From the NCBI GenBank assembly GCA_029624735.1, contig JARSSM010000016.1:193993-257992 (forward strand): DNA of 64,000 nucleotides, given 5' to 3'. Positions 1-64,000 of this stretch are shown in pieces (the first letter of the stretch is position 1; the number at the start of each line of letters is the position of its first letter). The translations under genes were made by a program, and so were the position numbers. Below the pieces are notes generated by a model. That model was given only the letters and a program-made list of their open reading frames with translations. It was not told the DNA's origin and ran no database searches. The stretch is from Defluviicoccus sp. (lineage in GTDB: Bacteria; Pseudomonadota; Alphaproteobacteria; Rhodospirillales; Defluviicoccaceae).

Positions 1-34
1 CCGGTGACCGTGGTCGGATCGGCGCCGTTCGCGG

Positions 35-274
35 TTACTTGAGCGCTTCGGCTGCCTTCAGGTAGGACTCGCACGCATCCGCCTTGGCCTGATCGGCACC
101 GGCGTTCTTGACGCACTTCTGGTACTTGTCGACCAGGTCGAGCCGCTGCTCGGCCACTCGCTCCTGCGCTTCGTAGGCTCGTTCCTGCGCCCGGTCGGCT
201 TGCCGCTCGGACGAGCCGCACGCCGCAAGGAACGCAATCATCCCCAGGCTCACCATGATCGACTGGTAGCGCAT
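35..274 (-). CDS. small lipoprotein, unknown function
   Basis: A 79-residue protein whose first 19 residues form a short signal peptide ending in a lipobox (LAAC, Cys19), so it should be lipidated and anchored in the cell envelope. The rest is a charged, Gln/Arg/Glu-rich segment likely to form a coiled coil (residues about 22-50) followed by a region with two cysteines (Cys54 and Cys68) that could form a disulfide. A GGAG element sits upstream of the ATG. It is divergent from cysK. I recognise no family; function is not inferable beyond an envelope lipoprotein. Confidence 0.7.
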   Translation of the reverse strand: MRYQSIMVSLGMIAFLAACGSSERQADRAQERAYEAQERVAEQRLDLVDKYQKCVKNAGADQAKADACESYLKAAEALK

Positions 275-489
275 TTGGGATTCTCCGCTGCTTTCTGTTC
301 GCCCTTATCCTAGGCTGGCGCGCGGCTGCCGCTCAAGGGCCTGCAGGCCATGCCGATCGGGGACGGAAACGCGCTGGCCTTAGCAGTACCGTCTGCTGGC
401 GTCCGCTTTCTTGTTCGCACTGCCGCATCCGGTTAGGGTGCTCCAGGCTCTGCCCACGTCTCTGCCATCGCTGAAGCGGTCCCGTACCC
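275..489. other. divergent intergenic region
   Basis: About 215 bases between the divergently transcribed lipoprotein and the cysteine-synthase operon. It should hold both promoters, but I see no convincing -35/-10 pair and no hairpin terminator. It also contains no credible short gene. Confidence 0.4.
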
Positions 490-1506
490 ATGGATGTTCG
501 CGCCGGCTTTGTTGAAACCATCGGCAACACGCCCCTGATCCGCCTCCGCCGGGCCTCCGACGCGACAGGCTGCGAAATCCTCGGCAAGGCCGAGTTCTTG
601 AACCCCGGCGGCTCGGTCAAGGACCGGGCTGCGCTCGCGATCGTGCGCGATGCCGAGCGCCGCGGCCAGCTGAAGCCGGGCGGCGTCATCGTCGAAGGGA
701 CTGCCGGCAACACCGGCATCGGCCTGGCGCTGGTCGGCAATGCGCTCGGCTACCGCACCGTGATCGTCATCCCCGACACCCAGAGCCAGGAAAAGAAGGA
801 CATGCTGCGCTTAAGCGGGGCGGATGTACGCGAGGTCCCGGCGGTGCCCTACAGCAATCCGGACAACTACGTCAAAGTGTCCGGCCGGCTGGCAGCCGAG
901 ATGGCGGCGGCCGAGCCGAACGGCGCCGTCTGGGCCAACCAGTTCGATAACGTCGCTAACCGCGAGGGCCATCGGACGACGACCGGGCCGGAGATCTGGC
1001 GCCAGACCGAAGGCCGGGTCGACGGTTTCATCTGCGCGGTCGGCACCGGCGGCACGCTCGCCGGCGTCGGCATGTTCTTGAAGCAGCAGAAGCCCGAGGT
1101 CGCGATCGGCATCGCCGATCCGATGGGTGCCGCCCTCTATAGCTACTACACGACCGGCACGCTCAAGGCCGAGGGAACCTCGATCACGGAAGGGATTGGC
1201 CAGGGCCGCATCACTGCCAACCTCGAAGGCGCGCCGGTCGATCGCGCCTACCAGATCGCGGACGAGGAAGCACTGCCGATCGTCTTCGACCTTTTGCAGC
1301 ACGAGGGTTTGTGTCTCGGCGGCTCCTCAGGCATCAACGTCGCGGGCGCCATCCGGCTGGCGCGCGATCTGGGGCCGGGGCACGTTATCGTCACCATTTT
1401 GTGTGATTTCGGCACCCGCTATCAGAGCAAGCTGTTCAATCCCGCGTTCTTGCGCGAAAAGGGCCTGCCGCTACCGGCATGGCTTGAGGAGAGGGGGCAG
1501 AAATAG
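490..1506 (+). CDS. cysK: cysteine synthase A (O-acetylserine sulfhydrylase family)
   Basis: A PLP-dependent enzyme of 338 residues that condenses O-acetylserine with sulfide to give cysteine in the cytoplasm. Visible hallmarks are the PLP-lysine segment NPGGSVKDRAA (Lys about 44), the substrate loop EGTAGNTG (TSGNTG in many relatives, here with Ala), the phosphate-binding run GTGGTLAG, and the late GGSSGIN motif. It is the first gene of a sulfur amino-acid operon, 9 bases upstream of sseA and followed by metC. The ATG at 490 precedes the fold-typical opening FVETIGNTPLIRL. A cystathionine beta-synthase role is possible for this subfamily but less likely without CBS domains. Confidence 0.9.
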   Translation: MDVRAGFVETIGNTPLIRLRRASDATGCEILGKAEFLNPGGSVKDRAALAIVRDAERRGQLKPGGVIVEGTAGNTGIGLALVGNALGYRTVIVIPDTQSQEKKDMLRLSGADVREVPAVPYSNPDNYVKVSGRLAAEMAAAEPNGAVWANQFDNVANREGHRTTTGPEIWRQTEGRVDGFICAVGTGGTLAGVGMFLKQQKPEVAIGIADPMGAALYSYYTTGTLKAEGTSITEGIGQGRITANLEGAPVDRAYQIADEEALPIVFDLLQHEGLCLGGSSGINVAGAIRLARDLGPGHVIVTILCDFGTRYQSKLFNPAFLREKGLPLPAWLEERGQK

Positions 1507-1515
1507 AGAGGAAGG

Positions 1516-2397
1516 ATGGCGGATCTACGTGAACAAGCCCTGGTCTCGACCGATTGGCTGGCCGATGCGCTCGGGCGGACGGATATCAGGATTCTGGACG
1601 GCAGCTTTCACATACCGGGCAGCGGTCGCGACGCCCGTGCGGAGTATGCGCGCTGCCACATCGAGGGCGCACAGTTCTTTGACATCGATGGCATCTGCGA
1701 TCGGTCGTCGCCGCTGCCGCACATGCTGCCCGGCGCGGATGCCTTCGCGGAGACGATCGGCCGGATGGGCATCGGCTCGAACGATCACGTGATTGTCTAC
1801 GATGCACCGGGCTCGTGTGCGGCGCCCAGGGTGTGGTGGACCTTTCGAGTGTTCGGCCATGACCGTGTCGCCGTGCTGGACGGCGGGCTGGCAAAATGGC
1901 AGGCCGAGGGCCGCGCCGTGACCGGCGCACCGACGATGCACCCGCGCGCCACGTTCCGCGCGACGTTTCGGCCGCATCTGGTGCGCTCGGCCGCCAATCT
2001 CATCGCCAATCTGAAGGACCGGGCCAATCTCAAGGACCGGCGCGAGCAGGTGGTCGATAACCGCGGCCCCGGCCGCTTCGCCGGCCTTGAGCCGGAACCG
2101 CGCCCCGTACGCCGGCTGGGCCATATTCCCGGCAGCCGCAACGTCCCCTTCTTCGCCTTCATCGATGCCGAGCGCTACGGCACTTGGCGTGACAATGCTG
2201 CGCTGGCGCGTGCCTTCGCCGATGCCGGGGTCGATCTCGCCGGGCCGCTGGTCGGCTCCTGCGGCTCGGGCGTGACCGCGGCGACGACCGCTTTCGCCGC
2301 CTTCCTCTTGGGCCGCGATGATGTCGCTGTCTATGACGGCTCTTGGGCGGAGTGGGGCAACCGGGACGACACCCCGATCGAACGGGACGCCGCATGA
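1516..2397 (+). CDS. sseA: 3-mercaptopyruvate / thiosulfate sulfurtransferase
   Basis: A two-rhodanese-domain protein of 293 residues. The N-terminal rhodanese fold is inactive. The C-terminal domain carries the active-site loop CGSGVTA, the signature typical of 3-mercaptopyruvate sulfurtransferases. It moves sulfane sulfur from mercaptopyruvate to acceptors such as cyanide or thiols. The linker between domains contains an 18-bp tandem duplication (2005-2022 and 2023-2040, one mismatch) that encodes ANLKDR twice. Its stop codon overlaps the start of the downstream metC-like gene (ATGA), consistent with translational coupling in a sulfur operon. Confidence 0.88.
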   Translation: MADLREQALVSTDWLADALGRTDIRILDGSFHIPGSGRDARAEYARCHIEGAQFFDIDGICDRSSPLPHMLPGADAFAETIGRMGIGSNDHVIVYDAPGSCAAPRVWWTFRVFGHDRVAVLDGGLAKWQAEGRAVTGAPTMHPRATFRATFRPHLVRSAANLIANLKDRANLKDRREQVVDNRGPGRFAGLEPEPRPVRRLGHIPGSRNVPFFAFIDAERYGTWRDNAALARAFADAGVDLAGPLVGSCGSGVTAATTAFAAFLLGRDDVAVYDGSWAEWGNRDDTPIERDAA

Positions 2398-3560
2398 CCG
2401 CCAAGGACACGCTCCTCGTCCAGGTCGGCCGCGAACCGCACGCCAATCACGGCGTCGTCAACCCGCCCGTCTATCGCGCCTCGACGATCCTCTATCCGAG
2501 CCTGGCCGACTACGAGGAAGCGGACCGCACGCCCTTTACCGGCACCCGCTACGGGCGCCGCGGCACGCCGACGACATTCGCGCTCGAAGAAGCGGTGGCC
2601 CGGCTGGAGGGCGGCTACCGCGCCGTTGCGGTGCCGTCCGGTTTGGCGGCGATCACGCTGACGCTGCTGGCGTTCCTCAAGGCCGGCGATCACCTGTTGA
2701 TGGTCGATAGCGTCTACGGGCCGACGCGACGGTTCTGCGACACGGTGCTGAAAAGCTTCGAGGTCGAGACGACCTATTACGATCCGCTGGTGGACGTGGC
2801 GCCGCTGATCCGCCCGAACACGAAGCTGATCTTCCTCGAATCCGCCGGCTCGCTCACATTTGAGGTGCAGGACGCAGCGGCGATCACGGCGGTCGCGAAG
2901 GCACGCGGCATCGTGACGGCGATCGACAACACCTGGAGTGCCGGGCTGTTCTTCAGCCCGTTCGAACACGGCATCGACGTCTCGATCCAGGCCGCGACCA
3001 AGTACATCGTCGGCCATTCGGACGTCATGATGGGCGTGATCACCGCCAATGAGGCGACCTGGCTGCGCGTCAAGCGGGCAACCGCCTTGGTCGGCACCGC
3101 GGTGTCGCCGGATGACTGTTATCTCGCCTTGCGCGGCCTGCGCACGCTGAGTGTCCGCCTGGCCCGGCATCAGGAGACGGCGCTCAAGGTGGCGCGCTGG
3201 CTGCAGGCGCGCGCAGGCGTCGTCCACGTCCGCCATCCGGCGTTTGCGGATTGCCCCGGTCATGCCTTCTGGCGGCGCGATTTCACCGGCTCGAACGGCC
3301 TCGTCTCCTTCGTCACCGAACCGGCGAGCCGCGCGGGCGTGGCGGCGCTCCTGGACGGCATGCGCCTGTTCGGCCTCGGTGCCAGTTGGGGTGGCTACGA
3401 GAGCCTGATCATCCCGTTCGACCCGCAGCCGGTCCGCACCGCGAGCAGCCGCTGGCCGTACGAGGGCCCGTGCTTCCGCCTCCACTGCGGCTTGGAGGAC
3501 GCGGACGAGCTGATCGCCGATCTCGACGACGGCCTGAAGCGGCTGCAGGCGAGGGGGTGA
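2394..3560 (+). CDS. metC: cystathionine beta-lyase
   Basis: A Cys/Met-metabolism PLP enzyme of 388 residues. It starts at the ATG overlapping the sseA stop, which fits the family better than the in-frame codon at 2343. Visible family features are the cofactor-binding YGRRGTPTT region, the phosphate-contacting AVPSGLAAI region, the aspartate-containing AIDNTWSAG, and the PLP-lysine motif AATKYIVGHSD. It probably cleaves cystathionine to homocysteine, pyruvate and ammonia. Together with cysK and sseA it forms a sulfur amino-acid operon. A gamma-lyase or methionine gamma-lyase activity cannot be excluded from sequence, but the overall pattern fits alphaproteobacterial MetC. Confidence 0.87.
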   Translation: MTAKDTLLVQVGREPHANHGVVNPPVYRASTILYPSLADYEEADRTPFTGTRYGRRGTPTTFALEEAVARLEGGYRAVAVPSGLAAITLTLLAFLKAGDHLLMVDSVYGPTRRFCDTVLKSFEVETTYYDPLVDVAPLIRPNTKLIFLESAGSLTFEVQDAAAITAVAKARGIVTAIDNTWSAGLFFSPFEHGIDVSIQAATKYIVGHSDVMMGVITANEATWLRVKRATALVGTAVSPDDCYLALRGLRTLSVRLARHQETALKVARWLQARAGVVHVRHPAFADCPGHAFWRRDFTGSNGLVSFVTEPASRAGVAALLDGMRLFGLGASWGGYESLIIPFDPQPVRTASSRWPYEGPCFRLHCGLEDADELIADLDDGLKRLQARG

Positions 3561-3605
3561 ACCGCCATCACTTGGCGCATACGTGCTGCGGCTCGATAAC
3601 ATGTG

Positions 3606-3635
3606 TTCTCACTGTCCCGCTTCGGGCGCTATGAT
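3606..3635 (+). promoter_or_regulatory. sigma70-like promoter upstream of the DUF433 gene
   Basis: TTCTCA at 3606-3611 (4 of 6 to the -35 consensus), an 18-base spacer, then TATGAT at 3630-3635 (5 of 6 to the -10 consensus). It points toward the DUF433 gene at 3690. Read by eye only. Confidence 0.4.
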
Positions 3636-3644
3636 CGCATCGCT

Positions 3645-3659
3645 CGTGATTGCATCACG
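3645..3659. promoter_or_regulatory. palindromic operator candidate for the antitoxin gene
   Basis: A perfect inverted repeat, CGTGAT-tgc-ATCACG. It starts 10 bases after the candidate -10 box and ends 30 bases before the antitoxin start. The position suits negative autoregulation, which is usual for toxin-antitoxin modules. That this particular antitoxin binds here is inference. Confidence 0.45.
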
Positions 3660-3689
3660 CGGATGGAAGCGGTCTGAAGGGCACGGCGC

Positions 3690-3917
3690 ATGAAGTTTGA
3701 ACGGATCACCGTCAACCCGGCGCAGATGGGCGGCGTGCCGTGCATCCGCGGCCTGCGCATTCCGGTCGCGACGGTGGTGGGCATGCTCGCCGACGGCATG
3801 AGCACTGCCGAGATCCTTGACGCCTATCCTGACCTCGAGCCCGACGACGTCCAAGAAGCGCTCATCTTCGCGGCCGAAGCGGTGCGCGAGCGTGCACTGC
3901 CGCTAACGGTTTCGTGA
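3690..3917 (+). CDS. DUF433-family antitoxin
   Basis: A complete 75-residue DUF433 protein with the family pattern RITVNPAQMGGVPCIRGLRIPV followed by a small helical region (STAEILDAYPDLEPDDVQEAL), a helix-turn-helix-like fold. Known DUF433 proteins are usually paired with a DUF5615 PIN-like toxin encoded immediately downstream. Here the next frame overlaps by four bases (GTGA) but the toxin is truncated, so the antitoxin appears orphaned. A promoter-like element and a palindrome precede it. Confidence 0.85.
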   Translation: MKFERITVNPAQMGGVPCIRGLRIPVATVVGMLADGMSTAEILDAYPDLEPDDVQEALIFAAEAVRERALPLTVS

Positions 3918-4096
3918 GATTCCTCGTCGACAACGCCTTGTCGCCGCTGGTTGCCGAGGGCCTGCGCCGACGAGACGCGGCAGCCTGGCCGTGGTGCTTT
4001 CTCCACCCATCCATTACCGGATCGGGAGTTCGGCATCCTGTCGCCAGAACGCCGCGGAACAGCACGGATAAAAACACATCCGGCAGATTACGCTAA
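3914..4096 (+). pseudogene. truncated DUF5615 PIN-like toxin
   Basis: The first about 22 residues (MRFLVDNALSPLVAEGLRRRDA) match the start of DUF5615/Mut7-C PIN-like toxins, including the early Asp expected in the active site. After that the reading frame no longer resembles the family: the expected later acidic residues of the nuclease are missing and the remaining 38 residues look like random translation. The homology break at about 3980 marks the left edge of foreign or rearranged DNA. The overlap with the antitoxin is the normal arrangement, so this was once an intact module. It is very probably non-functional. Confidence 0.7.
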
Positions 4097-4108
4097 AGCT
4101 AATCTGCC
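4082..4108. repeat. REP-like hairpin 1
   Basis: A perfect 9-bp stem, GGCAGATTA (4082-4090) with TAATCTGCC (4100-4108), around the loop cgctaaagc and followed by CTACG. The form matches the widespread intergenic palindromes of proteobacteria in which a stem encloses a GC-purine-GC loop. Confidence 0.65.
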
Positions 4109-4181
4109 CTACGCGAGCTCAAAGCTCGATCACATCTTCCAACTTTTTACGCGATTGTTCCACGTTAGCCCTCAGAACCCT

Positions 4182-4676
4182 ATGGAAAATCTCGTGCTCA
4201 CGAACATTGCGGTGTACAAGCAGATTGCTGATGAGGCTCACAAGAAAATGCTTGAGGCACAAGAGGCTGGGTGTCGCCCAAAACCGGATGGAAGTGCAGG
4301 ATCGGTACTGGCCTACGATCCGAACCGTACCAGTTTCAAGCATGCGATTATCTCAGTAGTATTTACCGGAATGTGGCTTGAGGCGCTAATGCACCAACTT
4401 ATTGTAAAAAGATACGGGAAAGAGAGATATAAGGATTATGACCCAAAATCATATGAAGAAAAACTAACTTTACTTGGCTGTTGTGACGAGCTGCTTCTTG
4501 GGCGTGTGAAAAAGTTTCGTAATGCTAGAAAAATGTTGGTCCACGAGAAAGCATACTTTGATGATGACAAATTTACAACTGCTCAAAGTGAAGCCGAAAA
4601 TGCTCATGAGATTCTAACTGCAATTCACGTACATTTTCTGACTAATTATCCTGACGATCTTTTCCTCAGCGCGTAG
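4182..4676 (+). CDS. hypothetical protein with HEPN-like RX4H motif
   Basis: A 164-residue protein starting at ATG 4182; the reading frame is open further upstream but that part overlaps the broken toxin and a hairpin. It is mostly alpha-helical, with a stretch typical of HEPN ribonuclease folds near residues 108-124 that includes RKMLVH (Arg116, His121), fitting the RX4-6H motif. The coding sequence is AT-rich compared with the rest of the window, a sign of recent transfer. It sits between two REP-like hairpins in opposite orientation, the second directly abutting the stop codon. No partner nucleotidyltransferase is adjacent. I do not recognise a named family; HEPN membership is a hypothesis. 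Confidence 0.6.
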   Translation: MENLVLTNIAVYKQIADEAHKKMLEAQEAGCRPKPDGSAGSVLAYDPNRTSFKHAIISVVFTGMWLEALMHQLIVKRYGKERYKDYDPKSYEEKLTLLGCCDELLLGRVKKFRNARKMLVHEKAYFDDDKFTTAQSEAENAHEILTAIHVHFLTNYPDDLFLSA

Positions 4677-4704
4677 GTCAGAATAGCCGAAGGCGTATTC
4701 TGAC
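4677..4704. repeat. REP-like hairpin 2 (inverted relative to hairpin 1)
   Basis: A perfect 9-bp stem, GTCAGAATA (4677-4685) with TATTCTGAC (4696-4704), loop gccgaaggcg. It is preceded by CGTAG, the reverse complement of the CTACG that follows hairpin 1, so the two elements face each other across the gene. It may also act as a transcript 3' end structure. Confidence 0.6.
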
Positions 4705-4759
4705 GCATGTGTCGGGTCGGGTCGTGAGATCCCTGCCGGCGGATGCGGCGCCCCCATGC

Positions 4760-4788
4760 GGCGGGTTAGGCTTCGCCTTGAACCCGCC
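4760..4788. repeat. REP-like hairpin 3
   Basis: An 8-bp stem, GGCGGGTT (4760-4767) with AACCCGCC (4781-4788), around a 13-base loop containing gcttcgc. It is followed by GTACG, similar to the tail of hairpin 1 and in the same orientation. Confidence 0.55.
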
Positions 4789-4833
4789 GTACGAGCTGAT
4801 GCTCGATCAATCGGCCGCCATTTCAGCAGCCCA

Positions 4834-4888
4834 TTGAGACGGACCCTGGCAGGTTAGGGTATAATGGAGAGCGTTTCCTCCATTTTTT
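4834..4888 (+). promoter_or_regulatory. promoter-like or terminator-like region before the GFA gene
   Basis: TATAAT at 4860-4865 is a perfect -10 box, but the only -35 candidate (TTGAGA, 4834-4839) is 20 bases away. Overlapping it is a 7-bp hairpin, AATGGAG (4863-4869) with CTCCATT (4878-4884), running into a T-rich tract (4883-4888). The second reading would be an intrinsic terminator for transcription entering from the left. The two readings cannot be separated by eye. Confidence 0.35.
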
Positions 4889-4909
4889 GGGACCAAGGGA
4901 GCCATATTC

Positions 4910-5341
4910 ATGTTCAATCTGACGGGGAGCTGCCACTGCGGGAATATTCATGTCGACGTGACACTGACCCGCGCTCCGGACGAATACACCCCCAGGGAAT
5001 GTGACTGCAAATTCTGCCGCAAGCACGGGGCGTCGTATATTTCCGATCCAAGCGGCTCCCTCGTTATCAGCGTGAACAATAAAGACTTGTTACGGAAATA
5101 TCGTCAGGGCAGCCGTATCGCAGACATGATTTTTTGCAGCAACTGCGGTGTATTGGTGGGAGCTATCTGCCAAACGGAAGATCACTTCATCGCCGCATTA
5201 AACATCAAGATCATAAACGGTGACATAACGTTCGGCGTTGGCAAACCAGTCTCGTCAAAAGCACTATCTGCCGACCAAAAGGTTCCACGCTGGAAGAAAT
5301 TATGGTTTTCAAACGTACAATTCGACCCGTCGGCGACTTAA
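4910..5341 (+). CDS. GFA/CENP-V domain protein
   Basis: A 143-residue protein of the GFA (glutathione-dependent formaldehyde-activating enzyme) / CENP-V fold. The zinc-binding cysteine sets are all visible: CHCG near residue 8, CDCKFC near 31, and FCSNCG near 74. Members coordinate structural and catalytic zinc ions and may bind glutathione-type adducts, but most small members have no proven activity. Base composition is lower in GC than the flanking core genes, consistent with belonging to the acquired patch. Its substrate is unknown. Confidence 0.82.
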   Translation: MFNLTGSCHCGNIHVDVTLTRAPDEYTPRECDCKFCRKHGASYISDPSGSLVISVNNKDLLRKYRQGSRIADMIFCSNCGVLVGAICQTEDHFIAALNIKIINGDITFGVGKPVSSKALSADQKVPRWKKLWFSNVQFDPSAT

Positions 5342-5580
5342 CGCATTGCTCTATCGAGCCGCCCTACGGGGAGTCAATCGCCGACGATCCTGGGTTACGC
5401 GGACATCCGAGTCGCCGGACGAAGAAAGAGTCGGAGGAGAAAGCATCACCGCACGGCTGGCACGGCTCGTTGGCGCCTCTCGGCTTGCCGAGCGCGAGTG
5501 CGGTCCCCCGGCCCACGGCTGTGAAGGGCAAGTACGCCCCAGTCGTGGAACGGTGCAAGCGCCGGTGATAGAGTGGGGCC

Positions 5581-5894
5581 ATGTCTGTTCTTGCCATCGA
5601 ACCTTGAAGCTGGCGCGCAAGTTGGAAGCTGGCGGCTTCACGCCGCAACAGGCAGCGGCTGCGGCGGAAGCCCTTGCCGAGAGTCTTGCCGATGCGACGG
5701 CCGATATGGCGACCAAGGCGGACATCGCCGACGTGCGTCGCGACCTGAGGGAAACCGAATTCCGTCTTGAGGCCCGCATAACGACGACGGTTGCCGATGC
5801 GAAGGCGGTAATCCTGAAATGGATGTTCGGCGCCATGGCGGCGCAAACGGGGCTGATCGTGGCGCTGATCAAGCTGCTGCCGGCGGCGGGGTGA
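5581..5894 (+). pseudogene. DUF1640-like coiled-coil protein with probable frameshift
   Basis: The C-terminal about 95 residues (from LKLARKLEAGGFTPQQAAAAAEALAE to the end) match the DUF1640/CCDC90-like pattern: a helical N-terminal motif, a coiled coil built of ATKADIADVRRDLRETE repeats, and one C-terminal membrane segment (about 23 residues). The expected start, MSVLAIE, is at ATG 5581 in another frame and runs into a TGA after eight codons. Adding one base near 5602 would join MSVLAIE to TLKLARKLEAGG as in relatives. So there is a one-base deletion or a sequencing error. If translated as is, a GTG at 5565 is the only plausible in-frame start. Confidence 0.6.
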
Positions 5895-5914
5895 ACGGAC
5901 TCCCCATCGGTCTT

Positions 5915-5991
<77 letters not shown>

Positions 5992-6147
5992 CCCGCGTCG
6001 CCATCGTACTCGAAGCGCCGTCGACGCGCGAGCCTGAGCGCGGAGCGGTGCGAGGTTCCATACCAGCCGCCCCGGCATGCCAACCGCCCCCGTCCTTGCC
6101 AGTCTTGCGCCGCCGGCGTGAATGCACAAAGCGCCCAAAACGGGTGC

Positions 6148-6176
6148 TTGAATTAATCTTCCGGTGCGCCATATTT
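6148..6176 (+). promoter_or_regulatory. promoter candidate for the Bax-inhibitor-1 gene
   Basis: TTGAAT (6148-6153), 17-base spacer, ATATTT (6171-6176), or TATTTG with an 18-base spacer. It lies in a locally AT-rich stretch 38 bases upstream of the ATG at 6214, which also has a GAGAGGA ribosome-binding site. Confidence 0.4.
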
Positions 6177-6213
6177 GGCCCACGTGGTTTTAACTGTGGA
6201 CTGAGAGGACGAA

Positions 6214-6954
6214 ATGCCGTTCGAACCTGACAGACGCTTCCAGGTTCACAGCACGACGATGACGCGGAGCCAGGCTGAGGCTGCGCAGATCGATGTCGGC
6301 CTGCGAAGCTACATGCTGAATGTTTACAATTACATGGCGCTGGGCGTCGCGTTCACGGGCGTCGTCTCGATGCTCGTCGCCATGAACCCCGCCTTGATGG
6401 GGGCAATCGTTGGCGGCCCGTTCGTCTGGGTGCTGTTCATCGGCGTGTTGGGCCTTGGCTTTTTCGCGCCGAAGATCATCATGGGCCGCAGCACCGGCGC
6501 TGCCCAGGCGTGCTTCTGGACCTACGCCGGGTTGTGGGGTGCGTTGATTGCGCCCTACTTCTACATGTACACCCAAGGCAGCATCGCGCGCGCTTTCTTC
6601 ATCACCGCGGCGGCGTTTGCTGGCATGAGCCTCTACGGCTACACGACCAAGCGTGATTTGTCGCCGATCGGCCGCTTCCTGGTGATGGCGAGCTTCGGCA
6701 TCCTGATCGCGCTCGTGGTCAACATCTTCATGCAGTCGAGCGGCCTGCACTTCGTCATGTCGCTGCTGGTGCCGGTCGTGTTCGCCGGGTTGACCGCTTA
6801 CGAGACGCAGCAGATCAAGAACTGGTACTACGAGGGCGATGAGGCGGTGCTCACCAAGCGGAAGGCGATCTTCGGTGCCTTCATGCTGTACGGCAGCTTC
6901 ATCACCATGTTCATCTGGATCCTGCAGCTGGTCGGTGTCGCCCGCCAAGAGTAG
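6214..6954 (+). CDS. Bax inhibitor-1/YccA family membrane protein
   Basis: A 246-residue inner-membrane protein with about seven hydrophobic helices and the family's conserved C-terminal pattern AGLTAYETQQIKNW near residues 189-202. Family members form pH-sensitive calcium leak channels or interact with the FtsH protease; in this organism the role is unproven. A strong GAGAGGA Shine-Dalgarno precedes the ATG and a rho-independent terminator follows 32 bases after the stop. It stands alone as a single-gene transcript. Confidence 0.9.
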   Translation: MPFEPDRRFQVHSTTMTRSQAEAAQIDVGLRSYMLNVYNYMALGVAFTGVVSMLVAMNPALMGAIVGGPFVWVLFIGVLGLGFFAPKIIMGRSTGAAQACFWTYAGLWGALIAPYFYMYTQGSIARAFFITAAAFAGMSLYGYTTKRDLSPIGRFLVMASFGILIALVVNIFMQSSGLHFVMSLLVPVVFAGLTAYETQQIKNWYYEGDEAVLTKRKAIFGAFMLYGSFITMFIWILQLVGVARQE

Positions 6955-6986
6955 GCAGGCCCGCAACAGGGCTAGCGCCAGTGCTC

Positions 6987-7022
6987 AACCCCCGGCCGGG
7001 AAATGCCCCGCCGGGGGTTTTT
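6987..7022 (+). terminator. rho-independent terminator after the Bax-inhibitor-1 gene
   Basis: Stem AACCCCCGGC (6987-6996) with GCCGGGGGTT (7010-7019), 13-base loop, and a run of five T (7018-7022). Strong GC-rich stem plus T-tract, on the + strand. Confidence 0.85.
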
Positions 7023-7034
7023 GCTGTTGGTGTT

Positions 7035-7382
7035 CTATTTCGCGGCGCTGAATTGATCGAAGGCTTCGAGTGCGTAGGCGCCGTACACGGTCGAGGGGCC
7101 GCCGCCCATCATTACCGCGACGCCAATCGTTTCCATCATCTCCTCGCGGCTGGCGCCTAGCTTGACCGCGCCGCGGGTATGAAAGCCGATGCAGCCGTCA
7201 CAGCGCTGGGCGATCGAGATCGCGACGGCAATCAGCTCCTTGGTCTTGGCGTCGATCGCGCCGCCTGCTTTTGCCTTGTCGGCGAGCTGGACGAAACCGG
7301 CCATCGTCTGCGGGATGCCCTTGTGCATCTCGCGCATGAGTTGGGTGAGGTGGGCGACCGTTTCGGGATAGTTCTTGCTCAT
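7035..7382 (-). CDS. carboxymuconolactone decarboxylase / AhpD-like protein
   Basis: A 115-residue protein of the AhpD-like fold. It carries the redox motif CDGC followed by the conserved His (CIGFHTRGA) near residues 61-71, as in alkylhydroperoxidase-type members. These act as small peroxidase or disulfide-reducing proteins. It converges with the upstream Bax-inhibitor gene, and the pgi gene diverges from it. Substrate not inferable. Confidence 0.85.
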   Translation of the reverse strand: MSKNYPETVAHLTQLMREMHKGIPQTMAGFVQLADKAKAGGAIDAKTKELIAVAISIAQRCDGCIGFHTRGAVKLGASREEMMETIGVAVMMGGGPSTVYGAYALEAFDQFSAAK

Positions 7383-7602
7383 CGTGATCCTTCTGGGCAG
7401 GGCGTTGGCGCGGGGTCTGTATATTAGAGGCAGCTAAATCTAACCGCCGCCACAACAGGACACAAGCGCCCGCGCGCGCGGATGGGGCTGGAAAACCGCA
7501 GCGGCTGTGTTCCGGTGTGGCAGCGTCTCAGGCCCTCTGTTAATGTCCGCCCCCGCGGAGCGGCAAAGCAATCACGGCCGGAAAACAAAGGGGACGCCGA
7601 TC

Positions 7603-9248
<1,646 letters not shown>

Positions 9249-9252
<4 letters not shown>

Positions 9253-11099
9253 CGATCCGCAGGCTGCCGGAAGGGGTCGTCAATCGCATCGCCGCCGGCG
9301 AGGTGATCGAACGGCCCGCTTCGGCGGCCAAGGAGCTGGTCGAGAACGCCATCGACGCCGGTGCCAGCCGCATCGATGTCGTCATCCGCGACGGCGGCCG
9401 GTCGCTGATCGCCGTTACCGATGACGGTCGCGGCATGCCGGCTGACGAACTCGCGCTTGCCGTGGAGCGCCACTGCACGTCCAAGCTCGCCGGTGATGAC
9501 GACCTGACGCATATCGCGACGCTCGGCTTCCGTGGCGAGGCGCTTCCCTCCATTGCCGCCGTTGCGCGCCTTACGCTGGCAAGCAGGCCCGCGGGTGCTG
9601 ATACCGCCTGGAGTCTCACCGTCGAGGCTGGTCAGGCGCGCGCGCCGCAACCGGCACAGCATCCGCCGGGAACACGGGTCGAGGTGCGCGACTTGTTCTT
9701 CGCGACGCCGGCCAGGCTCAAGTTCCTGAAATCACCCGCCACCGAAACGGGCCGCATTGTCGAGACGGTGCAGCGTCTCGCCATGGCGCATCCGGAGATC
9801 GCATTCAGCGTTGCCGAGGAAGCGCGTACGCTCCTCCGCCTCGACGCCGCCACGGACGATACGGCTGCGGCCCGCTTGCAACGGGTGGGCCGGATCATGG
9901 GCCGGGACTTCAGCGACAACGCGGTTGCGGTGGCGGCAGAGCGCGGCGGCTTAAGGCTCAGCGGTTACGCCGGGCTGCCGACGCTGAACCGGCGGCAATC
10001 GGACCTGCAATTTTTGATAGTAAACGGCCGTCCGGTACGCGATAAAGTTCTTTATGGCGCAATCAAGGCAGCGTATAGTGGCGTACTTGCGTCAGACAGA
10101 CATCCATTAGTCGCAATTTTTCTCGAAATTCCGCCGGAGGATGTGGACGTTAACGTGCACCCGATGAAAACGGAAGTCCGCTTCCGCGACGCCGGCCAGG
10201 TCCGCGGCCTGATTGTGGGCGCGCTCCGCGGCGCGATCGATAGCGATGGCAGACGGGTTGCGACGACAGCGGCGGAGCGGCTCTTGAGCGCGGCCGGCAG
10301 CGATGCGATCCCGGTCGCGCCGTTCGAACGGCCGGTCTGGGGCGTAACCGGCGGCGCACGCTCGCCAAGCGCACGGCTTCCCGCTCAGGCCTCATTCGCG
10401 CGCGCATGGGCACCGGGCGGGATGGCCGACAACGCAGTGGCTTATGAGGCCTCGCCGGCCTTGACCGCCGCGGCGGCAGACTCTGGCGGCGGCGTGGCAG
10501 CGGAAACGCCCGGAGACGATTTTCCCTTAGGCCGGGCCTGCGGCCAAGTGCACGCCACCTACATCGTCGCCGAAACGGCCGATGGCCTCGTCATCGTCGA
10601 CCAGCACGCCGCGCACGAGCGGATCCTGCACACCCGCATGGTCAACGCGCTCACGGGCGGCGTGGTCGCCCGCCAGGGGCTCCTGATCCCGGAAGTGGTC
10701 GAGCTGAGCGAAACCCAGGTGACGGCGCTCACGGCGCGCGCCGACGCCCTGGAGACGCTGGGGGTGGTCCTGGAGCGGTTCGGCGCCGGCGCGGTGCTGG
10801 TGCGTGAAGTGCCGGCAGCACTGGACCGCGTCGATGTCCGAAAGCTCGTCGCCGACCTGGCCCAGGATCTTGCCGCGCAAGGAGACAGCTTGGCGCTCGA
10901 CGAGCGCCTGCATGCCGTGGCCGCCTCGCTCGCCTGTCACGGCAGCATCCGCGCCGGCCGCCGGCTGACGCCTGCGGAGATGAACGCGCTCCTCCGCGAA
11001 ATGGAGGCGGAACCGCATTCCGGTCAGTGCAGCCACGGCCGGCCGACCCATATCACGCTGAGCCGCGCCGATATCGAGCGGTTGTTCGGCCGGCGCTGA
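9249..11099 (+). CDS. mutL: DNA mismatch repair protein MutL
   Basis: A 616-residue mismatch-repair ATPase. The N-terminal GHKL domain shows [20 protein letters not shown], the ATP-lid DDGRGM, and the [11 protein letters not shown] motif; the conserved HPMKTEVRF lies near residue 300. A variable linker (about 330-415) precedes the C-terminal dimerisation domain, which contains QHAAHERI and CHGSIRAGR. The GTG start overlaps the pgi stop, suggesting coupling. The C-terminus retains the QHAAHERI-type pattern associated with MutL endonuclease. Confidence 0.95.
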
Positions 11100-11116
11100 G
11101 CGGAGAAGACAGGGCG

Positions 11117-11650
11117 ATGATCTTCTGGGCCGTCAAGCAGCTCGTCGTTTGGTCGATCGTCTGCGTGCTCGCGGTCGTGATCTGGACCGATGAAGGCGCG
11201 ATCGAGGCGCTGTTCCGGCGGGTCATGGCAACAGCAGGCGGCGCAGAAACGGTGGCGGCGGAATCGACCGACGACGAAGGCAGTCGCATGCTGACCTTGC
11301 GGGCCGGGGCCGGCGGCCATTTCTGGGTGGATGCGGAAGTGAACGGCTCAACCGTGCGCTTTGTCGTCGATACCGGGGCCACCAGCGTCGTCCTGTCGGA
11401 AGAGGATGCTGAGCGCGCCGGTCTCAGACTTTCTCCACGCGACTACACCGCCCTGCAGCGCACCGCCGGCGGGACCGTGCGCGCGGCGCCGGTGACCTTG
11501 CGCGAGGTCCGCATCGGCGCCTTGGGCCTGAGCGATGTCGAAGCAGCGGTCAATCCGGCACTTTCCGGTGTCTCGCTCCTCGGGATGACTTTTCTCAACC
11601 GCCTCGACGGCTACGAAGTGCGCGGCGACAACCTCAGGCTCTACTGGTAG
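11117..11650 (+). CDS. clan AA retropepsin-like aspartic protease
   Basis: A 177-residue protein with one N-terminal membrane anchor (residues about 5-23) and a periplasmic domain with the single-lobe aspartic protease motif VDTGATSVVL (catalytic Asp near residue 79). The late LLGMTFLNRL pattern is typical of the retropepsin-like group (TIGR02281-type). Two copies must pair to build the active site. It follows mutL by 17 bases, and its 3' end overlaps the convergent rsmD by 17 bases. Start ATG 11117 follows a purine-rich GGAGAAGACAGGG. Confidence 0.82.
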   Translation: MIFWAVKQLVVWSIVCVLAVVIWTDEGAIEALFRRVMATAGGAETVAAESTDDEGSRMLTLRAGAGGHFWVDAEVNGSTVRFVVDTGATSVVLSEEDAERAGLRLSPRDYTALQRTAGGTVRAAPVTLREVRIGALGLSDVEAAVNPALSGVSLLGMTFLNRLDGYEVRGDNLRLYW

Positions 11651-12218
11651 CAGTTCCTCCGTCGAGCCGGCAGAAAACGATGCGGGCCGGCCCGACGGTG
11701 CGCTCGTCGACGATGCTGAACGGCGCCGGGGCCGCAAATGGCTCGGCGGTCGCGACTTCGACGACCGCAAGGGCCTCCGGCGCCAGCCAGCCGCTGGCGA
11801 GGCCTGTCAGCGCCGGCACGGCGAGGCCCGCTCCGTAAGGTGGATCGAGGAACGCAAGAGCCGCAGGCGTGCCGGCGGTCGCCGGTGGCGCTGGCAGTCT
11901 GTCGGCATCGAGCCGCAGGAGGGCCACCGATCGCGCTTCGCCCATCACTGCCGCATTGCGCTCGATGGTCTTCAGGGCTTGTGCATCAATGTCGATGAAA
12001 CAGGCGTGGCGTGCGCCGCGCGAGAGCGCTTCGAGACCATAGGCGCCGCTGCCGGCGAAGACGTCGAGCACGGCCGCTTCGGCAAAGCCGGCCCAGTCGA
12101 GGCCGTGGGCGAGAATGTCGAACACCGACTGCCGTACCCGCTCCAGCGTCGGCCGCAGCGGCAGCGAGGCCGGCGGTACGATGCGCCGGCCACGATGCTT
12201 GCCGGCGATGATTCTCAT
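11634..12218 (-). CDS. rsmD: 16S rRNA (guanine(966)-N2)-methyltransferase
   Basis: A 194-residue SAM-dependent methyltransferase that methylates G966 of 16S rRNA. It opens with the family signature MRIIAGKHRGRRI, has the SAM loop DVFAGSGAYGLEALSRGA, and the catalytic NPPY-type motif as FLDPPYG (about residues 123-129). The start overlaps the rluB stop (ATGA) and the 3' end overlaps the convergent aspartic protease gene. Confidence 0.92.
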   Translation of the reverse strand: MRIIAGKHRGRRIVPPASLPLRPTLERVRQSVFDILAHGLDWAGFAEAAVLDVFAGSGAYGLEALSRGARHACFIDIDAQALKTIERNAAVMGEARSVALLRLDADRLPAPPATAGTPAALAFLDPPYGAGLAVPALTGLASGWLAPEALAVVEVATAEPFAAPAPFSIVDERTVGPARIVFCRLDGGTATSRA

Positions 12219-12952
12219 TCCGGCAACAGCGCGCCCAACTGCTCGCGCATGACCTTGGCCGGGATCGGCGCCACCTCGCCCACGGCCAGCGTGCCGAGCT
12301 GAAACGGTCCGAAGGCGATGCGGATCAGCCGGTTCACGGTCAGGCCCAGGTGCTCCAGGACGCGCCGGATCTCCCGGTTCTTGCCCTCTTTCAGGCTAAG
12401 GGTGAGCCAGCTGTTGGCGCCCTGGACGCGATCCAGCGTCGCTTCGATCGGGCCGTAACGAACGCCGCCAATGGTCAGCCCCTGGGCCAGCACGCTCAGC
12501 CGCTCCGGCGTGACAGCGCCGTGGGCGCGGACGCGGTAGCGCCGCGTCCAGGCGGTCGCGGGAAGTTCGAGCCGGCGGGCGAGCGCACCGGTGTTGGTGA
12601 GCAGGAGCAAACCTTCGGACGTCAGGTCGAGCCGGCCCACCGAGACCACGCGCCCGAGCGAGGCAGGCAGCGCCTGAAACACGGTCGGCCTGCCTTGCGG
12701 ATCACGGTGGGTGGTGACCAGGCCGGCCGGCTTGTGGTAGCGCCATAGCCGCGGGCGCGCGACCTCCGGCAGCGGCTGGCCGTCGACGGTGATGCGGTCG
12801 TCATCGCTGAGGATGATCGCCGGCGTCAGCACCGGCGTGCCGTTGACCGTCACCCGGCCAGCGCGGATCCAGGCTTCGGCATCCCGGCGCGAACACAGGC
12901 CGGCGCGCGCGATCCGCTTGGCGATGCGTTCGCCTTCCGCCGGCGCGCTCAT
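12215..12952 (-). CDS. rluB: pseudouridine synthase (RluB/RsuA family)
   Basis: A 245-residue enzyme. The N-terminal S4 RNA-binding domain (RIAKRIARAGLCSRRDAEAWIRAGRVTVNG) is followed by the catalytic domain with the essential Asp in VGRLDLTSEGLLLLTNTG and the late motif EGKNREIRRVLEHLG. It isomerises a uridine in 23S rRNA (RluB) or possibly 16S rRNA (RsuA). Start ATG 12952 overlaps the stop of the upstream amidotransferase (ATGA); the in-frame codon at 13024 lies within that gene and is rejected. Operon with rsmD. Confidence 0.88.
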   Translation of the reverse strand: MSAPAEGERIAKRIARAGLCSRRDAEAWIRAGRVTVNGTPVLTPAIILSDDDRITVDGQPLPEVARPRLWRYHKPAGLVTTHRDPQGRPTVFQALPASLGRVVSVGRLDLTSEGLLLLTNTGALARRLELPATAWTRRYRVRAHGAVTPERLSVLAQGLTIGGVRYGPIEATLDRVQGANSWLTLSLKEGKNREIRRVLEHLGLTVNRLIRIAFGPFQLGTLAVGEVAPIPAKVMREQLGALLPE

Positions 12953-13662
12953 GCCTGCGCCGCCCCAACAAACGCAGCGAACAGGCGGCGGTCTGCGTCG
13001 CTCAAGCCGAATTCCGGATGCCACTGCACGCCGAGGCAGAACCGGCGTTCCGGGACCTCGATGCCCTCGATGACGCCGTCCGGCGCGATGGCGTTGACGA
13101 TGACGCCGGTTGGCACATCGCGCGCCGCCTGATGGTGGGAACTGTTGACCTCAAGCTCATCCGCGCCGGCGATCGCATGCAGCCGTGTGCCCACGACAAG
13201 GCGCACGCTGTGACCGGGCTGATCGCGGGGGGCAGCTTGCTCGTGGGCCAGCGCATTCGCAACCTCGTCCGGAATGTGCTGGATCAGCGACCCGCCGAGC
13301 ACGACATTCAGCAGTTGCTCACCGCCGCAGATGCCCAAGAGTGGCAGATCGCGCTGTAACGCGCCTTCGATCAGCAGCGCTTCGAAGGCCGTGCGCTCGT
13401 CCTTGGTGCGGACGCTCGGATGGCGCGTGCCGGCGCCGAACAGGGCCGGGTCGACATCGAAGTTGCCGCCGGAGACGATGATACCGTCCAACCGGTCGAG
13501 AAACCCAGTGGCGCGCTCGGGCAGCGGCGGCAGCAGCACCGGCAGCCCGCCGGCCTGGCTTACCGCTTTGGCGTAATTCTGGCGCAGCGCCAGCCAGGGA
13601 AAGCGAGAATAGCCGCCGGGCGGCTCCGTGTCTAAGGTAATACCGATCAGGGGTGGAGACAT
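12949..13662 (-). CDS. class I glutamine amidotransferase-like hydrolase (PuuD family)
   Basis: A 237-residue class I glutamine amidotransferase fold related to gamma-glutamyl-gamma-aminobutyrate hydrolase (PuuD). Seen directly are the family pattern GIIVSGGNFDVDP near residue 58, the nucleophile elbow LGICGGEQ (Cys about 112), and the C-terminal WHPEF with catalytic His and Glu (about 216-218). It starts at ATG 13662; the long open frame upstream is an extension opposite tadA. Likely role is hydrolysis of gamma-glutamyl amides in polyamine breakdown, but no other puu genes are nearby, so the substrate is uncertain. First gene of a three-gene operon with rluB and rsmD. Confidence 0.82.
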   Translation of the reverse strand: MSPPLIGITLDTEPPGGYSRFPWLALRQNYAKAVSQAGGLPVLLPPLPERATGFLDRLDGIIVSGGNFDVDPALFGAGTRHPSVRTKDERTAFEALLIEGALQRDLPLLGICGGEQLLNVVLGGSLIQHIPDEVANALAHEQAAPRDQPGHSVRLVVGTRLHAIAGADELEVNSSHHQAARDVPTGVIVNAIAPDGVIEGIEVPERRFCLGVQWHPEFGLSDADRRLFAAFVGAAQA

Positions 13663-13683
13663 GACGGGGAGCAGGCTAAGGCG

Positions 13684-14196
13684 ATGGACCGTCCGGCGCA
13701 ACCGGCTGTGCTGCAAGTGATGAGCGCTCCTGGCCGCAGCGGGCCGTCGGCGATGGAAATCGCGCTCGAAGAGGCGGCCGCAGCGGCCGGGCAGGGCGAG
13801 GTCCCGGTCGGTGCGGTGATCATCGAAGGTGCAACCGGCACTGTCATCGCGCGCGCGGGCAACCGAATGCGCGCGCTGAACGATCCCACCGCGCATGCCG
13901 AGATGCTCGTGATTCGGGCAGCAGCAGCGAGGCTGCAGACGGAGCGGCTCGATGGCTGCGATCTCTATGTCACGCTGGAGCCGTGCACAATGTGCGCGGC
14001 GGCAATCGCCTTTGCCCGGGTTCGGCGCCTTGTGTTTGGCGCCTATGATCCGAAGGGCGGCGGTGTCGAGCACGGAGCCAGGTTCTTCGCGCAGCCGACC
14101 TGCCACTACCGGCCGGAAGTCATCGGCGGGGTTGAGGAACAGCGCTCCCAGGCCCTGTTGCAGGCGTTCTTCCGCGCCCGCCGTCCGCAGGTATAG
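13684..14196 (+). CDS. tadA: tRNA-specific adenosine deaminase
   Basis: A zinc-dependent deaminase converting A34 to inosine in tRNA-Arg(ACG). Zinc ligands are visible as HAEM (catalytic HAE) and EPCTMC (PCxxC). The ending PEVIGGVEEQ...LLQAFFRARR is typical. The start is uncertain: 13684 gives 170 residues but is only 22 bases from the divergent upstream start; 13720 or 13753 (MEIALEEA) are closer to family starts. Convergent with lptG. Confidence 0.9.
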   Translation: MDRPAQPAVLQVMSAPGRSGPSAMEIALEEAAAAAGQGEVPVGAVIIEGATGTVIARAGNRMRALNDPTAHAEMLVIRAAAARLQTERLDGCDLYVTLEPCTMCAAAIAFARVRRLVFGAYDPKGGGVEHGARFFAQPTCHYRPEVIGGVEEQRSQALLQAFFRARRPQV

Positions 14197-14220
14197 GGCG
14201 CTCAACCGCTCGCCAGCCGC

Positions 14221-15285
14221 TCAGCGTTCGTTGCGCAGAAAGAGGGCGCCGATCAGGCCGATCAGCGCGACCTTGACGGCGAGTGCGCCAGCGAGCGGTG
14301 GCAACAGGCCGGACTCTCCCATCGCCAGTGACATCCGGTCGAGCGCGAGGAAACCGAAGCCAATGCCGAGACTGAACAGAAACATCGGTCCAAACGTACC
14401 ACTCCGGCTGTGCCAGTTGGCGAGCGCAACGACGAGGCCGATCATCAGGGCCGGCGTGATCAGCATGGTCAGGCGGTGGTACAGCCATGTCTTGGCGAGG
14501 TAGGTCGGCTGCTGCCCGAAGCCGTGGTTGCCGATCAGGACTTTCATGTCGGCGATGGAGAGTTCGCGGTACTTTTTCGCCAGAAGCGGCAGATAGCCGA
14601 TATCGATCCGGCCGGGCCAGGCCATGCCAGGCAGCGATTCGACGGTCGCGCTGCCGGCGTTGAGGATTTGGACGCCGTAAAGCATCCATCCCTCGGCAGC
14701 CGGGTCCGCCCGTTCGGCATCGATCTGGCGTAGCAGGGCGCCGTCCTTGTCCCGCTCGAAGATCGTAATGCCAAACAACTGCCCGGCCCGGCCGGCCTCG
14801 CGCGGCACGCGGACGATGTTTGGACCGCTCATCAGCCAGACCGCATCGTTGTCCTCGGCAAACACGGCATCGCGGTCAGCGCCGATGCCCCAGGCGCGCA
14901 GCGCATCGGCTGCTTTCGGCACGGCCAGATCATCGAGCATGAACTGCGCCGCGCCCAGCACCACCGCAACCGGGACCAACGCGCGCGCGATGCCGAAGGA
15001 GGAGATGCCGGTGCTCCATAGGGCAACCAGCTCGGCATGGCGCATCAGGAGCGCCATTGTCACGACGCCGCCCAGGAGGCACGCCATGGGCAACATCTGT
15101 GCTAGGACGTCGGGGGTGCGCAGGCCGGCGTAGCGGGCCAAGGCCGACAAGCCGCCGTTGTCGGCACGGAGCACCTGGTCGCCCTTCTCCATCAGATCGA
15201 AGGCGAGCGACAGGGCTGCCAGTGCGACCAGGACCAGCAGCAGATGGAACAGGTAGCGGGAGGTGAGATAGCGTACAATCGCCAT
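14221..15285 (-). CDS. lptG: lipopolysaccharide export permease LptG
   Basis: A 354-residue inner-membrane subunit of the LptB2FG complex that extracts lipopolysaccharide from the inner membrane. It has three N-terminal membrane helices, a large periplasmic jellyroll domain (about residues 125-255), and three C-terminal helices. Its start overlaps the lptF stop (TAATG), so the two permeases are translationally coupled. The partner ATPase LptB is not in this window. Confidence 0.9.
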   Translation of the reverse strand: MAIVRYLTSRYLFHLLLVLVALAALSLAFDLMEKGDQVLRADNGGLSALARYAGLRTPDVLAQMLPMACLLGGVVTMALLMRHAELVALWSTGISSFGIARALVPVAVVLGAAQFMLDDLAVPKAADALRAWGIGADRDAVFAEDNDAVWLMSGPNIVRVPREAGRAGQLFGITIFERDKDGALLRQIDAERADPAAEGWMLYGVQILNAGSATVESLPGMAWPGRIDIGYLPLLAKKYRELSIADMKVLIGNHGFGQQPTYLAKTWLYHRLTMLITPALMIGLVVALANWHSRSGTFGPMFLFSLGIGFGFLALDRMSLAMGESGLLPPLAGALAVKVALIGLIGALFLRNER

Positions 15286-16490
15286 TACGGTCGCCGCCTG
15301 CCCTGCTTCAGTCGGTCAATGAGGCCGCTCGCGGCCCGCTCCCACCACCGCCTGCCGCCCAGTGCGGGCGTGTGCGGAACGACCAGAACGGCGCGGGCAA
15401 ACAGGAGCAGGCTGCCTGCGGCGAAAACGAGGAACGGCAGCCACAGGCCGGTGAAGGGGCCAACCAGCCCGCTTTCGACCGCGTTCTTGCCGAAATCGAG
15501 CACCCTTTCGTAAGCGATCAGCACGATCAGGCCGACCGCGAAGCCAACCAGCCGGTCGCTGCGCCCGCGCCCCAGCGCCAGCCAGAGCCCGAGCACCGGC
15601 ATCAGCGGAATCGACAGCACGCGCGCAACCCGGCTGTTGAATTCGGCGACGAGATCGCTCGCACGCAGGCCGGCCGGCGGGTGATCCTTCTGCCGCCACA
15701 GTTCGACGATCGTCATTTCCCGCTCGTGCGCGCCGCGCGGGCGAAACATCATCGCGTGCTCTTCGTGCAGAACCGTGCGCAGCTCCTGGAAGCGCAGGGC
15801 GCTCGACCCTGCGCCCGGCTCTGCGCCGCCCGCATGCCGGGTGAGGCGGAGCCCCTCGAACAGCCGCAAGATCGGCGGTCCGTTCTCCTCCGCCCGAATC
15901 AGGTCGCCACCCTTCGCCGCGACTGCGCTAGCACCTTCGCCGTCGGCATCGCTCTCATAGAGAAATACCCGGCGCAGGCTGACGCCGTCGGCGCCGATGT
16001 CCTGGATGAGGAAAGTGACGTCGCCAACCCGCGCGAACACGCCGGCACGCACCGAGGCATGCAGCGCCGCCTTGCTTACGGCGTAGACGACCTGCTGATA
16101 GGCGTAACGGGCATAGGGGCGGAGGTAGCTCTCCATCACCGTGTTGACGGCCATGACCGCGATCGCGACCGCCATCGCCGGCCGCAGCTGCCGCGCCAGG
16201 CTGAGGCCCGCCGCCTGCATGGCGTCCACCTCGCCGTCACGGGTCATCTTGTTGAAGCCGAACATGACGCCGAACAACAGGCTGATGGGCAGGGCGATGC
16301 TGAGGTAGTGCGGGACGAGATAGCCGATGATCTCGAACATCACCTTGATCGGTCCCGACGCGCCAAGGACGAGATCCATCAGCTGCAGGAAGCGCGAGAC
16401 GAGAAAGGCGAGGAGCGCAACGCACAGCGCGATTGCGAGCGGTTTCAGGATCTGGCCGGCGATGTAGCGGTCAAACAGGGTTATCGGCAT
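15285..16490 (-). CDS. lptF: lipopolysaccharide export permease LptF
   Basis: A 401-residue YjgP/YjgQ-family permease. The N-terminus FDRYIAGQILKPLAIALCVALLAFLVSR is typical of LptF; it has three helices, a periplasmic beta-jellyroll including LRFQELRTVLHEEHAMMF, and three C-terminal helices. With LptG it forms the transmembrane dimer for LPS export. It is the upstream member of the pair and follows a 104-base gap from the phosphoesterase gene on the same strand. Confidence 0.9.
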   Translation of the reverse strand: MPITLFDRYIAGQILKPLAIALCVALLAFLVSRFLQLMDLVLGASGPIKVMFEIIGYLVPHYLSIALPISLLFGVMFGFNKMTRDGEVDAMQAAGLSLARQLRPAMAVAIAVMAVNTVMESYLRPYARYAYQQVVYAVSKAALHASVRAGVFARVGDVTFLIQDIGADGVSLRRVFLYESDADGEGASAVAAKGGDLIRAEENGPPILRLFEGLRLTRHAGGAEPGAGSSALRFQELRTVLHEEHAMMFRPRGAHEREMTIVELWRQKDHPPAGLRASDLVAEFNSRVARVLSIPLMPVLGLWLALGRGRSDRLVGFAVGLIVLIAYERVLDFGKNAVESGLVGPFTGLWLPFLVFAAGSLLLFARAVLVVPHTPALGGRRWWERAASGLIDRLKQGRRRP

Positions 16491-16594
16491 GAAGGTCGCA
16501 ACATCGCTTGCACGCTCTGGGCCGCGCCCGCTTCCGCGCTAAACGCGGGGGGTCGTCTCCGCGCCAGACGCTGGCGCTGTCTAGCACGTTCGCG

Positions 16595-17527
16595 TCACCC
16601 TGTCGAACCGGTGTCGGCGGCAGGCGCTGGCATAAACAACGATCGGATTGGGTGTTCCGTGAGGGAGCCGCCGGCAAGTGCGCAGCGGCGGGCCCGCATG
16701 TCGAGGGACCAGCCGCCCTCGACGGCAGCGATGCGGTAGAGATGGTACTGCGCGGTGTGGTCCGCTGCATCGGTGGCGGCCGACGCGGACGGCGCGCCTA
16801 CGACCGGAATGTCCCGGCCGCCGGCGGTGAGGAACCCGACCTCGAAGCGATGGGTATGCCCATGCAGCACCAGCTCAGCGCCTTCGCGGGCAATGACCTC
16901 GCGGAACGCGGCTGCGTCGCGAAGCCGCTTGTGGCGGGCTAAGCCTTCATCGATCGGCCGATGGTGCAGCAGCACGATTCGGAAATCCCCAGCACTGCGA
17001 GCTTCGGCGAGGATTCGTCCGAGCCGCTCCAGTTGCCGGTTGCCGAGACTGCCCCACGCCATTCCGGGCGGCGACGGCTCTGCGGTCGTGAGGCCGATCA
17101 AGGCAACGCCATTGCGCCGGCGCAGGAACGGAAAGCCATCGGCGGGCGCGGGGTCATCGCCGCGCATATACGCTTCCCAGCGCGCGAGCGACGAGGCGGC
17201 AGCGACCCGGACGTAGGCATCATGATTGCCGGGCACGACGGAGACGCCCTCCGGCGTGCCGAGCGCGCCCAGCCAAGCGGCGGCCGCCGCGAACTCGTCC
17301 GGCAGCGCGATGTTGACGATATCGCCGGTGACGGCAATGTGATCGGGGCGCTGCGCCTGCAGGTCGCGCACCAAGGTAGCGAGCAGCTCGGGCCGATAGA
17401 TGTGCCGGCGCCGCAGCCGCCAGGACATGAGCCCGACCAGCCGCTTGTTCGCAAACGCCGCGGCCTGCTGACCTCCTGGCGTTGGCAGGTGCGGATCGGT
17501 GAGGTGCGCCAGGATAAACATGCTCAT
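16595..17527 (-). CDS. calcineurin-like metallophosphoesterase
   Basis: A 310-residue metallophosphoesterase. All metal-binding motifs are visible: HLTDPHL (residues about 8-14), TGDIVN (about 66-71), PGNHD (about 98-102), and the late GHTHRFE (about 219-225). Sequences like this hydrolyse phosphodiesters, for example cyclic nucleotides or UDP-diacylglucosamine, but the substrate is unknown here. It lies just upstream of lptF on the same strand, so a role in lipid A or envelope metabolism is possible by context only. Confidence 0.85.
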   Translation of the reverse strand: MSMFILAHLTDPHLPTPGGQQAAAFANKRLVGLMSWRLRRRHIYRPELLATLVRDLQAQRPDHIAVTGDIVNIALPDEFAAAAAWLGALGTPEGVSVVPGNHDAYVRVAAASSLARWEAYMRGDDPAPADGFPFLRRRNGVALIGLTTAEPSPPGMAWGSLGNRQLERLGRILAEARSAGDFRIVLLHHRPIDEGLARHKRLRDAAAFREVIAREGAELVLHGHTHRFEVGFLTAGGRDIPVVGAPSASAATDAADHTAQYHLYRIAAVEGGWSLDMRARRCALAGGSLTEHPIRSLFMPAPAADTGSTG

Positions 17528-17594
17528 CCGCCCGCTGCCGGCCTGCCCGTGCCTACAGCGGCGGGCTGTTTGTACTCCTCGCCGTGTCCCGGCC

Positions 17595-18563
17595 TCAAGC
17601 CGGCTGCGGCAGTGGCGTGATTCGCCGGATCACCTCGATCGCGTCATGCCGAACGTGGTCCTGGCGCATTTCGTCTTCGATCTGGCTGTCGGTGACGATG
17701 CCCTTGTCCAGGCATTCGCGCAACAACCCGAAGAACAGCCGTTCCTGCTCCGAATCGGGATGCCGCCAGTAGCGGGCAAACGGTCCCACCCGGCCCAAGG
17801 CGCGCATTGCAATGCGGGCAATCGTTGCGTACGCCGGGATCGGCCCGTAGGCATCGGCAGGGGTGAAATCGATCGGCAGGCCGGTCTTCCAGGGCTGGGT
17901 GCGTCGCCTGGTGTTGTGCAGCATCCGTGTTGCCGGGGTAAGACGGTCGAAGTCGTTCCACTCCTTCTCGAACAGGCCGATGCTGCCGGCCGGCTCGCGC
18001 TTGAGCGAGATCCAGTCCATGTAGTCGAGCTTGAAGTCGAACATGGCGTTGAACTGCTCCTGGCAGTGCCAGTGTGTCAGCTTCGCGCAATCGAGCAGCA
18101 TCACGCTCGACGCGAAGCAGCCGTACCAGCCTTTCGGTCCGGATCGCTTGCGGCACATGATGGCAGTGGTGCCCATATCGCGCGACAGGAGCTCCCAGAC
18201 GTCGGCAACGGCAAAAATATCCGGATCGATGACGATGGCGCGACCCTGGTAGCCCATCAGCTCCGGCGGCATGAACCGCAGCGGGGTGAACGACTGCAGG
18301 TCGCGGCTGCGCCAGGTGCGGCGGACGCCGTCGCGCATGTAGGACTGGCCTTCCCGCGCACTCAGGAAGGCGTGATCGGCGCTGTTGATGATCTCGACGT
18401 CGAAGCGGTCGGCATGGTGGGAGTTGCGCTTGAGCGCGTAGGCAGCCACCAGCGCCCCCACCATCTGCTGCGGGTTGGTGTGGATGAACACGCACGGCCG
18501 GCGCGCTCCGGCAGTGGTCTCCGCCGCTCGCCCCGCTTTGGTCTCAACGATGGGTGAAGACAT
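17595..18563 (-). CDS. glycosyltransferase-like protein
   Basis: A 322-residue protein resembling GT8-type nucleotide-diphospho-sugar transferases. The N-terminal FIHTNPQQMVGALVAAYALKRNS opening, the acidic metal-site candidate IVIDPDIFAVAD (a DxD-like Asp-Pro-Asp near residue 118), and the middle LLDCAKLTHW pattern fit that fold. The start ATG 18563 is preceded by AAAGGCGA; an ATG at 18590 is an alternative. It follows the sulfotransferase gene by 55 bases in the same direction. Donor and acceptor unknown. Confidence 0.6.
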   Translation of the reverse strand: MSSPIVETKAGRAAETTAGARRPCVFIHTNPQQMVGALVAAYALKRNSHHADRFDVEIINSADHAFLSAREGQSYMRDGVRRTWRSRDLQSFTPLRFMPPELMGYQGRAIVIDPDIFAVADVWELLSRDMGTTAIMCRKRSGPKGWYGCFASSVMLLDCAKLTHWHCQEQFNAMFDFKLDYMDWISLKREPAGSIGLFEKEWNDFDRLTPATRMLHNTRRRTQPWKTGLPIDFTPADAYGPIPAYATIARIAMRALGRVGPFARYWRHPDSEQERLFFGLLRECLDKGIVTDSQIEDEMRQDHVRHDAIEVIRRITPLPQPA

Positions 18564-18618
18564 TGTCGATTCGCCTTTGCCTGTCTCCATGGTCGTCGCG
18601 TTGCACTGCCGCCCCTCG

Positions 18619-19551
18619 TCACGTCGCCGTGGCGGCGGTTTTGGTCGCGGCGGCGCCATAGCCGAACACCGGCGCCAGATGGGTCGTGATCTCGCGGTCG
18701 ATCGCCTCTTGCTGTTCGGGCGTGAAGTCATCGCGGTAGCCGCCAACCTTGGCGCGGCGCACCTTGAAGCTGTTCGGGTTATTGCGGTCGCCCGCCAGCA
18801 TCCTTCTGCCGGCAAGCCAGAACACCCGCTTCGTCTCGAGCGCGCGCATGTTCTCGACCGACGCGAAGCGGACCGCTTCTGCGAGCTCTTCGGGCGTTGC
18901 CGGCGTGCCGACGAACTCTAGGATCCTTCCCAGCGCGGCACCCGGATCGGCGCGCATGTCTTCGTAACGGACGATCAGGAGCGAGCGAAAGCGTCCGAGT
19001 TCGCGCGCCCAACCGTTCATAAAGTCAATGATTTTGCCCAAACCGCTTTCCGGGTTCATGACAAAATCAAACAAAGTGACGTTTGGATCGAGCGGATACT
19101 TGTTAATGATCTTCTTGCGCTCAGTCATCCGGAATTTCCACTGAAAATACTGAGACACGGCGACATCGGCCGGATCCCGTACCATCAGGACAACCTTCTT
19201 CTGATAATAGTCTTCCTTGGATTGATTGTGATCCGTAAAGTCCTTGAGGTAGTTATCATGGGTGAAGAAAATCAGCGGGATCGCCTTGTTCTTGCGGTGC
19301 AGGTTATCGAAAGCGATCAGATGCCGTTCGGAAAGACCATGTCTGACCTGGTAGAAGCGCGACATCATCACGCGCAGCCATGTCCGCCCGCTCTTGCCGA
19401 ACGAGACGATCACGCTTTCGGCGAGCGACAGCTTGCGAAAGTCCTCATGACCGCGCAGCCATCGCTCGATCCGCACCTTCCTGGCCTCCGGCAGGAAGAA
19501 CAGGAGGTGCATGATGATGTGCCGTAGTGTCGTTCGAAACGCGATTTCCAT
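18619..19551 (-). CDS. PAPS-dependent sulfotransferase
   Basis: A 310-residue cytosolic-type sulfotransferase. The 5'-phosphosulfate loop is SFGKSGRTWLR (about residues 50-60), and the 3'-phosphate-binding region includes VVLMVRDPADVAVSQYFQWK (about 122-141). The C-terminal VGGYRDDFTPEQQ resembles the family's KVGDWKNHFT block. It would transfer sulfate from PAPS to a hydroxyl acceptor such as a sugar. Some parts are lower in GC than the surroundings. Start chosen at 19551 because the upstream open frame lacks family similarity. Likely works with the neighbouring glycosyltransferase. Confidence 0.78.
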   Translation of the reverse strand: MEIAFRTTLRHIIMHLLFFLPEARKVRIERWLRGHEDFRKLSLAESVIVSFGKSGRTWLRVMMSRFYQVRHGLSERHLIAFDNLHRKNKAIPLIFFTHDNYLKDFTDHNQSKEDYYQKKVVLMVRDPADVAVSQYFQWKFRMTERKKIINKYPLDPNVTLFDFVMNPESGLGKIIDFMNGWARELGRFRSLLIVRYEDMRADPGAALGRILEFVGTPATPEELAEAVRFASVENMRALETKRVFWLAGRRMLAGDRNNPNSFKVRRAKVGGYRDDFTPEQQEAIDREITTHLAPVFGYGAAATKTAATAT

Positions 19552-20038
19552 TCCCGCATTACCCAATGCAAAGTGGCGCCGGCAGTCCGACCCGGCCCGA
19601 TATCCCCGCTGCGGCCTGACCGCCCGGCGCGAGTCGACCAGCCCTGTCTTTGATAATCCGAAACAGACGGTCTGCCAAGTCATCCGGGCGGCCGGTGCCT
19701 CAGTCGCGCAAGCATTGCCGCGCTAAAGCCACAGCGACAGCCAAAGGCAAGCCACCTTGGCGGCTTAACAAATGTTGTTGCAGTTGTCCGCGGCTGCCAG
19801 AGAGGGCGATGAGTACATGTCGGGGTAACAAACCGAAACAAAGATTGACTTGAGGGATCGTGCCGACGCTGCGATCAAGGTTGGTGGGTGATCCTGCGAC
19901 CCATTTGCGAAGGTGGCCGCTTGCGGTCGCATCGGCCGGAGAGGGGCGCGGCGAAGGGTCCGGAGATCACCAGGTCCGGACGGAGACGGACGGCTCCTTG
20001 CCAGCACGGCGAAGGAGTGACGTCGAAAGGGACAGAGA
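19552..20038. other. divergent intergenic region before the ELM1-like gene
   Basis: About 490 bases between divergent genes. It holds a TTGACT box near 19848 without a good -10 partner and a purine-rich stretch before ATG 20039. No gene, RNA or strong terminator was recognised. Confidence 0.35.
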
Positions 20039-21220
20039 ATGCCGCACGGAATGGCACCGCTTGCTTGGATTACGGAGAGCCCGCGCGTTTGGGTGCTCAT
20101 GGGCCACAAGGCCGGCGACAACAGCCAGGTTCTCTCACTGGCGGAGGCGCTCGGCTGGCCGTTTGAGATCAAGCGGTTCGTGTACAACCGGTTCGAGCCG
20201 CTGGCGCATGCGCTGTTCGGCGCGACGCTTAAGGGCGTCGACGCGAGCCGGTCATCTTCGCTCGAGGCACCGTGGCCGGATCTCGTCCTGACCGCAGGCC
20301 GGCGCAACGAGCCGGTTGCGCGCTGGATCAAGCAGCAGGCGCGCCCCCACACTGTGCGCATCGTTCACGTCGGCCGCCCGTGGTCGAACCTCGATCAATT
20401 CGACTTGGTCGTGACAACGCCGCAGTACCGCCTGCCGGAACGTGCGAACGTGGTCCACAACAAGACACCGTTGCATCGTGTGACGGCGGAGCGGCTCAGC
20501 GCCGATGCCGCCCTGTGGGCGCCGCGGCTGCGGGCGCTGCCACAGCCGATGATCGCCGTCGTCATCGGCGGACCGAGCGGCCCCTACAGCTTCGACCGGG
20601 AAGCCGGCCGCCGTCTTGCGGTCCAGGCCGGCGCACTGGCGCGCTCGTGCGGCGGTTCGCTCCTGGTGACGACGAGCGCGCGCACGCCAACCGCCGCGAT
20701 CGACGCCTTCGTGGGCGCGGTCGATGTGCCCTATTACCTGTTCCGCTGGACAAAGGACGCCAAGGAGAATCCCTATTTTGCGTTCCTCGGTCTTGCGCAT
20801 TCGATCATCGTGACCGGCGACAGCATGTCGATGCTGACCGAGGCGTGCGCGACCCGCAAACCGGTTTACATCTTCGATCTTGGCGAGGGGCGCAATGCCA
20901 TGCGGCCCGACACGCCAGCGCAGCCGTTCCGCTGGCGGTCGATCGAAGCGACGCATATCAAGGCGTTTCTCTACCGCCAGCTGTTGCGGTTCGGTCCAGT
21001 GCGGTTGGGGCGTGATATCCGCATCATTCATCACGACCTGATCGAGGCCAAGCGGGCGGTCTGGCTGGGCGAGCACTTCCCTGAAGGGCCATTACCGCCC
21101 CTGGAATGCCTTGATCACGCTGTCGCCGGGGTTCGGGCGCTGTTCCAGCTCCCGCCGCTGACGGTTCCGGAGCCGCTCATGGAGTGGCGTGAGTTGCTGC
21201 CGGCACGCCGAACCGCCTGA
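20039..21220 (+). CDS. mitochondrial-fission ELM1 family protein (DUF1022)
   Basis: A 393-residue member of the ELM1/DUF1022 family. Family traits visible are an N-terminal VWVLMGHKAGDNSQVLSLAEALG, a central VIGGPSGPYSF, and the C-terminal VTGDSMSMLTEACATRKPVYIFDL region (about residues 258-281). That last region resembles the donor-binding half of GT-B glycosyltransferases. In alphaproteobacteria the family is usually found near envelope-glycan genes; in plants a homologue affects mitochondrial fission. The bacterial reaction is not established. A glycosyltransferase role is an inference from fold and context. Confidence 0.82.
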   Translation: MPHGMAPLAWITESPRVWVLMGHKAGDNSQVLSLAEALGWPFEIKRFVYNRFEPLAHALFGATLKGVDASRSSSLEAPWPDLVLTAGRRNEPVARWIKQQARPHTVRIVHVGRPWSNLDQFDLVVTTPQYRLPERANVVHNKTPLHRVTAERLSADAALWAPRLRALPQPMIAVVIGGPSGPYSFDREAGRRLAVQAGALARSCGGSLLVTTSARTPTAAIDAFVGAVDVPYYLFRWTKDAKENPYFAFLGLAHSIIVTGDSMSMLTEACATRKPVYIFDLGEGRNAMRPDTPAQPFRWRSIEATHIKAFLYRQLLRFGPVRLGRDIRIIHHDLIEAKRAVWLGEHFPEGPLPPLECLDHAVAGVRALFQLPPLTVPEPLMEWRELLPARRTA

Positions 21221-21279
21221 CGGATGACGGTCAGCCGGCCCGAACGGTGCAAGCCGGGCGGGCAACGCGGACGGGGTTG

Positions 21280-21981
21280 ATGCGCACTCTGCTCGTTCTC
21301 GGATCGAAACCCGAACCGGTGTTGCCGCCGGCCGGAAGCTGGGACGCACTTGCCTGCGCCAACGCGTCGGGGGCATCGGCGGCGCGGCTGGGTTTGCCGC
21401 GGCCGGCGTTCACCGTCGTCTCGACCATCCTCGCTTCGCGTACGACGCCATCGAATGCGATCGCGCTGGCGGCACTGCGGGGCTTGAGCACCGGCACGCT
21501 GTTCATCTATCCGCGCCGGCCCTACCGCGGCAACCGGCTGAAGCAGATCGCCAACGCCGGTCGCGTCCTGCGGGCGACGCCGTGGTTCCTGCGCCGCGAG
21601 CTGGCGCGGGTCGATTACCATTACGACCGCACCGAGGTCCGCTCGTCGGACGCTTACGCCGGGATCATCCTTGCCTTGTCCGGGAACGATGGAAACTTGA
21701 CGACGCTCATGCGTCGGAAGCCACCTTCGAGCGGCGTTGTTGCGGTGGCACTCGGCCTCAGCGATCCGGCGTACACGCGGGTCGTCGTCAGCGGATTCAG
21801 CTTTCAGATCACGCACGCTTACGCCGAGAACCCGGATATTCGCCTGCGCGGGAGCGCCGAAAGCCGGCACGCCGATACCGACATTGCCGTGATTACGGCC
21901 TTGTCGCACTGCACAAGACGGCTTTATACGACGGAGCCGATCGTGAACGAACGGACCGGCGTGCCGTTGCTGGAGGGGTGA
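21280..21981 (+). CDS. hypothetical protein, possibly sialyltransferase-like
   Basis: A 233-residue protein; ATG 21280 is preferred over an in-frame codon at 21247. Residues about 145-205 contain KPPSSGVVAVALGLS, VVVSGFSFQITHAYAEN and a later SRHADTDIAVI, an order reminiscent of the GT29 sialyltransferase S motif (proline-serine-glycine) and the later His-Glu/Asp motif. This is a weak pattern match, not a family assignment. It lies 59 bases after the ELM1-like gene in the same direction, within the glycan cluster. Confidence 0.5.
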   Translation: MRTLLVLGSKPEPVLPPAGSWDALACANASGASAARLGLPRPAFTVVSTILASRTTPSNAIALAALRGLSTGTLFIYPRRPYRGNRLKQIANAGRVLRATPWFLRRELARVDYHYDRTEVRSSDAYAGIILALSGNDGNLTTLMRRKPPSSGVVAVALGLSDPAYTRVVVSGFSFQITHAYAENPDIRLRGSAESRHADTDIAVITALSHCTRRLYTTEPIVNERTGVPLLEG

Positions 21982-22053
21982 CGGCGCCGGTCGGCCCGTT
22001 CTGCAGCTGACGTCGGCCCGTGGCGAAACAAGTGGCATTGCCAGAGGTGAGTT

Positions 22054-22788
22054 GTGGCCACACTGAAGCGTGTAAAGAATATTTTAAAGTATGGGATCGG
22101 CGAGAAGGCCACTCAGCGCAAGCGTGCTGTCAAGAAAAAGTTGCGAGAGGCGCGATTCAAGTCTGATCGCTGGCAGTCGGAAGGAGAGCTCTCGTTCCGT
22201 CGCTACGCGTCCTATGACGAGTATATTGCGCATCAAGCCTCCAAGCTTGATAAAGTTAGTGACAGGTTGAAGGAGAACGAGGAACTATTCTACGAGGAAT
22301 TTGTTTCCCGACTGGGCTCATGTGGCCCATTGAAGGATAAGAACTCTGTTCTCTGCCTCGCGGCGCGGGTTGGTACGGAAGTGCGCGCCTTGATCACGTT
22401 GGGTCATTTTGCCGTTGGGATTGATCTTGAACCTGGGAAATCCAACGCCTACGTTCTTCCGGGCGACTTTCATAAGCTGGTGTTTGCGGATAACTCGATC
22501 GATGCGGTCTACTGCAACAGCCTCGATCATGTCTTCGATCTCGCCAAGGTGGTAGGAGAAGTGCGCCGGGTGCTGCGGCCGGGGGGAATCTTTGTCGCCG
22601 ACCTGTTTGCCGGATACGAGGAGGGATTTACGGCCGGCGAGTACGAGGCGACGCACTGGAAGACCGTCTCTGCGATCGTCGACAAGATCAAGGAACTCGG
22701 TGGCTTCGCCGTGATCGAGGAACGGCCGTTGGGCAAACTCCTGCGCGGCGAATATACGCAAGCCGTGTTTGGTAAGCCGGCGGCCTGA
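22054..22788 (+). CDS. class I SAM-dependent methyltransferase
   Basis: A 244-residue protein starting with GTG preceded by AGAGGTGAG. The first about 80 residues are basic and helical. The methyltransferase core follows: VLCLAARVGTEVRAL (motif I, unusual LAARVG instead of GCGTG), the acidic VGIDLEPG (motif II), DAVYCNSLDHV, and VRRVLRPGGIFVADL. The downstream hydroxylase-like gene begins 17 bases later, suggesting one operon. Acceptor unknown. The 5' part is AT-rich compared with neighbours. Confidence 0.72.
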   Translation: MATLKRVKNILKYGIGEKATQRKRAVKKKLREARFKSDRWQSEGELSFRRYASYDEYIAHQASKLDKVSDRLKENEELFYEEFVSRLGSCGPLKDKNSVLCLAARVGTEVRALITLGHFAVGIDLEPGKSNAYVLPGDFHKLVFADNSIDAVYCNSLDHVFDLAKVVGEVRRVLRPGGIFVADLFAGYEEGFTAGEYEATHWKTVSAIVDKIKELGGFAVIEERPLGKLLRGEYTQAVFGKPAA

Positions 22789-22805
22789 CGACGACGGGGC
22801 AGCGC

Positions 22806-23561
22806 GTGGGATATTTCAACTACGATCACTTGCGATTCCGCTACGAGCCTTTTCCGATCGGATACGCTCGTCCGATCATGGATGAGAGCGTGTACAAGGA
22901 ATTGGCTTCGACCTATCCCGAGCGCGAGCGCTTCGTTTATCTGGAGAAGGTCGGGCACAAGTTTACTTTGTCCGAGCGCTTCAACCCCCGCCAGTACGAA
23001 GAGTTCATCGCCAGCACACCGGTGTGGCGGGATTTCCATGGCTGGCTCAAGAGCGATGACTTCATTCTTGAGGTCATGCAGACGCTGCGCGCGCATCAGA
23101 TCGACCTGGGATACAAGAAGCCTCCCTCGCTGCGAAAGCGGCTGCTGCGAACGTTCAAGAGCGTCGCCGGTTGGCGGGTCGGGGTCCGCCAGGGACGACT
23201 GACGGCGCGGTTCGAATTCTCGATGCTGCCGGCCGAAGGCGGTTCGGTCATGCCGCACACCGACTCGCCGACGAAAATCGTCACGCTCATCATCTCCATG
23301 GTCGACGATTCCGAGTGGTGCCCCGAGTTTGGCGGCGGGACCGAAATCAATCGGCCGAAGAACGCGCAGATGATTTTCAACCAGCTCAATCGGCAAGCCT
23401 CGTTCGACGAGGTCGAGATGATCGACGTATTTCCCTTTACCGCCAATCAGGCCGTGGTCTTCATCAAGACGTTCAATTCATGGCACTCGGTCCGGCCGAT
23501 GACGGGCGCCGGCACGGACGCGCTGCGCAAGACACTCACCATCAATATCGAGACGACTTGA
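22806..23561 (+). CDS. 2-oxoglutarate/Fe(II)-dependent dioxygenase-like protein A
   Basis: A 251-residue protein with a GTG start. The HxD iron motif is MPHTDSPTK (His about 153, Asp 155), the distal His is in NSWHSVRPM (about 222), and the 2-oxoglutarate-binding Arg is probably LRKTLTIN. This order fits the prolyl 4-hydroxylase-like double-stranded beta helix. It would hydroxylate an unknown substrate, perhaps a sugar or a protein side chain. It sits between a methyltransferase and a second hydroxylase-like gene. Confidence 0.68.
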   Translation: MGYFNYDHLRFRYEPFPIGYARPIMDESVYKELASTYPERERFVYLEKVGHKFTLSERFNPRQYEEFIASTPVWRDFHGWLKSDDFILEVMQTLRAHQIDLGYKKPPSLRKRLLRTFKSVAGWRVGVRQGRLTARFEFSMLPAEGGSVMPHTDSPTKIVTLIISMVDDSEWCPEFGGGTEINRPKNAQMIFNQLNRQASFDEVEMIDVFPFTANQAVVFIKTFNSWHSVRPMTGAGTDALRKTLTINIETT

Positions 23562-23593
23562 GCGGGTCGCCGTCGACAGGGGAGGTCACACCT

Positions 23594-24454
23594 TTGGTTC
23601 ACAGCGTCCTCGAACGTCTCGATCCGAGCCACATTGTCCTCGATCCGCAGCCGTATCTTTACTCAACGGAAGCACTGGATCCCGATTACTATGCTGAACT
23701 GGCGGCGGCCTATCCGAGCCTGGAGAGCGTCGCCGGCACTAGCCCTCTGGAGAATAACCGTGCGTACCTCCGCCAAGCGCGCGAGGTAATCGATAATCCG
23801 GAGATCCCGGCTATCTGGCGGGATTTCTTCGCTTACCATACCTCCGAGACCTTCTTTCGCGAGATGATCGCTTTCTGGCGGGCCGCGCTGGATTGCGTCT
23901 ACCCGAACCTCGACACGCTTCTGGGAACACCGGTCGACCAGGCCACGATCGGTCTGCGTTCACGCGGCAAGGAGAAGGCGCTCGAAAACAAGTCCGCCGA
24001 CGTGATGATGGACTGCCAGTTCGGCGTCAACAGCCCGGTCAAGGAGAAGACGGCTGTACGCGGGCCGCATGTCGACGATACGCACAAGCTCTATGCCGGG
24101 CTTCTCTATTTTCGATTGCCGGAGGACAGCGTCGAGGGCGGCGATCTTGTCCTCTACCGTGCCAAGGAAGGCAGCCGCTATTTCCAGGACGGCCGCCGCG
24201 ATATCCTGGAGCGCTACGTCGAGCCGTTCAGGGTTGTGCCGTATCGTGCCAATACGCTGGTCATGTACTTGAACACGCCGCGCTCGATTCATGGTGTCTC
24301 GCCGCGTGCCGTCACGCCTTTGTACCGTCGCTACATCAATCTGCAGTGCGAGTGCTACCGTCTGCCGGAGGGCGAGTTCTTTCCCATCCAACGCGACGCG
24401 CTTGGGCGGATCGGCTCGGCGGTGCGCCGTACGCTCGGGCTCAGGGACGCTTGA
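23594..24454 (+). CDS. 2-oxoglutarate/Fe(II)-dependent dioxygenase-like protein B
   Basis: A 286-residue protein. The best start is TTG 23594, which has a strong GGGGAGG Shine-Dalgarno 8 bases upstream; the open frame to the left runs inside the previous gene. The iron motif is VRGPHVDDTHK (HxD near residue 159-161) and the distal His is in TPRSIHGVSPR (about 236), followed by an Arg-rich YRRYIN. Similar architecture to protein A but divergent sequence. Its neighbours suggest a shared modification pathway. Confidence 0.62.
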   Translation: MVHSVLERLDPSHIVLDPQPYLYSTEALDPDYYAELAAAYPSLESVAGTSPLENNRAYLRQAREVIDNPEIPAIWRDFFAYHTSETFFREMIAFWRAALDCVYPNLDTLLGTPVDQATIGLRSRGKEKALENKSADVMMDCQFGVNSPVKEKTAVRGPHVDDTHKLYAGLLYFRLPEDSVEGGDLVLYRAKEGSRYFQDGRRDILERYVEPFRVVPYRANTLVMYLNTPRSIHGVSPRAVTPLYRRYINLQCECYRLPEGEFFPIQRDALGRIGSAVRRTLGLRDA

Positions 24455-24526
24455 GCGCTCAGCAGGACGCTGCCAGGGAAGACGTGGGTCGGCTGGCCGG
24501 GCATTGAGGGGCGGAAGGGAGAGTAG

Positions 24527-25462
24527 ATGCGGATCAGCGCGCTCGCGGAAACAGGCCTCGGCATCAGAGAGGACCAGATTACAACCCTGTTTGCGCCCTT
24601 CGTCAGCCAGCCCTCGGGAGCCTTCGATCCGCTGTGGCGGCAGGAGATCACGCGCAGGCGGCTGAAGCACCTTCGTCACGCCGCCCGCCGCTTGTTCATG
24701 GGCTGGCTGCCGGAAACGCGCCGCGACGAGGGCACCGTTCGCACCGAGTACGAACGCGGCTGGGCCGGCATCGATTATGCGCGCTACACCCTTGATGCGC
24801 CGCTCGACGGCGCCACGCCGTGGGAGTGGCGCGGCCGTCAGATGTTTGCCACCGATACCGGCGCAACGCGGGTGCGCCAGTTATTCCTGATCCGCATCCT
24901 GGAGCGGCTGCGTCCGCGCTCGGTCCTTGAGGTCGGCTGCGGCAACGGCATCAATCTCCTGCTGCTGGCCGGCCGGTTCCCGCAGATCGCGTTCTCGGGG
25001 CTTGAGCTGACCGAGGCCGGCCACGCGGCGGCCGTGGCTTTCCAGCGGCACGCTGCCTTGCCGCGGGAAATGAAGGCCTACGCGCCCGAACCGATCGAAG
25101 ATCCGCAAGCGTTCAAGCGCATTGCCTTCGTGCAAGGGAATGCCGTCGCGATGCCGTTCGCCGACGGTGCGATCGACCTTGTCTACACAACTCTGGCGCT
25201 CGAACAGATGGAGCGGGTGCGGGGGGCGGCGCTCTCGGAAATTGCCCGCGTCGCTGGCCGCAATACGTTCATGGTCGAGCCGTTCCGTGACGTCAACAAG
25301 GCCTTCTGGCCACGGCTCTACGTCTACCGGCGCAACTACTTCCGCGGTGCGATCGACGACCTCGAGCACTACGGCCTGCGGCCGGTGCTGGCTACGGACG
25401 ACTTTCCGCAAGAAGTGTTCTTGAAGGCCTGCGCCGTGCTGGCCGAAAAGAAATCCGCTTAA
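24527..25462 (+). CDS. class I SAM-dependent methyltransferase
   Basis: A 311-residue protein with a helical N-terminal region and a methyltransferase core containing motif [16 protein letters not shown] (about residues 126-140), GLELTEAG (acidic end of strand 2), and [21 protein letters not shown] UbiE/Coq5-like fold, acceptor unknown. It ends the glycan cluster and overlaps by four bases the convergent rlmN 3' end. Confidence 0.75.
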
Positions 25463-26595
25463 GCGCCGACGGTCACGGCCGGGTGGTGATCGTCGACGAT
25501 GCCGGCTGCCAGCCGCGCCTTCCACCGGCTCAAGCGTTCGCGCTCGCTCGCTGACTTGAGCTGTCCGCAGGCGGCCATGATGTCGCGCCCGCGCGGCGTC
25601 CTGAGCGGTGCCGTGTAGCCTGCATCATTGAGGAGGGTGGCGAAGCGCACCATCGCTTCGTTGGTGGAACACTCAAACGGCGCCCCGGGCCACGGGTTGA
25701 AGGGGATCAGGTTGAACTTGCACGGGATGCCGGCGACCAGACGTGCAAGCGCCTTGGCATCGGCGGCGGTATCGTTCACTCCCTTCAGCATCACGTACTC
25801 GAAGGTGATCCGCCGCGCATTGTCGGCCGCCGGGTAATCGCGGCACGCCTGCATCAGTTCGGCGATCGGGTACTTCCGATTAAGCGGCACCAGGACATCA
25901 CGCAAATCGTCCGTGGCCGCGTGCAGGCTGACCGCGAGTTTCACCGCCAGCTCTTCGCCGACACGCCGGATCAGCGGCACTACGCCAGCCGTCGACAGCG
26001 TGATGCGGCGTCGGGAGATGCCGATGCCCTCGGGATCCATCAGGATCGTCACCGCCGCAGCGATGTTGTCATAGTTGAACAGCGGCTCGCCCATGCCCAT
26101 CAGCACGATGTTCGAGATCCAGCGCTGGTCCTTGGGCGTCGGCCACTCGCCATAGGCATCGCGAGCGATCATCACCTGGCCCACAATCTCGGCCGGGCCA
26201 AGGTTGCGGACGAAGGGTTGCGTGCCGGTGTGACAGAAGGCGCAAGTGAGCGTGCAGCCGACCTGCGACGAGATGCACAGCGCGCCGCGGTCTGCCTCCG
26301 GGATGTAGACCGTCTCGGCTTCCTTGCCGTCAGCGAACCGCAACAGCCATTTGCGCGTTTCGTCGGCTGAGCGCTGCTCGGCCACGATTTCGGGCCGCAC
26401 AATCGCGGCCGAAGTCGCGAGCTTCTCCCGCAGCGCTTTCGACAGCGTCGTCATTTCGCTGAAGTCGCGGGCGCCGCGACAGTAGAGCCAATGCCAAACT
26501 TGGCGGGCACGAAAGGCGGGCTCACCAAACGCTGCCAAGCGCGCAGCGAGCTCGGCGCGCGAAAGGCCGATCAGGTTGACGCAGTCCGCCGTCAT
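25459..26595 (-). CDS. rlmN: dual-specificity 23S rRNA/tRNA methyltransferase RlmN
   Basis: A radical-SAM enzyme of 378 residues that makes 2-methyladenosine at A2503 of 23S rRNA and A37 of some tRNAs. The [4Fe-4S] motif CTLTCAFC (CX3CX2C) is visible (Cys about 110, 114 and 117), as is the acceptor cysteine near the C-terminus in [12 protein letters not shown] 26595 is preferred to the upstream 26637 because the open frame before it has no family similarity. Confidence 0.92.
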
Positions 26596-26621
26596 CGTTC
26601 CGCCGTTTGCCGAGGGCTTGG

Positions 26622-27122
26622 CTATTTCACCTCGCACGCCTTTGAGATCGCAGCGAGCGCGGCGCTGAAGCCCATCAGCGAATAGGTATCCGTGGTGAGT
26701 GTGCCGCGCTGGGAGGCCCCTTTAATGACTATTTCGGAGCCCGTCTTCATCGCCTCGAGCATTGCGCGGTCAGCCTGAGCATCGCTGTTCCAGGCATTCT
26801 TGCCCTTGGTGAACATCTTGAAGCTGCGCCCCGCGATCGCGGCGGTTGCCTCGCTGTTCGTCTTGTAGTCGTAACCAGTGTCAACACTGATTTCGTTAGT
26901 CACCTTGTCACCGGGCCGGTGCGAGACAAGCAGAAAAACGGGGTCGCGAGTCTTATACTTTCCCTCGGCCTTTTTCGGCGCTGAAAAAATATAGCAAACC
27001 TTGCGCTTGTCGCTTCCATCGACAAACGCTGCCCAGTCACCAAACTTACCCAGGCTCTTCGGCGCCGCCAGGGCCGGTGATGCCATCGCGAGAATCACGA
27101 CTAGGATTAGTATCGACCGCAT
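26622..27122 (-). CDS. invasion-associated locus B (IalB)-like exported protein
   Basis: A 166-residue secreted protein. Residues 1-19 are a classical signal peptide ([19 protein letters not shown], cleavage after ALA). The mature part matches the IalB-type pattern: [13 protein letters not shown], a central CYIFSAP, and a C-terminal [15 protein letters not shown] with a second Cys that may pair with Cys43. IalB proteins are periplasmic or surface-associated; the role in non-pathogenic relatives is unknown. It begins 355 bases before the divergent oxidoreductase. Confidence 0.75.
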
Positions 27123-27477
27123 GGAATCCTTCACCTCTCGAATGCCGGTATAGATAAACAATGGCACCGTTGATGCCAAGGCCAAAGGCCAGCATCCGCT
27201 CCCTGCCGACCGGACGGCGGTCTTTCCGCAGAGCCGGTCCCGGCCGCCAATCTCCATGACTAGCAGGAGGTTGAGAGAAACGGCGGACCGTTTCTTTGCC
27301 GTGCGGGTCATTCCCGCCACGGCGAGCTGCCAACCGGAAAAGACGCATGCATGGGTCGTTTCAGGCGTTAACGAGCCTGCGATTCGCCCTTGCGGCGCAA
27401 CGAAAACGGTCCGCAGAGGGGAGTTGACGCCGCAGCCGCAAAGCGGAACAAAGACGGCGTTGGCAGGGAGGTGAATC
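27123..27477. other. intergenic region with long inverted repeat
   Basis: 355 bases between divergent genes. It contains an 11-bp inverted repeat, GCGGACCGTTT (27283-27293) and AAACGGTCCGC (27404-27414), enclosing further hairpins. One is GCCGTGCGGG/CCCGCCACGGC (27298-27323, one bulge) and another CAGGC/GCCTG at about 27363-27379. A GGGAGGTGA ribosome-binding site precedes 27478. I see no open reading frame that looks like a gene. Confidence 0.5.
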
Positions 27478-28458
27478 ATGCGCGCGCTCGTCTGCAAGGA
27501 GTTGTCAGGAATCGACGGCCTCGCGGTCGAAGAGATCCCGGTGCCGGAACCGGCGGCGGGCGAGGTTCGCATCCGGGTGCGCGCCGCTGGCGTCAACTTT
27601 GCCGACACCCTGATTGTCGCCGGCAACTACCAGGTTCGTCCTCCGCTGCCCTTCTCGCCCGGGTTCGAGGTCGCGGGCGTGGTCGATGCGGTCGGTCCCG
27701 GGGTTGCCGAATTCAGGGGCGGCGAACGGGTGATGGCGGTTGCCGACTGGGGCGGCTTCGCGCAAGCCGTCGTCGTCCCGCAAGGCCAGGTATTCCGCCT
27801 GCCGGATGGGGTGGATGATGTCGTCGCGGCGGGCTTTCCGGTCGCCTATGGCACGTCGCATTTCGGGCTCAGGTTCAAGGCGGCGCTCAAGCCCGGTGAG
27901 AGTCTGCTCGTTCTCGGCGCTGCTGGCGGTGTGGGTCTGACTGCTGTCGAAACCGGCAAGCTCTTGGGGGCGCGGGTCATCGCGGCCGCGACGGGCGAGG
28001 CGAAGATGGCGATCGCGCGCGAAGCCGGCGCCGATGAGACGGTGGACGCGCGCGCACCGGACTTCCGCGATACGATCAAGGCGCTGACCGGGGGGCGCGG
28101 CGCGGACGTCGTCTACGATCCGGTCGGCGGCCAAGCGTTCGAGCAGGCGTTGCGCTGTACGGCACTGGGTGGCCGCATCTTGATCGTCGGCTTCGCTTCG
28201 GGAGAGGTCCCGCAGATCCCGGCCAATCTGCTTCTCGTCAAGAATATCAGCGTCATTGGCTACTACTGGGGCGCCCATCGAACGCTGGCACCCGAAGCGC
28301 TGGCCGCTTCCTTCCGTGAGCTCCTGGGCTGGCTGGCGCAGGGCCAGCTGAAGCCGCACGTCTCAAAGACCTTCCCGCTTGCGGAAGGGGTTGCCGCGCT
28401 CAAGGACCTGCGCGCCCGCAAGACGACGGGCAAAGTGGTGCTCACGATCGGCGACTGA
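27478..28458 (+). CDS. NADPH:quinone oxidoreductase family protein
   Basis: A 326-residue zinc-independent medium-chain dehydrogenase. It has the N-terminal GroES-like domain (RVRAAGVNFADTLI), the nucleotide-binding motif GAAGGVGLTAVE (about residues 142-153), and GADVVYDPVGG. It reduces quinones or activated alkenes with NADPH. It has a strong GGGAGGTGA Shine-Dalgarno at 27466-27474. It converges on the MFS gene. Confidence 0.88.
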   Translation: MRALVCKELSGIDGLAVEEIPVPEPAAGEVRIRVRAAGVNFADTLIVAGNYQVRPPLPFSPGFEVAGVVDAVGPGVAEFRGGERVMAVADWGGFAQAVVVPQGQVFRLPDGVDDVVAAGFPVAYGTSHFGLRFKAALKPGESLLVLGAAGGVGLTAVETGKLLGARVIAAATGEAKMAIAREAGADETVDARAPDFRDTIKALTGGRGADVVYDPVGGQAFEQALRCTALGGRILIVGFASGEVPQIPANLLLVKNISVIGYYWGAHRTLAPEALAASFRELLGWLAQGQLKPHVSKTFPLAEGVAALKDLRARKTTGKVVLTIGD

Positions 28459-28494
28459 GCGGGCGGCATCGCTGCCGGCTGCGCTGTGGCGGCC

Positions 28495-29757
28495 TCAGCT
28501 CAGCGCCGGCCGCAGCGCCTGCTCGCGAATGGGTAGGTGCAGGACGGCGGCTGCAACGCCCAACACGATCGAGGCCAGCCAGATGGCATCGTAGGACCCG
28601 GTCCACGTGTAGACCACACCGCCCAGCCACACGCCCAGGAAGCTGCCGACCTGGTGGCTGAAGAAGACCAGCCCGAACAGGGTCGAAAGGTAGCGGACGC
28701 CGAAGATCTGGCCGATCAGGCCGCTCGTCAGCGGCACCGTGCCAAGCCACAACAGACCGATCGCGGCGGCAAAGGCGAGCACGGTCGTCTCGGTTTTCGG
28801 GACCGCGAGAAAGACGGCGATGGTCAGTGCGCGCACGGCGTAAAGGGTGAAAAGGAGGCGCTTCTTCGAGTAATGGCCGCCCAACAGGCCGCAGCCCCAG
28901 GTCCCGATGATGTTGAAGAAGCCGATCAGCGCCAGCGCCATCGCTGCCAGGGCAGGCGTCAGCCCAAGGTCTGACAGGTAGGACGGCAGGTGGACCGCGA
29001 TGAACACCACCTGGAAGCCGCAGACGAAGAAGCCGGCGTTCAGGTACCAGAAACCGCGATGGCGGCTGGCTTCCCGCAGCGCCGCCTGCAGCCCTCCCTC
29101 CGCAAGCGGGGATGACGCCTGCATCGGTTCCGTATTTGCGCCGGCAGCACTGGCGCGAACGAGAAGGAGGGCGAGCGGCGCCATTGCCGCCGCGAACCCG
29201 GCCATCACGAGAAAGGCTTGCGACCAGCCCAGCGCCGCGATCATCGCTTGGCCGACTGGGGCCATGGCGAACTGGCCGAACGACCCGCCGGCGCTCGCGA
29301 GGCCAAAGGCGGCGCTGCGGCGCTGCGGCGGCACCGCGCGACCGATCGCGCCCAACACGACGGCAAAACTGACGCTGCTCAGCCCCAAGCCAACCAGCAG
29401 GCCGGCCCCGGTCTGGAACATCGCATACGTTCCCGCAGATGCCATCAGCACCAGCCCGCCGGTGTAGGCGAAAGTGCCGGCGAGGAGGACCTTAAGCGCG
29501 CCAAAGCGGTCGGCAAGCGCGCCGGCGAACGGCTGCGCCGCCCCCCACAGGATGTTCTGCACCGCCATCGCGAGGCCGAACTGCTCGCGGCCGATGTCGA
29601 GGGCCAGACAAACCGGGCCCATGAACAGCCCGAAGGTCTGGCGGATGCCCATCGCCAGTGTGAGGATGAGGGCGCCGCTTGCGAGCGCCAGGAGTGCGCT
29701 CGTGCTAAGCCGGGACGCGGTGAGGCGGGCGGCTGTGGTGGCTGGCGGGGGAGTCAT
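28495..29757 (-). CDS. major facilitator superfamily transporter
   Basis: A 420-residue membrane protein with about 12 hydrophobic helices. The region ALADRFGALKVLLAG (between helices 2 and 3) is the MFS loop motif. Substrate is not deducible; the overall pattern resembles monocarboxylate or small-anion carriers. Start ATG 29757 overlaps the stop of the upstream phosphatase gene (ATGA), suggesting co-transcription. Confidence 0.82.
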   Translation of the reverse strand: MTPPPATTAARLTASRLSTSALLALASGALILTLAMGIRQTFGLFMGPVCLALDIGREQFGLAMAVQNILWGAAQPFAGALADRFGALKVLLAGTFAYTGGLVLMASAGTYAMFQTGAGLLVGLGLSSVSFAVVLGAIGRAVPPQRRSAAFGLASAGGSFGQFAMAPVGQAMIAALGWSQAFLVMAGFAAAMAPLALLLVRASAAGANTEPMQASSPLAEGGLQAALREASRHRGFWYLNAGFFVCGFQVVFIAVHLPSYLSDLGLTPALAAMALALIGFFNIIGTWGCGLLGGHYSKKRLLFTLYAVRALTIAVFLAVPKTETTVLAFAAAIGLLWLGTVPLTSGLIGQIFGVRYLSTLFGLVFFSHQVGSFLGVWLGGVVYTWTGSYDAIWLASIVLGVAAAVLHLPIREQALRPALS

Positions 29758-30515
29758 GTGTGCAGGAAGCGCAGTTGGGTGTCCTCCAAGACGGCGCAGG
29801 TCAGGCGGCCACTATAGAAGGCGCCGGTATCGATGCCGATACGGTTGCGGGCAACGACCGGTTCCGGCGTGATCGTGTGGCCGTGCACGATCCGGCGGCC
29901 GAAATCGGCCTCGGAGTGGAGGAAGGGGCCGCGGATCCAGAGCAGGTCCTGCGGCTCCTGACGGTCGAGTGGGCGGCCTGGCCGGACGCCGGCATGGACG
30001 AACAGATAGTCGCCTTCCTCATGCGAGAAGGAGAGGCTGTCGAGGAAGCCGCGGTGCGTCGACGGCACGGCCTCAATCAGACAGGTGCGTAGATGCTCGA
30101 GGTCGCGCTCGCTGGTGAGTGAACGTCCGGAAACGCCGTAGCTCCACAGCGTTGCGGTGCCGCCGTTGAAGAGCCACACCGGGTCGGGCGGTCCGTTGAG
30201 GAAGTCGAGCATCATTCGCTCATGGTTGCCCATCAGGTACACCCGCTCGAAACCCGCGAGCGGTTCGTTCAGCAGCATGTCGACCACTTCGAGCGAACCA
30301 GGGCCGCGATCGACATAATCGCCGAGATAGATGACGACCGGCCGGCAATCGGGCGCAAGGTTTGCCCGATCGTCGACGATCCGCCGATGCAACTCGCGCA
30401 GCAAATCGTCGCGGCCGTGAATGTCGCCAATCGCGTAAATCCGCCGCCCGGGCGGGACGCGGGCACTCCATCCACGGGGGGGTAAACCGGTCAACTCGAA
30501 CATAGGCGAGAGCAT
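29754..30515 (-). CDS. PPP-family serine/threonine phosphatase
   Basis: A 253-residue protein with all four PPP-family motifs: GDIHGRDD (about residues 29-36), GDYVDRG (about 66-72), GNHE (about 97-100), and a later HGHT-type HGHTITPE. These bind two metal ions. Members include the protein phosphatases PrpE/PphA and ApaH-like enzymes. The true start could be ATG 30515 or 30503; the TTG at 30539 is unlikely. The stop overlaps the start of the MFS gene. Confidence 0.83.
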   Translation of the reverse strand: MLSPMFELTGLPPRGWSARVPPGRRIYAIGDIHGRDDLLRELHRRIVDDRANLAPDCRPVVIYLGDYVDRGPGSLEVVDMLLNEPLAGFERVYLMGNHERMMLDFLNGPPDPVWLFNGGTATLWSYGVSGRSLTSERDLEHLRTCLIEAVPSTHRGFLDSLSFSHEEGDYLFVHAGVRPGRPLDRQEPQDLLWIRGPFLHSEADFGRRIVHGHTITPEPVVARNRIGIDTGAFYSGRLTCAVLEDTQLRFLHT

Positions 30516-30660
30516 GGGTCTGGTGGCAGCTGAGCGCAAGGCCGGGACCGGCGCGCCCCAGCTTGGCCGCCTTATCGCATCCGTAAACTTATGGCGCGCC
30601 TGGGAAAACGAAAGGGAAACTTAACGCCGGTGATGGAAAATTGTCCGCATCTTTCCCTGC

Positions 30661-31887
30661 TTGCCGCTGCTGATCGGGACCCGGGTGTTCAGCCAAGATG
30701 CCGTAGCCGGCTCAAAGTATGCGCTTCGTGAGCGACGCGAGCAGAGCCTGCGCGCGTACCTCGCGGTTGATACTTTCTCCCGCGGCGCCAGCTTCGCGGT
30801 CGTTGTCCACCTGTCGCGGGTCCCAATCATCAGCAGACAACCGAGTCTGCGGCGCTTTGCCATTGGTCTCCTGAACGGCATCAGCGTGCGCCGGGATGCG
30901 CGGCTGTTCACGCTCGCGCGTGGCGACGTCGCGCTGGTCTGCCCGGAGATGCCGGTCGATGAGGTCGATACCGTCCTGAAGCGCATCGGCGACATGTTCG
31001 GCATCGGTCGCGCAGCGTTGACCGGCGACGGGCGGGAGGCACTGTTCAGCTGGTTCGATCTCTCGCGGCCACAGGATGTTTCCGCGCTTGAGCAATGCGC
31101 GAGCGAAGCCGAGGCGGCCGTGGAGGAGGGCAATGCCGCCGCGCGCAGGCCGATCAGCGCGCGCGATGTCTCGATTATTGCCAAGACGCTGGAGACGCAG
31201 CCGGTCGCTCCCTTCATCCAGAGCCAACGGGCGGTGGCGCTCGCCGGTGCACAGGTTGGAACGCTCTTCTGCGAGACCTTCCTTTCGATCGGGGAGCTGC
31301 AGCGGGTTGTTGCGCCCGACATCGACCTGTTCGCAAAGCCGGCGCTGTTCCATTTCATCAGCCGCATCCTCGATCGCTGCATGTTGCGCTCGCTCGCCGA
31401 TAGCGGGCCGCAGTCGCTCAAGCCGATCAGCCTTAACCTCAACATCGGTACGCTGTTCACGCCGGAGTTCCGTCGTTTCGATCAGGTTTGGCACGGCGCT
31501 GCGCGGCCCGTGATCGAAATTCAGGTTGTCGACGCATTAACGGATACTGAGAGCTTCGCGATCGCGCGAGACGATCTCAAGGCACGCGGCTACCCGGTTC
31601 TGCTCGACGGTCTGACGCCGCTGCATCTCGCCGCGATCGACGTCGGCGGCTTACAGACCGACCTGATCAAGGTTGCCTGGTCGCGCCCGCAGATCGAAGC
31701 CCTGCGCCTGCGTGATCCGGACCTCTTGCGGCGGTGCATCGAAAAGGTGGGACGGGATCGGATTGTGCTCGGGCGGGTCGAAACAGAAGAGGCAATAGCA
31801 ACCGCGGTAGGGTTCGGCGTAACGCGCTTCCAGGGCTACTACATCGATCGCCTCATGCAAGCGATCGCAGCGAAGCGGCGGTCTTGA
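30661..31887 (+). CDS. degenerate GGDEF-EAL-like protein A
   Basis: About 408 residues; the start (TTG 30661, next GTG 30685) is uncertain. The N-terminal half includes LFTLARGDVALVCPEM, resembling the GGDEF core without its signature. The C-terminal half follows the EAL fold: ISLNLN (Asn ligand), VIEIQV (Glu), VLLDGL (Asp, but no DDFG), DLIKVAW (Lys), RVETEE, and FQGYYI (Gln). The EAL signature itself is replaced by CETFLS. It likely cannot hydrolyse c-di-GMP normally and may bind it or have a structural role. 16 bases before its paralogue. Confidence 0.62.
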   Translation: MPLLIGTRVFSQDAVAGSKYALRERREQSLRAYLAVDTFSRGASFAVVVHLSRVPIISRQPSLRRFAIGLLNGISVRRDARLFTLARGDVALVCPEMPVDEVDTVLKRIGDMFGIGRAALTGDGREALFSWFDLSRPQDVSALEQCASEAEAAVEEGNAAARRPISARDVSIIAKTLETQPVAPFIQSQRAVALAGAQVGTLFCETFLSIGELQRVVAPDIDLFAKPALFHFISRILDRCMLRSLADSGPQSLKPISLNLNIGTLFTPEFRRFDQVWHGAARPVIEIQVVDALTDTESFAIARDDLKARGYPVLLDGLTPLHLAAIDVGGLQTDLIKVAWSRPQIEALRLRDPDLLRRCIEKVGRDRIVLGRVETEEAIATAVGFGVTRFQGYYIDRLMQAIAAKRRS

Positions 31888-31903
31888 CCACCCGGAGGTG
31901 AAC

Positions 31904-33175
31904 GTGCCAGCCAGTTCGGTGGTCGATACGCGGTCCAAGGGTGCGGACGCCCTGCTTGGGGAGTATTTGCGCCGGCTGGAATCGCGCAAGGAAGGCCGGC
32001 TTGCTGTGCATGTCATGCTGTCGCGCCTGCGCCCGTTCAATCGGCGCGAGCATCACCTGAACGCGGCCCGGGCGGGTCTTGCCCAGCTGGCCGACGAGCG
32101 CCGGGGACAGTTGTTCGTCCTCGCCAATGCGGATCTGTTCTTCTTCTTCAGCAAGGATGTTGAGGGACTGGTCCGCACGGAGATCATGCGGGTGCGCTTC
32201 TTGTTCACCGAGGATCCGATCGTCGCCAAGGCCTCGGATACGGACGGGTTCATCACCTGGTATGCCGTCGATCGTCAGTATGATGCGCTGGTCCGGGCGG
32301 CGCGCGGGGCTTCGGACAGCAATGCCGCTGCACGCGGCGTGGTTGGCCGTGATGGCGCCAGGGCCGATCTCAAGGCACGGCAAAAGGCCAGTTCCGCGTT
32401 GACGCCGGAATTGCTTGATCGCATCGAAGCCGGGCTCGTGCAGGCAGACCTGTCGAGCCTCCTTCGCCGGCACGCGGTCTGCTCCGTTCCCAACGAGACC
32501 GCGCCGGAGCCGAAGTTCGTCGAGTGGACGGTCTGCATCAGCGACCTCGCCCAGACGATGCTGCCTCACTTTGACTTCGCCTCCGATCCGCTGTTGTTCC
32601 AGCATCTCACCGAGAGCCTGGACCGGCGCATGCTGGCGCTGTTGGCGAAGCCGGGCGGGCCGCTCGATGGCGGCGACATCAGCGTCAACCTCAACGTTGC
32701 AACATTGCTCTCCGAGCATTTCTTCACCTTCGACGAAAAACTGTTCACGGCCCGGCGCGGCTGCATCGTCATCGAACTCAAGCTTGCGGACATCGCGCAA
32801 GACCCGGAGAGCTATGAGTTCGCCCGCAAACTGGCCCAGGCAAAGGGTTACCGGTTGTGCCTTGACGGACTGACGCTGTGGACGTTCGGCCTCGTTGACC
32901 GCGGCCAGCTCGGCCTCGACTACCTAAAACTGAACTTCGACGCGCTGATGCTGGTGGAAGCCGAAGAGCGGCGGGCGTGGCTTGAGGAGGCGGTCGCGCG
33001 TACGGGTCCGGCGCATCTCATCTTGAGCCGCGTCGAGAACGCCGAGGGCGTGGCCTTCGGGCGTGCCGCTGGCGTGCAACTGTTCCAAGGCCGCCATATT
33101 GAACGGCTGCTGGCGGAGGCACGGCAGCGGCGGCAATATGTGCGGTTGAACCGGCGCGCAAGCGGCGACACATAA
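31904..33175 (+). CDS. degenerate GGDEF-EAL-like protein B
   Basis: 423 residues starting at GTG 31904, which has a perfect GGAGG five bases upstream. It is a paralogue of the preceding gene. The EAL-domain ligand pattern recurs in order: ISVNLN, IVIELK, LCLDGL, DYLKLN, RVENAEG, LFQGRH. The EAL position reads FVEWTV. The N-terminal half has QLFVLANADLFFFF, an altered GGDEF-like strand. Both proteins share the loss of DDFG, suggesting a conserved non-catalytic task rather than decay. Direct repeat of the gene, not a frameshifted copy. Confidence 0.6.
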   Translation: MPASSVVDTRSKGADALLGEYLRRLESRKEGRLAVHVMLSRLRPFNRREHHLNAARAGLAQLADERRGQLFVLANADLFFFFSKDVEGLVRTEIMRVRFLFTEDPIVAKASDTDGFITWYAVDRQYDALVRAARGASDSNAAARGVVGRDGARADLKARQKASSALTPELLDRIEAGLVQADLSSLLRRHAVCSVPNETAPEPKFVEWTVCISDLAQTMLPHFDFASDPLLFQHLTESLDRRMLALLAKPGGPLDGGDISVNLNVATLLSEHFFTFDEKLFTARRGCIVIELKLADIAQDPESYEFARKLAQAKGYRLCLDGLTLWTFGLVDRGQLGLDYLKLNFDALMLVEAEERRAWLEEAVARTGPAHLILSRVENAEGVAFGRAAGVQLFQGRHIERLLAEARQRRQYVRLNRRASGDT

Positions 33176-33267
33176 GCGGAGGTGCGCGCGCGCGGGTTGG
33201 CTCCTGCTGGCACGCGCCGGCGCAACCATGCCATCCTTCGCTCAGCTCACGACAACCGCTTCGTCCG

Positions 33268-34044
33268 ATGCCCCGTCTCACCCCTGTGCAGCCTGCCGAC
33301 GCCATCGTTGCGGACCGCCTCGTCAAGCGCTTCGGTGCGCTCACCGCCGTCGACGGGCTCAGCTTTAGGGTTCGCACCGGCTCGACGACCGGCCTTCTCG
33401 GCGGCAACGGCGCTGGCAAGACGACGACGCTGTCGATGCTGTTGGGCATCGTGCTGCCGAGCTCGGGCAGTGTGCATATCCTCGGCACCGACATGGTCAA
33501 GCGCCGCTATGACGTCCTGCAGCGGATGAACTTCTCGTCCCCTTACGTCGATCTGCCGCGGCGCTTGAGCGTTGCCGAGAACCTGACCGTGTACGGCTGG
33601 CTCTATGGTGTCAGTGATCTCAAGCGCCGGATCCGCCTGCTGGCCGAGGATCTGCAGCTGACAGCGTTCCTCGACCGGCCGACCGGCGATCTTTCGGCCG
33701 GCCAACGCACCCGCGTCGCGCTTGCGAAGGCGCTCCTCAACGATCCGGAGGTGCTGCTGCTGGACGAGCCGACCGCATCGCTTGATCCGGACACCGCCGA
33801 CTGGGTGCGCGGCTACATCGAAGCGTTCCGCGGCCGTGTCAATGCCACCATCCTCATCGCCTCGCACAACATGGCCGAGGTCGAGCGGCTGTGCGACGAG
33901 GTTCTGATGCTGCGCGACGGCCGCATCGTCGATCGCGGCGCGCCGCAGGAGCTGATCGGCCGCTACGGCCGGCGGACGCTCGAGGAAGTCTTTCTCGACG
34001 TCGCCCGCAACCGCCGGGTTGCCGTGCAGGCTGCTGGGAGCTGA
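33268..34044 (+). CDS. ABC transporter ATP-binding protein
   Basis: A 258-residue ATPase with Walker A GGNGAGKTTT (about residues 47-56), the Q-loop region, the signature DLSAGQRTRVALAKALL, Walker B VLLLDEP, and the switch His in ASHNMAEV. It partners with the ABC-2 permease 6 bases downstream. NodI/DrrA-type exporters have this organisation. Substrate unknown, perhaps an envelope polymer or lipid. Confidence 0.9.
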   Translation: MPRLTPVQPADAIVADRLVKRFGALTAVDGLSFRVRTGSTTGLLGGNGAGKTTTLSMLLGIVLPSSGSVHILGTDMVKRRYDVLQRMNFSSPYVDLPRRLSVAENLTVYGWLYGVSDLKRRIRLLAEDLQLTAFLDRPTGDLSAGQRTRVALAKALLNDPEVLLLDEPTASLDPDTADWVRGYIEAFRGRVNATILIASHNMAEVERLCDEVLMLRDGRIVDRGAPQELIGRYGRRTLEEVFLDVARNRRVAVQAAGS

Positions 34045-34050
34045 GGGCCG

Positions 34051-34860
34051 ATGCACGGGTGCGATCTCTTCTCCTTTCGGCGGGTCGGCGCCTTCTTGCT
34101 ACGCCACCTGTACGTGCTCAAGCGATCGTGGCCGCGGCTGCTCGAACTCGCCTACTGGCCGTTCGTGCAGATGATCCTGTGGGGGTTCATCACCACGTTT
34201 CTGGTGCAGAACTCAAACTGGGTGGCGCAGGCATCGGGCGTGCTGATCAGCGCTGTCTTGTTATGGGATGTGCTGTTCCGCGCCAATCTCGGCGTCTCGG
34301 TGACTTTCCTTGAGGAGATGTGGGCCCGCAACCTGGGCCAGCTGTTCGTCAGCCCGTTGCGCGCCTACGAACTGGTGGCGGCGCTGTGGCTGATGAGCTG
34401 CATCCGCACGGTGATCAGCGTGCTGCCGGCGGCCTTCCTGGCGGTGCCGCTATTTGGCGTCTCGGTGTTCGCGCTCGGGCCGGTGCTGGCCGCTCTGTTC
34501 GCCAACCTGCTGCTGTTCGGTTGCAGCGTCGGCCTCGCCATCGCCGCGCTCGTGCTCCGGTTCGGGCTCGGCGCCGAGAGCCTGGCCTGGGTCGCGGTGT
34601 TTGCGCTGGCGCCGTTGAGCGGCGTCTACTATCCGGTCAGCGTGCTGCCGGACTGGCTCATGCCGATCGCACTCGCGCTGCCCTCGGTGCACGTGTTCGA
34701 GGGCATGCGCGCGGTCTTGTTCGAGAATGCGCAGCGCTGGGATCTGGCCGGGCTCGCGTTCGCCCTCAACCTCGTCTACGGGCTTGCCAGCACGCTGTTC
34801 TTCTTGCGCATGGTGCGGGTCGCGCGCATGCGCGGGCTGTTGCTGCAGCAGGGCGAGTGA
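34051..34860 (+). CDS. ABC-2 type transporter permease
   Basis: A 269-residue integral membrane protein with about six helices and the ABC-2 family C-terminal region PLSGVYYPVSVLPDWLMPIALALPSVHVFEG. Preceded by GAGGG. Together with the preceding ATPase it makes a complete two-gene exporter. No periplasmic partner is visible. Confidence 0.88.
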   Translation: MHGCDLFSFRRVGAFLLRHLYVLKRSWPRLLELAYWPFVQMILWGFITTFLVQNSNWVAQASGVLISAVLLWDVLFRANLGVSVTFLEEMWARNLGQLFVSPLRAYELVAALWLMSCIRTVISVLPAAFLAVPLFGVSVFALGPVLAALFANLLLFGCSVGLAIAALVLRFGLGAESLAWVAVFALAPLSGVYYPVSVLPDWLMPIALALPSVHVFEGMRAVLFENAQRWDLAGLAFALNLVYGLASTLFFLRMVRVARMRGLLLQQGE

Positions 34861-34889
34861 CGCGCGCGGCGGGCGCGTGCTCGCGATGG

Positions 34890-35783
34890 TTAGCCGTCCG
34901 GGCGATCAAGGACTTCGATCTGCTCGGGATGATCGGCCTCGATGGTGGGGCCGTTGTAGCTGTCGAGCCAGCCGCGCGCGCGCACGGTCCGCCCTTCAAG
35001 CGCGAGGAGATCGAGGCCCGCCTGCTCAAAGAGTTTCAGGTCGCGGGCGGCGATGGTGATGGTGAAGTCCGTTCGCCAATCGGCGCCGAAATTCAGGTAC
35101 ACGTGGTTCTTGACCCGTGCCGCCTTGCGAACGGTGCCTTGGACGAGCTGGAAGGTGCCGATGTCGGCGGCGTCGATCGCATCCGCCTTGCGGATGGCGT
35201 AAAAGGGATGGCGCCAGATGCCGCGCCGGGCCGCCCGCGCTTCACGTTCGAGGGCAAACATCTCGCGTGCGCGGCCACGATTGTCGGCGAAGGTGTAGAC
35301 GCGCGCGAAGCCGGTCCGCAGCATCTCGCCCTGCAGCCACAGGCCGTCGCTGCGCTCAAGATGCGCCAGCAGGCGGCGGTGGCGATCCATGCCCTGGCCG
35401 GTGCGGATCAGGGTGACCTCACGGTTTTGGGCGATGGCGGCGAGCGCTGACCGCGCCTCATCGGCAAGCGGCCAGGTCTTGAAGCCGGGCCGGGACAGAG
35501 GCAGCTTTGGCGCCTGAATGCCGACCAGGCGCACCTCCCGCGCGCCGTCGATGGCGCGCTCAAGGACAACCGTATCGCCGTCGATGACCTCGACCACGCG
35601 CGCGCTCGGGGTGCTGGAAGGCGGCGCGGCTTGGCCGGACCAGGCTGGTGCCAACAGCGCGATCAGGGCCGCGATGCATGCAAACGCGGCCAGTCTGGGC
35701 GGGCCGCTGGCCACAGATCCATGGCGCCGCGCTGGCCACGGCAACGAAAAGACGCTGGATCGCACCCGAGGGCAAAGGAGCAC
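34890..35783 (-). CDS. exported thermonuclease-family protein
   Basis: A 297-residue protein with an N-terminal hydrophobic signal (about residues 30-48) and a staphylococcal-nuclease-like domain: VIDGDTVVLE, EVRLVGIQAPKL and the later RTGFARVYTFADN. The GDT aspartate of the family is present. The C-terminal about 90 residues form an extra domain. Likely a secreted or periplasmic nuclease, but catalytic Arg placement cannot be checked by eye. Confidence 0.75.
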   Translation of the reverse strand: MLLCPRVRSSVFSLPWPARRHGSVASGPPRLAAFACIAALIALLAPAWSGQAAPPSSTPSARVVEVIDGDTVVLERAIDGAREVRLVGIQAPKLPLSRPGFKTWPLADEARSALAAIAQNREVTLIRTGQGMDRHRRLLAHLERSDGLWLQGEMLRTGFARVYTFADNRGRAREMFALEREARAARRGIWRHPFYAIRKADAIDAADIGTFQLVQGTVRKAARVKNHVYLNFGADWRTDFTITIAARDLKLFEQAGLDLLALEGRTVRARGWLDSYNGPTIEADHPEQIEVLDRPDG

Positions 35784-35847
35784 TTGCTTCTATCCGGCTT
35801 TTGCAGCCTTAAATAGCACGATCACGGAGGAAGCCAAACCCGAAGCC

Positions 35848-36828
35848 ATGGACGTCCGCCACCACCGCAGTGATCTGTTCCCGGAGATCGAGCCGTTTGC
35901 CTGCGGCCGGCTGCCGCTCGATGAGCGCCATGTCATACACTGGGAGCAGGCGGGCAACCCGCGCGGCAAGCCGGTGTTGTTCCTGCATGGCGGCCCGGGC
36001 GCGGGCGCTTCGCCGGCGCACCGCCGCTTCTTCGACCCGCGCTTCTACCGCATTGTCATCTTCGACCAGCGCGGCTGCGGCCGCTCGACCCCATACGGCG
36101 ATCTGACCGACAATTCGACGCAGCACCTCGTGGCCGATGTCGAGGCGCTCAGGCGCCATCTCGACATCGAGCGCTGGCTTCTGTTCGGCGGCTCGTGGGG
36201 GGCGACACTCGCGCTTGCCTACGGCATCCGCTGGCCGGCGCATTGCCTGGGCTTCATCCTGCGCGGCTCCTTCCTCGGCACACGGCGGGAGATCGACTGG
36301 TTCCTGCACGGCATGGGGACCTTCTTCCCCGAAGCGGCGCGCGCCTTCTATGGCTTTCTGCCCGAGGCTGAGCACGCAGATCTGTTGACGGCGTATTACC
36401 GCCGGCTGACAGACCCGGATCCGGCGGTCCATCTGCCGGCCGCGGTCGCCTGGTGCCGGTATGAGTCCGCGTGCTCGAACTTGATCCCGCGCGAGGAGAC
36501 GTCTCGTTACGTCGGCGGCGAGATGGACGCAGCCGCCCTGGCGCTGGCCCGCATCGAAGCCCATTACTTTATGCATGATACCTTCCTCGCCGATGGCGAG
36601 CTCTTGGCAAACGTCAGCATTTTGAAGCGCATTCCGGCGATTCTGATTCATGGCCGCTACGACATGGTGTGCCCGATTGCGAGTTCGGATTCACTCGCCC
36701 GCGCGTGGCCGGGCGCGCGCTTCATCGTTGTTCCGGATGCCGGTCACTCGGCGATGGAGCCTGGCATCCGCACCGCGCTGGTGCGCGCGACTGAGTCGAT
36801 GAAGACGCGGTTGGCACGAAGCGAGTAG
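35848..36828 (+). CDS. pip: proline iminopeptidase
   Basis: A 326-residue alpha/beta hydrolase that releases N-terminal proline. Family signature strings are visible: HWEQAGNPRGKPVLFLHGGPGAG, FDQRGCGRSTP, and the nucleophile GGSWGATLAL (Ser about 111). The Asp is in HGRYDMVCP and the His in DAGHSA. ATG 35848 gives the normal family N-terminus; the open frame to the left is the antisense of the nuclease. Confidence 0.92.
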   Translation: MDVRHHRSDLFPEIEPFACGRLPLDERHVIHWEQAGNPRGKPVLFLHGGPGAGASPAHRRFFDPRFYRIVIFDQRGCGRSTPYGDLTDNSTQHLVADVEALRRHLDIERWLLFGGSWGATLALAYGIRWPAHCLGFILRGSFLGTRREIDWFLHGMGTFFPEAARAFYGFLPEAEHADLLTAYYRRLTDPDPAVHLPAAVAWCRYESACSNLIPREETSRYVGGEMDAAALALARIEAHYFMHDTFLADGELLANVSILKRIPAILIHGRYDMVCPIASSDSLARAWPGARFIVVPDAGHSAMEPGIRTALVRATESMKTRLARSE

Positions 36829-36905
36829 ATTGGGCCGCTCTACTGCTGCTGCACCCCGGGGCCGCGCGTAAGGGGGCGGCGTTTAAGGATAGGGTGGAGG
36901 CTGCC

Positions 36906-37403
36906 ATGGGTGTCGTCATTCGCCTGCTCACGCTGTTGCTGCTCGTTGCGCCTGCCGCCGCCGGTGCAGACGAGATCGGCGCCGTCAGCACGACCTGGAA
37001 GCTGATCGGCCCCAATCACAAGATCGTCGTCGAGGCGTTCGATGATCCCGACGTGGCGAACGTCGCCTGCTGGGTCAGCCGGCCAAAAACGGGCGGTGTA
37101 TCCGGCGCGGTCGGTCTGGCCGAGGATCCGTCGGTGGCCTCGATCGCCTGCCGCCAGCGTGGGCCGATCGTGCTCAGTGACGCCTTGAAGCGCCAACTGA
37201 GCAAGGAAACCGAGGACGGCGGCGTCAAGGTGTTCAAGGAGCGCACCTCGGCCATTTTCAAGACGGTGCAGGTGACAAGGCTGTTTGATGCCGCGCGCAA
37301 CACGCTCGTCTACCTGATCTGGTCTGACAAGGTGATCGAGGGCAGCCCCAACAATTCGCTCTCGGTCGTCGTCATCCAGCCGTGGGGTGCCCCACCGCGC
37401 TGA
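36906..37403 (+). CDS. creA: CreA family protein
   Basis: A 165-residue exported protein. It has a signal peptide (residues 1-21), then the CreA pattern: EIGAVSTTWKLIGPNHKIVVEAFDDP, VANVACWVSRP, and a C-terminal DAARNTLVYLIWSDKVIEGSPNNS. Function is unknown in the family; in E. coli the gene lies beside creBCD. A GGAGG lies six bases before ATG 36906; an in-frame GTG at 36894 is less likely. Confidence 0.88.
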   Translation: MGVVIRLLTLLLLVAPAAAGADEIGAVSTTWKLIGPNHKIVVEAFDDPDVANVACWVSRPKTGGVSGAVGLAEDPSVASIACRQRGPIVLSDALKRQLSKETEDGGVKVFKERTSAIFKTVQVTRLFDAARNTLVYLIWSDKVIEGSPNNSLSVVVIQPWGAPPR

Positions 37404-37445
37404 AGCGGCCGCGACGGCGCGGCCACTGCGTTCCTTCTCCTATCG

Positions 37446-37536
37446 TCATGCGCGCCCGCGGACTTGCTCCGCGGGTCAACCCCGTACATCCACCGTCTTC
37501 GTCCCTGGATGGCCGTGACAAAGCACGGCCATGACG
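37446..37536. repeat. composite REP-like element
   Basis: Two adjacent perfect hairpins: CCCGCGGA (37455-37462)/TCCGCGGG (37468-37475) with a 5-base loop, and ATGGCCGTG (37509-37517)/CACGGCCAT (37524-37532) with loop acaaag. The string CGTCATG-rich stem followed by TGGATGGCCG is the usual dispersed intergenic repeat seen in alphaproteobacteria. Confidence 0.6.
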
Positions 37537-37632
37537 GGTTGAGAGAAGCGTCCGCGCGGTACCAATGGACATTCCGCGCCGAGCGGCAAAGAGGAAGGCA
37601 TCGTCTGCCGGATGTCTGGCACTATTCTTTTT

Positions 37633-37663
37633 CGTCATGGCCGTGCTTTGTGACGGCCATCCA
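37633..37663. repeat. inverted second copy of the REP-like half-element
   Basis: 31 bases that match, as a reverse complement and with one mismatch, the half-element at 37506-37536. They include a hairpin, ATGGCCGT (37637-37644)/ACGGCCAT (37653-37660). The pair thus forms a long-range inverted repeat about 97 bases apart. Confidence 0.6.
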
Positions 37664-37708
37664 CGAATGCGCTCGTACGGGCCGGGGCGCATGCGGCAAG
37701 GATACGGC

Positions 37709-38101
37709 ATGCGGGGTGGCTGGATCTACATCATGACGAATCGGCCGAACGGCACGCTCTATCTGGGCGTCACCAGCGATCTCGCCCGCCGCGCTTGGGA
37801 GCACCGCGCGGGCGTCGTCGACGGGTTCAGCAAACGGTACGGCCTGAAACGGCTGGTCTGGTTTGAACGCCACGATGACATCCGGGTCGCGATCCAGCGC
37901 GAGAAGACGATGAAGCATTGGCCCGGCCCACTCGTGAGGCTGGGGCCTACTCGTGGGGCTGGGTGGGGCCCTCCTGCGCCGCTGCGGCGGCAGCAGCACC
38001 GGCGGCTGGGACGCTGTGGATATTGCTCGCCCCGTGCGCGGCGAGGATACGGCGCGCGGCTTCTTCACGCTCGGGCGCGTCGGCCCGCACCCACAGGATA
38101 A
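37709..38101 (+). pseudogene. GIY-YIG nuclease, C-terminus degraded
   Basis: The first about 70 residues are a standard URI-type GIY-YIG domain: GGWIYIMTNRPNGTLYLGVTSDLARRAWEHRAG, then FSKRYGLKRLVWFERHDDIRVAIQREKTMKHWP. After HWP the frame becomes low-complexity Arg/Gly-rich sequence where relatives continue with WKLDLI-type residues, so the coding end is broken. It overlaps the convergent gene 37947-38483. Small GIY-YIG genes of this type are often found beside such REP-like repeats. Confidence 0.6.
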
Positions 38102-38483
38102 GGCTGCCGGCCGCAAGCGATCGGGCGAAATGATCGGTGTGTGGAGTAGCCGTCGCCTCGCCCAGGAGTTCCTTGAGCGCGAGGCCGCCGACCGTAGCGG
38201 CGATGACGCCTGCAAGCCATGCGGCCGTGGCGCCGCCGGCAAGCAGGATGGCGCCTGAGGCGACCAGCGGTCCCTCGTAGCGCAGTTCGCCGACAAGGGC
38301 GGTCAACCGGTCCTGCCAGCGGGGCTGCGCTGTGCTCGCCGCCTCCAGCGACTCGTGCGACGCCAGCACACTCAGCTCGGCGTGCTCAAAGCCGGAACCG
38401 AGCAGCGCCTTGATGGCGGCCTCGAACGGGCCCTGATCGGCGAACAGGCCGACGACCTCGCGGCCTTGGCGTTGCGCTTGCAT
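37947..38483 (-). CDS. hypothetical membrane protein with stress-protein-like domain
   Basis: A 178-residue protein. The N-terminal [25 protein letters not shown] resembles general-stress-protein 17M/YflT-like domains, and a central hydrophobic stretch (about residues 73-103) makes one or two helices. The C-terminal Ala-rich tail overlaps the decayed GIY-YIG frame on the other strand. Function unknown. Confidence 0.65.
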
Positions 38484-38620
38484 GCGTTCCCTCGCCTCCG
38501 TCCTGCTGTGGTAGGACCCTATCGGCGCCGGCCGGTCCGGGCCATTGTCGCCGCCTCAGGTGGTTCCTTCGTCCCCGCCATGATAGGGTCCGCGGCAGAG
38601 GCGGTCGAGCCGGAGCAAGC

Positions 38621-41383
38621 GTGCGACAGAACGATCCCTGCGATCAAGGGAATGAAGCGCCCCAGGCCGCGGCTTGCGATGCGGCCGGCGATGCCGTGAC
38701 GCCGATGATGGCGCAGTACCTTGCCGCCAAGGCCGAGCATCCCGAATGCCTGCTGTTTTACCGCATGGGCGATTTCTACGAGATGTTTTTCGAGGACGCG
38801 GTGGCGGCGGCGCAAGCGCTTGACATCACGCTCACCAAGCGCGGCCGGCATCAGGGACAGGACATCCCGATGTGCGGCGTGCCCGCGCACAGCCATGAGG
38901 CCTACCTGCAGCGCCTGATCCGCCACGGCTTCAAGGTCGCGATCTGCGAACAGCGCGAAGACCCGGCGGACGCCCGCAAGCGCGCGGGCAAGACGCTGGT
39001 CCGGCGCGAGGTGGTCCGTGTCGTCACCGCCGGCACGGTGACCGAGGACACGCTTCTCGATGCGCGCCGTCCCAACCATCTCGCCGCCGTCGCGGAAGCG
39101 GGTGGAGCAAGCGGTCTTGCCTGGCTCGATGTCTCGACCGGCGCACTGCAGACGCAACCGCTGACCGCGGACGAGCTGCCGGGTGCGCTCGCCCGCCTGG
39201 AGCCCAGCGAGCTGTTGGCGCCGGAGACGCTGGCCGGTCAGCCGGCGCTGGCGGACTGGCGCTCGTGCCTCACGCCCTTGCCGGCCAGCCGGTTCGACAG
39301 CATCAACGCCAAGCGGCGGCTGGAGCAGCTTTTCAACGTTGGCACCCTGGAGGGATTCGGCGCCTTCAGCCGGGCCGAGATCGCCGCCGCCGGTGCGCTT
39401 GTCGATTATGTCGCGCTGACCCAGCGCGGCCGGCTGCCGCGGCTTTCGCCGCCGGTTCGGTTTGCCGACGCGAATCTGATGCAGATTGACGCGGCGACGC
39501 GGCGCAATTTGGAGCTAACGCGGACTCAAGCCGGTTCAAGCCGGGGCAGTCTGCTCGATGTGATCGACCGCACGCTGACCGGCGCCGGCGGCCGCCTGCT
39601 GCTCGCCCGCGTGGTTGCACCCTCGGCCGATCCGGCTGAGATTGATCGCCGCCTTGATGCGGTCCAGTTCTTCGTCGAGGACGAGCAGGCGCGGACCGAT
39701 CTGCGGTCGCACTTGCGCCGCTTTCCCGACCTGGAGCGGGTCTTGAGCCGGCTCAGCCTCGGCCGCGGCGGTCCGCGTGATCTTGCCGCCGTCCGCGATG
39801 GCCTGGCGCTGGTGCCGGCGCTGCGATCGGTGGTCGCCGGTGCGGGCTTGACAATGCCGCCCGCCTCTCTGGCCGCGACGGCGGCGCGTCTGGCCGAGCA
39901 TCCCGGCCTGGTCGAGCGCTTGGCGCATGCGCTGGTCGAGGAACCACCGGCGCTGGCGCGCGACGGCGGCTTCATCGCCGCCGGCTTTGCAAGCGCGCTC
40001 GATGATTTGCGGCACTTGCGCGACGAAGGCCGCACCCTGATTGCAGAGCTGCAGGCGCGCTACTGTGCCGAGACGGGCTTGAGTGCGCTCAAGATCCGCC
40101 ACAACAATCTCCTGGGCTACTTCGTCGAGATACCGGCACGCCTCGCCGAGAAGCTGCCGGCGGCGCCGCACGGACCCTTCATCCACCGCCAGACGATGGC
40201 GAATGCGATGCGGTTCGCTACCGTCGAGCTTTCCGACCTCGAAGGTCGGATTGCGCGGGCCGCTGAACAGGCGGTGAGCCTGGAACTCGCTCTGTTCGAG
40301 GAACTGGTCGCGACGGTAATGGGAGACGCCGAAGGGATCGCCGATGTCGCGAGCGCGGTCGCTGCCCTTGATGTTGCTGCCGGCTTTGCCGAGCTCGCGG
40401 TCGTCGCCCGCTACGTCCGGCCCGCCCTCGATGACAGCCTGGCGTTCGCGATCGAGGGCGGCCGGCATCCGGTGGTCGAATTGGCGCTGCAGCGTCAAGA
40501 AGCCCAGCCGTTCGTCAGTAACGATTGTGCGCTTGAGGGCGAGCGGCGGCTGTGGCTGCTGACCGGGCCAAATATGGCCGGCAAGAGCACGTTCTTGCGC
40601 CAGAATGCGCTGATCGCCGTCCTCGCCCAGGTCGGCTCGTTCGTGCCGGCGAGCGCGGCCCGCATTGGCGTGGTCGATCGGCTGTTTTCGCGGGTCGGCG
40701 CCGCCGACGATCTGGCGCGCGGCCGCTCGACCTTCATGGTCGAAATGGTGGAGACGGCGGCAATCCTGAACCAGGCCGGGCCGCGTGGGCTCGTCATCCT
40801 GGACGAGATCGGCCGTGGCACCGCCACATTCGACGGCCTCTCGATCGCCTGGGCCGTGATCGAGCACCTGCACGCCGTCAACCGCTGCCGCGGGCTGTTC
40901 GCCACCCACTACCATGAGCTGACGGCGCTTGCCGCCCGGCTCGATGCGCTCGCCTGTTACACGATGCGGGTCAAGGAGTGGGCGGGCGATGTGGTTTTTT
41001 TGCATGAGGTCGCGGCGGGTGCGGCTGACCGATCGTACGGCATTCATGTGGCGCGCCTGGCTGGCCTGCCACCGGCCGTGATCGGCCGTGCCGAGGCGGT
41101 GCTGCAAAGCCTCGAACGGGACGAACGTTCCTCGGCGATGGCGCGTCTTGCCGATGATCTGCCCTTGTTCGCTGCGGCGGCTGCCCGCTTGCCGGAACCG
41201 GCTGCGGGCGCAGGGCCGGCTCTGCCGCCGCAGGTGGTCGAGATCCTCTCAACAGTTCAGCCGGATGCCTTGACACCCCGTGCGGCGCTTGAAATTCTTT
41301 ATCGTCTCAGGGAACTGATGGCGACACTTGAACGGAACGCGCCCTCGGCAGGGCGCACGATCGCCGCGAACTCACACGTGTAA
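38621..41383 (+). CDS. mutS: DNA mismatch repair protein MutS
   Basis: A 920-residue mismatch sensor. The mismatch-binding motif [11 protein letters not shown] lies near residue 47, the core and clamp domains follow, and the ATPase has [14 protein letters not shown] (about residues 648-661) and the Walker B/D-loop [12 protein letters not shown] (about 728-739). Start is tentative: GTG 38621 is upstream of the conserved [18 protein letters not shown] 38705 is inside the motif. Together with mutL (9.2 kb) this gives the full MutS-MutL pair in the window. Confidence 0.93.
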
Positions 41384-41473
41384 AGACACCGTTAGTCCAG
41401 CTTCGCTAGAATCGTGCGGTGGCGTCTGCCCGATGCGGCCCCCATCTCCAGATGCACATCACTGAGAAGTTCC

Positions 41474-44275
41474 ATGGACCGTATCCAGAATCGTCGCCAG
41501 ATCTTTAACCGCAAGGAGGTTGTTGCCGCGCTCAAGCCGCTGTCCAACGGACCGCAGGCGGCGGCACCGCATGAGCGCGGGGAAGTCCTGAAGGTTATCA
41601 AGGATGCGCTCGCTCACGGCCGCGAGGAAATCCGTCGCCGCCTTGAGGCTGACGAGATCGATGGCAACATGGCCGTGCGGTCGCAATCGTTCCTGATCGA
41701 CCAGGTTATCCGCACGCTCAGCGATTTCAGCGTCACGGGCGGCCTGCCGGTGCAACTGCGTGCAAACAGCCTCGCCATCGCCGCCACTGGCGGCTACGGC
41801 CGGGGCGAACTGGCACCCTTTTCGGATGTCGACCTCCTGTTCCTGGTGCGGTCCACGGCCGACCGTTCGGCCGAGGCGCTGGTCGAATACCTCCTCTACA
41901 TGCTGTGGGATTGCGGCCTGAAGGTTGGGCACGCGACGCGGACGCTTGATGACTGCGTCAGTCTGGCCCGCAAGGATCTGACCATCCGCACCTGCATGCT
42001 GGAGTCGCGCTACTTGTGGGGCGATGAGACGCTGTTCGCGGCCTTCGAGAATCGTTTTTTCAGCGAGGTGGTCGAGGGGACCGGGCGGCAGTTCGTCGAG
42101 GACAAGTTGAGGGAGCGCGATTCGCGCCACGAGCGTACCGGCGATAGCCGCTACGTGCTCGAACCCCATATCAAGGAAGGGAAGGGCGGCCTGCGCGACC
42201 TGCAGACGCTGTTCTGGCTCGCGAAGTATCTCTATCGCGTCCGCGACATGGCGGATCTGGTCGAACGCGGCATCTTCACCCAGAGCGACCTGCGCCTGTT
42301 CCGCAAGGCCCAGGACTTCCTGTGGCGGGTGCGCTGCCATCTGCACTACGTCGCCGGCCGGCCGGAAGACCGGCTGACCTTCAACGTGCAGGAAGCCGTC
42401 GCCGATCGGCTCGGCTATACCAGCCGGGCGAGTGCGCGTGGCGTCGAACGCTTCATGAAGCACTACTTTCACGTCACCAAGACCGTGGGCGACCTGACGC
42501 GCGTTCTGTGCGCCGTGCTTGAGCACGAGCAGGCGCAGGCGCGGCTGCGTTTCCGCCTGCCGTCGCTCACGTTCCTGCGTCGGCTTGCCCCGGGTTTCGT
42601 TCTCGATTCCGGCCGCCTCAACATCGATTCCGTCGATGCCTTCGAGAAGGATCCGGTGCGGATGCTGCGCTTGTTCCATGATGCGCAGCGGCTGGGCCGC
42701 GACATTCATCCGAAAGCGATGCGGCTGGCTCAGCAGAGCCTCAACCTGATCACGCCGGCGGTGCGCCAGGATGCAGAGGCGAACCGGCTGTTCATGGACA
42801 TCCTGACGGCGCCTACTGACCCGGAACCGACGCTGCGGCGCCTCAATGAGGCCGGCATTTTCGGCCGCTTTATTCCCGATTTCGGCCGTGTCGTCGCGCA
42901 GATGCAATACGACATGTATCATCACTTCACGGTCGATGAGCATTCGATCCGCGCCATCGGGATCCTTGGCCGGCTGGAGCGGGGCGAGTTGATCGACGAT
43001 CATCCGACCGCAAGCCGAATCATTACCGGAGTGCGTTCCCGCCGTGCGCTCTATCTCTCGGTGCTGCTGCACGACATCGCCAAGGGCCGCAACGGCGACC
43101 ATTCGGTCCTGGGCGCCGAGGTTGCACTGCGGCTGGCGCCTCGCCTCGGCCTTGACGAGTGGGAGACGGAGACGGTCTCCTGGCTCGTCCGCTACCATCT
43201 CCTGATGGCGCGCACGGCTTTCAAACGCGACATCGACGATCCCGCAACCGTCGCCACGTTCGTCAGCCTGGTTCAGTCGCCGGAGTGGCTGCGGCTGCTC
43301 CTGATCCTGACCAATGTCGACATAAGGGCGGTGGGGCCCGGCGTCTGGAACAGCTGGAAGGAAGGGCTGTTGAGCGAGCTCTACTTCCGTGCCCTTGAGG
43401 ACATGGAGATCACCTCCGACCAGCCGCGCCAGCGGCGCGGCAACCGGGTCGAGGCGGCGAAGCAGCGCTTGCGCGACCGGCTGGTTGGCTGGGACGAGGA
43501 GACGCGGGAAGCCTACATCCAGCGCGGCTATCCCGATTACTGGCTCGCCTTCGATACCGCCGAGCACGTCCGCCATTTCGGGCTGATGGCGGACGCGGAG
43601 GCGAGCGGCGGCATTCTCAAGGTGCAAGCCGTGTTCGATCCCGTCCGTGAAGCGGTGCAGGTGACCGTCTACGCGCCCGATCATGCCGGATTGTTCGCAC
43701 AGATCGCGGGCGGCATCGCGCTCGCCAGCGCGTCGATCGTCGATGCCAAGATCGTCACCCTCGCCAACAGCATGGCGCTTGACGTCCTGCATGTTCAGAG
43801 CATCAACGGTCCCTTCGATGGCGACGAAGCGCGCCTCGGCCGCCTCGTCCGCCGCATCGAAGACGCCATTTCCGGCCGCCTGCATCTGGGGCGCGCTCTT
43901 GAGGCAGCGCACCGGAGTCCGTTCATCGGCCGGGCACGCGCGTTCAAGGTCCCGCCGCGGGTGATTTTCGATAACGCTGCCAGCAACGCCTACACCGTTA
44001 TCGAACTCAACGGCCGCGATCGCCCCGGTTTCCTTTACGATGTCACGTCGACGCTTACCGGTCTCGGCCTGCAGATCGGCAGTGCGCACATCTCAACCTA
44101 TGGACCTCGCGTCGTCGACGTCTTCTACGTCAAGGACGCTTTCGGCCTGAAGGTTGACCAACCCGCCAAGCTCGCGAGAATCGAGGAGTTGCTGATGCGG
44201 GCTATGGCCGGCGTCAAGCCGGACGAGCCCGCACGCGGTGATTCGGCATCCGAATCCGTTCCGGCGTTGACGTGA
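41474..44275 (+). CDS. glnD: bifunctional uridylyltransferase/uridylyl-removing enzyme GlnD
   Basis: A 933-residue PII regulator. It has an N-terminal nucleotidyltransferase domain GGYGRGELAPFSDVDLLF (about residues 106-123), a central HD phosphohydrolase domain with LHDIAKGRNGDHS, and two C-terminal ACT domains (the last starting near ELNGRDRPGFLYD). It uridylylates PII under nitrogen limitation and removes UMP when glutamine is high. ATG 41474 is the correct start. A terminator-like hairpin follows. Confidence 0.95.
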   Translation: MDRIQNRRQIFNRKEVVAALKPLSNGPQAAAPHERGEVLKVIKDALAHGREEIRRRLEADEIDGNMAVRSQSFLIDQVIRTLSDFSVTGGLPVQLRANSLAIAATGGYGRGELAPFSDVDLLFLVRSTADRSAEALVEYLLYMLWDCGLKVGHATRTLDDCVSLARKDLTIRTCMLESRYLWGDETLFAAFENRFFSEVVEGTGRQFVEDKLRERDSRHERTGDSRYVLEPHIKEGKGGLRDLQTLFWLAKYLYRVRDMADLVERGIFTQSDLRLFRKAQDFLWRVRCHLHYVAGRPEDRLTFNVQEAVADRLGYTSRASARGVERFMKHYFHVTKTVGDLTRVLCAVLEHEQAQARLRFRLPSLTFLRRLAPGFVLDSGRLNIDSVDAFEKDPVRMLRLFHDAQRLGRDIHPKAMRLAQQSLNLITPAVRQDAEANRLFMDILTAPTDPEPTLRRLNEAGIFGRFIPDFGRVVAQMQYDMYHHFTVDEHSIRAIGILGRLERGELIDDHPTASRIITGVRSRRALYLSVLLHDIAKGRNGDHSVLGAEVALRLAPRLGLDEWETETVSWLVRYHLLMARTAFKRDIDDPATVATFVSLVQSPEWLRLLLILTNVDIRAVGPGVWNSWKEGLLSELYFRALEDMEITSDQPRQRRGNRVEAAKQRLRDRLVGWDEETREAYIQRGYPDYWLAFDTAEHVRHFGLMADAEASGGILKVQAVFDPVREAVQVTVYAPDHAGLFAQIAGGIALASASIVDAKIVTLANSMALDVLHVQSINGPFDGDEARLGRLVRRIEDAISGRLHLGRALEAAHRSPFIGRARAFKVPPRVIFDNAASNAYTVIELNGRDRPGFLYDVTSTLTGLGLQIGSAHISTYGPRVVDVFYVKDAFGLKVDQPAKLARIEELLMRAMAGVKPDEPARGDSASESVPALT

Positions 44276-44283
44276 AAATGCGC

Positions 44284-44325
44284 TGCCCGCCCGTTTGCGG
44301 CGGTTGTGCGGGCACCTAAGTTTTT
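44284..44325 (+). terminator. terminator-like hairpin after glnD
   Basis: Stem TGCCCGC (44284-44290) with GCGGGCA (44308-44314), 17-base interior holding an extra CCG/CGG pair, followed after six bases by TTTTT (44321-44325). A weaker form than the terminator at 6987 because of the gap before the T-run. Confidence 0.5.
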
Positions 44326-44362
44326 CTTCCCCTGTAACCTGCAAACGGATTAGAGGTCGCGG

Positions 44363-45928
44363 ATGCTGCTAATCCGCTCGATCGCCACCATCGGGGCCTA
44401 CACGGCGATCAGCCGGATCCTCGGCTTTATCCGCGATGCCCTGATTGCTGCCCTTCTGGGCGCCGGCCCGATCGCCGATGCCTTCTTCGTCTCCTTGCGC
44501 TTTCCCAACATGTTCCGCGCGCTGTTTGCTGAGGGCGCGTTCTCGGCGGCGTTCGTGCCGCTGTTCGTTGCCGCCAAGGAGAGTGAAGGCGAAGCGACGG
44601 CACGGGAGTTCGCGGTCCAGACCCAGAGCGTCCTGGCAACGGCTCTGCTGGTGTTCCTGATTGCGGTCGAAATCGCGATGCCGATCGTCCTGCTGGCGAT
44701 TGCACCGGGCTTCCGCGGTACCGATACCTTCGATCTCGCGGCCGAGTTCTCGCGGATCACCTTCCCTTACCTGATGCTGATATCGCTGACCGCGCTTTAC
44801 GGCGGTGTCCTCAATTCCTACGGGCGCTTCGCTGCGCCGGCGGCGGCGCCGATTCTGCTCAATCTTTCGATCATCGGCGCCCTCGTCGGCACCGGGTCGT
44901 GGATGCCGACGCTTGGCCATGCGCTCGCATGGGGGGTGGTGGTGGCGGGCCTCCTGCAGCTCCTGTGGCTGCTGGCCGCTCTCGGCAGGATGGGGGTCTG
45001 GCTGCCGCTGCGCCGGCCGCGGCTCTTGCCGCGGGTCAAGCTCTTGCTGCGCCGGGCGGTTCCGGTCGCGTTTGGCGCCGGCATTCACCAGGTCAACATC
45101 CTGGTGGACACGGTCCTGGCGTCGTTCTTGCCGGCAGGCTCGGTCTCCTACCTGTTTTACGCCGACCGGTTGAGCCAGTTACCCTACGGCATCATCGCCG
45201 CCGCGGTCTCGACCGCGCTGCTGCCGATCCTGTCCAAGCAGCTCCGCACCGGCGCGCCGGACGAGGCGCTCGCGAGCCAGAACCGCGCTCTTGAGTTCGC
45301 GTTTCTGCTCATGCTGCCGGCGGCAACGGCGCTCATCGTGCTGGCTGAACCGTTCATGGCACTGCTGTTCGGTCGCGGCGCCTTCGACACTGCTGCGGTC
45401 CAGGCGTCAGCCGCCGCGCTTGCCGCCTATTCCGCGGGCCTGCCGGCCTATCTCGTCGTCAAGGCGCTCACGCCCGGCTATTACGCGCGCGAGGACACGC
45501 GCACACCGGTCAAGATCGCCGGTGTGGCCGCCATCCTGCACGCGGCTTTGAGCATCGCCCTGATGATCCCGTTCGACCACGTCGGCATCGCGCTCTCGAC
45601 CGCACTTGCTGCTTGGTTCAACGCTGTCGTGCTGGCGACGGTCTTGTACCGGCGAGGCCATCTGCAGCCCGATGCCCGGCTGAAGCGGCGGCTGCCGCGG
45701 ATCGTGCTAGCGAGCGCGGTAATGGCCCTGGGGCTGATCGCGCTCAACGAGACTCTGGTCGGCTGGCTCAACCAGGGCTTCGCGCTGCGGGCCAGCGCGG
45801 TGGCGCTGATGATCGCAGGCGGACTCGTCCTTTACGGGTTGTCGGCGCAGCTTTTGGGCGCGGCCAGCGTGCGCGATGTCCGGGCGGTGGCACGCGCCCG
45901 GCAGGAGAAGGGAGGGGAGGCGCCTTGA
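44363..45928 (+). CDS. murJ: lipid II flippase MurJ
   Basis: A 521-residue MATE/MVF-type membrane protein with about 14 helices that moves lipid II across the inner membrane for peptidoglycan synthesis. Family traits seen are the N-terminal [25 protein letters not shown] (Arg in the central cavity) and [20 protein letters not shown]. It follows glnD and precedes trpS by 70 bases. Confidence 0.93.
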
Positions 45929-45998
45929 CCGGCTCCGGGGGAGCGTCCATAAAACCGCCCGAACGGACCAGTATGGGGCGAGGATCGATCGGCGCGGA

Positions 45999-47015
45999 AT
46001 GAAACGCATCTTTTCCGGCATCCAGCCCACTGGCAACCTGCATCTCGGCAACTATCTCGGCGCCATCCGCAATTGGGTGCGGCTCCAAGGCGAGTTCGAG
46101 TGCCTGTTCTGTGTTGTTGACCTGCACGCGATCACCGTCTGGCAGGATCCGGCGGAGCTGACCGCCAACATCCGCAAGACCGCCGCGGCGATGATCGCCT
46201 GTGGCGTCGATGCGGAACGCAACATCATTTTCAATCAGAGCCAGGTGCCGGGGCACGCGCAACTCGCCTGGATCTTCAACTGCGTCGCTCGGATGGGCTG
46301 GCTCAATCGCATGACGCAGTTCAAGGAAAAGGCGGGCAAGCACCGGGAAAACGCATCCGTCGGCCTCTACGCCTACCCGAACCTGATGGCCGCCGACATC
46401 CTCCTCTACAAGGCGACCCATGTTCCGGTCGGCGAGGACCAGAAGCAGCATCTTGAGCTCACCCGCGACATCGCCCAGAAGTTCAATACGGACTTCGGCA
46501 AGCCGGTGTTCCCGATTGTCGAGCCGTTGATTTTCGGACCGGCGACGCGGGTGATGTCGTTGCGCGACGGTAGCAAAAAAATGAGCAAGTCGGATGCCTC
46601 CGACTACTCGCGCATCAACCTCACTGACGACGCTGATACGATCGCACTCAAGATCCGCAAGGCCAAGACCGATCCGGAGCCGCTGCCCGGCACGGTCGAG
46701 GGTCTGGCCGATCGGCCGGAGGCGGAGAACCTGGTCGGCATCTACGCCGCGCTCGCCGAACTCGAACCGGAAGCCGTCACCAGCCAGTTCGGCGGCTGGC
46801 TGTTCTCGCGTTTCAAGGAGGCTTTGGCCGAACTCGCGGTCGAACGGCTGGCGCCGGTGACGGCAGAAATGAACCGGCTGCAAGCCGATCCCGGGTATGT
46901 CGAGGCCGTGCTTGCCCGGGGGGCGGAACGTGCCAACGAGCTGGCTGCGCCGGTGCTGCGCGAGGTGTACGGGGTGGTGGGCCTTCTCGGCCATGATGGT
47001 GCCGGAGGGACCTGA
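45999..47015 (+). CDS. trpS: tryptophanyl-tRNA synthetase
   Basis: A 338-residue class I synthetase charging tRNA-Trp. HIGH-type motif [11 protein letters not shown] (about residues 11-21) and KMSKS as KKMSKSD (about 196-202). ATG 45999 has the canonical [17 protein letters not shown] start; upstream open frame overlaps the murJ end. Confidence 0.96.
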
Positions 47016-47115
47016 CGGGGGCGGTTGATCCACCGGCTCGGCACAACCATGTTTCCAGCATGACTGGATCGTGCGCGCACGCGGCGCCACGGGACGAAGA
47101 AGGGACCGCGAAGGC

Positions 47116-47673
47116 ATGTTCATCCAAACGGAAACGACGCCCAACCCGGCGACATTGAAGTTCTTGCCCGGCTGCGCGGTCATGGGAAGCGGAACGGCAA
47201 ATTTCCCGGGTCCGGAGGCGGCCGCACGTTCGCCCTTGGCGTTGAAGCTGTTCGAGGTCGATGGCGTCGCGGGAGTCTTCCTTGGCTCGGACTTCATCGC
47301 CGTCACCAAGATGTCCGACCGCGAGTGGGATGTGCTGAAGCCTGTCATCCTGAGCGCGATCATGGATCATTTCACACTCGGCGATCCGGTCATTACCGGC
47401 GACGCGGATGTGTTGGTCGAAGCGGCGGCCGACGAGCAGGAGGGGGAGATCGCGGCCCGCATACGCGAGCTGATCGATACCCGCGTCCGCCCGGCGGTGG
47501 CGGTCGATGGCGGCGATATCACCTTCTGCGGCTTCGAGGACGGGATCGTCTACCTTCACATGCAGGGTGCCTGCTCGGGCTGTCCGAGTTCGACGGCGAC
47601 GCTCAAGCACGGTATCGAGAACATGCTGCGCTACTACGTTCCCGAAGTGATCGAGGTGCGGCCGGTCCGCTGA
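47116..47673 (+). CDS. NifU-like iron-sulfur scaffold protein
   Basis: A 185-residue NfuA-like protein. The N-terminal A-type/Nfu_N domain MFIQTETTPNPATLKFLPG is characteristic of alphaproteobacterial and mitochondrial NFU1. The C-terminal Nfu domain has the cluster-binding ACSGCPSS motif (CxxC near residues 153-156). It likely donates [4Fe-4S] clusters to targets. Starts at ATG 47116. Confidence 0.88.
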   Translation: MFIQTETTPNPATLKFLPGCAVMGSGTANFPGPEAAARSPLALKLFEVDGVAGVFLGSDFIAVTKMSDREWDVLKPVILSAIMDHFTLGDPVITGDADVLVEAAADEQEGEIAARIRELIDTRVRPAVAVDGGDITFCGFEDGIVYLHMQGACSGCPSSTATLKHGIENMLRYYVPEVIEVRPVR

Positions 47674-47778
47674 CCGTCGCCCGGCAGCCAAAGATTGCGC
47701 AGCCTTTCATTTCACACTTGCCGTCCCTGTTCGCGGCTTCCCACAAAGTGTCGACGGGAGCGATCGAGGTGGAAGATG

Positions 47779-48285
47779 ATGAGCAAACGAACGTTCTTGA
47801 TGTCCGGATTGGCGGCTCTCGGTGCTTCGGCCGCTGCTTTCGCGGGCGGGCGCAGAACGCACGCAGCGGCCGCGGGTAGCCCGGCGCAGCCCACACCCTT
47901 CGAGATCACCCGTAGCGAGGAGGAGTGGCGGAAGCTGTTGTCGCCGGAACAGTTCTACGTCCTGCGCCAGCACGGCACCGAGCGCGCCGGCACCAGCCCG
48001 CTGGACAAGGAACACCGCACGGGGACCTTCGCCTGCGCCGGCTGCGATTTGCCGCTGTTTCTATCCACGACCAAGTATGACAGCGGCACGGGCTGGCCCA
48101 GCTTCTGGGCGCCGATCGAGGGCGCGATCGGCACGTCGGAGGACAGGAGCTTCTTTGCCGTGCGGACCGAAGTCCACTGCCGCCGTTGCGGCGGTCACCT
48201 GGGGCACGTCTTCGACGATGGCCCGCCGCCGACGGGGCTGCGCTACTGCATGAACGGCGTGGCACTCGTCTTCGTGCCGGCATGA
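47779..48285 (+). CDS. msrB: exported peptide-methionine (R)-S-oxide reductase MsrB
   Basis: A 168-residue MsrB with an N-terminal signal. KRTFLMSGLAALGASAAAFAG is Tat-like with KR in place of RR, or an ordinary Sec signal. Zinc-site cysteines CAGC and CRRC are present, and the active site is RYCMNGVAL (Cys about 159). ATG 47779 has GAGG upstream; 47776 is an equal choice. It repairs methionine-R-sulfoxide, probably in the periplasm. Its stop overlaps the msrA start (ATGA). Confidence 0.85.
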   Translation: MSKRTFLMSGLAALGASAAAFAGGRRTHAAAAGSPAQPTPFEITRSEEEWRKLLSPEQFYVLRQHGTERAGTSPLDKEHRTGTFACAGCDLPLFLSTTKYDSGTGWPSFWAPIEGAIGTSEDRSFFAVRTEVHCRRCGGHLGHVFDDGPPPTGLRYCMNGVALVFVPA

Positions 48286-48932
48286 GCACGTCGCGGGCAA
48301 TATTTCGGTGGCTGCTGGCGGGGTGCACCGCAGGCTTGCTCACCATTCTCGCTGGAACAGGCTTCGGCTCAGCGGCCGATGCACCGGCGCCGGCAACCCA
48401 GAGCGCGCGCGCAATCTTTGCCGGCGGCTGCTTTTGGTGCATGGAGCCGCCGTTCGACGCCGTTCCAGGTGTGATTGCGACAGTGTCTGGCTACACCGGC
48501 GGCACGCGTGAGAATCCAAGCTACGAGCAAGTCTCCCAAGGTGGCACCGGCCATTTCGAGGCGATCGAGGTCACCTACGACCCGGCTCGCGTCAGTTACC
48601 CTCAGTTGCTGGAGGTATTCTGGCGCAACGTCGATCCGCTCGACGGCGGCGGCCAGTTCTGTGACCGGGGCAGCCAGTATGGGACGGCGATCTTCTACGC
48701 TAACGAAGACGAAAAGGCGGCGGCACTCAAGTCACGCGAGGCGGCTGCGGAAAAGCTCGTGATCAAAGGGCCGATCGTGACGCCGCTTCTGCCGGCGAAA
48801 GAATTCTATCCGGCCGAAGAGTATCACCAGAATTACTACCAGAAAAACCCGCTTCGCTATAAGTACTACCGTTATGCCTGTGATCGTGATCAGCGCTTGA
48901 AGGAAGTGTGGGGCGAAGCGAAGCAGCCGTGA
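48282..48932 (+). CDS. msrA: exported peptide-methionine (S)-S-oxide reductase MsrA
   Basis: A 216-residue MsrA with a hydrophobic N-terminus (residues about 9-28) and active site AGGCFWCMEPPF (Cys about 50). Later features are GGGQFCDRGSQYGTAIF and the C-terminal FYPAEEYHQNYYQKNP. With the overlapping msrB it makes a coupled periplasmic repair pair. Confidence 0.88.
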   Translation: MSTSRAIFRWLLAGCTAGLLTILAGTGFGSAADAPAPATQSARAIFAGGCFWCMEPPFDAVPGVIATVSGYTGGTRENPSYEQVSQGGTGHFEAIEVTYDPARVSYPQLLEVFWRNVDPLDGGGQFCDRGSQYGTAIFYANEDEKAAALKSREAAAEKLVIKGPIVTPLLPAKEFYPAEEYHQNYYQKNPLRYKYYRYACDRDQRLKEVWGEAKQP

Positions 48933-48943
48933 GGGGCGGCCCG

Positions 48944-49393
48944 ATGGGTGAAGTGGGGGCGGGCGCCACGTCGCGGCTCATTGTTGGCGACCTCGTCATC
49001 GATAGTGCCGAGCTCGAGGAGCGGTTCGTCCGCAGTGGCGGGCCCGGCGGGCAGAACGTCAACAAGGTCGCCACCGCCGTTCAGCTTCGTTTCGACGTCC
49101 GCCATTCGCCGTCACTTCCCGTGGACGTTCGCGCACGCCTGGAACGCTTGGCCGGCCGTATGGTCAGCCGGGACGGCGTGCTGATCATCACCGCCCAGCG
49201 CTTCCGCACCCAGGAGCGCAACCGGCAGGATGCACTCGAACGGCTGCTGGAGTGGATCCGGCGCGCCTTGATCGTGCCCCGCTCACGCAGGCCGACCCGG
49301 CCTTCGGCAGCCGCGGTCCGCAATCGGCTGGACGCAAAGCGGCGGCGCGCAACGCTGAAAGCCCGGCGCCGGGAAGGTTCCACCGAGGAGTAG
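48944..49393 (+). CDS. arfB: peptidyl-tRNA hydrolase ArfB
   Basis: A 149-residue ribosome-rescue factor with the GGQ catalytic motif in RSGGPGGQNVNK (about residues 28-39) and a basic C-terminal tail (RNRLDAKRRRATLKARRR) that enters the empty mRNA channel. It frees stalled ribosomes. Starts at ATG 48944 with AGGGG upstream; a GTG at 48929 overlapping the msrA stop is an alternative. Confidence 0.9.
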   Translation: MGEVGAGATSRLIVGDLVIDSAELEERFVRSGGPGGQNVNKVATAVQLRFDVRHSPSLPVDVRARLERLAGRMVSRDGVLIITAQRFRTQERNRQDALERLLEWIRRALIVPRSRRPTRPSAAAVRNRLDAKRRRATLKARRREGSTEE

Positions 49394-49564
49394 CGGGCAC
49401 GACCGCAGATTGTTCTGCCGTGGATCGCCAGTTGAAATTCAACCCCCGTTCGTGGCTTATCTCCGGTGGCCAGCCCGTGTTACCGTCTCACTTTGGCGGC
49501 AAGACGTCGGCGTGTGCGCCAACCAGCGCCTCCTTTTCGTTCCGGACAGCGGATCGGCACGGTA

Positions 49565-50932
49565 ATGACATTGAGAACGCCGGAAATGGACGAGACGGCC
49601 CTGCGTGCAGTCCGCGTCCTGCGTGACCGGTTGGAGAAGCGTACCGCCATCATCGGCGTCATCGGCCTGGGCTATGTTGGCCTGCCGCTGGCGCTCGCCT
49701 GCTGCAAGCCCGGCTTCACTGTCATTGGTTTCGACATCGATTCCGCCAAGGTCGAGGTGTTGAACCGTGGCGAGAGCCCGATCAAGCACATCCCAAGCGA
49801 ACCGGTGGCTTCGGCCCGAGCCGCGGGGCAGTTCGAGGCTTCGGCCGACTTCCAGCGCTTGAACGAGCCGGACGCGCTGATGATCTGCGTGCCGACGCCG
49901 CTCGGTGCGCATCGGGAGCCGGATCTCCGCTTCGTTGAAGCGACGACGCGCTCGATTGCCGCCCGCCTGCGCCCCGGCCAGCTTGTCATCCTGGAATCAA
50001 CGACCTACCCCGGTACGACGCGGGAAGTCCTGAAGCCGATCCTGGAGGCAAGCGGCTTTCAGAGTGGCATCGATTTCTTTCTCGCCTATTCGCCGGAACG
50101 CGAGGATCCCGGCAACAGCGAATACGATACCGCGCGGATCCCCAAGATTGTGGCCGGCGATGGCGAGGCGGCCAGCATGCTGGCGCAGACGCTCTACAAT
50201 CATGTCGTCGCCCGGACCGTCCCCGTCTCCAACCTCGATACCGCAGAGGCGGTCAAGATCACCGAAAACATCTTCCGCGCCGTCAACATCGCTCTCGTCA
50301 ACGAGCTGAAGATGGTCTACGCCGCCATGGGCATCGACATCTTCGAGGTCATCGACGCCGCCAAGACCAAGCCGTTCGGCTTCATGCCGTTCTATCCCGG
50401 CCCCGGCCTGGGCGGCCACTGCATCCCGATCGATCCGTTCTATCTCACCTGGAAGGCGCGCGAGTTCCACATCTCGACGCGCTTTATCGAGCTGGCGGGC
50501 GAGGTCAACGCCGCCATGCCCCGCTATGTCGTCGAGCGGCTGCGCTGCGAGCTTGATTGCCGCTTCGGCAAAGGCTTGAACGGAACCCGGATCCTGATCG
50601 TCGGTGTCGCCTACAAGAAAAACGTCGATGACCTGCGCGAAAGTCCGGCGCTCGAAATCATCAAGCTCCTGGACGCGCTGGGCGCCAAGATCGACTACCA
50701 CGACCCGTTCTTTCCGGTGATCCCGCCGACCAGGGAGTATCCCGATCTTGCCGGCAAGGCCTCAGTGCCGCTGGAGCCGTACCTGATCGCCCGCTACGAT
50801 GCCGCACTCATCGTCACCGACCATTCGGGCGTCGATTACGACCAGCTGCTTGAATATGCGAAGCTGGTCGTCGACACCCGCCACGTCATCCCGCCGACCC
50901 ACCCGCAAGCAGGTATCGTCGCTCGCGCCTGA
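49565..50932 (+). CDS. nucleotide-sugar dehydrogenase (UDP-GlcNAc/UDP-Glc 6-dehydrogenase family)
   Basis: A 455-residue dehydrogenase. It has the Rossmann motif VIGLGYVGLPLALAC (about residues 31-45), the substrate region ESTTYPGTT and AYSPEREDPGN, and the catalytic GPGLGGHCIPIDPFYL (Cys about 285), then VGVAYKKNVDDLRESPA. The pattern fits WbpA/WbpO-type UDP-N-acetylhexosamine dehydrogenases more than UDP-glucose dehydrogenase. It makes uronic-acid precursors for surface glycans. The start at 49565 is preferred over 49466. Confidence 0.85.
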   Translation: MTLRTPEMDETALRAVRVLRDRLEKRTAIIGVIGLGYVGLPLALACCKPGFTVIGFDIDSAKVEVLNRGESPIKHIPSEPVASARAAGQFEASADFQRLNEPDALMICVPTPLGAHREPDLRFVEATTRSIAARLRPGQLVILESTTYPGTTREVLKPILEASGFQSGIDFFLAYSPEREDPGNSEYDTARIPKIVAGDGEAASMLAQTLYNHVVARTVPVSNLDTAEAVKITENIFRAVNIALVNELKMVYAAMGIDIFEVIDAAKTKPFGFMPFYPGPGLGGHCIPIDPFYLTWKAREFHISTRFIELAGEVNAAMPRYVVERLRCELDCRFGKGLNGTRILIVGVAYKKNVDDLRESPALEIIKLLDALGAKIDYHDPFFPVIPPTREYPDLAGKASVPLEPYLIARYDAALIVTDHSGVDYDQLLEYAKLVVDTRHVIPPTHPQAGIVARA

Positions 50933-50979
50933 CGTGCGTCAGCGCTCGTGCAGAAGTTGCGGAGCAGACCTTTAGGGGG

Positions 50980-51054
50980 TGGCTCCGGAGGAGGGATTCG
51001 AACCCCCGACCCAGCGGTTAACAGCCGCTTGCTCTACCACTGAGCTACTCCGGA
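50980..51054 (-). tRNA. tRNA-Asn (anticodon GTT)
   Basis: Reverse strand: acceptor TCCGGAG/CTCCGGA, anticodon loop CTGTTAA between GCGG and CCGC-type stems, T-arm GGTTCGAATCC, discriminator G, encoded CCA. 75 bases. Anticodon GTT. Confidence 0.95.
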
Positions 51055-51061
51055 ATGAAGA

Positions 51062-51135
51062 TGGAGGCGCGGACCGGATTTGAACCGGTGTACACGGCTT
51101 TGCAGGCCGCTGCGTAGCCACTCCGCCACCGCGCC
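51062..51135 (-). tRNA. tRNA-Cys (anticodon GCA)
   Basis: Reverse strand: acceptor GGCGCGG/CCGCGCC, anticodon loop CTGCAAA, T-arm GGTTCAAATCC, discriminator T, CCA encoded. 74 bases. It lies 7 bases upstream of tRNA-Asn on the same strand; the two may share a transcript. Confidence 0.95.
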
Positions 51136-51201
51136 CCTGACGCGCCGTCCTCATCGGTGCCGGCATCAGCACCCAGACGCCTCGGAGCGGTACTTGCGGG
51201 G

Positions 51202-51230
51202 AACTTAGACGCCACTCCTCTTACGGTCAA
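51202..51230 (-). promoter_or_regulatory. promoter candidate for tRNA-Cys/tRNA-Asn
   Basis: Reading the reverse strand: TTGACC (51230-51225), 17-base spacer, TAAGTT (51207-51202). It is 67 bases upstream of the mature tRNA-Cys 5' end. The -35 match is good (5 of 6), the -10 match moderate. Confidence 0.45.
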
Positions 51231-51346
51231 GCATCCGTGCGCGTGCACTAGAGCGTTGTGTTGAGCCCGAGCCGGGGCTATAAGGCGCAGCGATATCGCG
51301 CACGCACGCTGGCTGCGCTTGTCTGTTTTCCGTCTCAGGGCCTGCC

Positions 51347-52000
51347 ATGGATTACGCCGCCGCCCGTGCAAAGATGGTCGCGAACCAGATTCGCACCAAC
51401 CGGATCACCGATCCGGCCGTGATCGCGGCGATGGCGGCGGTGCCGCGCGAGGCCTTTCTGCCGGCGCATCTGCAGGGCGTTGCCTATATCGACGAGGATG
51501 TCGCGTTGGGCGGCGGTCGCTTCCTCCTGGAGCCGCTCGTGACCGCCCAACTGTTGCAGGTCGCCGAGCTGGCTGCCGACGACGTCGTCCTCATCGTCGG
51601 TTGCGGCGTTGGCTACGATGCGGCGGTGGCGGCGCAGATTGCTGGTGCCGTCGTTGGCCTGGAAAGCGATCCCGGCCTTGTGCAGACAGCGCGGCGCATC
51701 CTGACGGAACAGGGTTTCGGCATGGTGACCATCGTCGAGGGGCCGTTGGCGCAAGGATTTGCCCGCCAGGCGCCGTACGATGTCATCGTCTTCGCCGGCG
51801 CCGTTGCGGCACCGCCGGCTGCGATCACCGAGCAACTCGCTGAGGGTGGGCGCATGGTTGCCGTGATTGCCGACGGCACCGGGATCGGCCGGGGCACCCT
51901 GTTCGTCAAGGCCGGCGGCATCGTCTCGCACCGGGTCGCCTTTGATGCGGCAACGCCGTTTCTGGCAGGCTTCGAACCGCAGCCACAGTTCAGCTTTTGA
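51347..52000 (+). CDS. pcm: protein-L-isoaspartate O-methyltransferase family
   Basis: A 217-residue SAM methyltransferase. It begins with ARAKMVANQIRTNRITDPAVIAAMAAVPREAFLP, the family signature, and has motif I VLIVGCGVGYDAAVAAQI. It would repair isoaspartyl residues; in alphaproteobacteria the pcm gene is commonly placed directly before the tolC-type gene, as here. Confidence 0.87.
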   Translation: MDYAAARAKMVANQIRTNRITDPAVIAAMAAVPREAFLPAHLQGVAYIDEDVALGGGRFLLEPLVTAQLLQVAELAADDVVLIVGCGVGYDAAVAAQIAGAVVGLESDPGLVQTARRILTEQGFGMVTIVEGPLAQGFARQAPYDVIVFAGAVAAPPAAITEQLAEGGRMVAVIADGTGIGRGTLFVKAGGIVSHRVAFDAATPFLAGFEPQPQFSF

Positions 52001-52172
52001 AATGGCCCGTGCATTTCAGGGTGGGGGTGACCGTTAAGCCACACCTTGTCACGCCTGTGCGAGAAGCTCTTGACCCTTTAACTGCAATCTGTTGGGAATT
52101 GCTTTTCAACGAGAATGACGTCAAGAGCAATCAGTGTTTCCCCGAAAACTTGAAAAAGGGGGCAATTCTTCC

Positions 52173-53567
52173 ATGAAAGCCCAACGGTTCGGACTGGTTT
52201 GTGCTGTTGTTGCGGCGACTGTCGGGATTAACAGCCCTGTTTCAAGCGAGACGCTAACGGAAGCGTTGACGCAAGCCTACCAATACAATCCCCGCCTGAT
52301 GGCGCAACGCGCCCGTCTGCGCAGTGTGGATGAACAAGTGCCCCAGGCGTTGTCGGGCTGGCGGCCGACGCTCACGGCGAGCGGCAACGCCGGCTACCGG
52401 CATATCGACCAGCAGGAAGACAAAGCGATTGACGCATCCGACAATCTCTTCAATCGCAGGGTGAATGCGACGATCGAGCAACCGCTGTTTCGTGGCGGGC
52501 GCACGATGGCGGCGACGCGATCTGCGGAGAACTCGGTGCGCGCCGAGCGGGCGCGGCTGTGGTCGGCGGAGCAGAACATTCTTCTCAATGCGACGACGGC
52601 CTACGTCGATGTCGTTGCCGCCGCGGCCGTCGTTGAGCTGCAAATCCGCAACGAACAGCGCTTGGGCCGCCAGTTGGAGGCGACCCGTGACCGGTTCCGG
52701 GTCGGCGAGGTGACCAAGACCGACGTCTTCCAGTCGGAAGCCCGCCTTGCCCGCGCGACCGCCGAACGGATCCGTGCCGAGGGCGCCCTTGAGGCCCAGC
52801 GGGCGGTGTACAAGAACGTGGTCGGCGTCCTGCCGGGTGCCGTCAGCAAGCCGCCGGTTCCGACGCCCTTGCCGCCAACCAGGGAGGCAGCGATCTCCGG
52901 TGCCTTGGGCGGCAATCCTGACATCCTCGCCGCCGAGTTCGATGAGCGCTCGTCCATGGACGATATCGACTTCGTGCGCGGCGAACTGCTGCCGTCGGTC
53001 AGCTTGGTTGGCGAAGCCGAGCGCGAGTGGGAAGCGGCGCGGGAGGGATCCCGCTTCGACACCCTCGAGGCCTCCGTGCGGATGACGGTGCCACTCTATC
53101 AAGCCGGCGGTACCTATTCGCGGCTGCGGGCGGCGAAACAGACGGCAGCCGAGCGGCGGCGCCTGATGGATCAGGCTCGACGCAATGCAGAGGAGGCGGC
53201 GAGCCAGGGCTTCACCAACGTGCAGACGGCCCGCGCTGCCACCAAGTCGTTCGTGAAGCAGGTGCAGGCGAACGAGGTCGCCCTCGAAGGCGTGAAGCGC
53301 GAGGCCGACGTCGGCGCCCGGACGGTGCTCGACATCCTCGATGCGGAGCAGGAACTGGTCGACTCGCAGGTCCGTCTGGTTCAGGCGGAGCGGGAGGAGA
53401 TCGTCGCTTCGTACGAGCTTACGGCCGCGACCGGTGACTTGACGGCCGACAAGCTGCAGCTTCCGGTAGAGCACTACGATCCTGAAGCACACTACCGCGA
53501 GGTTCGCGGCAGGTGGTTTGGGGGTTCGTCGAGCGGTGACGTGAGCAGTGATTTCCGCAAACCGTGA
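52173..53567 (+). CDS. tolC: TolC-family outer-membrane efflux protein
   Basis: A 464-residue outer-membrane channel for type I secretion or drug efflux. A signal peptide (residues about 1-26, ending VSSE) is followed by the repeated ALTQAYQYNPRLMAQRARLR pattern of the TolC structural repeat, and the second repeat has LDILDAEQELVDSQVRLV. ATG 52173 preferred over 52134. Paired with pcm. A GC hairpin follows the gene. Confidence 0.87.
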   Translation: MKAQRFGLVCAVVAATVGINSPVSSETLTEALTQAYQYNPRLMAQRARLRSVDEQVPQALSGWRPTLTASGNAGYRHIDQQEDKAIDASDNLFNRRVNATIEQPLFRGGRTMAATRSAENSVRAERARLWSAEQNILLNATTAYVDVVAAAAVVELQIRNEQRLGRQLEATRDRFRVGEVTKTDVFQSEARLARATAERIRAEGALEAQRAVYKNVVGVLPGAVSKPPVPTPLPPTREAAISGALGGNPDILAAEFDERSSMDDIDFVRGELLPSVSLVGEAEREWEAAREGSRFDTLEASVRMTVPLYQAGGTYSRLRAAKQTAAERRRLMDQARRNAEEAASQGFTNVQTARAATKSFVKQVQANEVALEGVKREADVGARTVLDILDAEQELVDSQVRLVQAEREEIVASYELTAATGDLTADKLQLPVEHYDPEAHYREVRGRWFGGSSSGDVSSDFRKP

Positions 53568-53603
53568 AGACTTTCGTCACTTTTTTCCCTTATCGTACTG
53601 CGT

Positions 53604-53630
53604 TCAGGGCTGGCGTGCTGCCGGCCCTGA
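53604..53630 (+). terminator. hairpin after tolC
   Basis: Stem TCAGGGC (53604-53610) plus GG with CC plus GCCCTGA (53624-53630), around a 7-base loop. No T-run follows, so it is only a weak terminator candidate. A shorter hairpin with TTTTTT (near 53579-53586) lies just upstream. Confidence 0.4.
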
Positions 53631-53673
53631 TGGCGTGATAACGGACTAAAGCGGCACTGGACAGGCACGGACG

Positions 53674-54312
53674 ATGACGGACGACCCTCAGAAGAGCAAG
53701 GCTTCGCAGCAAGAACCGTCCATGGAAGATATTCTCGCCTCGATCCGCAGGATCCTGGCCGAGGATACGGGCGGGACTGCCGAGAAGGAGGCGGTTGCGC
53801 GCGACGTGGACGTGCAGGAGGTTCTTCCGTCGGAGCCGGACGAACCGCCGGCACCGCTGCAACCCGAGCCCGACGCGGAAGAAGCGGCCGAACCAGAGCC
53901 GCCCTTCGAGATCGAAGAGCCGCACGCCGAACCCGCGGAGGCGATGTTCCAGGAGGAAGAGGTGCCGATTCAGCAACCGATCGAGGACGACGATGATCTG
54001 GTCGAAGAAGAGGATCAGGACGAGGAGGTGTTCGATCTGACGCCGAACATGAAGGCAAAACCCGAGCGCGCTCTGATCTCGCACAACGCCGTTGACAGCG
54101 CGACCGACGTCCTGTCGCAGCTGGCGCGTGCCATTCTCGATCGGCGCGATATCGCCGTTGGCTCGCGCGATGTCACGCTTGAATCGATGGTGCGGACGAT
54201 GTTGCGGCCGTTGCTGAAGGAGTGGCTGGACCGCAATCTGCCGTACTTGATCGAGCGGTTGGTGAAGAAAGAAATCGACCTGATGGTCAACCGCGCCGAG
54301 CGACTCGACTAA
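53674..54312 (+). CDS. popZ: pole-organising protein PopZ (DUF2497)
   Basis: A 212-residue protein with PopZ's three parts. The N-terminal helix is EPSMEDILASIRRILAED (about residues 14-31). A long acidic proline-rich linker follows (about 45-125, many Glu/Asp/Pro). The C-terminal oligomerisation region is LESMVRTMLRPLLKEWLDRNLPYLIERLVKKEI. It is expected to condense at the cell pole and anchor chromosome and signalling proteins. It lies between tolC and valS. Confidence 0.92.
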   Translation: MTDDPQKSKASQQEPSMEDILASIRRILAEDTGGTAEKEAVARDVDVQEVLPSEPDEPPAPLQPEPDAEEAAEPEPPFEIEEPHAEPAEAMFQEEEVPIQQPIEDDDDLVEEEDQDEEVFDLTPNMKAKPERALISHNAVDSATDVLSQLARAILDRRDIAVGSRDVTLESMVRTMLRPLLKEWLDRNLPYLIERLVKKEIDLMVNRAERLD

Positions 54313-54348
54313 AGGCCTCATCGGCCTCATCCTGGTGACCGCAACGCC

Positions 54349-54384
54349 GCCGGCGGGGGGACCTCGCCGGCGCTCGTGGCTTTT
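54349..54384 (+). terminator. weak terminator between popZ and valS
   Basis: GCCGGCG (54349-54355) pairs with CGCCGGC (54365-54371) with a 9-base loop; a TTTT run follows only after nine more bases (54381-54384). Confidence 0.35.
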
Positions 54385-54395
54385 CATAAAACGGC

Positions 54396-57083
54396 ATGCA
54401 ACTCGAAAAAACATATCATCCGGGACGTATCGAGCAAACGTGGTATGCGGCGTGGGAGCAGGCGGGCGCTTTCCGCTGCGGCCGGGTCGATGGCGCAGCG
54501 TACACGATCGTCATTCCGCCGCCGAACGTGACCGGCAGCCTCCACGTCGGGCACGCGCTGAACAATACCCTGCAGGATATTCTCGTCCGCGCGGCCCGGA
54601 TGCAGGGGCGCGATGTGTTGTGGCAGCCTGGGACCGATCATGCCGGCATCGCCACCCAGATGGTGGTTGAGCGGCAGCTGGGTGCGGAGGGGCTATCCCG
54701 CCACGACCTCGGCCGGCAGGGGTTCATCGATCGGGTCTGGAACTGGAAGGCGACCTCCGGCGGCACAATCACCGGGCAGCTGCGCCGCCTGGGCGCATCC
54801 TGTGACTGGTCGCGCGAGCGCTTCACCATGGATGAAGGCCTGTCGCTCGCGGTGCGCAAGGTGTTTGTCGACCTCTACCGCCGCGGGCTGGTGTACCGCG
54901 ACAAGCGGCTGGTGAACTGGGACCCCTTCCTGCAGACCGCCATTTCCGACCTCGAAGTCGAACAGCGCGAGCAGCCGGGCCATCTGTGGACATTTCGCTA
55001 TCCGATCGAGGGCGAGGCCGGCGCCTACATCGCCGTTGCGACGACGCGGCCGGAAACCATGCTGGGCGATACGGCAGTCGCCGTTCACCCTGAGGACGGC
55101 CGTTATGCCGGCCTGATCGGCCGCCGCTGCATCCTGCCGATCGTCAATCGGCCGATCCCGATCGTGGCCGACGCGCATGCCGATCCGGCCAAGGGCACCG
55201 GCGCGGTGAAGATCACGCCTGCGCATGATTTCAACGACTTCGAGGTTGGCCGGCGGCACGGCCTGGCGATGATCAACGTGCTTGATGCGCGCGCGTGCAT
55301 GAACGATGCGGTCCCGGAGCGTTACCAGGGCCTCGATCGCTACGAGGCGCGCGATGCGATCGTTGCTGAGATGCGCACCCTTGGCCTGTTCGAGAAAATC
55401 GAGGACCACGTGCTGATGATGCCCTACGGCGATCGTTCCGGCGTCGTCATTGAGCCGTGGCTGATCGATCAGTGGTTCGTCGACGCGAAGACGCTGGCGG
55501 AACCGGCGATCCGGGCGGTCGAGGAGGGGCGCACCCGCTTCCTGCCCGAGCAGTGGACCAAGACCTATTACGACTGGATGAAGGACATCCAGCCCTGGTG
55601 CGTGTCGCGGCAGATCTGGTGGGGGCACCAGATCCCGGCCTGGTACGGACCTGACGGCACCATCTTTGTCGAGATGACCGAGGCCGATGCGCTCACCGCC
55701 GCCAAGGCGCACTACGGCACACTGCCGGCGCTGCGGCGGGATGACGACGTGCTGGATACCTGGTTTTCATCGGCGCTGTGGCCGTTTTCGACCCTGGGCT
55801 GGCCCGAGGAAACCGAGGACCTCAAACGCTACTACCCGACCGACGTGCTGGTGACCGGCTTCGACATCATCTTCTTCTGGGTCGCCCGGATGATGATGAT
55901 GGGGCTGCACTGCATGGGCGAAGTGCCGTTTTCGACCGTCTACATCCATGCCCTGGTCCGCGACGAGAAGGGCCAGAAGATGTCGAAGTCGAAGGGCAAT
56001 GTGATGGATCCGCTCAAGCTCATCGATGCCTACGGGGCCGATGCGTTGCGCCTCACGCTCACCGCGCAGGCGGCTCAGGGCCGCGACGTCAAGCTGTCCG
56101 AAGCGCGGGTCGAAGGCTATCGCAACTTCTGCACCAAGCTGTGGAACGCGGCCCGGTTCTGTCAGATGAACGGCGCCACCCCGGTCAAGGGGTTCGATCC
56201 GGCCGGCTGTCTGGAGCCGGTCAACCGCTGGCTGGTCAGCAAGCTTGCGGCCGCTGCCGGCCGTGCCGAGGCTGCCCTTGCCGCCTACCGCTTCAACGAC
56301 TATGCGAACGGGCTTTATCAATTTACGTGGGGGACGTTCTGCGACTGGTATGTCGAGTTCGCGAAGTCATTGCTGCTCGGCGGCAGCCCCTCGGCGCAGG
56401 CCGAGACGCGCGCCGTTGCCGGCTGGGCGCTCGATCAGATCCTGCACCTCCTGCATCCAGTCATCCCGTTTGTGACCGAGGAGCTGTTTCAGCGGTTGGC
56501 GGAGCGCAGGGGCGCTCTGTTGGTCACGCAGCCGTGGCCGGCGCTCGATCCGGCGCTCATCGATCCGGCCGCGGAAGGGGAACTGGACTGGGTGATCCGG
56601 CTCGTCTCCCTGGTGCGCACCATTCGCGCGGAAGTCAACGTACCGCCCTCGGCGCGCATGGCGCTGCTGCTCAAGGCTGAGGGCGAGCGGCAGCAGCCGG
56701 ACGGCGCGCTTGCGCGGCGGATCGACCAATATGCCGAGGTGATCACCCAGCTGGCGCGGGTCAACAGGGTCGAGATCGCGGATGGCGAGACGCCTGCGGG
56801 CTGTGTGCAGGACGATCTGGAAGGCCTCACGGTGCTGCTGCCAATCGCTGATGTCATCGACGTCGGTGCCGAGCGCGCGCGCTTGGCCAAGGAGATCGCG
56901 CGCCTGGACGGCGAAATCACTCGCTTCGACAAGCGCCTCGCGAACGCGGCATTCGTTGCCAAGGCCCCGCCCGAGGTGGTTGAGACCGAGCGCGAGAAGC
57001 GGGCCGATGCGCACAGCGCGCGGGTCCGGCTTGGTGAGGCCGCGCGCCGCTTGGCCGCCGTGGGCGGCAGCAAACCGGCCTGA
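54396..57083 (+). CDS. valS: valyl-tRNA synthetase
   Basis: An 895-residue class I synthetase. HIGH-type [12 protein letters not shown] (about residues 45-56), CP1 editing domain with [22 protein letters not shown] as [14 protein letters not shown], and a C-terminal coiled coil (from about residue 825). It charges tRNA-Val and edits threonine. The Arg-rich C-terminus is normal. Confidence 0.96.
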
Positions 57084-57098
57084 CGGGCGGTGGCAGCC

Positions 57099-57215
57099 AT
57101 GGCGAACGACAGCAATCGCAGCGTCGGCAAGAAGGTCCTGATCGCGCTCGCGATGGTCGTGACAGTGGCGTGGGTCGTCGCACTCGTCGCGACCCTGGTT
57201 CCCACCATATTCTGA
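57099..57215 (+). CDS. small single-pass membrane protein
   Basis: An open frame of 38 residues, MANDSNRSVGKKVLIALAMV to VPTIF, 15 bases after valS. One hydrophobic helix of about 22 residues follows a polar N-terminus with Gly-Lys-Lys. A GGGCGGTGG stretch upstream could serve as a ribosome-binding site. No family recognised; expression is unproven. Confidence 0.45.
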   Translation: MANDSNRSVGKKVLIALAMVVTVAWVVALVATLVPTIF

Positions 57216-57282
57216 TCGAGGCCGTGATCGGCAGGGCGGCGCGCCCGCACCCTATGCCTTCGCGCAACAGCCCGCCGAGCCG

Positions 57283-57462
57283 CTAGCAGTTGCCCTTCTT
57301 TGCCTGACCCGGCGGGCAGAAGTCGCGCTGCGGCTCCGCCGGGCCGATCACGACCTTCGGCGGTGTCACCTCGACCTTGGGGCCCTTGACCTCGGTGGTG
57401 CACGCGGCAAGCGGCAACACCGTGCAGAGCAAGAGTGCAAGCCAGATCATTCTGAACCTCAT
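57283..57462 (-). CDS. small lipoprotein, unknown
   Basis: A 59-residue protein with a signal peptide and lipobox LPLAAC (Cys21), then a short Pro/Lys-rich polar tail with Cys49 and a C-terminal Cys59. Starts at ATG 57462 with a second ATG four codons later. It is divergent from the nuclease gene at 57769. Function unknown. Confidence 0.6.
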   Translation of the reverse strand: MRFRMIWLALLLCTVLPLAACTTEVKGPKVEVTPPKVVIGPAEPQRDFCPPGQAKKGNC

Positions 57463-57605
57463 CGTGGTCGCGGCCGCAACGGCTGCGGTCGGACGTCTGA
57501 TCCCGTCTTATCCATCCTGCCCGTGTCACGATTAAGGCGGCGTAAACAGGGTGGTAGCCGCGCGCGCGCGGTGATTCGCGAAATGCTTCCAATTTAGACC
57601 CGATC

Positions 57606-57620
57606 GGGGTATTATACCCC
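57606..57620. promoter_or_regulatory. palindrome 1, possible operator
   Basis: GGGGTAT-t-ATACCCC, a perfect 7-bp arm palindrome with a single-base centre. It is flanked by TTTAGAC copies at 57593 and 57629. Confidence 0.45.
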
Positions 57621-57686
57621 ATCTAGGGTTTAGACAGCGTCTTGCGAAACATCCTACGGGGCATCGTCAGTCAAACGAAAGGCAAC

Positions 57687-57705
57687 TTCAGCACGTCGTG
57701 CTGAA
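57687..57705. promoter_or_regulatory. palindrome 2, possible operator
   Basis: TTCAGCACG-t-CGTGCTGAA, perfect 9-bp arms about a single-base centre, 63 bases before the nuclease start. Too tight for a stable hairpin loop, so DNA binding by a dimer is more likely. Confidence 0.45.
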
Positions 57706-57768
57706 CGCAAAAACAATGCTTTGCCTACTTAAAAACAGACAAACCCTATTCACAGGGATGGCCTGTCA

Positions 57769-58314
57769 ATGCTCTTCGCAAACAATGCCGCGATTGCGTC
57801 TGGTTACAACAACAACGCCCTAAGAACTGCTCTCTTTGCCACCACTATCGTTCTGATTACTCTGCGCTGCCTTGGCGCTGCCCAAGCCGACGTCACCGGC
57901 GAGGCACTGGTGATCGATGGCGATACGCTGCAGGTTGCCACTGAACGGGTTCGTCTGCATGGCATCGATGCGCCGGAAACGAACCAAGTCTGTGGCACCG
58001 GTCCGGTTGCGTGGCCGTGCGGGCGGATGGCGGCGGACGGCCTTCTGGCCGCGATCAAGAGCCAGCCGGTTCGGTGCGTCGGCAACAAGCGCGACCGCTA
58101 CGGCCGCTTGTTGGCGGTATGCCACGCCGGTCCGGTGGACCTGAACGCCGCCATGGTGCGGGCCGGTTGGGCGCTCGCTTATCGCCGTTATGCCAAGGAC
58201 TACGTTCCGCAGGAAATCGAGGCACGGGCGGAAAGCCGTGGCATGTGGCGCGGGTCGTTCGATGCGCCTTGGAACTGGCGCAAAGGCGAACGTACGGCAG
58301 CGGTCAGGGATTGA
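57769..58314 (+). CDS. secreted staphylococcal-nuclease-like protein
   Basis: A 181-residue protein with an N-terminal hydrophobic signal segment ending near GAAQADV and the nuclease motif LVIDGDTLQV (Asp about 51), then VRLHGIDAPETNQ, and RDRYGRLLAVC. The DAPE Glu and later Arg are present. Likely hydrolyses nucleic acid outside the cytoplasm. A second, less similar nuclease occurs at 34890-35783. It precedes radC by 4 bases. Confidence 0.85.
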   Translation: MLFANNAAIASGYNNNALRTALFATTIVLITLRCLGAAQADVTGEALVIDGDTLQVATERVRLHGIDAPETNQVCGTGPVAWPCGRMAADGLLAAIKSQPVRCVGNKRDRYGRLLAVCHAGPVDLNAAMVRAGWALAYRRYAKDYVPQEIEARAESRGMWRGSFDAPWNWRKGERTAAVRD

Positions 58315-58318
58315 GATA

Positions 58319-59269
58319 ATGTTCGACTCAGAAGAAGGCGCACTTGAGACGGTTGGTCTCAAGGTCTCCGAGGTCGCGCCCACCAATGGCCACCCGACGT
58401 ACTCGGTCAAGGGCGAAACGCATCCTTTGCGACACATCCTGCGCGAGCTCGGTGGCCGCTGGGACGGAATCAACCGCGCCTGGATCTTCCGCGGCCTTGA
58501 TCCGCGCGGCGCCATCGCCGACCGGGTGCGGGCGGAGCGGACGCAAGGCGGCCTTGCCGACGTCATGTCCGTCGCGCCGGACCTTGGCAACCGTCCGCAT
58601 TACTGGGGCCACCGCCAGCGGTTGCGCGACCGTTTCCTTGGCAGCAACGAGGAATCGCTGCCCGATTACGAACTGCTCGAACTGTTGCTGTTCTTCTCCA
58701 TCGAGCGGATCGATACCAAGCCGCTGGCGAAAGCCTTGCTGGATCGCTTTGGCAGCCTGGCAGGCGTGCTGCACGCGGCGCCGGAGCAGTTGGCCGAGTT
58801 TGAGCGCATCAACCACCACACCATCACGCTGTTCAAGGCGGCGCGCACCCTGGCCGGCCGCATGGCGCGCGAAGAGGTAACCGACCGGCCGCTCCTCGAT
58901 CAGTGGGACAAGCTCGTCGCGTACTTGATGACGACGATGGCGCACCGCAAGGTCGAGCAGTTCCGCATCATCTTCCTCGACCGCCGCAACGTCCTCATTG
59001 CGGACGAGGTCCAGCATCAGGGCACGATCGACCACACGCCGGTCTATCCGCGCGAGGTGATGAAGCGCGCCCTCATGCTCGACGCTTCGGCGATCGTCAT
59101 GGTCCACAATCATCCGAGCAACCACCCGGCGCCCTCAAAGCCCGACATCGAGATGACCCGCCAAGTCGGTGACGCCCTGCAGAAGGTTGGCATCGTCCTG
59201 CACGACCATATCATCGTGTCAAAGCGCGGTCACACCAGCTTCCGCCAGATGGGGCTGCTCGGGCGTTAA
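58319..59269 (+). CDS. radC: RadC family JAB/MPN protein with N-terminal extra domain
   Basis: A 316-residue RadC/YicR-type protein. The MPN (JAMM) motif is VHNHPSNHPAPSKPD (about residues 261-275); canonical members have HNHPSGDPSPS, so Gly-Asp is replaced by Asn-His here. An N-terminal region (about residues 30-65, LRELGGRWDGINRAWIFRG) resembles the DUF5710 domain and is not part of standard RadC. The role of RadC proteins is unresolved; some relate to horizontal transfer. ATG 58319 chosen; 4 bases after the nuclease stop. Its last 21 bases recur at 60048. Confidence 0.87.
   Translation: MFDSEEGALETVGLKVSEVAPTNGHPTYSVKGETHPLRHILRELGGRWDGINRAWIFRGLDPRGAIADRVRAERTQGGLADVMSVAPDLGNRPHYWGHRQRLRDRFLGSNEESLPDYELLELLLFFSIERIDTKPLAKALLDRFGSLAGVLHAAPEQLAEFERINHHTITLFKAARTLAGRMAREEVTDRPLLDQWDKLVAYLMTTMAHRKVEQFRIIFLDRRNVLIADEVQHQGTIDHTPVYPREVMKRALMLDASAIVMVHNHPSNHPAPSKPDIEMTRQVGDALQKVGIVLHDHIIVSKRGHTSFRQMGLLGR
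59248..59268. repeat. 21-bp direct repeat, left copy (within radC 3' end)
   Basis: GATGGGGCTGCTCGGGCGTTA, identical to 60048-60068. It covers the last codons of radC up to the second base of the stop codon. Possible attachment or insertion site. Confidence 0.85.
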
Positions 59270-59410
59270 CGCGGCGACGCTGACGAGGGTTTCACAAAGC
59301 GAGCTGGTCGTGCGAAGCTGAGGATGAGGGTAAGGCTACGGGCGCAATCGATAGCGCTGAGGCAGCGTCCGTCGACGTCATGATTATCGCCCTCCTCGGG
59401 GATTTGGAAC

Positions 59411-59701
59411 ATGACGCATGAACAGCGGCTGAGGGACAAGCGCGACGAACTCTTGCGGATCGCCGCCAAGTATGGCGCCAGCGATGTCCGTGTCTTCGGC
59501 TCGGTCGCGCGCGGCGAGGCCGACGAAGAGAGTGACATTGATCTGCTGGTTTGCTTTGAGCCGGGGCGCAGCTTGCTCGATCATGCCGGTCTGTGGCTCG
59601 ACCTGGAGGCGCTGCTCGACTGCCGGGTCGATGTCGTCAGCGAAGGGGGACTGAAGCCGCGCCTCAAGGACCGCGTGCTGGGCGAAGCCGTCCCGCTATG
59701 A
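59411..59701 (+). CDS. mntA: MntA-type nucleotidyltransferase antitoxin
   Basis: A 96-residue minimal nucleotidyltransferase. The active site is FGSVARGEADEESDIDLLV, the GSX10DXD motif (about residues 29-47). In known MntA-HepT systems this enzyme AMPylates the HepT toxin's tyrosine and neutralises it. Stop overlaps the hepT start (ATGA), typical of TA operons. Confidence 0.88.
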   Translation: MTHEQRLRDKRDELLRIAAKYGASDVRVFGSVARGEADEESDIDLLVCFEPGRSLLDHAGLWLDLEALLDCRVDVVSEGGLKPRLKDRVLGEAVPL

Positions 59702-60045
59702 GGGATCCGAAGGAGCGGTTGCGGGACATCCTCGAAGCGGTCGGCGCCATTGAGCGCTATGCCGTAAGAGGTGCCGAAGCGTTCCGGCGTGACGAGTTGG
59801 TTCAGGTCTGGATACTCCATCATCTGCTGGTCATCGGCGAAGCGGTCGCGCGGCTGGGCCGAGAGTTTCACGGGCTGCATCCTCAGGTGCCGTGGATCCG
59901 CATCGTTGCCATGCGCAACGTTCTCATCCACCAGTATTTCGGGGTTGATTTGGATGAAGTCTGGAACACTGTCGAAGGTGATCTGCCGGTATTCAAGCGC
60001 TCCATCGAGCAACTGCTGATAGAACTAGGGCCAGACCGGGCGTGA
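59698..60045 (+). CDS. hepT: HEPN-domain ribonuclease toxin HepT
   Basis: A 115-residue HEPN/DUF86 protein. The RX4HXY motif is RNVLIHQYF (Arg about 77, His 82, Tyr 84); the Tyr is the AMPylation target in characterised systems. It is predicted to cleave RNA (for example tRNA) when unmodified. Starts at ATG 59698 overlapping the mntA stop. Confidence 0.88.
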   Translation: MRDPKERLRDILEAVGAIERYAVRGAEAFRRDELVQVWILHHLLVIGEAVARLGREFHGLHPQVPWIRIVAMRNVLIHQYFGVDLDEVWNTVEGDLPVFKRSIEQLLIELGPDRA

Positions 60046-60047
60046 CC

Positions 60048-60068
60048 GATGGGGCTGCTCGGGCGTTA
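60048..60068. repeat. 21-bp direct repeat, right copy
   Basis: Exact copy of 59248-59268. It includes the TAA stop (reverse) of the ComB-like gene at 60066-60068. Bases on either side differ between copies, so 21 bp is the exact repeat length. Confidence 0.85.
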
Positions 60069-60782
60069 GCCTCGCTTCGGGATGCCGGAGCCTGACGGTT
60101 GCGGGATGGCGCGTACCCAGTCACCCTCGGCTTCGGCTCGAATTGCGTGCTCGAACAGATCGCGCTGCAGGCAGATCACCGGGTCGGCGGCTGGCAGATA
60201 GGGCTTATCAGCCGCAAAGAACCGCCGCGCGCTGTCGCTCGCCAGGATCTCGGCGATCGCTGCGATGTGATCGTAGCTCCCACCGCCGAGCAGGCTCTCG
60301 ATGTAATCGCCGCACCGCTCATCTTCCGCTGCCGGGGTTTCGCCATGCGTGCCCATCGCGACCAGGCTGACGACGGAAGCACCGCAGGCGCGCAGATAGC
60401 CTGCCGTCGCCCGCGCATTGATGAAGGAGGCGAGCAGAACGGCGTCCGCCTTCCGGAGCGCGAGCAACGCGCCGGCGATGCCGGAAGTGGTCCGCAAGAC
60501 GACCGTGCGCCCCGCGAAGCGGGCCGGGCCGGATCTCAGGATCAAGTGCGGCGAATTCGGCAGATCAAAACCCTCAATCGGTTCCTCGTTGCGCTCGCCG
60601 ACCAGCACTGCATCGCCGCGCAAACTCAGGCAGCGGGCGATATCGGCCTCCAGGAAAAGCGCGCGTGCCTCGAGCCGGATTAACAGCGGCGCACAGGTGA
60701 AAGCACGAAAAACGTCGATGATAACGGCAACGCCGCGTGCCGCCTCGGCGCCAGACAGACACGACAGCCGCTCGATCCGCAT
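60066..60782 (-). CDS. ComB-like 2-phosphosulfolactate phosphatase family protein
   Basis: A 238-residue protein. VAVIIDVFRAFTCA near residue 17 matches the ComB motif VIDVLRATT, and VLRTTSGIAGAL and ASFINARATA are further family blocks. ComB removes phosphate from 2-phosphosulfolactate in coenzyme M synthesis, but many bacteria carry members with no coenzyme M pathway. ATG 60782 is preferred over an extended frame. Its stop falls inside the right 21-bp repeat. Confidence 0.75.
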   Translation of the reverse strand: MRIERLSCLSGAEAARGVAVIIDVFRAFTCAPLLIRLEARALFLEADIARCLSLRGDAVLVGERNEEPIEGFDLPNSPHLILRSGPARFAGRTVVLRTTSGIAGALLALRKADAVLLASFINARATAGYLRACGASVVSLVAMGTHGETPAAEDERCGDYIESLLGGGSYDHIAAIAEILASDSARRFFAADKPYLPAADPVICLQRDLFEHAIRAEAEGDWVRAIPQPSGSGIPKRG

Positions 60783-61146
60783 GGTTCGGGTCCCTGCGAT
60801 GCGCGAAAGCAGATGCGATCCAATTTGACACACGGCGAGAAATCTTTGAAATAGTTGCAGGAGATGAAGGAACCGGGCGCAGGCCGCCGGCGTGGCGGCA
60901 GGATCTGTCCAGATCAAACGGAGGCTGGCCGCCGTCGGTTCATCAAGGGACGTGACGAGGCGCAACGCTGGACAGAGAATCGTTCTCGATGGTTCTGTGA
61001 TGCCTTTCAACGTGATGCGGACAGCACGGGAGAGCGGCTTGCGCAATGGCAGTATCCGAGGCTCGAACCGGCCCGCACGGGACCAAAGCCGCAGGAATCT
61101 TGCTTCGCGCCCGCTGCCGGAACCGGACGCCAGCCCGTGGTTCCTG
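60783..61146. other. intergenic region upstream of the alpha/beta hydrolase
   Basis: About 360 bases, open in several frames without family similarity. The only signal is TTGACA (60825-60830), a 16-base spacer and TGAAAT (60847-60852), which could drive the hydrolase. Confidence 0.35.
60825..60852 (+). promoter_or_regulatory. promoter candidate toward the alpha/beta hydrolase
   Basis: A perfect -35 hexamer TTGACA, 16-base spacer and TGAAAT (4 of 6 to the -10). It lies about 300 bases from the chosen hydrolase start, so it would leave a long leader or imply an earlier start. Confidence 0.35.
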
Positions 61147-62001
61147 ATGCGCGCGATGGCCGCGCGCGAACCGGCGCACCAGATTGCGCGCCCTGGGCCT
61201 TCGGCCGCCACTGGAACGGCTGAAGCGACGGGGTTTACCGTCGTCAAAGGGCAAATCATCGAGTGGTCCTGGCTCGGTCCGGCACCGGATGCGGCGCCGA
61301 CGCTCGTCTTTCTGCATGAGGCGCTGGGATGTGTCGCCGCTTGGCGTTCCTTCCCGCGCGCACTCGCAGACCGTCTCGGCTTCGGAGCCTTCGTGTATAG
61401 CCGCGCCGGATTCGGCCGCTCCGGTCCGGGCGTGCTGCCGCTCCCGCTCGACTATCACCAGCGCGAGGCGCTCGAGTGCCTGCCTGCGCTGCTCGACCAG
61501 GCCGGCATTCGGCAGGCTGTGCTTGTCGGCCACAGCGACGGCGGGACGATGGCGCTCGTGCATGCCGGCTTGGTGCGCGACCCGCGTGTCCGAGCCTTGG
61601 TGACGATGGCGGCGCATGTCTTCAACGAAGATGTGACAGTCCAGGGAATCGAGGCGGCGAAGCGGGAGTACCGCGACAGTTTTCGACAGCCGTTGACTCG
61701 CTATCACGGCAACAAGGCAAGCGCGGTATTCTGCGGTTGGAGCGATATCTGGTTGAGCCCCGCCTTTCGCAGTTGGACGATCGCGCCGGCGCTCGCTGGA
61801 ATCACGCAGCCGCTGCTTGCGGTTCAGGGCGAGAACGACCGCTACGGCACCCTCGCTCAGCTGGACGCGATCGTCGAAGGCGTCTCGGGTCCGGCCGAGC
61901 GGCTGATCATGCCCGCGTGTGGCCATGTCCCGCATCTGGAGAAAAAAGACGAACTCGTGGATGCCGTCGCGCGCTTTGTGGGGAGCCTGGAGCTTGCTTG
62001 A
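61147..62001 (+). CDS. alpha/beta hydrolase
   Basis: A 284-residue hydrolase. Family features are TLVFLHEALGCVAAWRSFP (oxyanion region), GHSDGGTMALVH (nucleophile Ser), the Asp in GENDRYGT, and the His in ACGHVPHLEK. Substrate unknown. The start is uncertain (61147 or 61156); the frame is open much further left but without similarity. Confidence 0.8.
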   Translation: MRAMAAREPAHQIARPGPSAATGTAEATGFTVVKGQIIEWSWLGPAPDAAPTLVFLHEALGCVAAWRSFPRALADRLGFGAFVYSRAGFGRSGPGVLPLPLDYHQREALECLPALLDQAGIRQAVLVGHSDGGTMALVHAGLVRDPRVRALVTMAAHVFNEDVTVQGIEAAKREYRDSFRQPLTRYHGNKASAVFCGWSDIWLSPAFRSWTIAPALAGITQPLLAVQGENDRYGTLAQLDAIVEGVSGPAERLIMPACGHVPHLEKKDELVDAVARFVGSLELA

Positions 62002-62026
62002 AATGGACAGCGACCGGAGGCGATCC

Positions 62027-62455
62027 GTGATCCTCAAGGGCCTGCTTTGCCTTGCCGCCGCCAGCCTGATCGCCGCATCGCCTGCGCGCGCGGCGGAACC
62101 CAAGATCTATCCAGGTGCCAAGGCGGAGGTCGTCGAGGCGAGGCCCGGCATGGGCATGCCGCCCGGGACCAAGATCCGCTTCTATACGACGGAAGCGTCG
62201 TTTGAGAAGGTGCTGGCTTTCTACAAGGGGCTTTACCCGGAGATCGCCATGGCCGCCCCGCCGCCGATGCTGCCTGCCGGTCAGAAGGTGGTGTGGGCCT
62301 TTTTCGGCCTCGACGGCAAGACAGATCTTACCGCCTCAAAACACTGGATGAAAATCCAGCGGCCGGCGATCATGGACGCACGGATGGAAGGCGGGGTGAT
62401 GAAGTATATCGATGTGCGCGACGTCACCCTCATCCAGTTCATTGAAAGCCAATAG
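62027..62455 (+). CDS. exported hypothetical protein
   Basis: A 142-residue protein starting at GTG 62027 with a perfect GGAGG six bases upstream. A signal peptide (residues 1-22, ending ARA) precedes a small alpha/beta domain. No family recognised. 25 bases downstream of the hydrolase stop. Confidence 0.6.
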   Translation: MILKGLLCLAAASLIAASPARAAEPKIYPGAKAEVVEARPGMGMPPGTKIRFYTTEASFEKVLAFYKGLYPEIAMAAPPPMLPAGQKVVWAFFGLDGKTDLTASKHWMKIQRPAIMDARMEGGVMKYIDVRDVTLIQFIESQ

Positions 62456-62473
62456 CTGGGTATCGGTGCCGCC

Positions 62474-63187
62474 ATGAGCGATGTCTTGGCGCTGCGCCAT
62501 GTTCCGTTCGAGGACTTGGCCTACTTCGAATCCATCCTTGCCGAAAGAGGCTTGGGCGTTCGCTACGTCGACGCGGTTACCGACGATCTGGCCGCAAGCG
62601 ATGCCGTTCGGCCGCCCCTAGTGGTGGTGCTGGGCGGGCCGATCGGCGCCTACGAGGACACAGCCTATCCTTTCCTCGGTGACGAGCTGCGGCTGATCGA
62701 GCATCGTCTGCGGGCGAACAGGCCGACCCTCGGCATCTGCTTAGGCGCGCAGCTGATGGCCCGCGCACTCGGCGCCCGCGTTTATCCCGGTCCGGTCAAG
62801 GAGATCGGCTGGGCACCGCTGACGCTGACCGAGGCCGGCCGCCGGAGCCCGTTACGCTTCATTGGCGAAAGCGAAGGCGGCGGCGTTGTCCTGCACTGGC
62901 ACGGCGATACCTTCGACCTGCCGGACGGGGCGGTGCACCTTGCTTCATCAACGCTCTACGAAAACCAGGCGTTCTCGTGGGGGCAATCGGCCTTGGCGCT
63001 ACAGTTTCATGCCGAGGCTGGCGGGCGCGGGCTAGAGCGCTGGTTCGTCGGCCATGCCGCGGAAATCGGCGCGCAACCGGGACTTTCGGTCGCTGCCTTG
63101 CGCGCCGACAACGAACGTTTCACGCCGTCGGTGACGGCAGCGGGCCAAGCGTTCTTCAGCGCCTGGCTCACCAGAATCGGTCTGTAA
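62474..63187 (+). CDS. class I glutamine amidotransferase-like protein
   Basis: A 237-residue GATase1 fold: GGPIGAYEDTAYPFL, the nucleophile elbow LGICLGAQLMARALG (Cys about 88), and HAEAGG near residue 178 where the catalytic His and Glu fit. Resembles GMP-synthase-type amidotransferase domains that act as hydrolases. Substrate unknown. Confidence 0.8.
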   Translation: MSDVLALRHVPFEDLAYFESILAERGLGVRYVDAVTDDLAASDAVRPPLVVVLGGPIGAYEDTAYPFLGDELRLIEHRLRANRPTLGICLGAQLMARALGARVYPGPVKEIGWAPLTLTEAGRRSPLRFIGESEGGGVVLHWHGDTFDLPDGAVHLASSTLYENQAFSWGQSALALQFHAEAGGRGLERWFVGHAAEIGAQPGLSVAALRADNERFTPSVTAAGQAFFSAWLTRIGL

Positions 63188-63205
63188 AGCGCCGCTGCGG
63201 ACTTC

Positions 63206-64000
63206 CTACGCTGGTCCTACGCGCTTGCAGGTGATCTGCGAGACATCGCGGACCGCGCCGCGGGAGGCACTCGTCGTCAGCGCCGCGTAAGCCTGCAGGG
63301 CAGGGGAGACGTGGCGCTTGCGGCCCGCCGGCCGCCAGGCTTGTGCGCCGCGCGCTTCCATCGCCGCACGCCTTCGGTCGAGTTCGGCATCGTCAACGGC
63401 AAGCCGGATCGAGCGCTTGGGAATGTCGATCTCGATCCGGTCGCCCGGCTCGATGAGGGCGATGGCACCGCCTTCGGCCGCCTCAGGCGAGACATGGCCG
63501 ATCGAAAGGCCAGACGTGCCGCCAGAGAAGCGGCCGTCGGTCACCAGGGCGCAGGCTTTGCCCAGCCCCTTCGATTTGATGTAGCTGGTGGGATACAGCA
63601 TCTCCTGCATGCCAGGGCCGCCGCGCGGCCCCTCGTAGCGGATGATGACGACATCGCCCGCCTGGACCTCGCCGCCCAGGATCGCCACCACGGCGGCATC
63701 CTGGCTCTCATACACCTTGGCCGGGCCGGCAAATACGAGGACCGAGGGGTCGACGCCGGCGGTCTTTACGATGCAACCTTCCAGGGCGATGTTGCCGTAG
63801 AGAACGGCCAAACCGCCGTCCTGGCTGAAGGCGCTTGCGGCGCTGCGGATGCAGCCTCCGGTACGGTCGAGGTCGAGCGTCTCGTAGCGGCGGTCCTGGC
63901 TGAACGGCTCGGTCGTGCGGACGCCGCCGGGGGCGGCGCGATAGAAGGTCTGCACGTCGGCGTCCGCAGAGCGCACGACATCCCAGCGCTCCAGCGCGCC
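63206..64000 (-). CDS. ilvD: dihydroxy-acid dehydratase, C-terminal part (cut by window edge)
   Basis: The C-terminal 264 residues of IlvD running past the right edge (frame exactly open to base 64000). It includes [16 protein letters not shown], the catalytic region [28 protein letters not shown], and [15 protein letters not shown]. The first part, with most of the iron-sulfur ligands, lies outside the window. It dehydrates dihydroxy acids in valine and isoleucine synthesis. Confidence 0.93.

Follow-up and report, generated by a model that had tools for sequence, protein, structure and literature searches.

Two adjacent genes of Defluviicoccus sp., here called P1 and P2, encode proteins in which both the GGDEF-like and the EAL-like domain have lost their catalytic signature residues, as in receptors of the LapD/FimX type. 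Judged from sequence and structural models, they are most likely catalytically dead c-di-GMP-linked receptors or scaffolds. They belong to a family for which we found no description in the open-access literature. Few families show a fixed, ordered loss pattern that spans an entire bacterial class. Here the loss divides cleanly between the metal sites M1 and M2 of the EAL domain, and the family offers a natural experiment on whether a ligand can be bound with M1 alone.

The following features of the window (the whole stretch of 64,000 nucleotides that was analysed) are referred to below.

29754 to 30539, minus strand: gene for a calcineurin-like metallophosphatase, divergent, a recurrent neighbour in the neighbourhood survey
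30661 to 31887, plus strand: P1, upstream paralogue, degenerate GGDEF-EAL protein of 408 amino acids, orthologue of the 'up' clade
30781 to 31080, plus strand: predicted GGDEF-like domain of P1, signature ARGDV
31153 to 31851, plus strand: predicted EAL-like barrel of P1, with the M1-type residues E205, N259, E286 and D316 kept and Gly, Ala and Gly at the M2-type positions
31894 to 31898, plus strand: GGAGG, putative ribosome-binding site of P2
31898 to 33175, plus strand: P2, downstream paralogue, degenerate GGDEF-EAL protein of 425 amino acids, orthologue of the 'down' clade
31985 to 32317, plus strand: predicted GGDEF-like domain of P2, signature NADLF
32393 to 33106, plus strand: predicted EAL-like barrel of P2, with the M1-type residues E209, N264, E293 and D323 kept, G324, N346 and S377 at the M2-type positions, and R378 after the lost Glu of EGVE
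33268 to 34044, plus strand: ATPase of an ABC exporter (DrrA/NodI-like), 92 bp downstream of P2, a recurrent but not obligatory neighbour
34051 to 34860, plus strand: ABC-2 membrane subunit of the same exporter

P1 and P2 lie head to tail on the plus strand with a gap of 10 bp. A preliminary description had presented them as tandem paralogues, and this was borne out: both open reading frames are present and their products are 30% identical over ~390 residues (E 4e-32). The start codon of P1, a TTG, is uncertain. The reading frame of P2 opens with GTG at 31898, and the GTG at 31904, preceded by GGAGG at a distance of 5 nt, is the likelier start. As this GGAGG follows just past the end of P1, P2 is probably translated from the P1 transcript, and the two genes thus probably share one transcript. 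No fused sensor or DNA-binding domain was found in either protein.

Pfam EAL covers only the C-terminal part of the proteins, with E 3.6e-9 for P2 (above the cut-off) and 7.8e-4 for P1 (below it). Pfam GGDEF (PF00990) has no match in P1 or P2 at E up to 10, and ARGDV and NADLF depart from the GG[DE]EF signature of diguanylate cyclases. No NCBIfam family covers P1 or P2; P2 weakly matches CsrD (E 0.15, far below the cut-off). Searching solved structures by sequence gave nothing for either protein.

AlphaFold2 models built from 28-sequence alignments reached a mean pLDDT of 86 for P2 and 82 for P1. In Foldseek, both models align end to end with GGDEF-EAL proteins (E ~1e-11 to 1e-12), and in VIA-align the EAL part of both gives Z 16-18 over 210-237 residues. 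LapD and FimX are among the best-ranked VIA-align matches, but they are tied with active enzymes. On the strength of the predicted EAL-type barrel, P1 and P2 belong to the EAL fold superfamily, and the structure prediction proposed as a check in the preliminary description did not yield a fold unrelated to EAL. In the models, the strands and helices of the N-terminal domains follow one another in a GGDEF-like order. Their GGDEF identity rests on this order and on Foldseek, which spans both domains; the VIA-align rows mostly comprise the EAL part and hardly cover them.

The EAL motif had been described as replaced by CETFLS in P1 and FVEWTV in P2. Ala-Leu-x-Arg has indeed changed, but the Glu has probably been kept. 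Automatic aligners disagree on its place, and MAFFT puts the canonical Glu elsewhere, in a gap. In the P2 model, E209 sits on the second barrel strand (204-212), straight after the first strand (189-196), which bears the conserved Gln of the YQP motif, here His192. The spacing between E209 and the Asn is 55 residues, compared with 59 in ordinary EAL domains, and in 26 unforced HMM alignments E209 lies 3 residues off the extrapolated position, with the same offset each time. Because of the strand order, the spacing to the Asn and HMM alignments that agree within 3 residues, E205 of P1 (in CETF) and E209 of P2 (in VEWT) are likely the Glu of the EAL motif. This position is conserved in 97 of 103 relatives.

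The catalytic positions were mapped in those 103 members, which come from 78 loci. In PA3825 (PMC5301497), the Glu of EAL, the Asn and Asp130 bind M1 together with the first Asp of DDFG, whose second Asp is an M2 ligand along with Asp183; Glu217 joins these two in the calcium form. We set Asp130 equivalent to the first Glu of ELTE, Asp183 to the Asp of KID and Glu217 to the first Glu of EGVE. The M1 quartet of Glu, Asn, Glu and Asp is complete in 94 of the 103 members, P1 and P2 included, whereas an acid at the M2 positions is left in only three, very divergent members. The Lys is kept in 98 members and the Gln of QG in 99; 92 have an acid at the second EGVE position, and in 85 an Arg follows the lost EGVE Glu. 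At the position of the EALxR Arg, four residues after the EAL Glu, nearly every member has Ser or Ala; over the pair and most of its relatives the residues are Ser, Ala or Cys, and in these proteins the second Glu of ELTE in loop 6 is likewise replaced by non-acidic residues. Three conserved residues, D298, W347 and R378, are family-specific and not found in canonical EAL proteins. In P2 of this genome, the otherwise conserved Gln192 is replaced by His and Trp347 by Phe. The residue pattern largely recurs in ten more distant sequences, one of them from Azospirillum brasilense Sp7 (NZ_CP012915.1).

These counts agree with much of what had been noticed at first. The Asn, Glu, Asp, Lys and Gln of an EAL domain are all present in P1 and P2, and the suggested tally of ligand positions in homologues showed the pocket residues to be conserved in ~100 relatives. 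DDFG is indeed changed to LDGL in both proteins; its first Asp is retained and the second is gone. The losses ascribed to the pair do occur in both copies, but they are not specific to it: they are family-wide, and KID has lost its Asp and EGVE its first Glu as well.

By their residues, P1 and P2 have the M1 ligands of an active EAL phosphodiesterase and lack the M2 ligands, the Arg of EALxR and the second Glu of ELTE. Active phosphodiesterases (PA3825, RocR, PdeA/CC3396) share with them the barrel fold and the M1 ligand set; unlike these enzymes, P1 and P2 are without the second Asp of DDFG, the Asp of KID and the first Glu of EGVE. Since EAL catalysis requires at least two metals (PMC5301497), members of the family are almost certainly not c-di-GMP phosphodiesterases, and their GGDEF signature is lost too. 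The M1 set, the Lys and the Gln are strictly retained, which suggests a putative site for a ligand; the simplest candidates are c-di-GMP or pGpG bound together with one metal. A complete M1 site with its Lys, and the Asp or Glu kept at the second EGVE position, would also suit an enzyme of altered chemistry that hydrolyses another substrate, such as pGpG or another (di)nucleotide, with a single metal. We consider this improbable, as every M2-binding, water-activating acid is lost and the two-metal requirement of known EAL catalysis speaks against it.

Degenerate GGDEF-EAL proteins are known receptors. LapD of Pseudomonas fluorescens (PDB 3pjw/3pjt), in which both domains are catalytically degenerate as in P1 and P2, is the top-ranked fold match (Z 18 for P2, with 212-222 residues aligned; Z 17.7 for P1, to Vibrio LapD). 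Unlike P1 and P2, it is a membrane receptor with a HAMP and a periplasmic output domain. Its GGDEF domain forms a lid over the EAL pocket and shifts on ligand binding, and its R450 lies at the centre of the c-di-GMP site; LapD lacks the EAL Glu (KVL) but has the Arg, the reverse of the present family (PMC3032553). In Bd1971, R182, which we take as the equivalent of the EALxR Arg, binds phosphate. The EAL domain of FimX is likewise inactive and highly similar in fold (Z 16-17.7); it lacks the DDFGTG motif that metal binding requires (PMC5301497), whereas the family of P1 and P2 retains the first Asp and the full M1 set.

We give an even chance to the reading that the family consists of soluble, dead GGDEF-EAL proteins which bind c-di-GMP or a related nucleotide through one metal without cleaving it. 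The EAL barrel would hold the nucleotide via the M1 metal, and the Arg after the lost EGVE Glu may stand in for the second metal. The ligand state would shift the seating of the GGDEF-like lid on the barrel and so alter contacts with a partner, with ligand, partner and output as we infer them here. P1 and P2, expressed from a single transcript, would then work as a linked pair of receptors. Sensing of c-di-GMP is plausible given the kept M1 site and the occurrence of the family only in genomes with GGDEF proteins (see below). The family-wide loss of the phosphate-contacting EALxR Arg counts against ordinary c-di-GMP binding, and the changes at Gln192 and Trp347 count against a receptor role of P2 in this particular genome.

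Some inactive EAL-fold proteins, such as CsrD and YdiV, work by protein or RNA contacts; CsrD is membrane-bound and YdiV consists of EAL only. P1 and P2 are catalytically dead like these two and have no sequence relation to them beyond the EAL fold. In the leading rival explanation, P1 and P2 would similarly be docking scaffolds that bind no nucleotide: the barrel surface would bind a regulator, an RNase or a transporter subunit, and the M1 residues would be structural. The joint loss of the EALxR Arg and M2, the conserved residues foreign to canonical EAL proteins and the lack of a fused sensor or DNA-binding domain all fit this proposal. We hold it to be possible, though doubtful, because even among very distant members the four metal ligands, the Lys, the Gln and the second-position acid of EGVE show ~90% conservation or more, beyond what a scaffold needs, and because the family is found only alongside GGDEF genes.

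In a maximum-likelihood tree, all upstream copies lie together to the same side of a weakly supported branch (46/87), and the downstream copies, bar one long-branched row, fall inside a 100/100 group beside single-copy genes. The simplest history is a single ancient duplication, with gene order kept since. Because the single-copy genes show the same losses, the change in DDFG should be older than the duplication, and the identical change in P1 and P2 is therefore inherited. Independent decay of both copies is rejected, as the tree points to one duplication after the losses. The shared LDGL had been taken as a sign of a preserved non-catalytic function. Such a function is supported by the predicted GGDEF-EAL fold, by the pocket residues of ~100 relatives and by retention of the losses under purifying selection, but not by two independent changes. 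Measured against L009, the closest relative with 94-96% identity, dN/dS is 0.11 (P1) and 0.10 (P2). These values, together with open frames, conservation throughout the class and maintenance in streamlined genomes, in practice refute the idea of a functionless, decaying pseudogene pair. The lost catalytic residues and the long branches of both copies in this lineage might hint at such decay; its probability is negligible.

The family was matched in 90 of 289 alphaproteobacterial genomes sampled. One match (G032) was set aside because it is the ordinary EAL gene of its genome. In a phylum-wide sample of 299 genomes, every matching genome falls in the same class. GGDEF proteins are present in all 89 family genomes, compared with 117 of 200 others (Fisher p 6e-17, uncorrected for phylogeny). 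Among genomes of at most 2 Mb, they occur in 22 of 22 with the family versus 34 of the 50 listed without it (p 0.0016), a conservative partial count that is uncorrected for phylogeny and leaves out 63 GGDEF-negative genomes. The co-occurrence could instead reflect general regulatory complexity.

Three genomes of one taxonomic family (G047, G172 and G268), rated 100% complete and 1.4-1.7 Mb in size, all carry the pair. Each has one or two strong GGDEF matches and one HD-GYP protein; PilZ gave no match in them, and EAL none besides the pair. Should these small-genome cells respond to c-di-GMP, the pair would be a candidate for the effector. In its most specific form, the one-metal reading would have an EAL phosphodiesterase turn into a sensor with an Arg in place of the second metal, duplicate once, become co-transcribed and serve as the main c-di-GMP effector of streamlined alphaproteobacteria that lack PilZ and ordinary EAL proteins. 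So complete a scenario seems unlikely. As a separate observation, the c-di-GMP network of the three genomes is minimal, with no candidate effector beyond the pair among the EAL and PilZ matches.

The family is testable in cultured bacteria. Terasakiella pusilla DSM 6293 carries an intact pair, and a member is encoded on plasmid p1 of Azospirillum brasilense Sp7, a genetically tractable, plant-associated bacterium (NZ_CP012915.1; L165 2501-3214), at a place where the PLSDB table lists no gene.

The adjoining ABC-2 exporter had been put forward as a further clue to function. It is a recurrent neighbour, but lies within ~5 kb of the gene in only 16 of 78 loci; being absent near most relatives, it is a weak clue, and the neighbourhood survey rules it out as an obligatory partner. 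The order metallophosphatase, EAL-like gene, exporter recurs in several Rhodospirillales. That this exporter pair is found downstream of the EAL-like gene in several lineages, in one case (L061) after a single-copy gene, might speak for a dedicated regulator of this exporter. We regard this as very improbable in view of the low count and of the other members that adjoin cobalamin, RegAB or sugar-nucleotide genes. In these other lineages, with genes named by eye, RegA/RegB stand between the EAL-like gene and the exporter, cobalamin genes come after the EAL-like gene, or heptose and UDP-sugar genes lie upstream.

Several details of these neighbourhoods may be recorded. In L064, L070, L077, L089, L090 and L099, a sensor kinase and response regulator resembling RegB/RegA, again named by eye and not present in the window, are placed next to the EAL-like gene and the ABC-2 exporter or in the space that separates them. 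Genes resembling HldE, GmhA and UDP-glucuronate decarboxylase occur upstream on the opposite strand in L013, L016, L017, L021, L022, L024, L058 and L067, some of which have CobT, CobS, CobC and CobD downstream. In the window, a gene for a staphylococcal-nuclease-like protein (34890-35783, minus strand) adjoins the exporter and is kept in L009; in L071 a related nuclease gene and a prolyl aminopeptidase gene are found near the family member.
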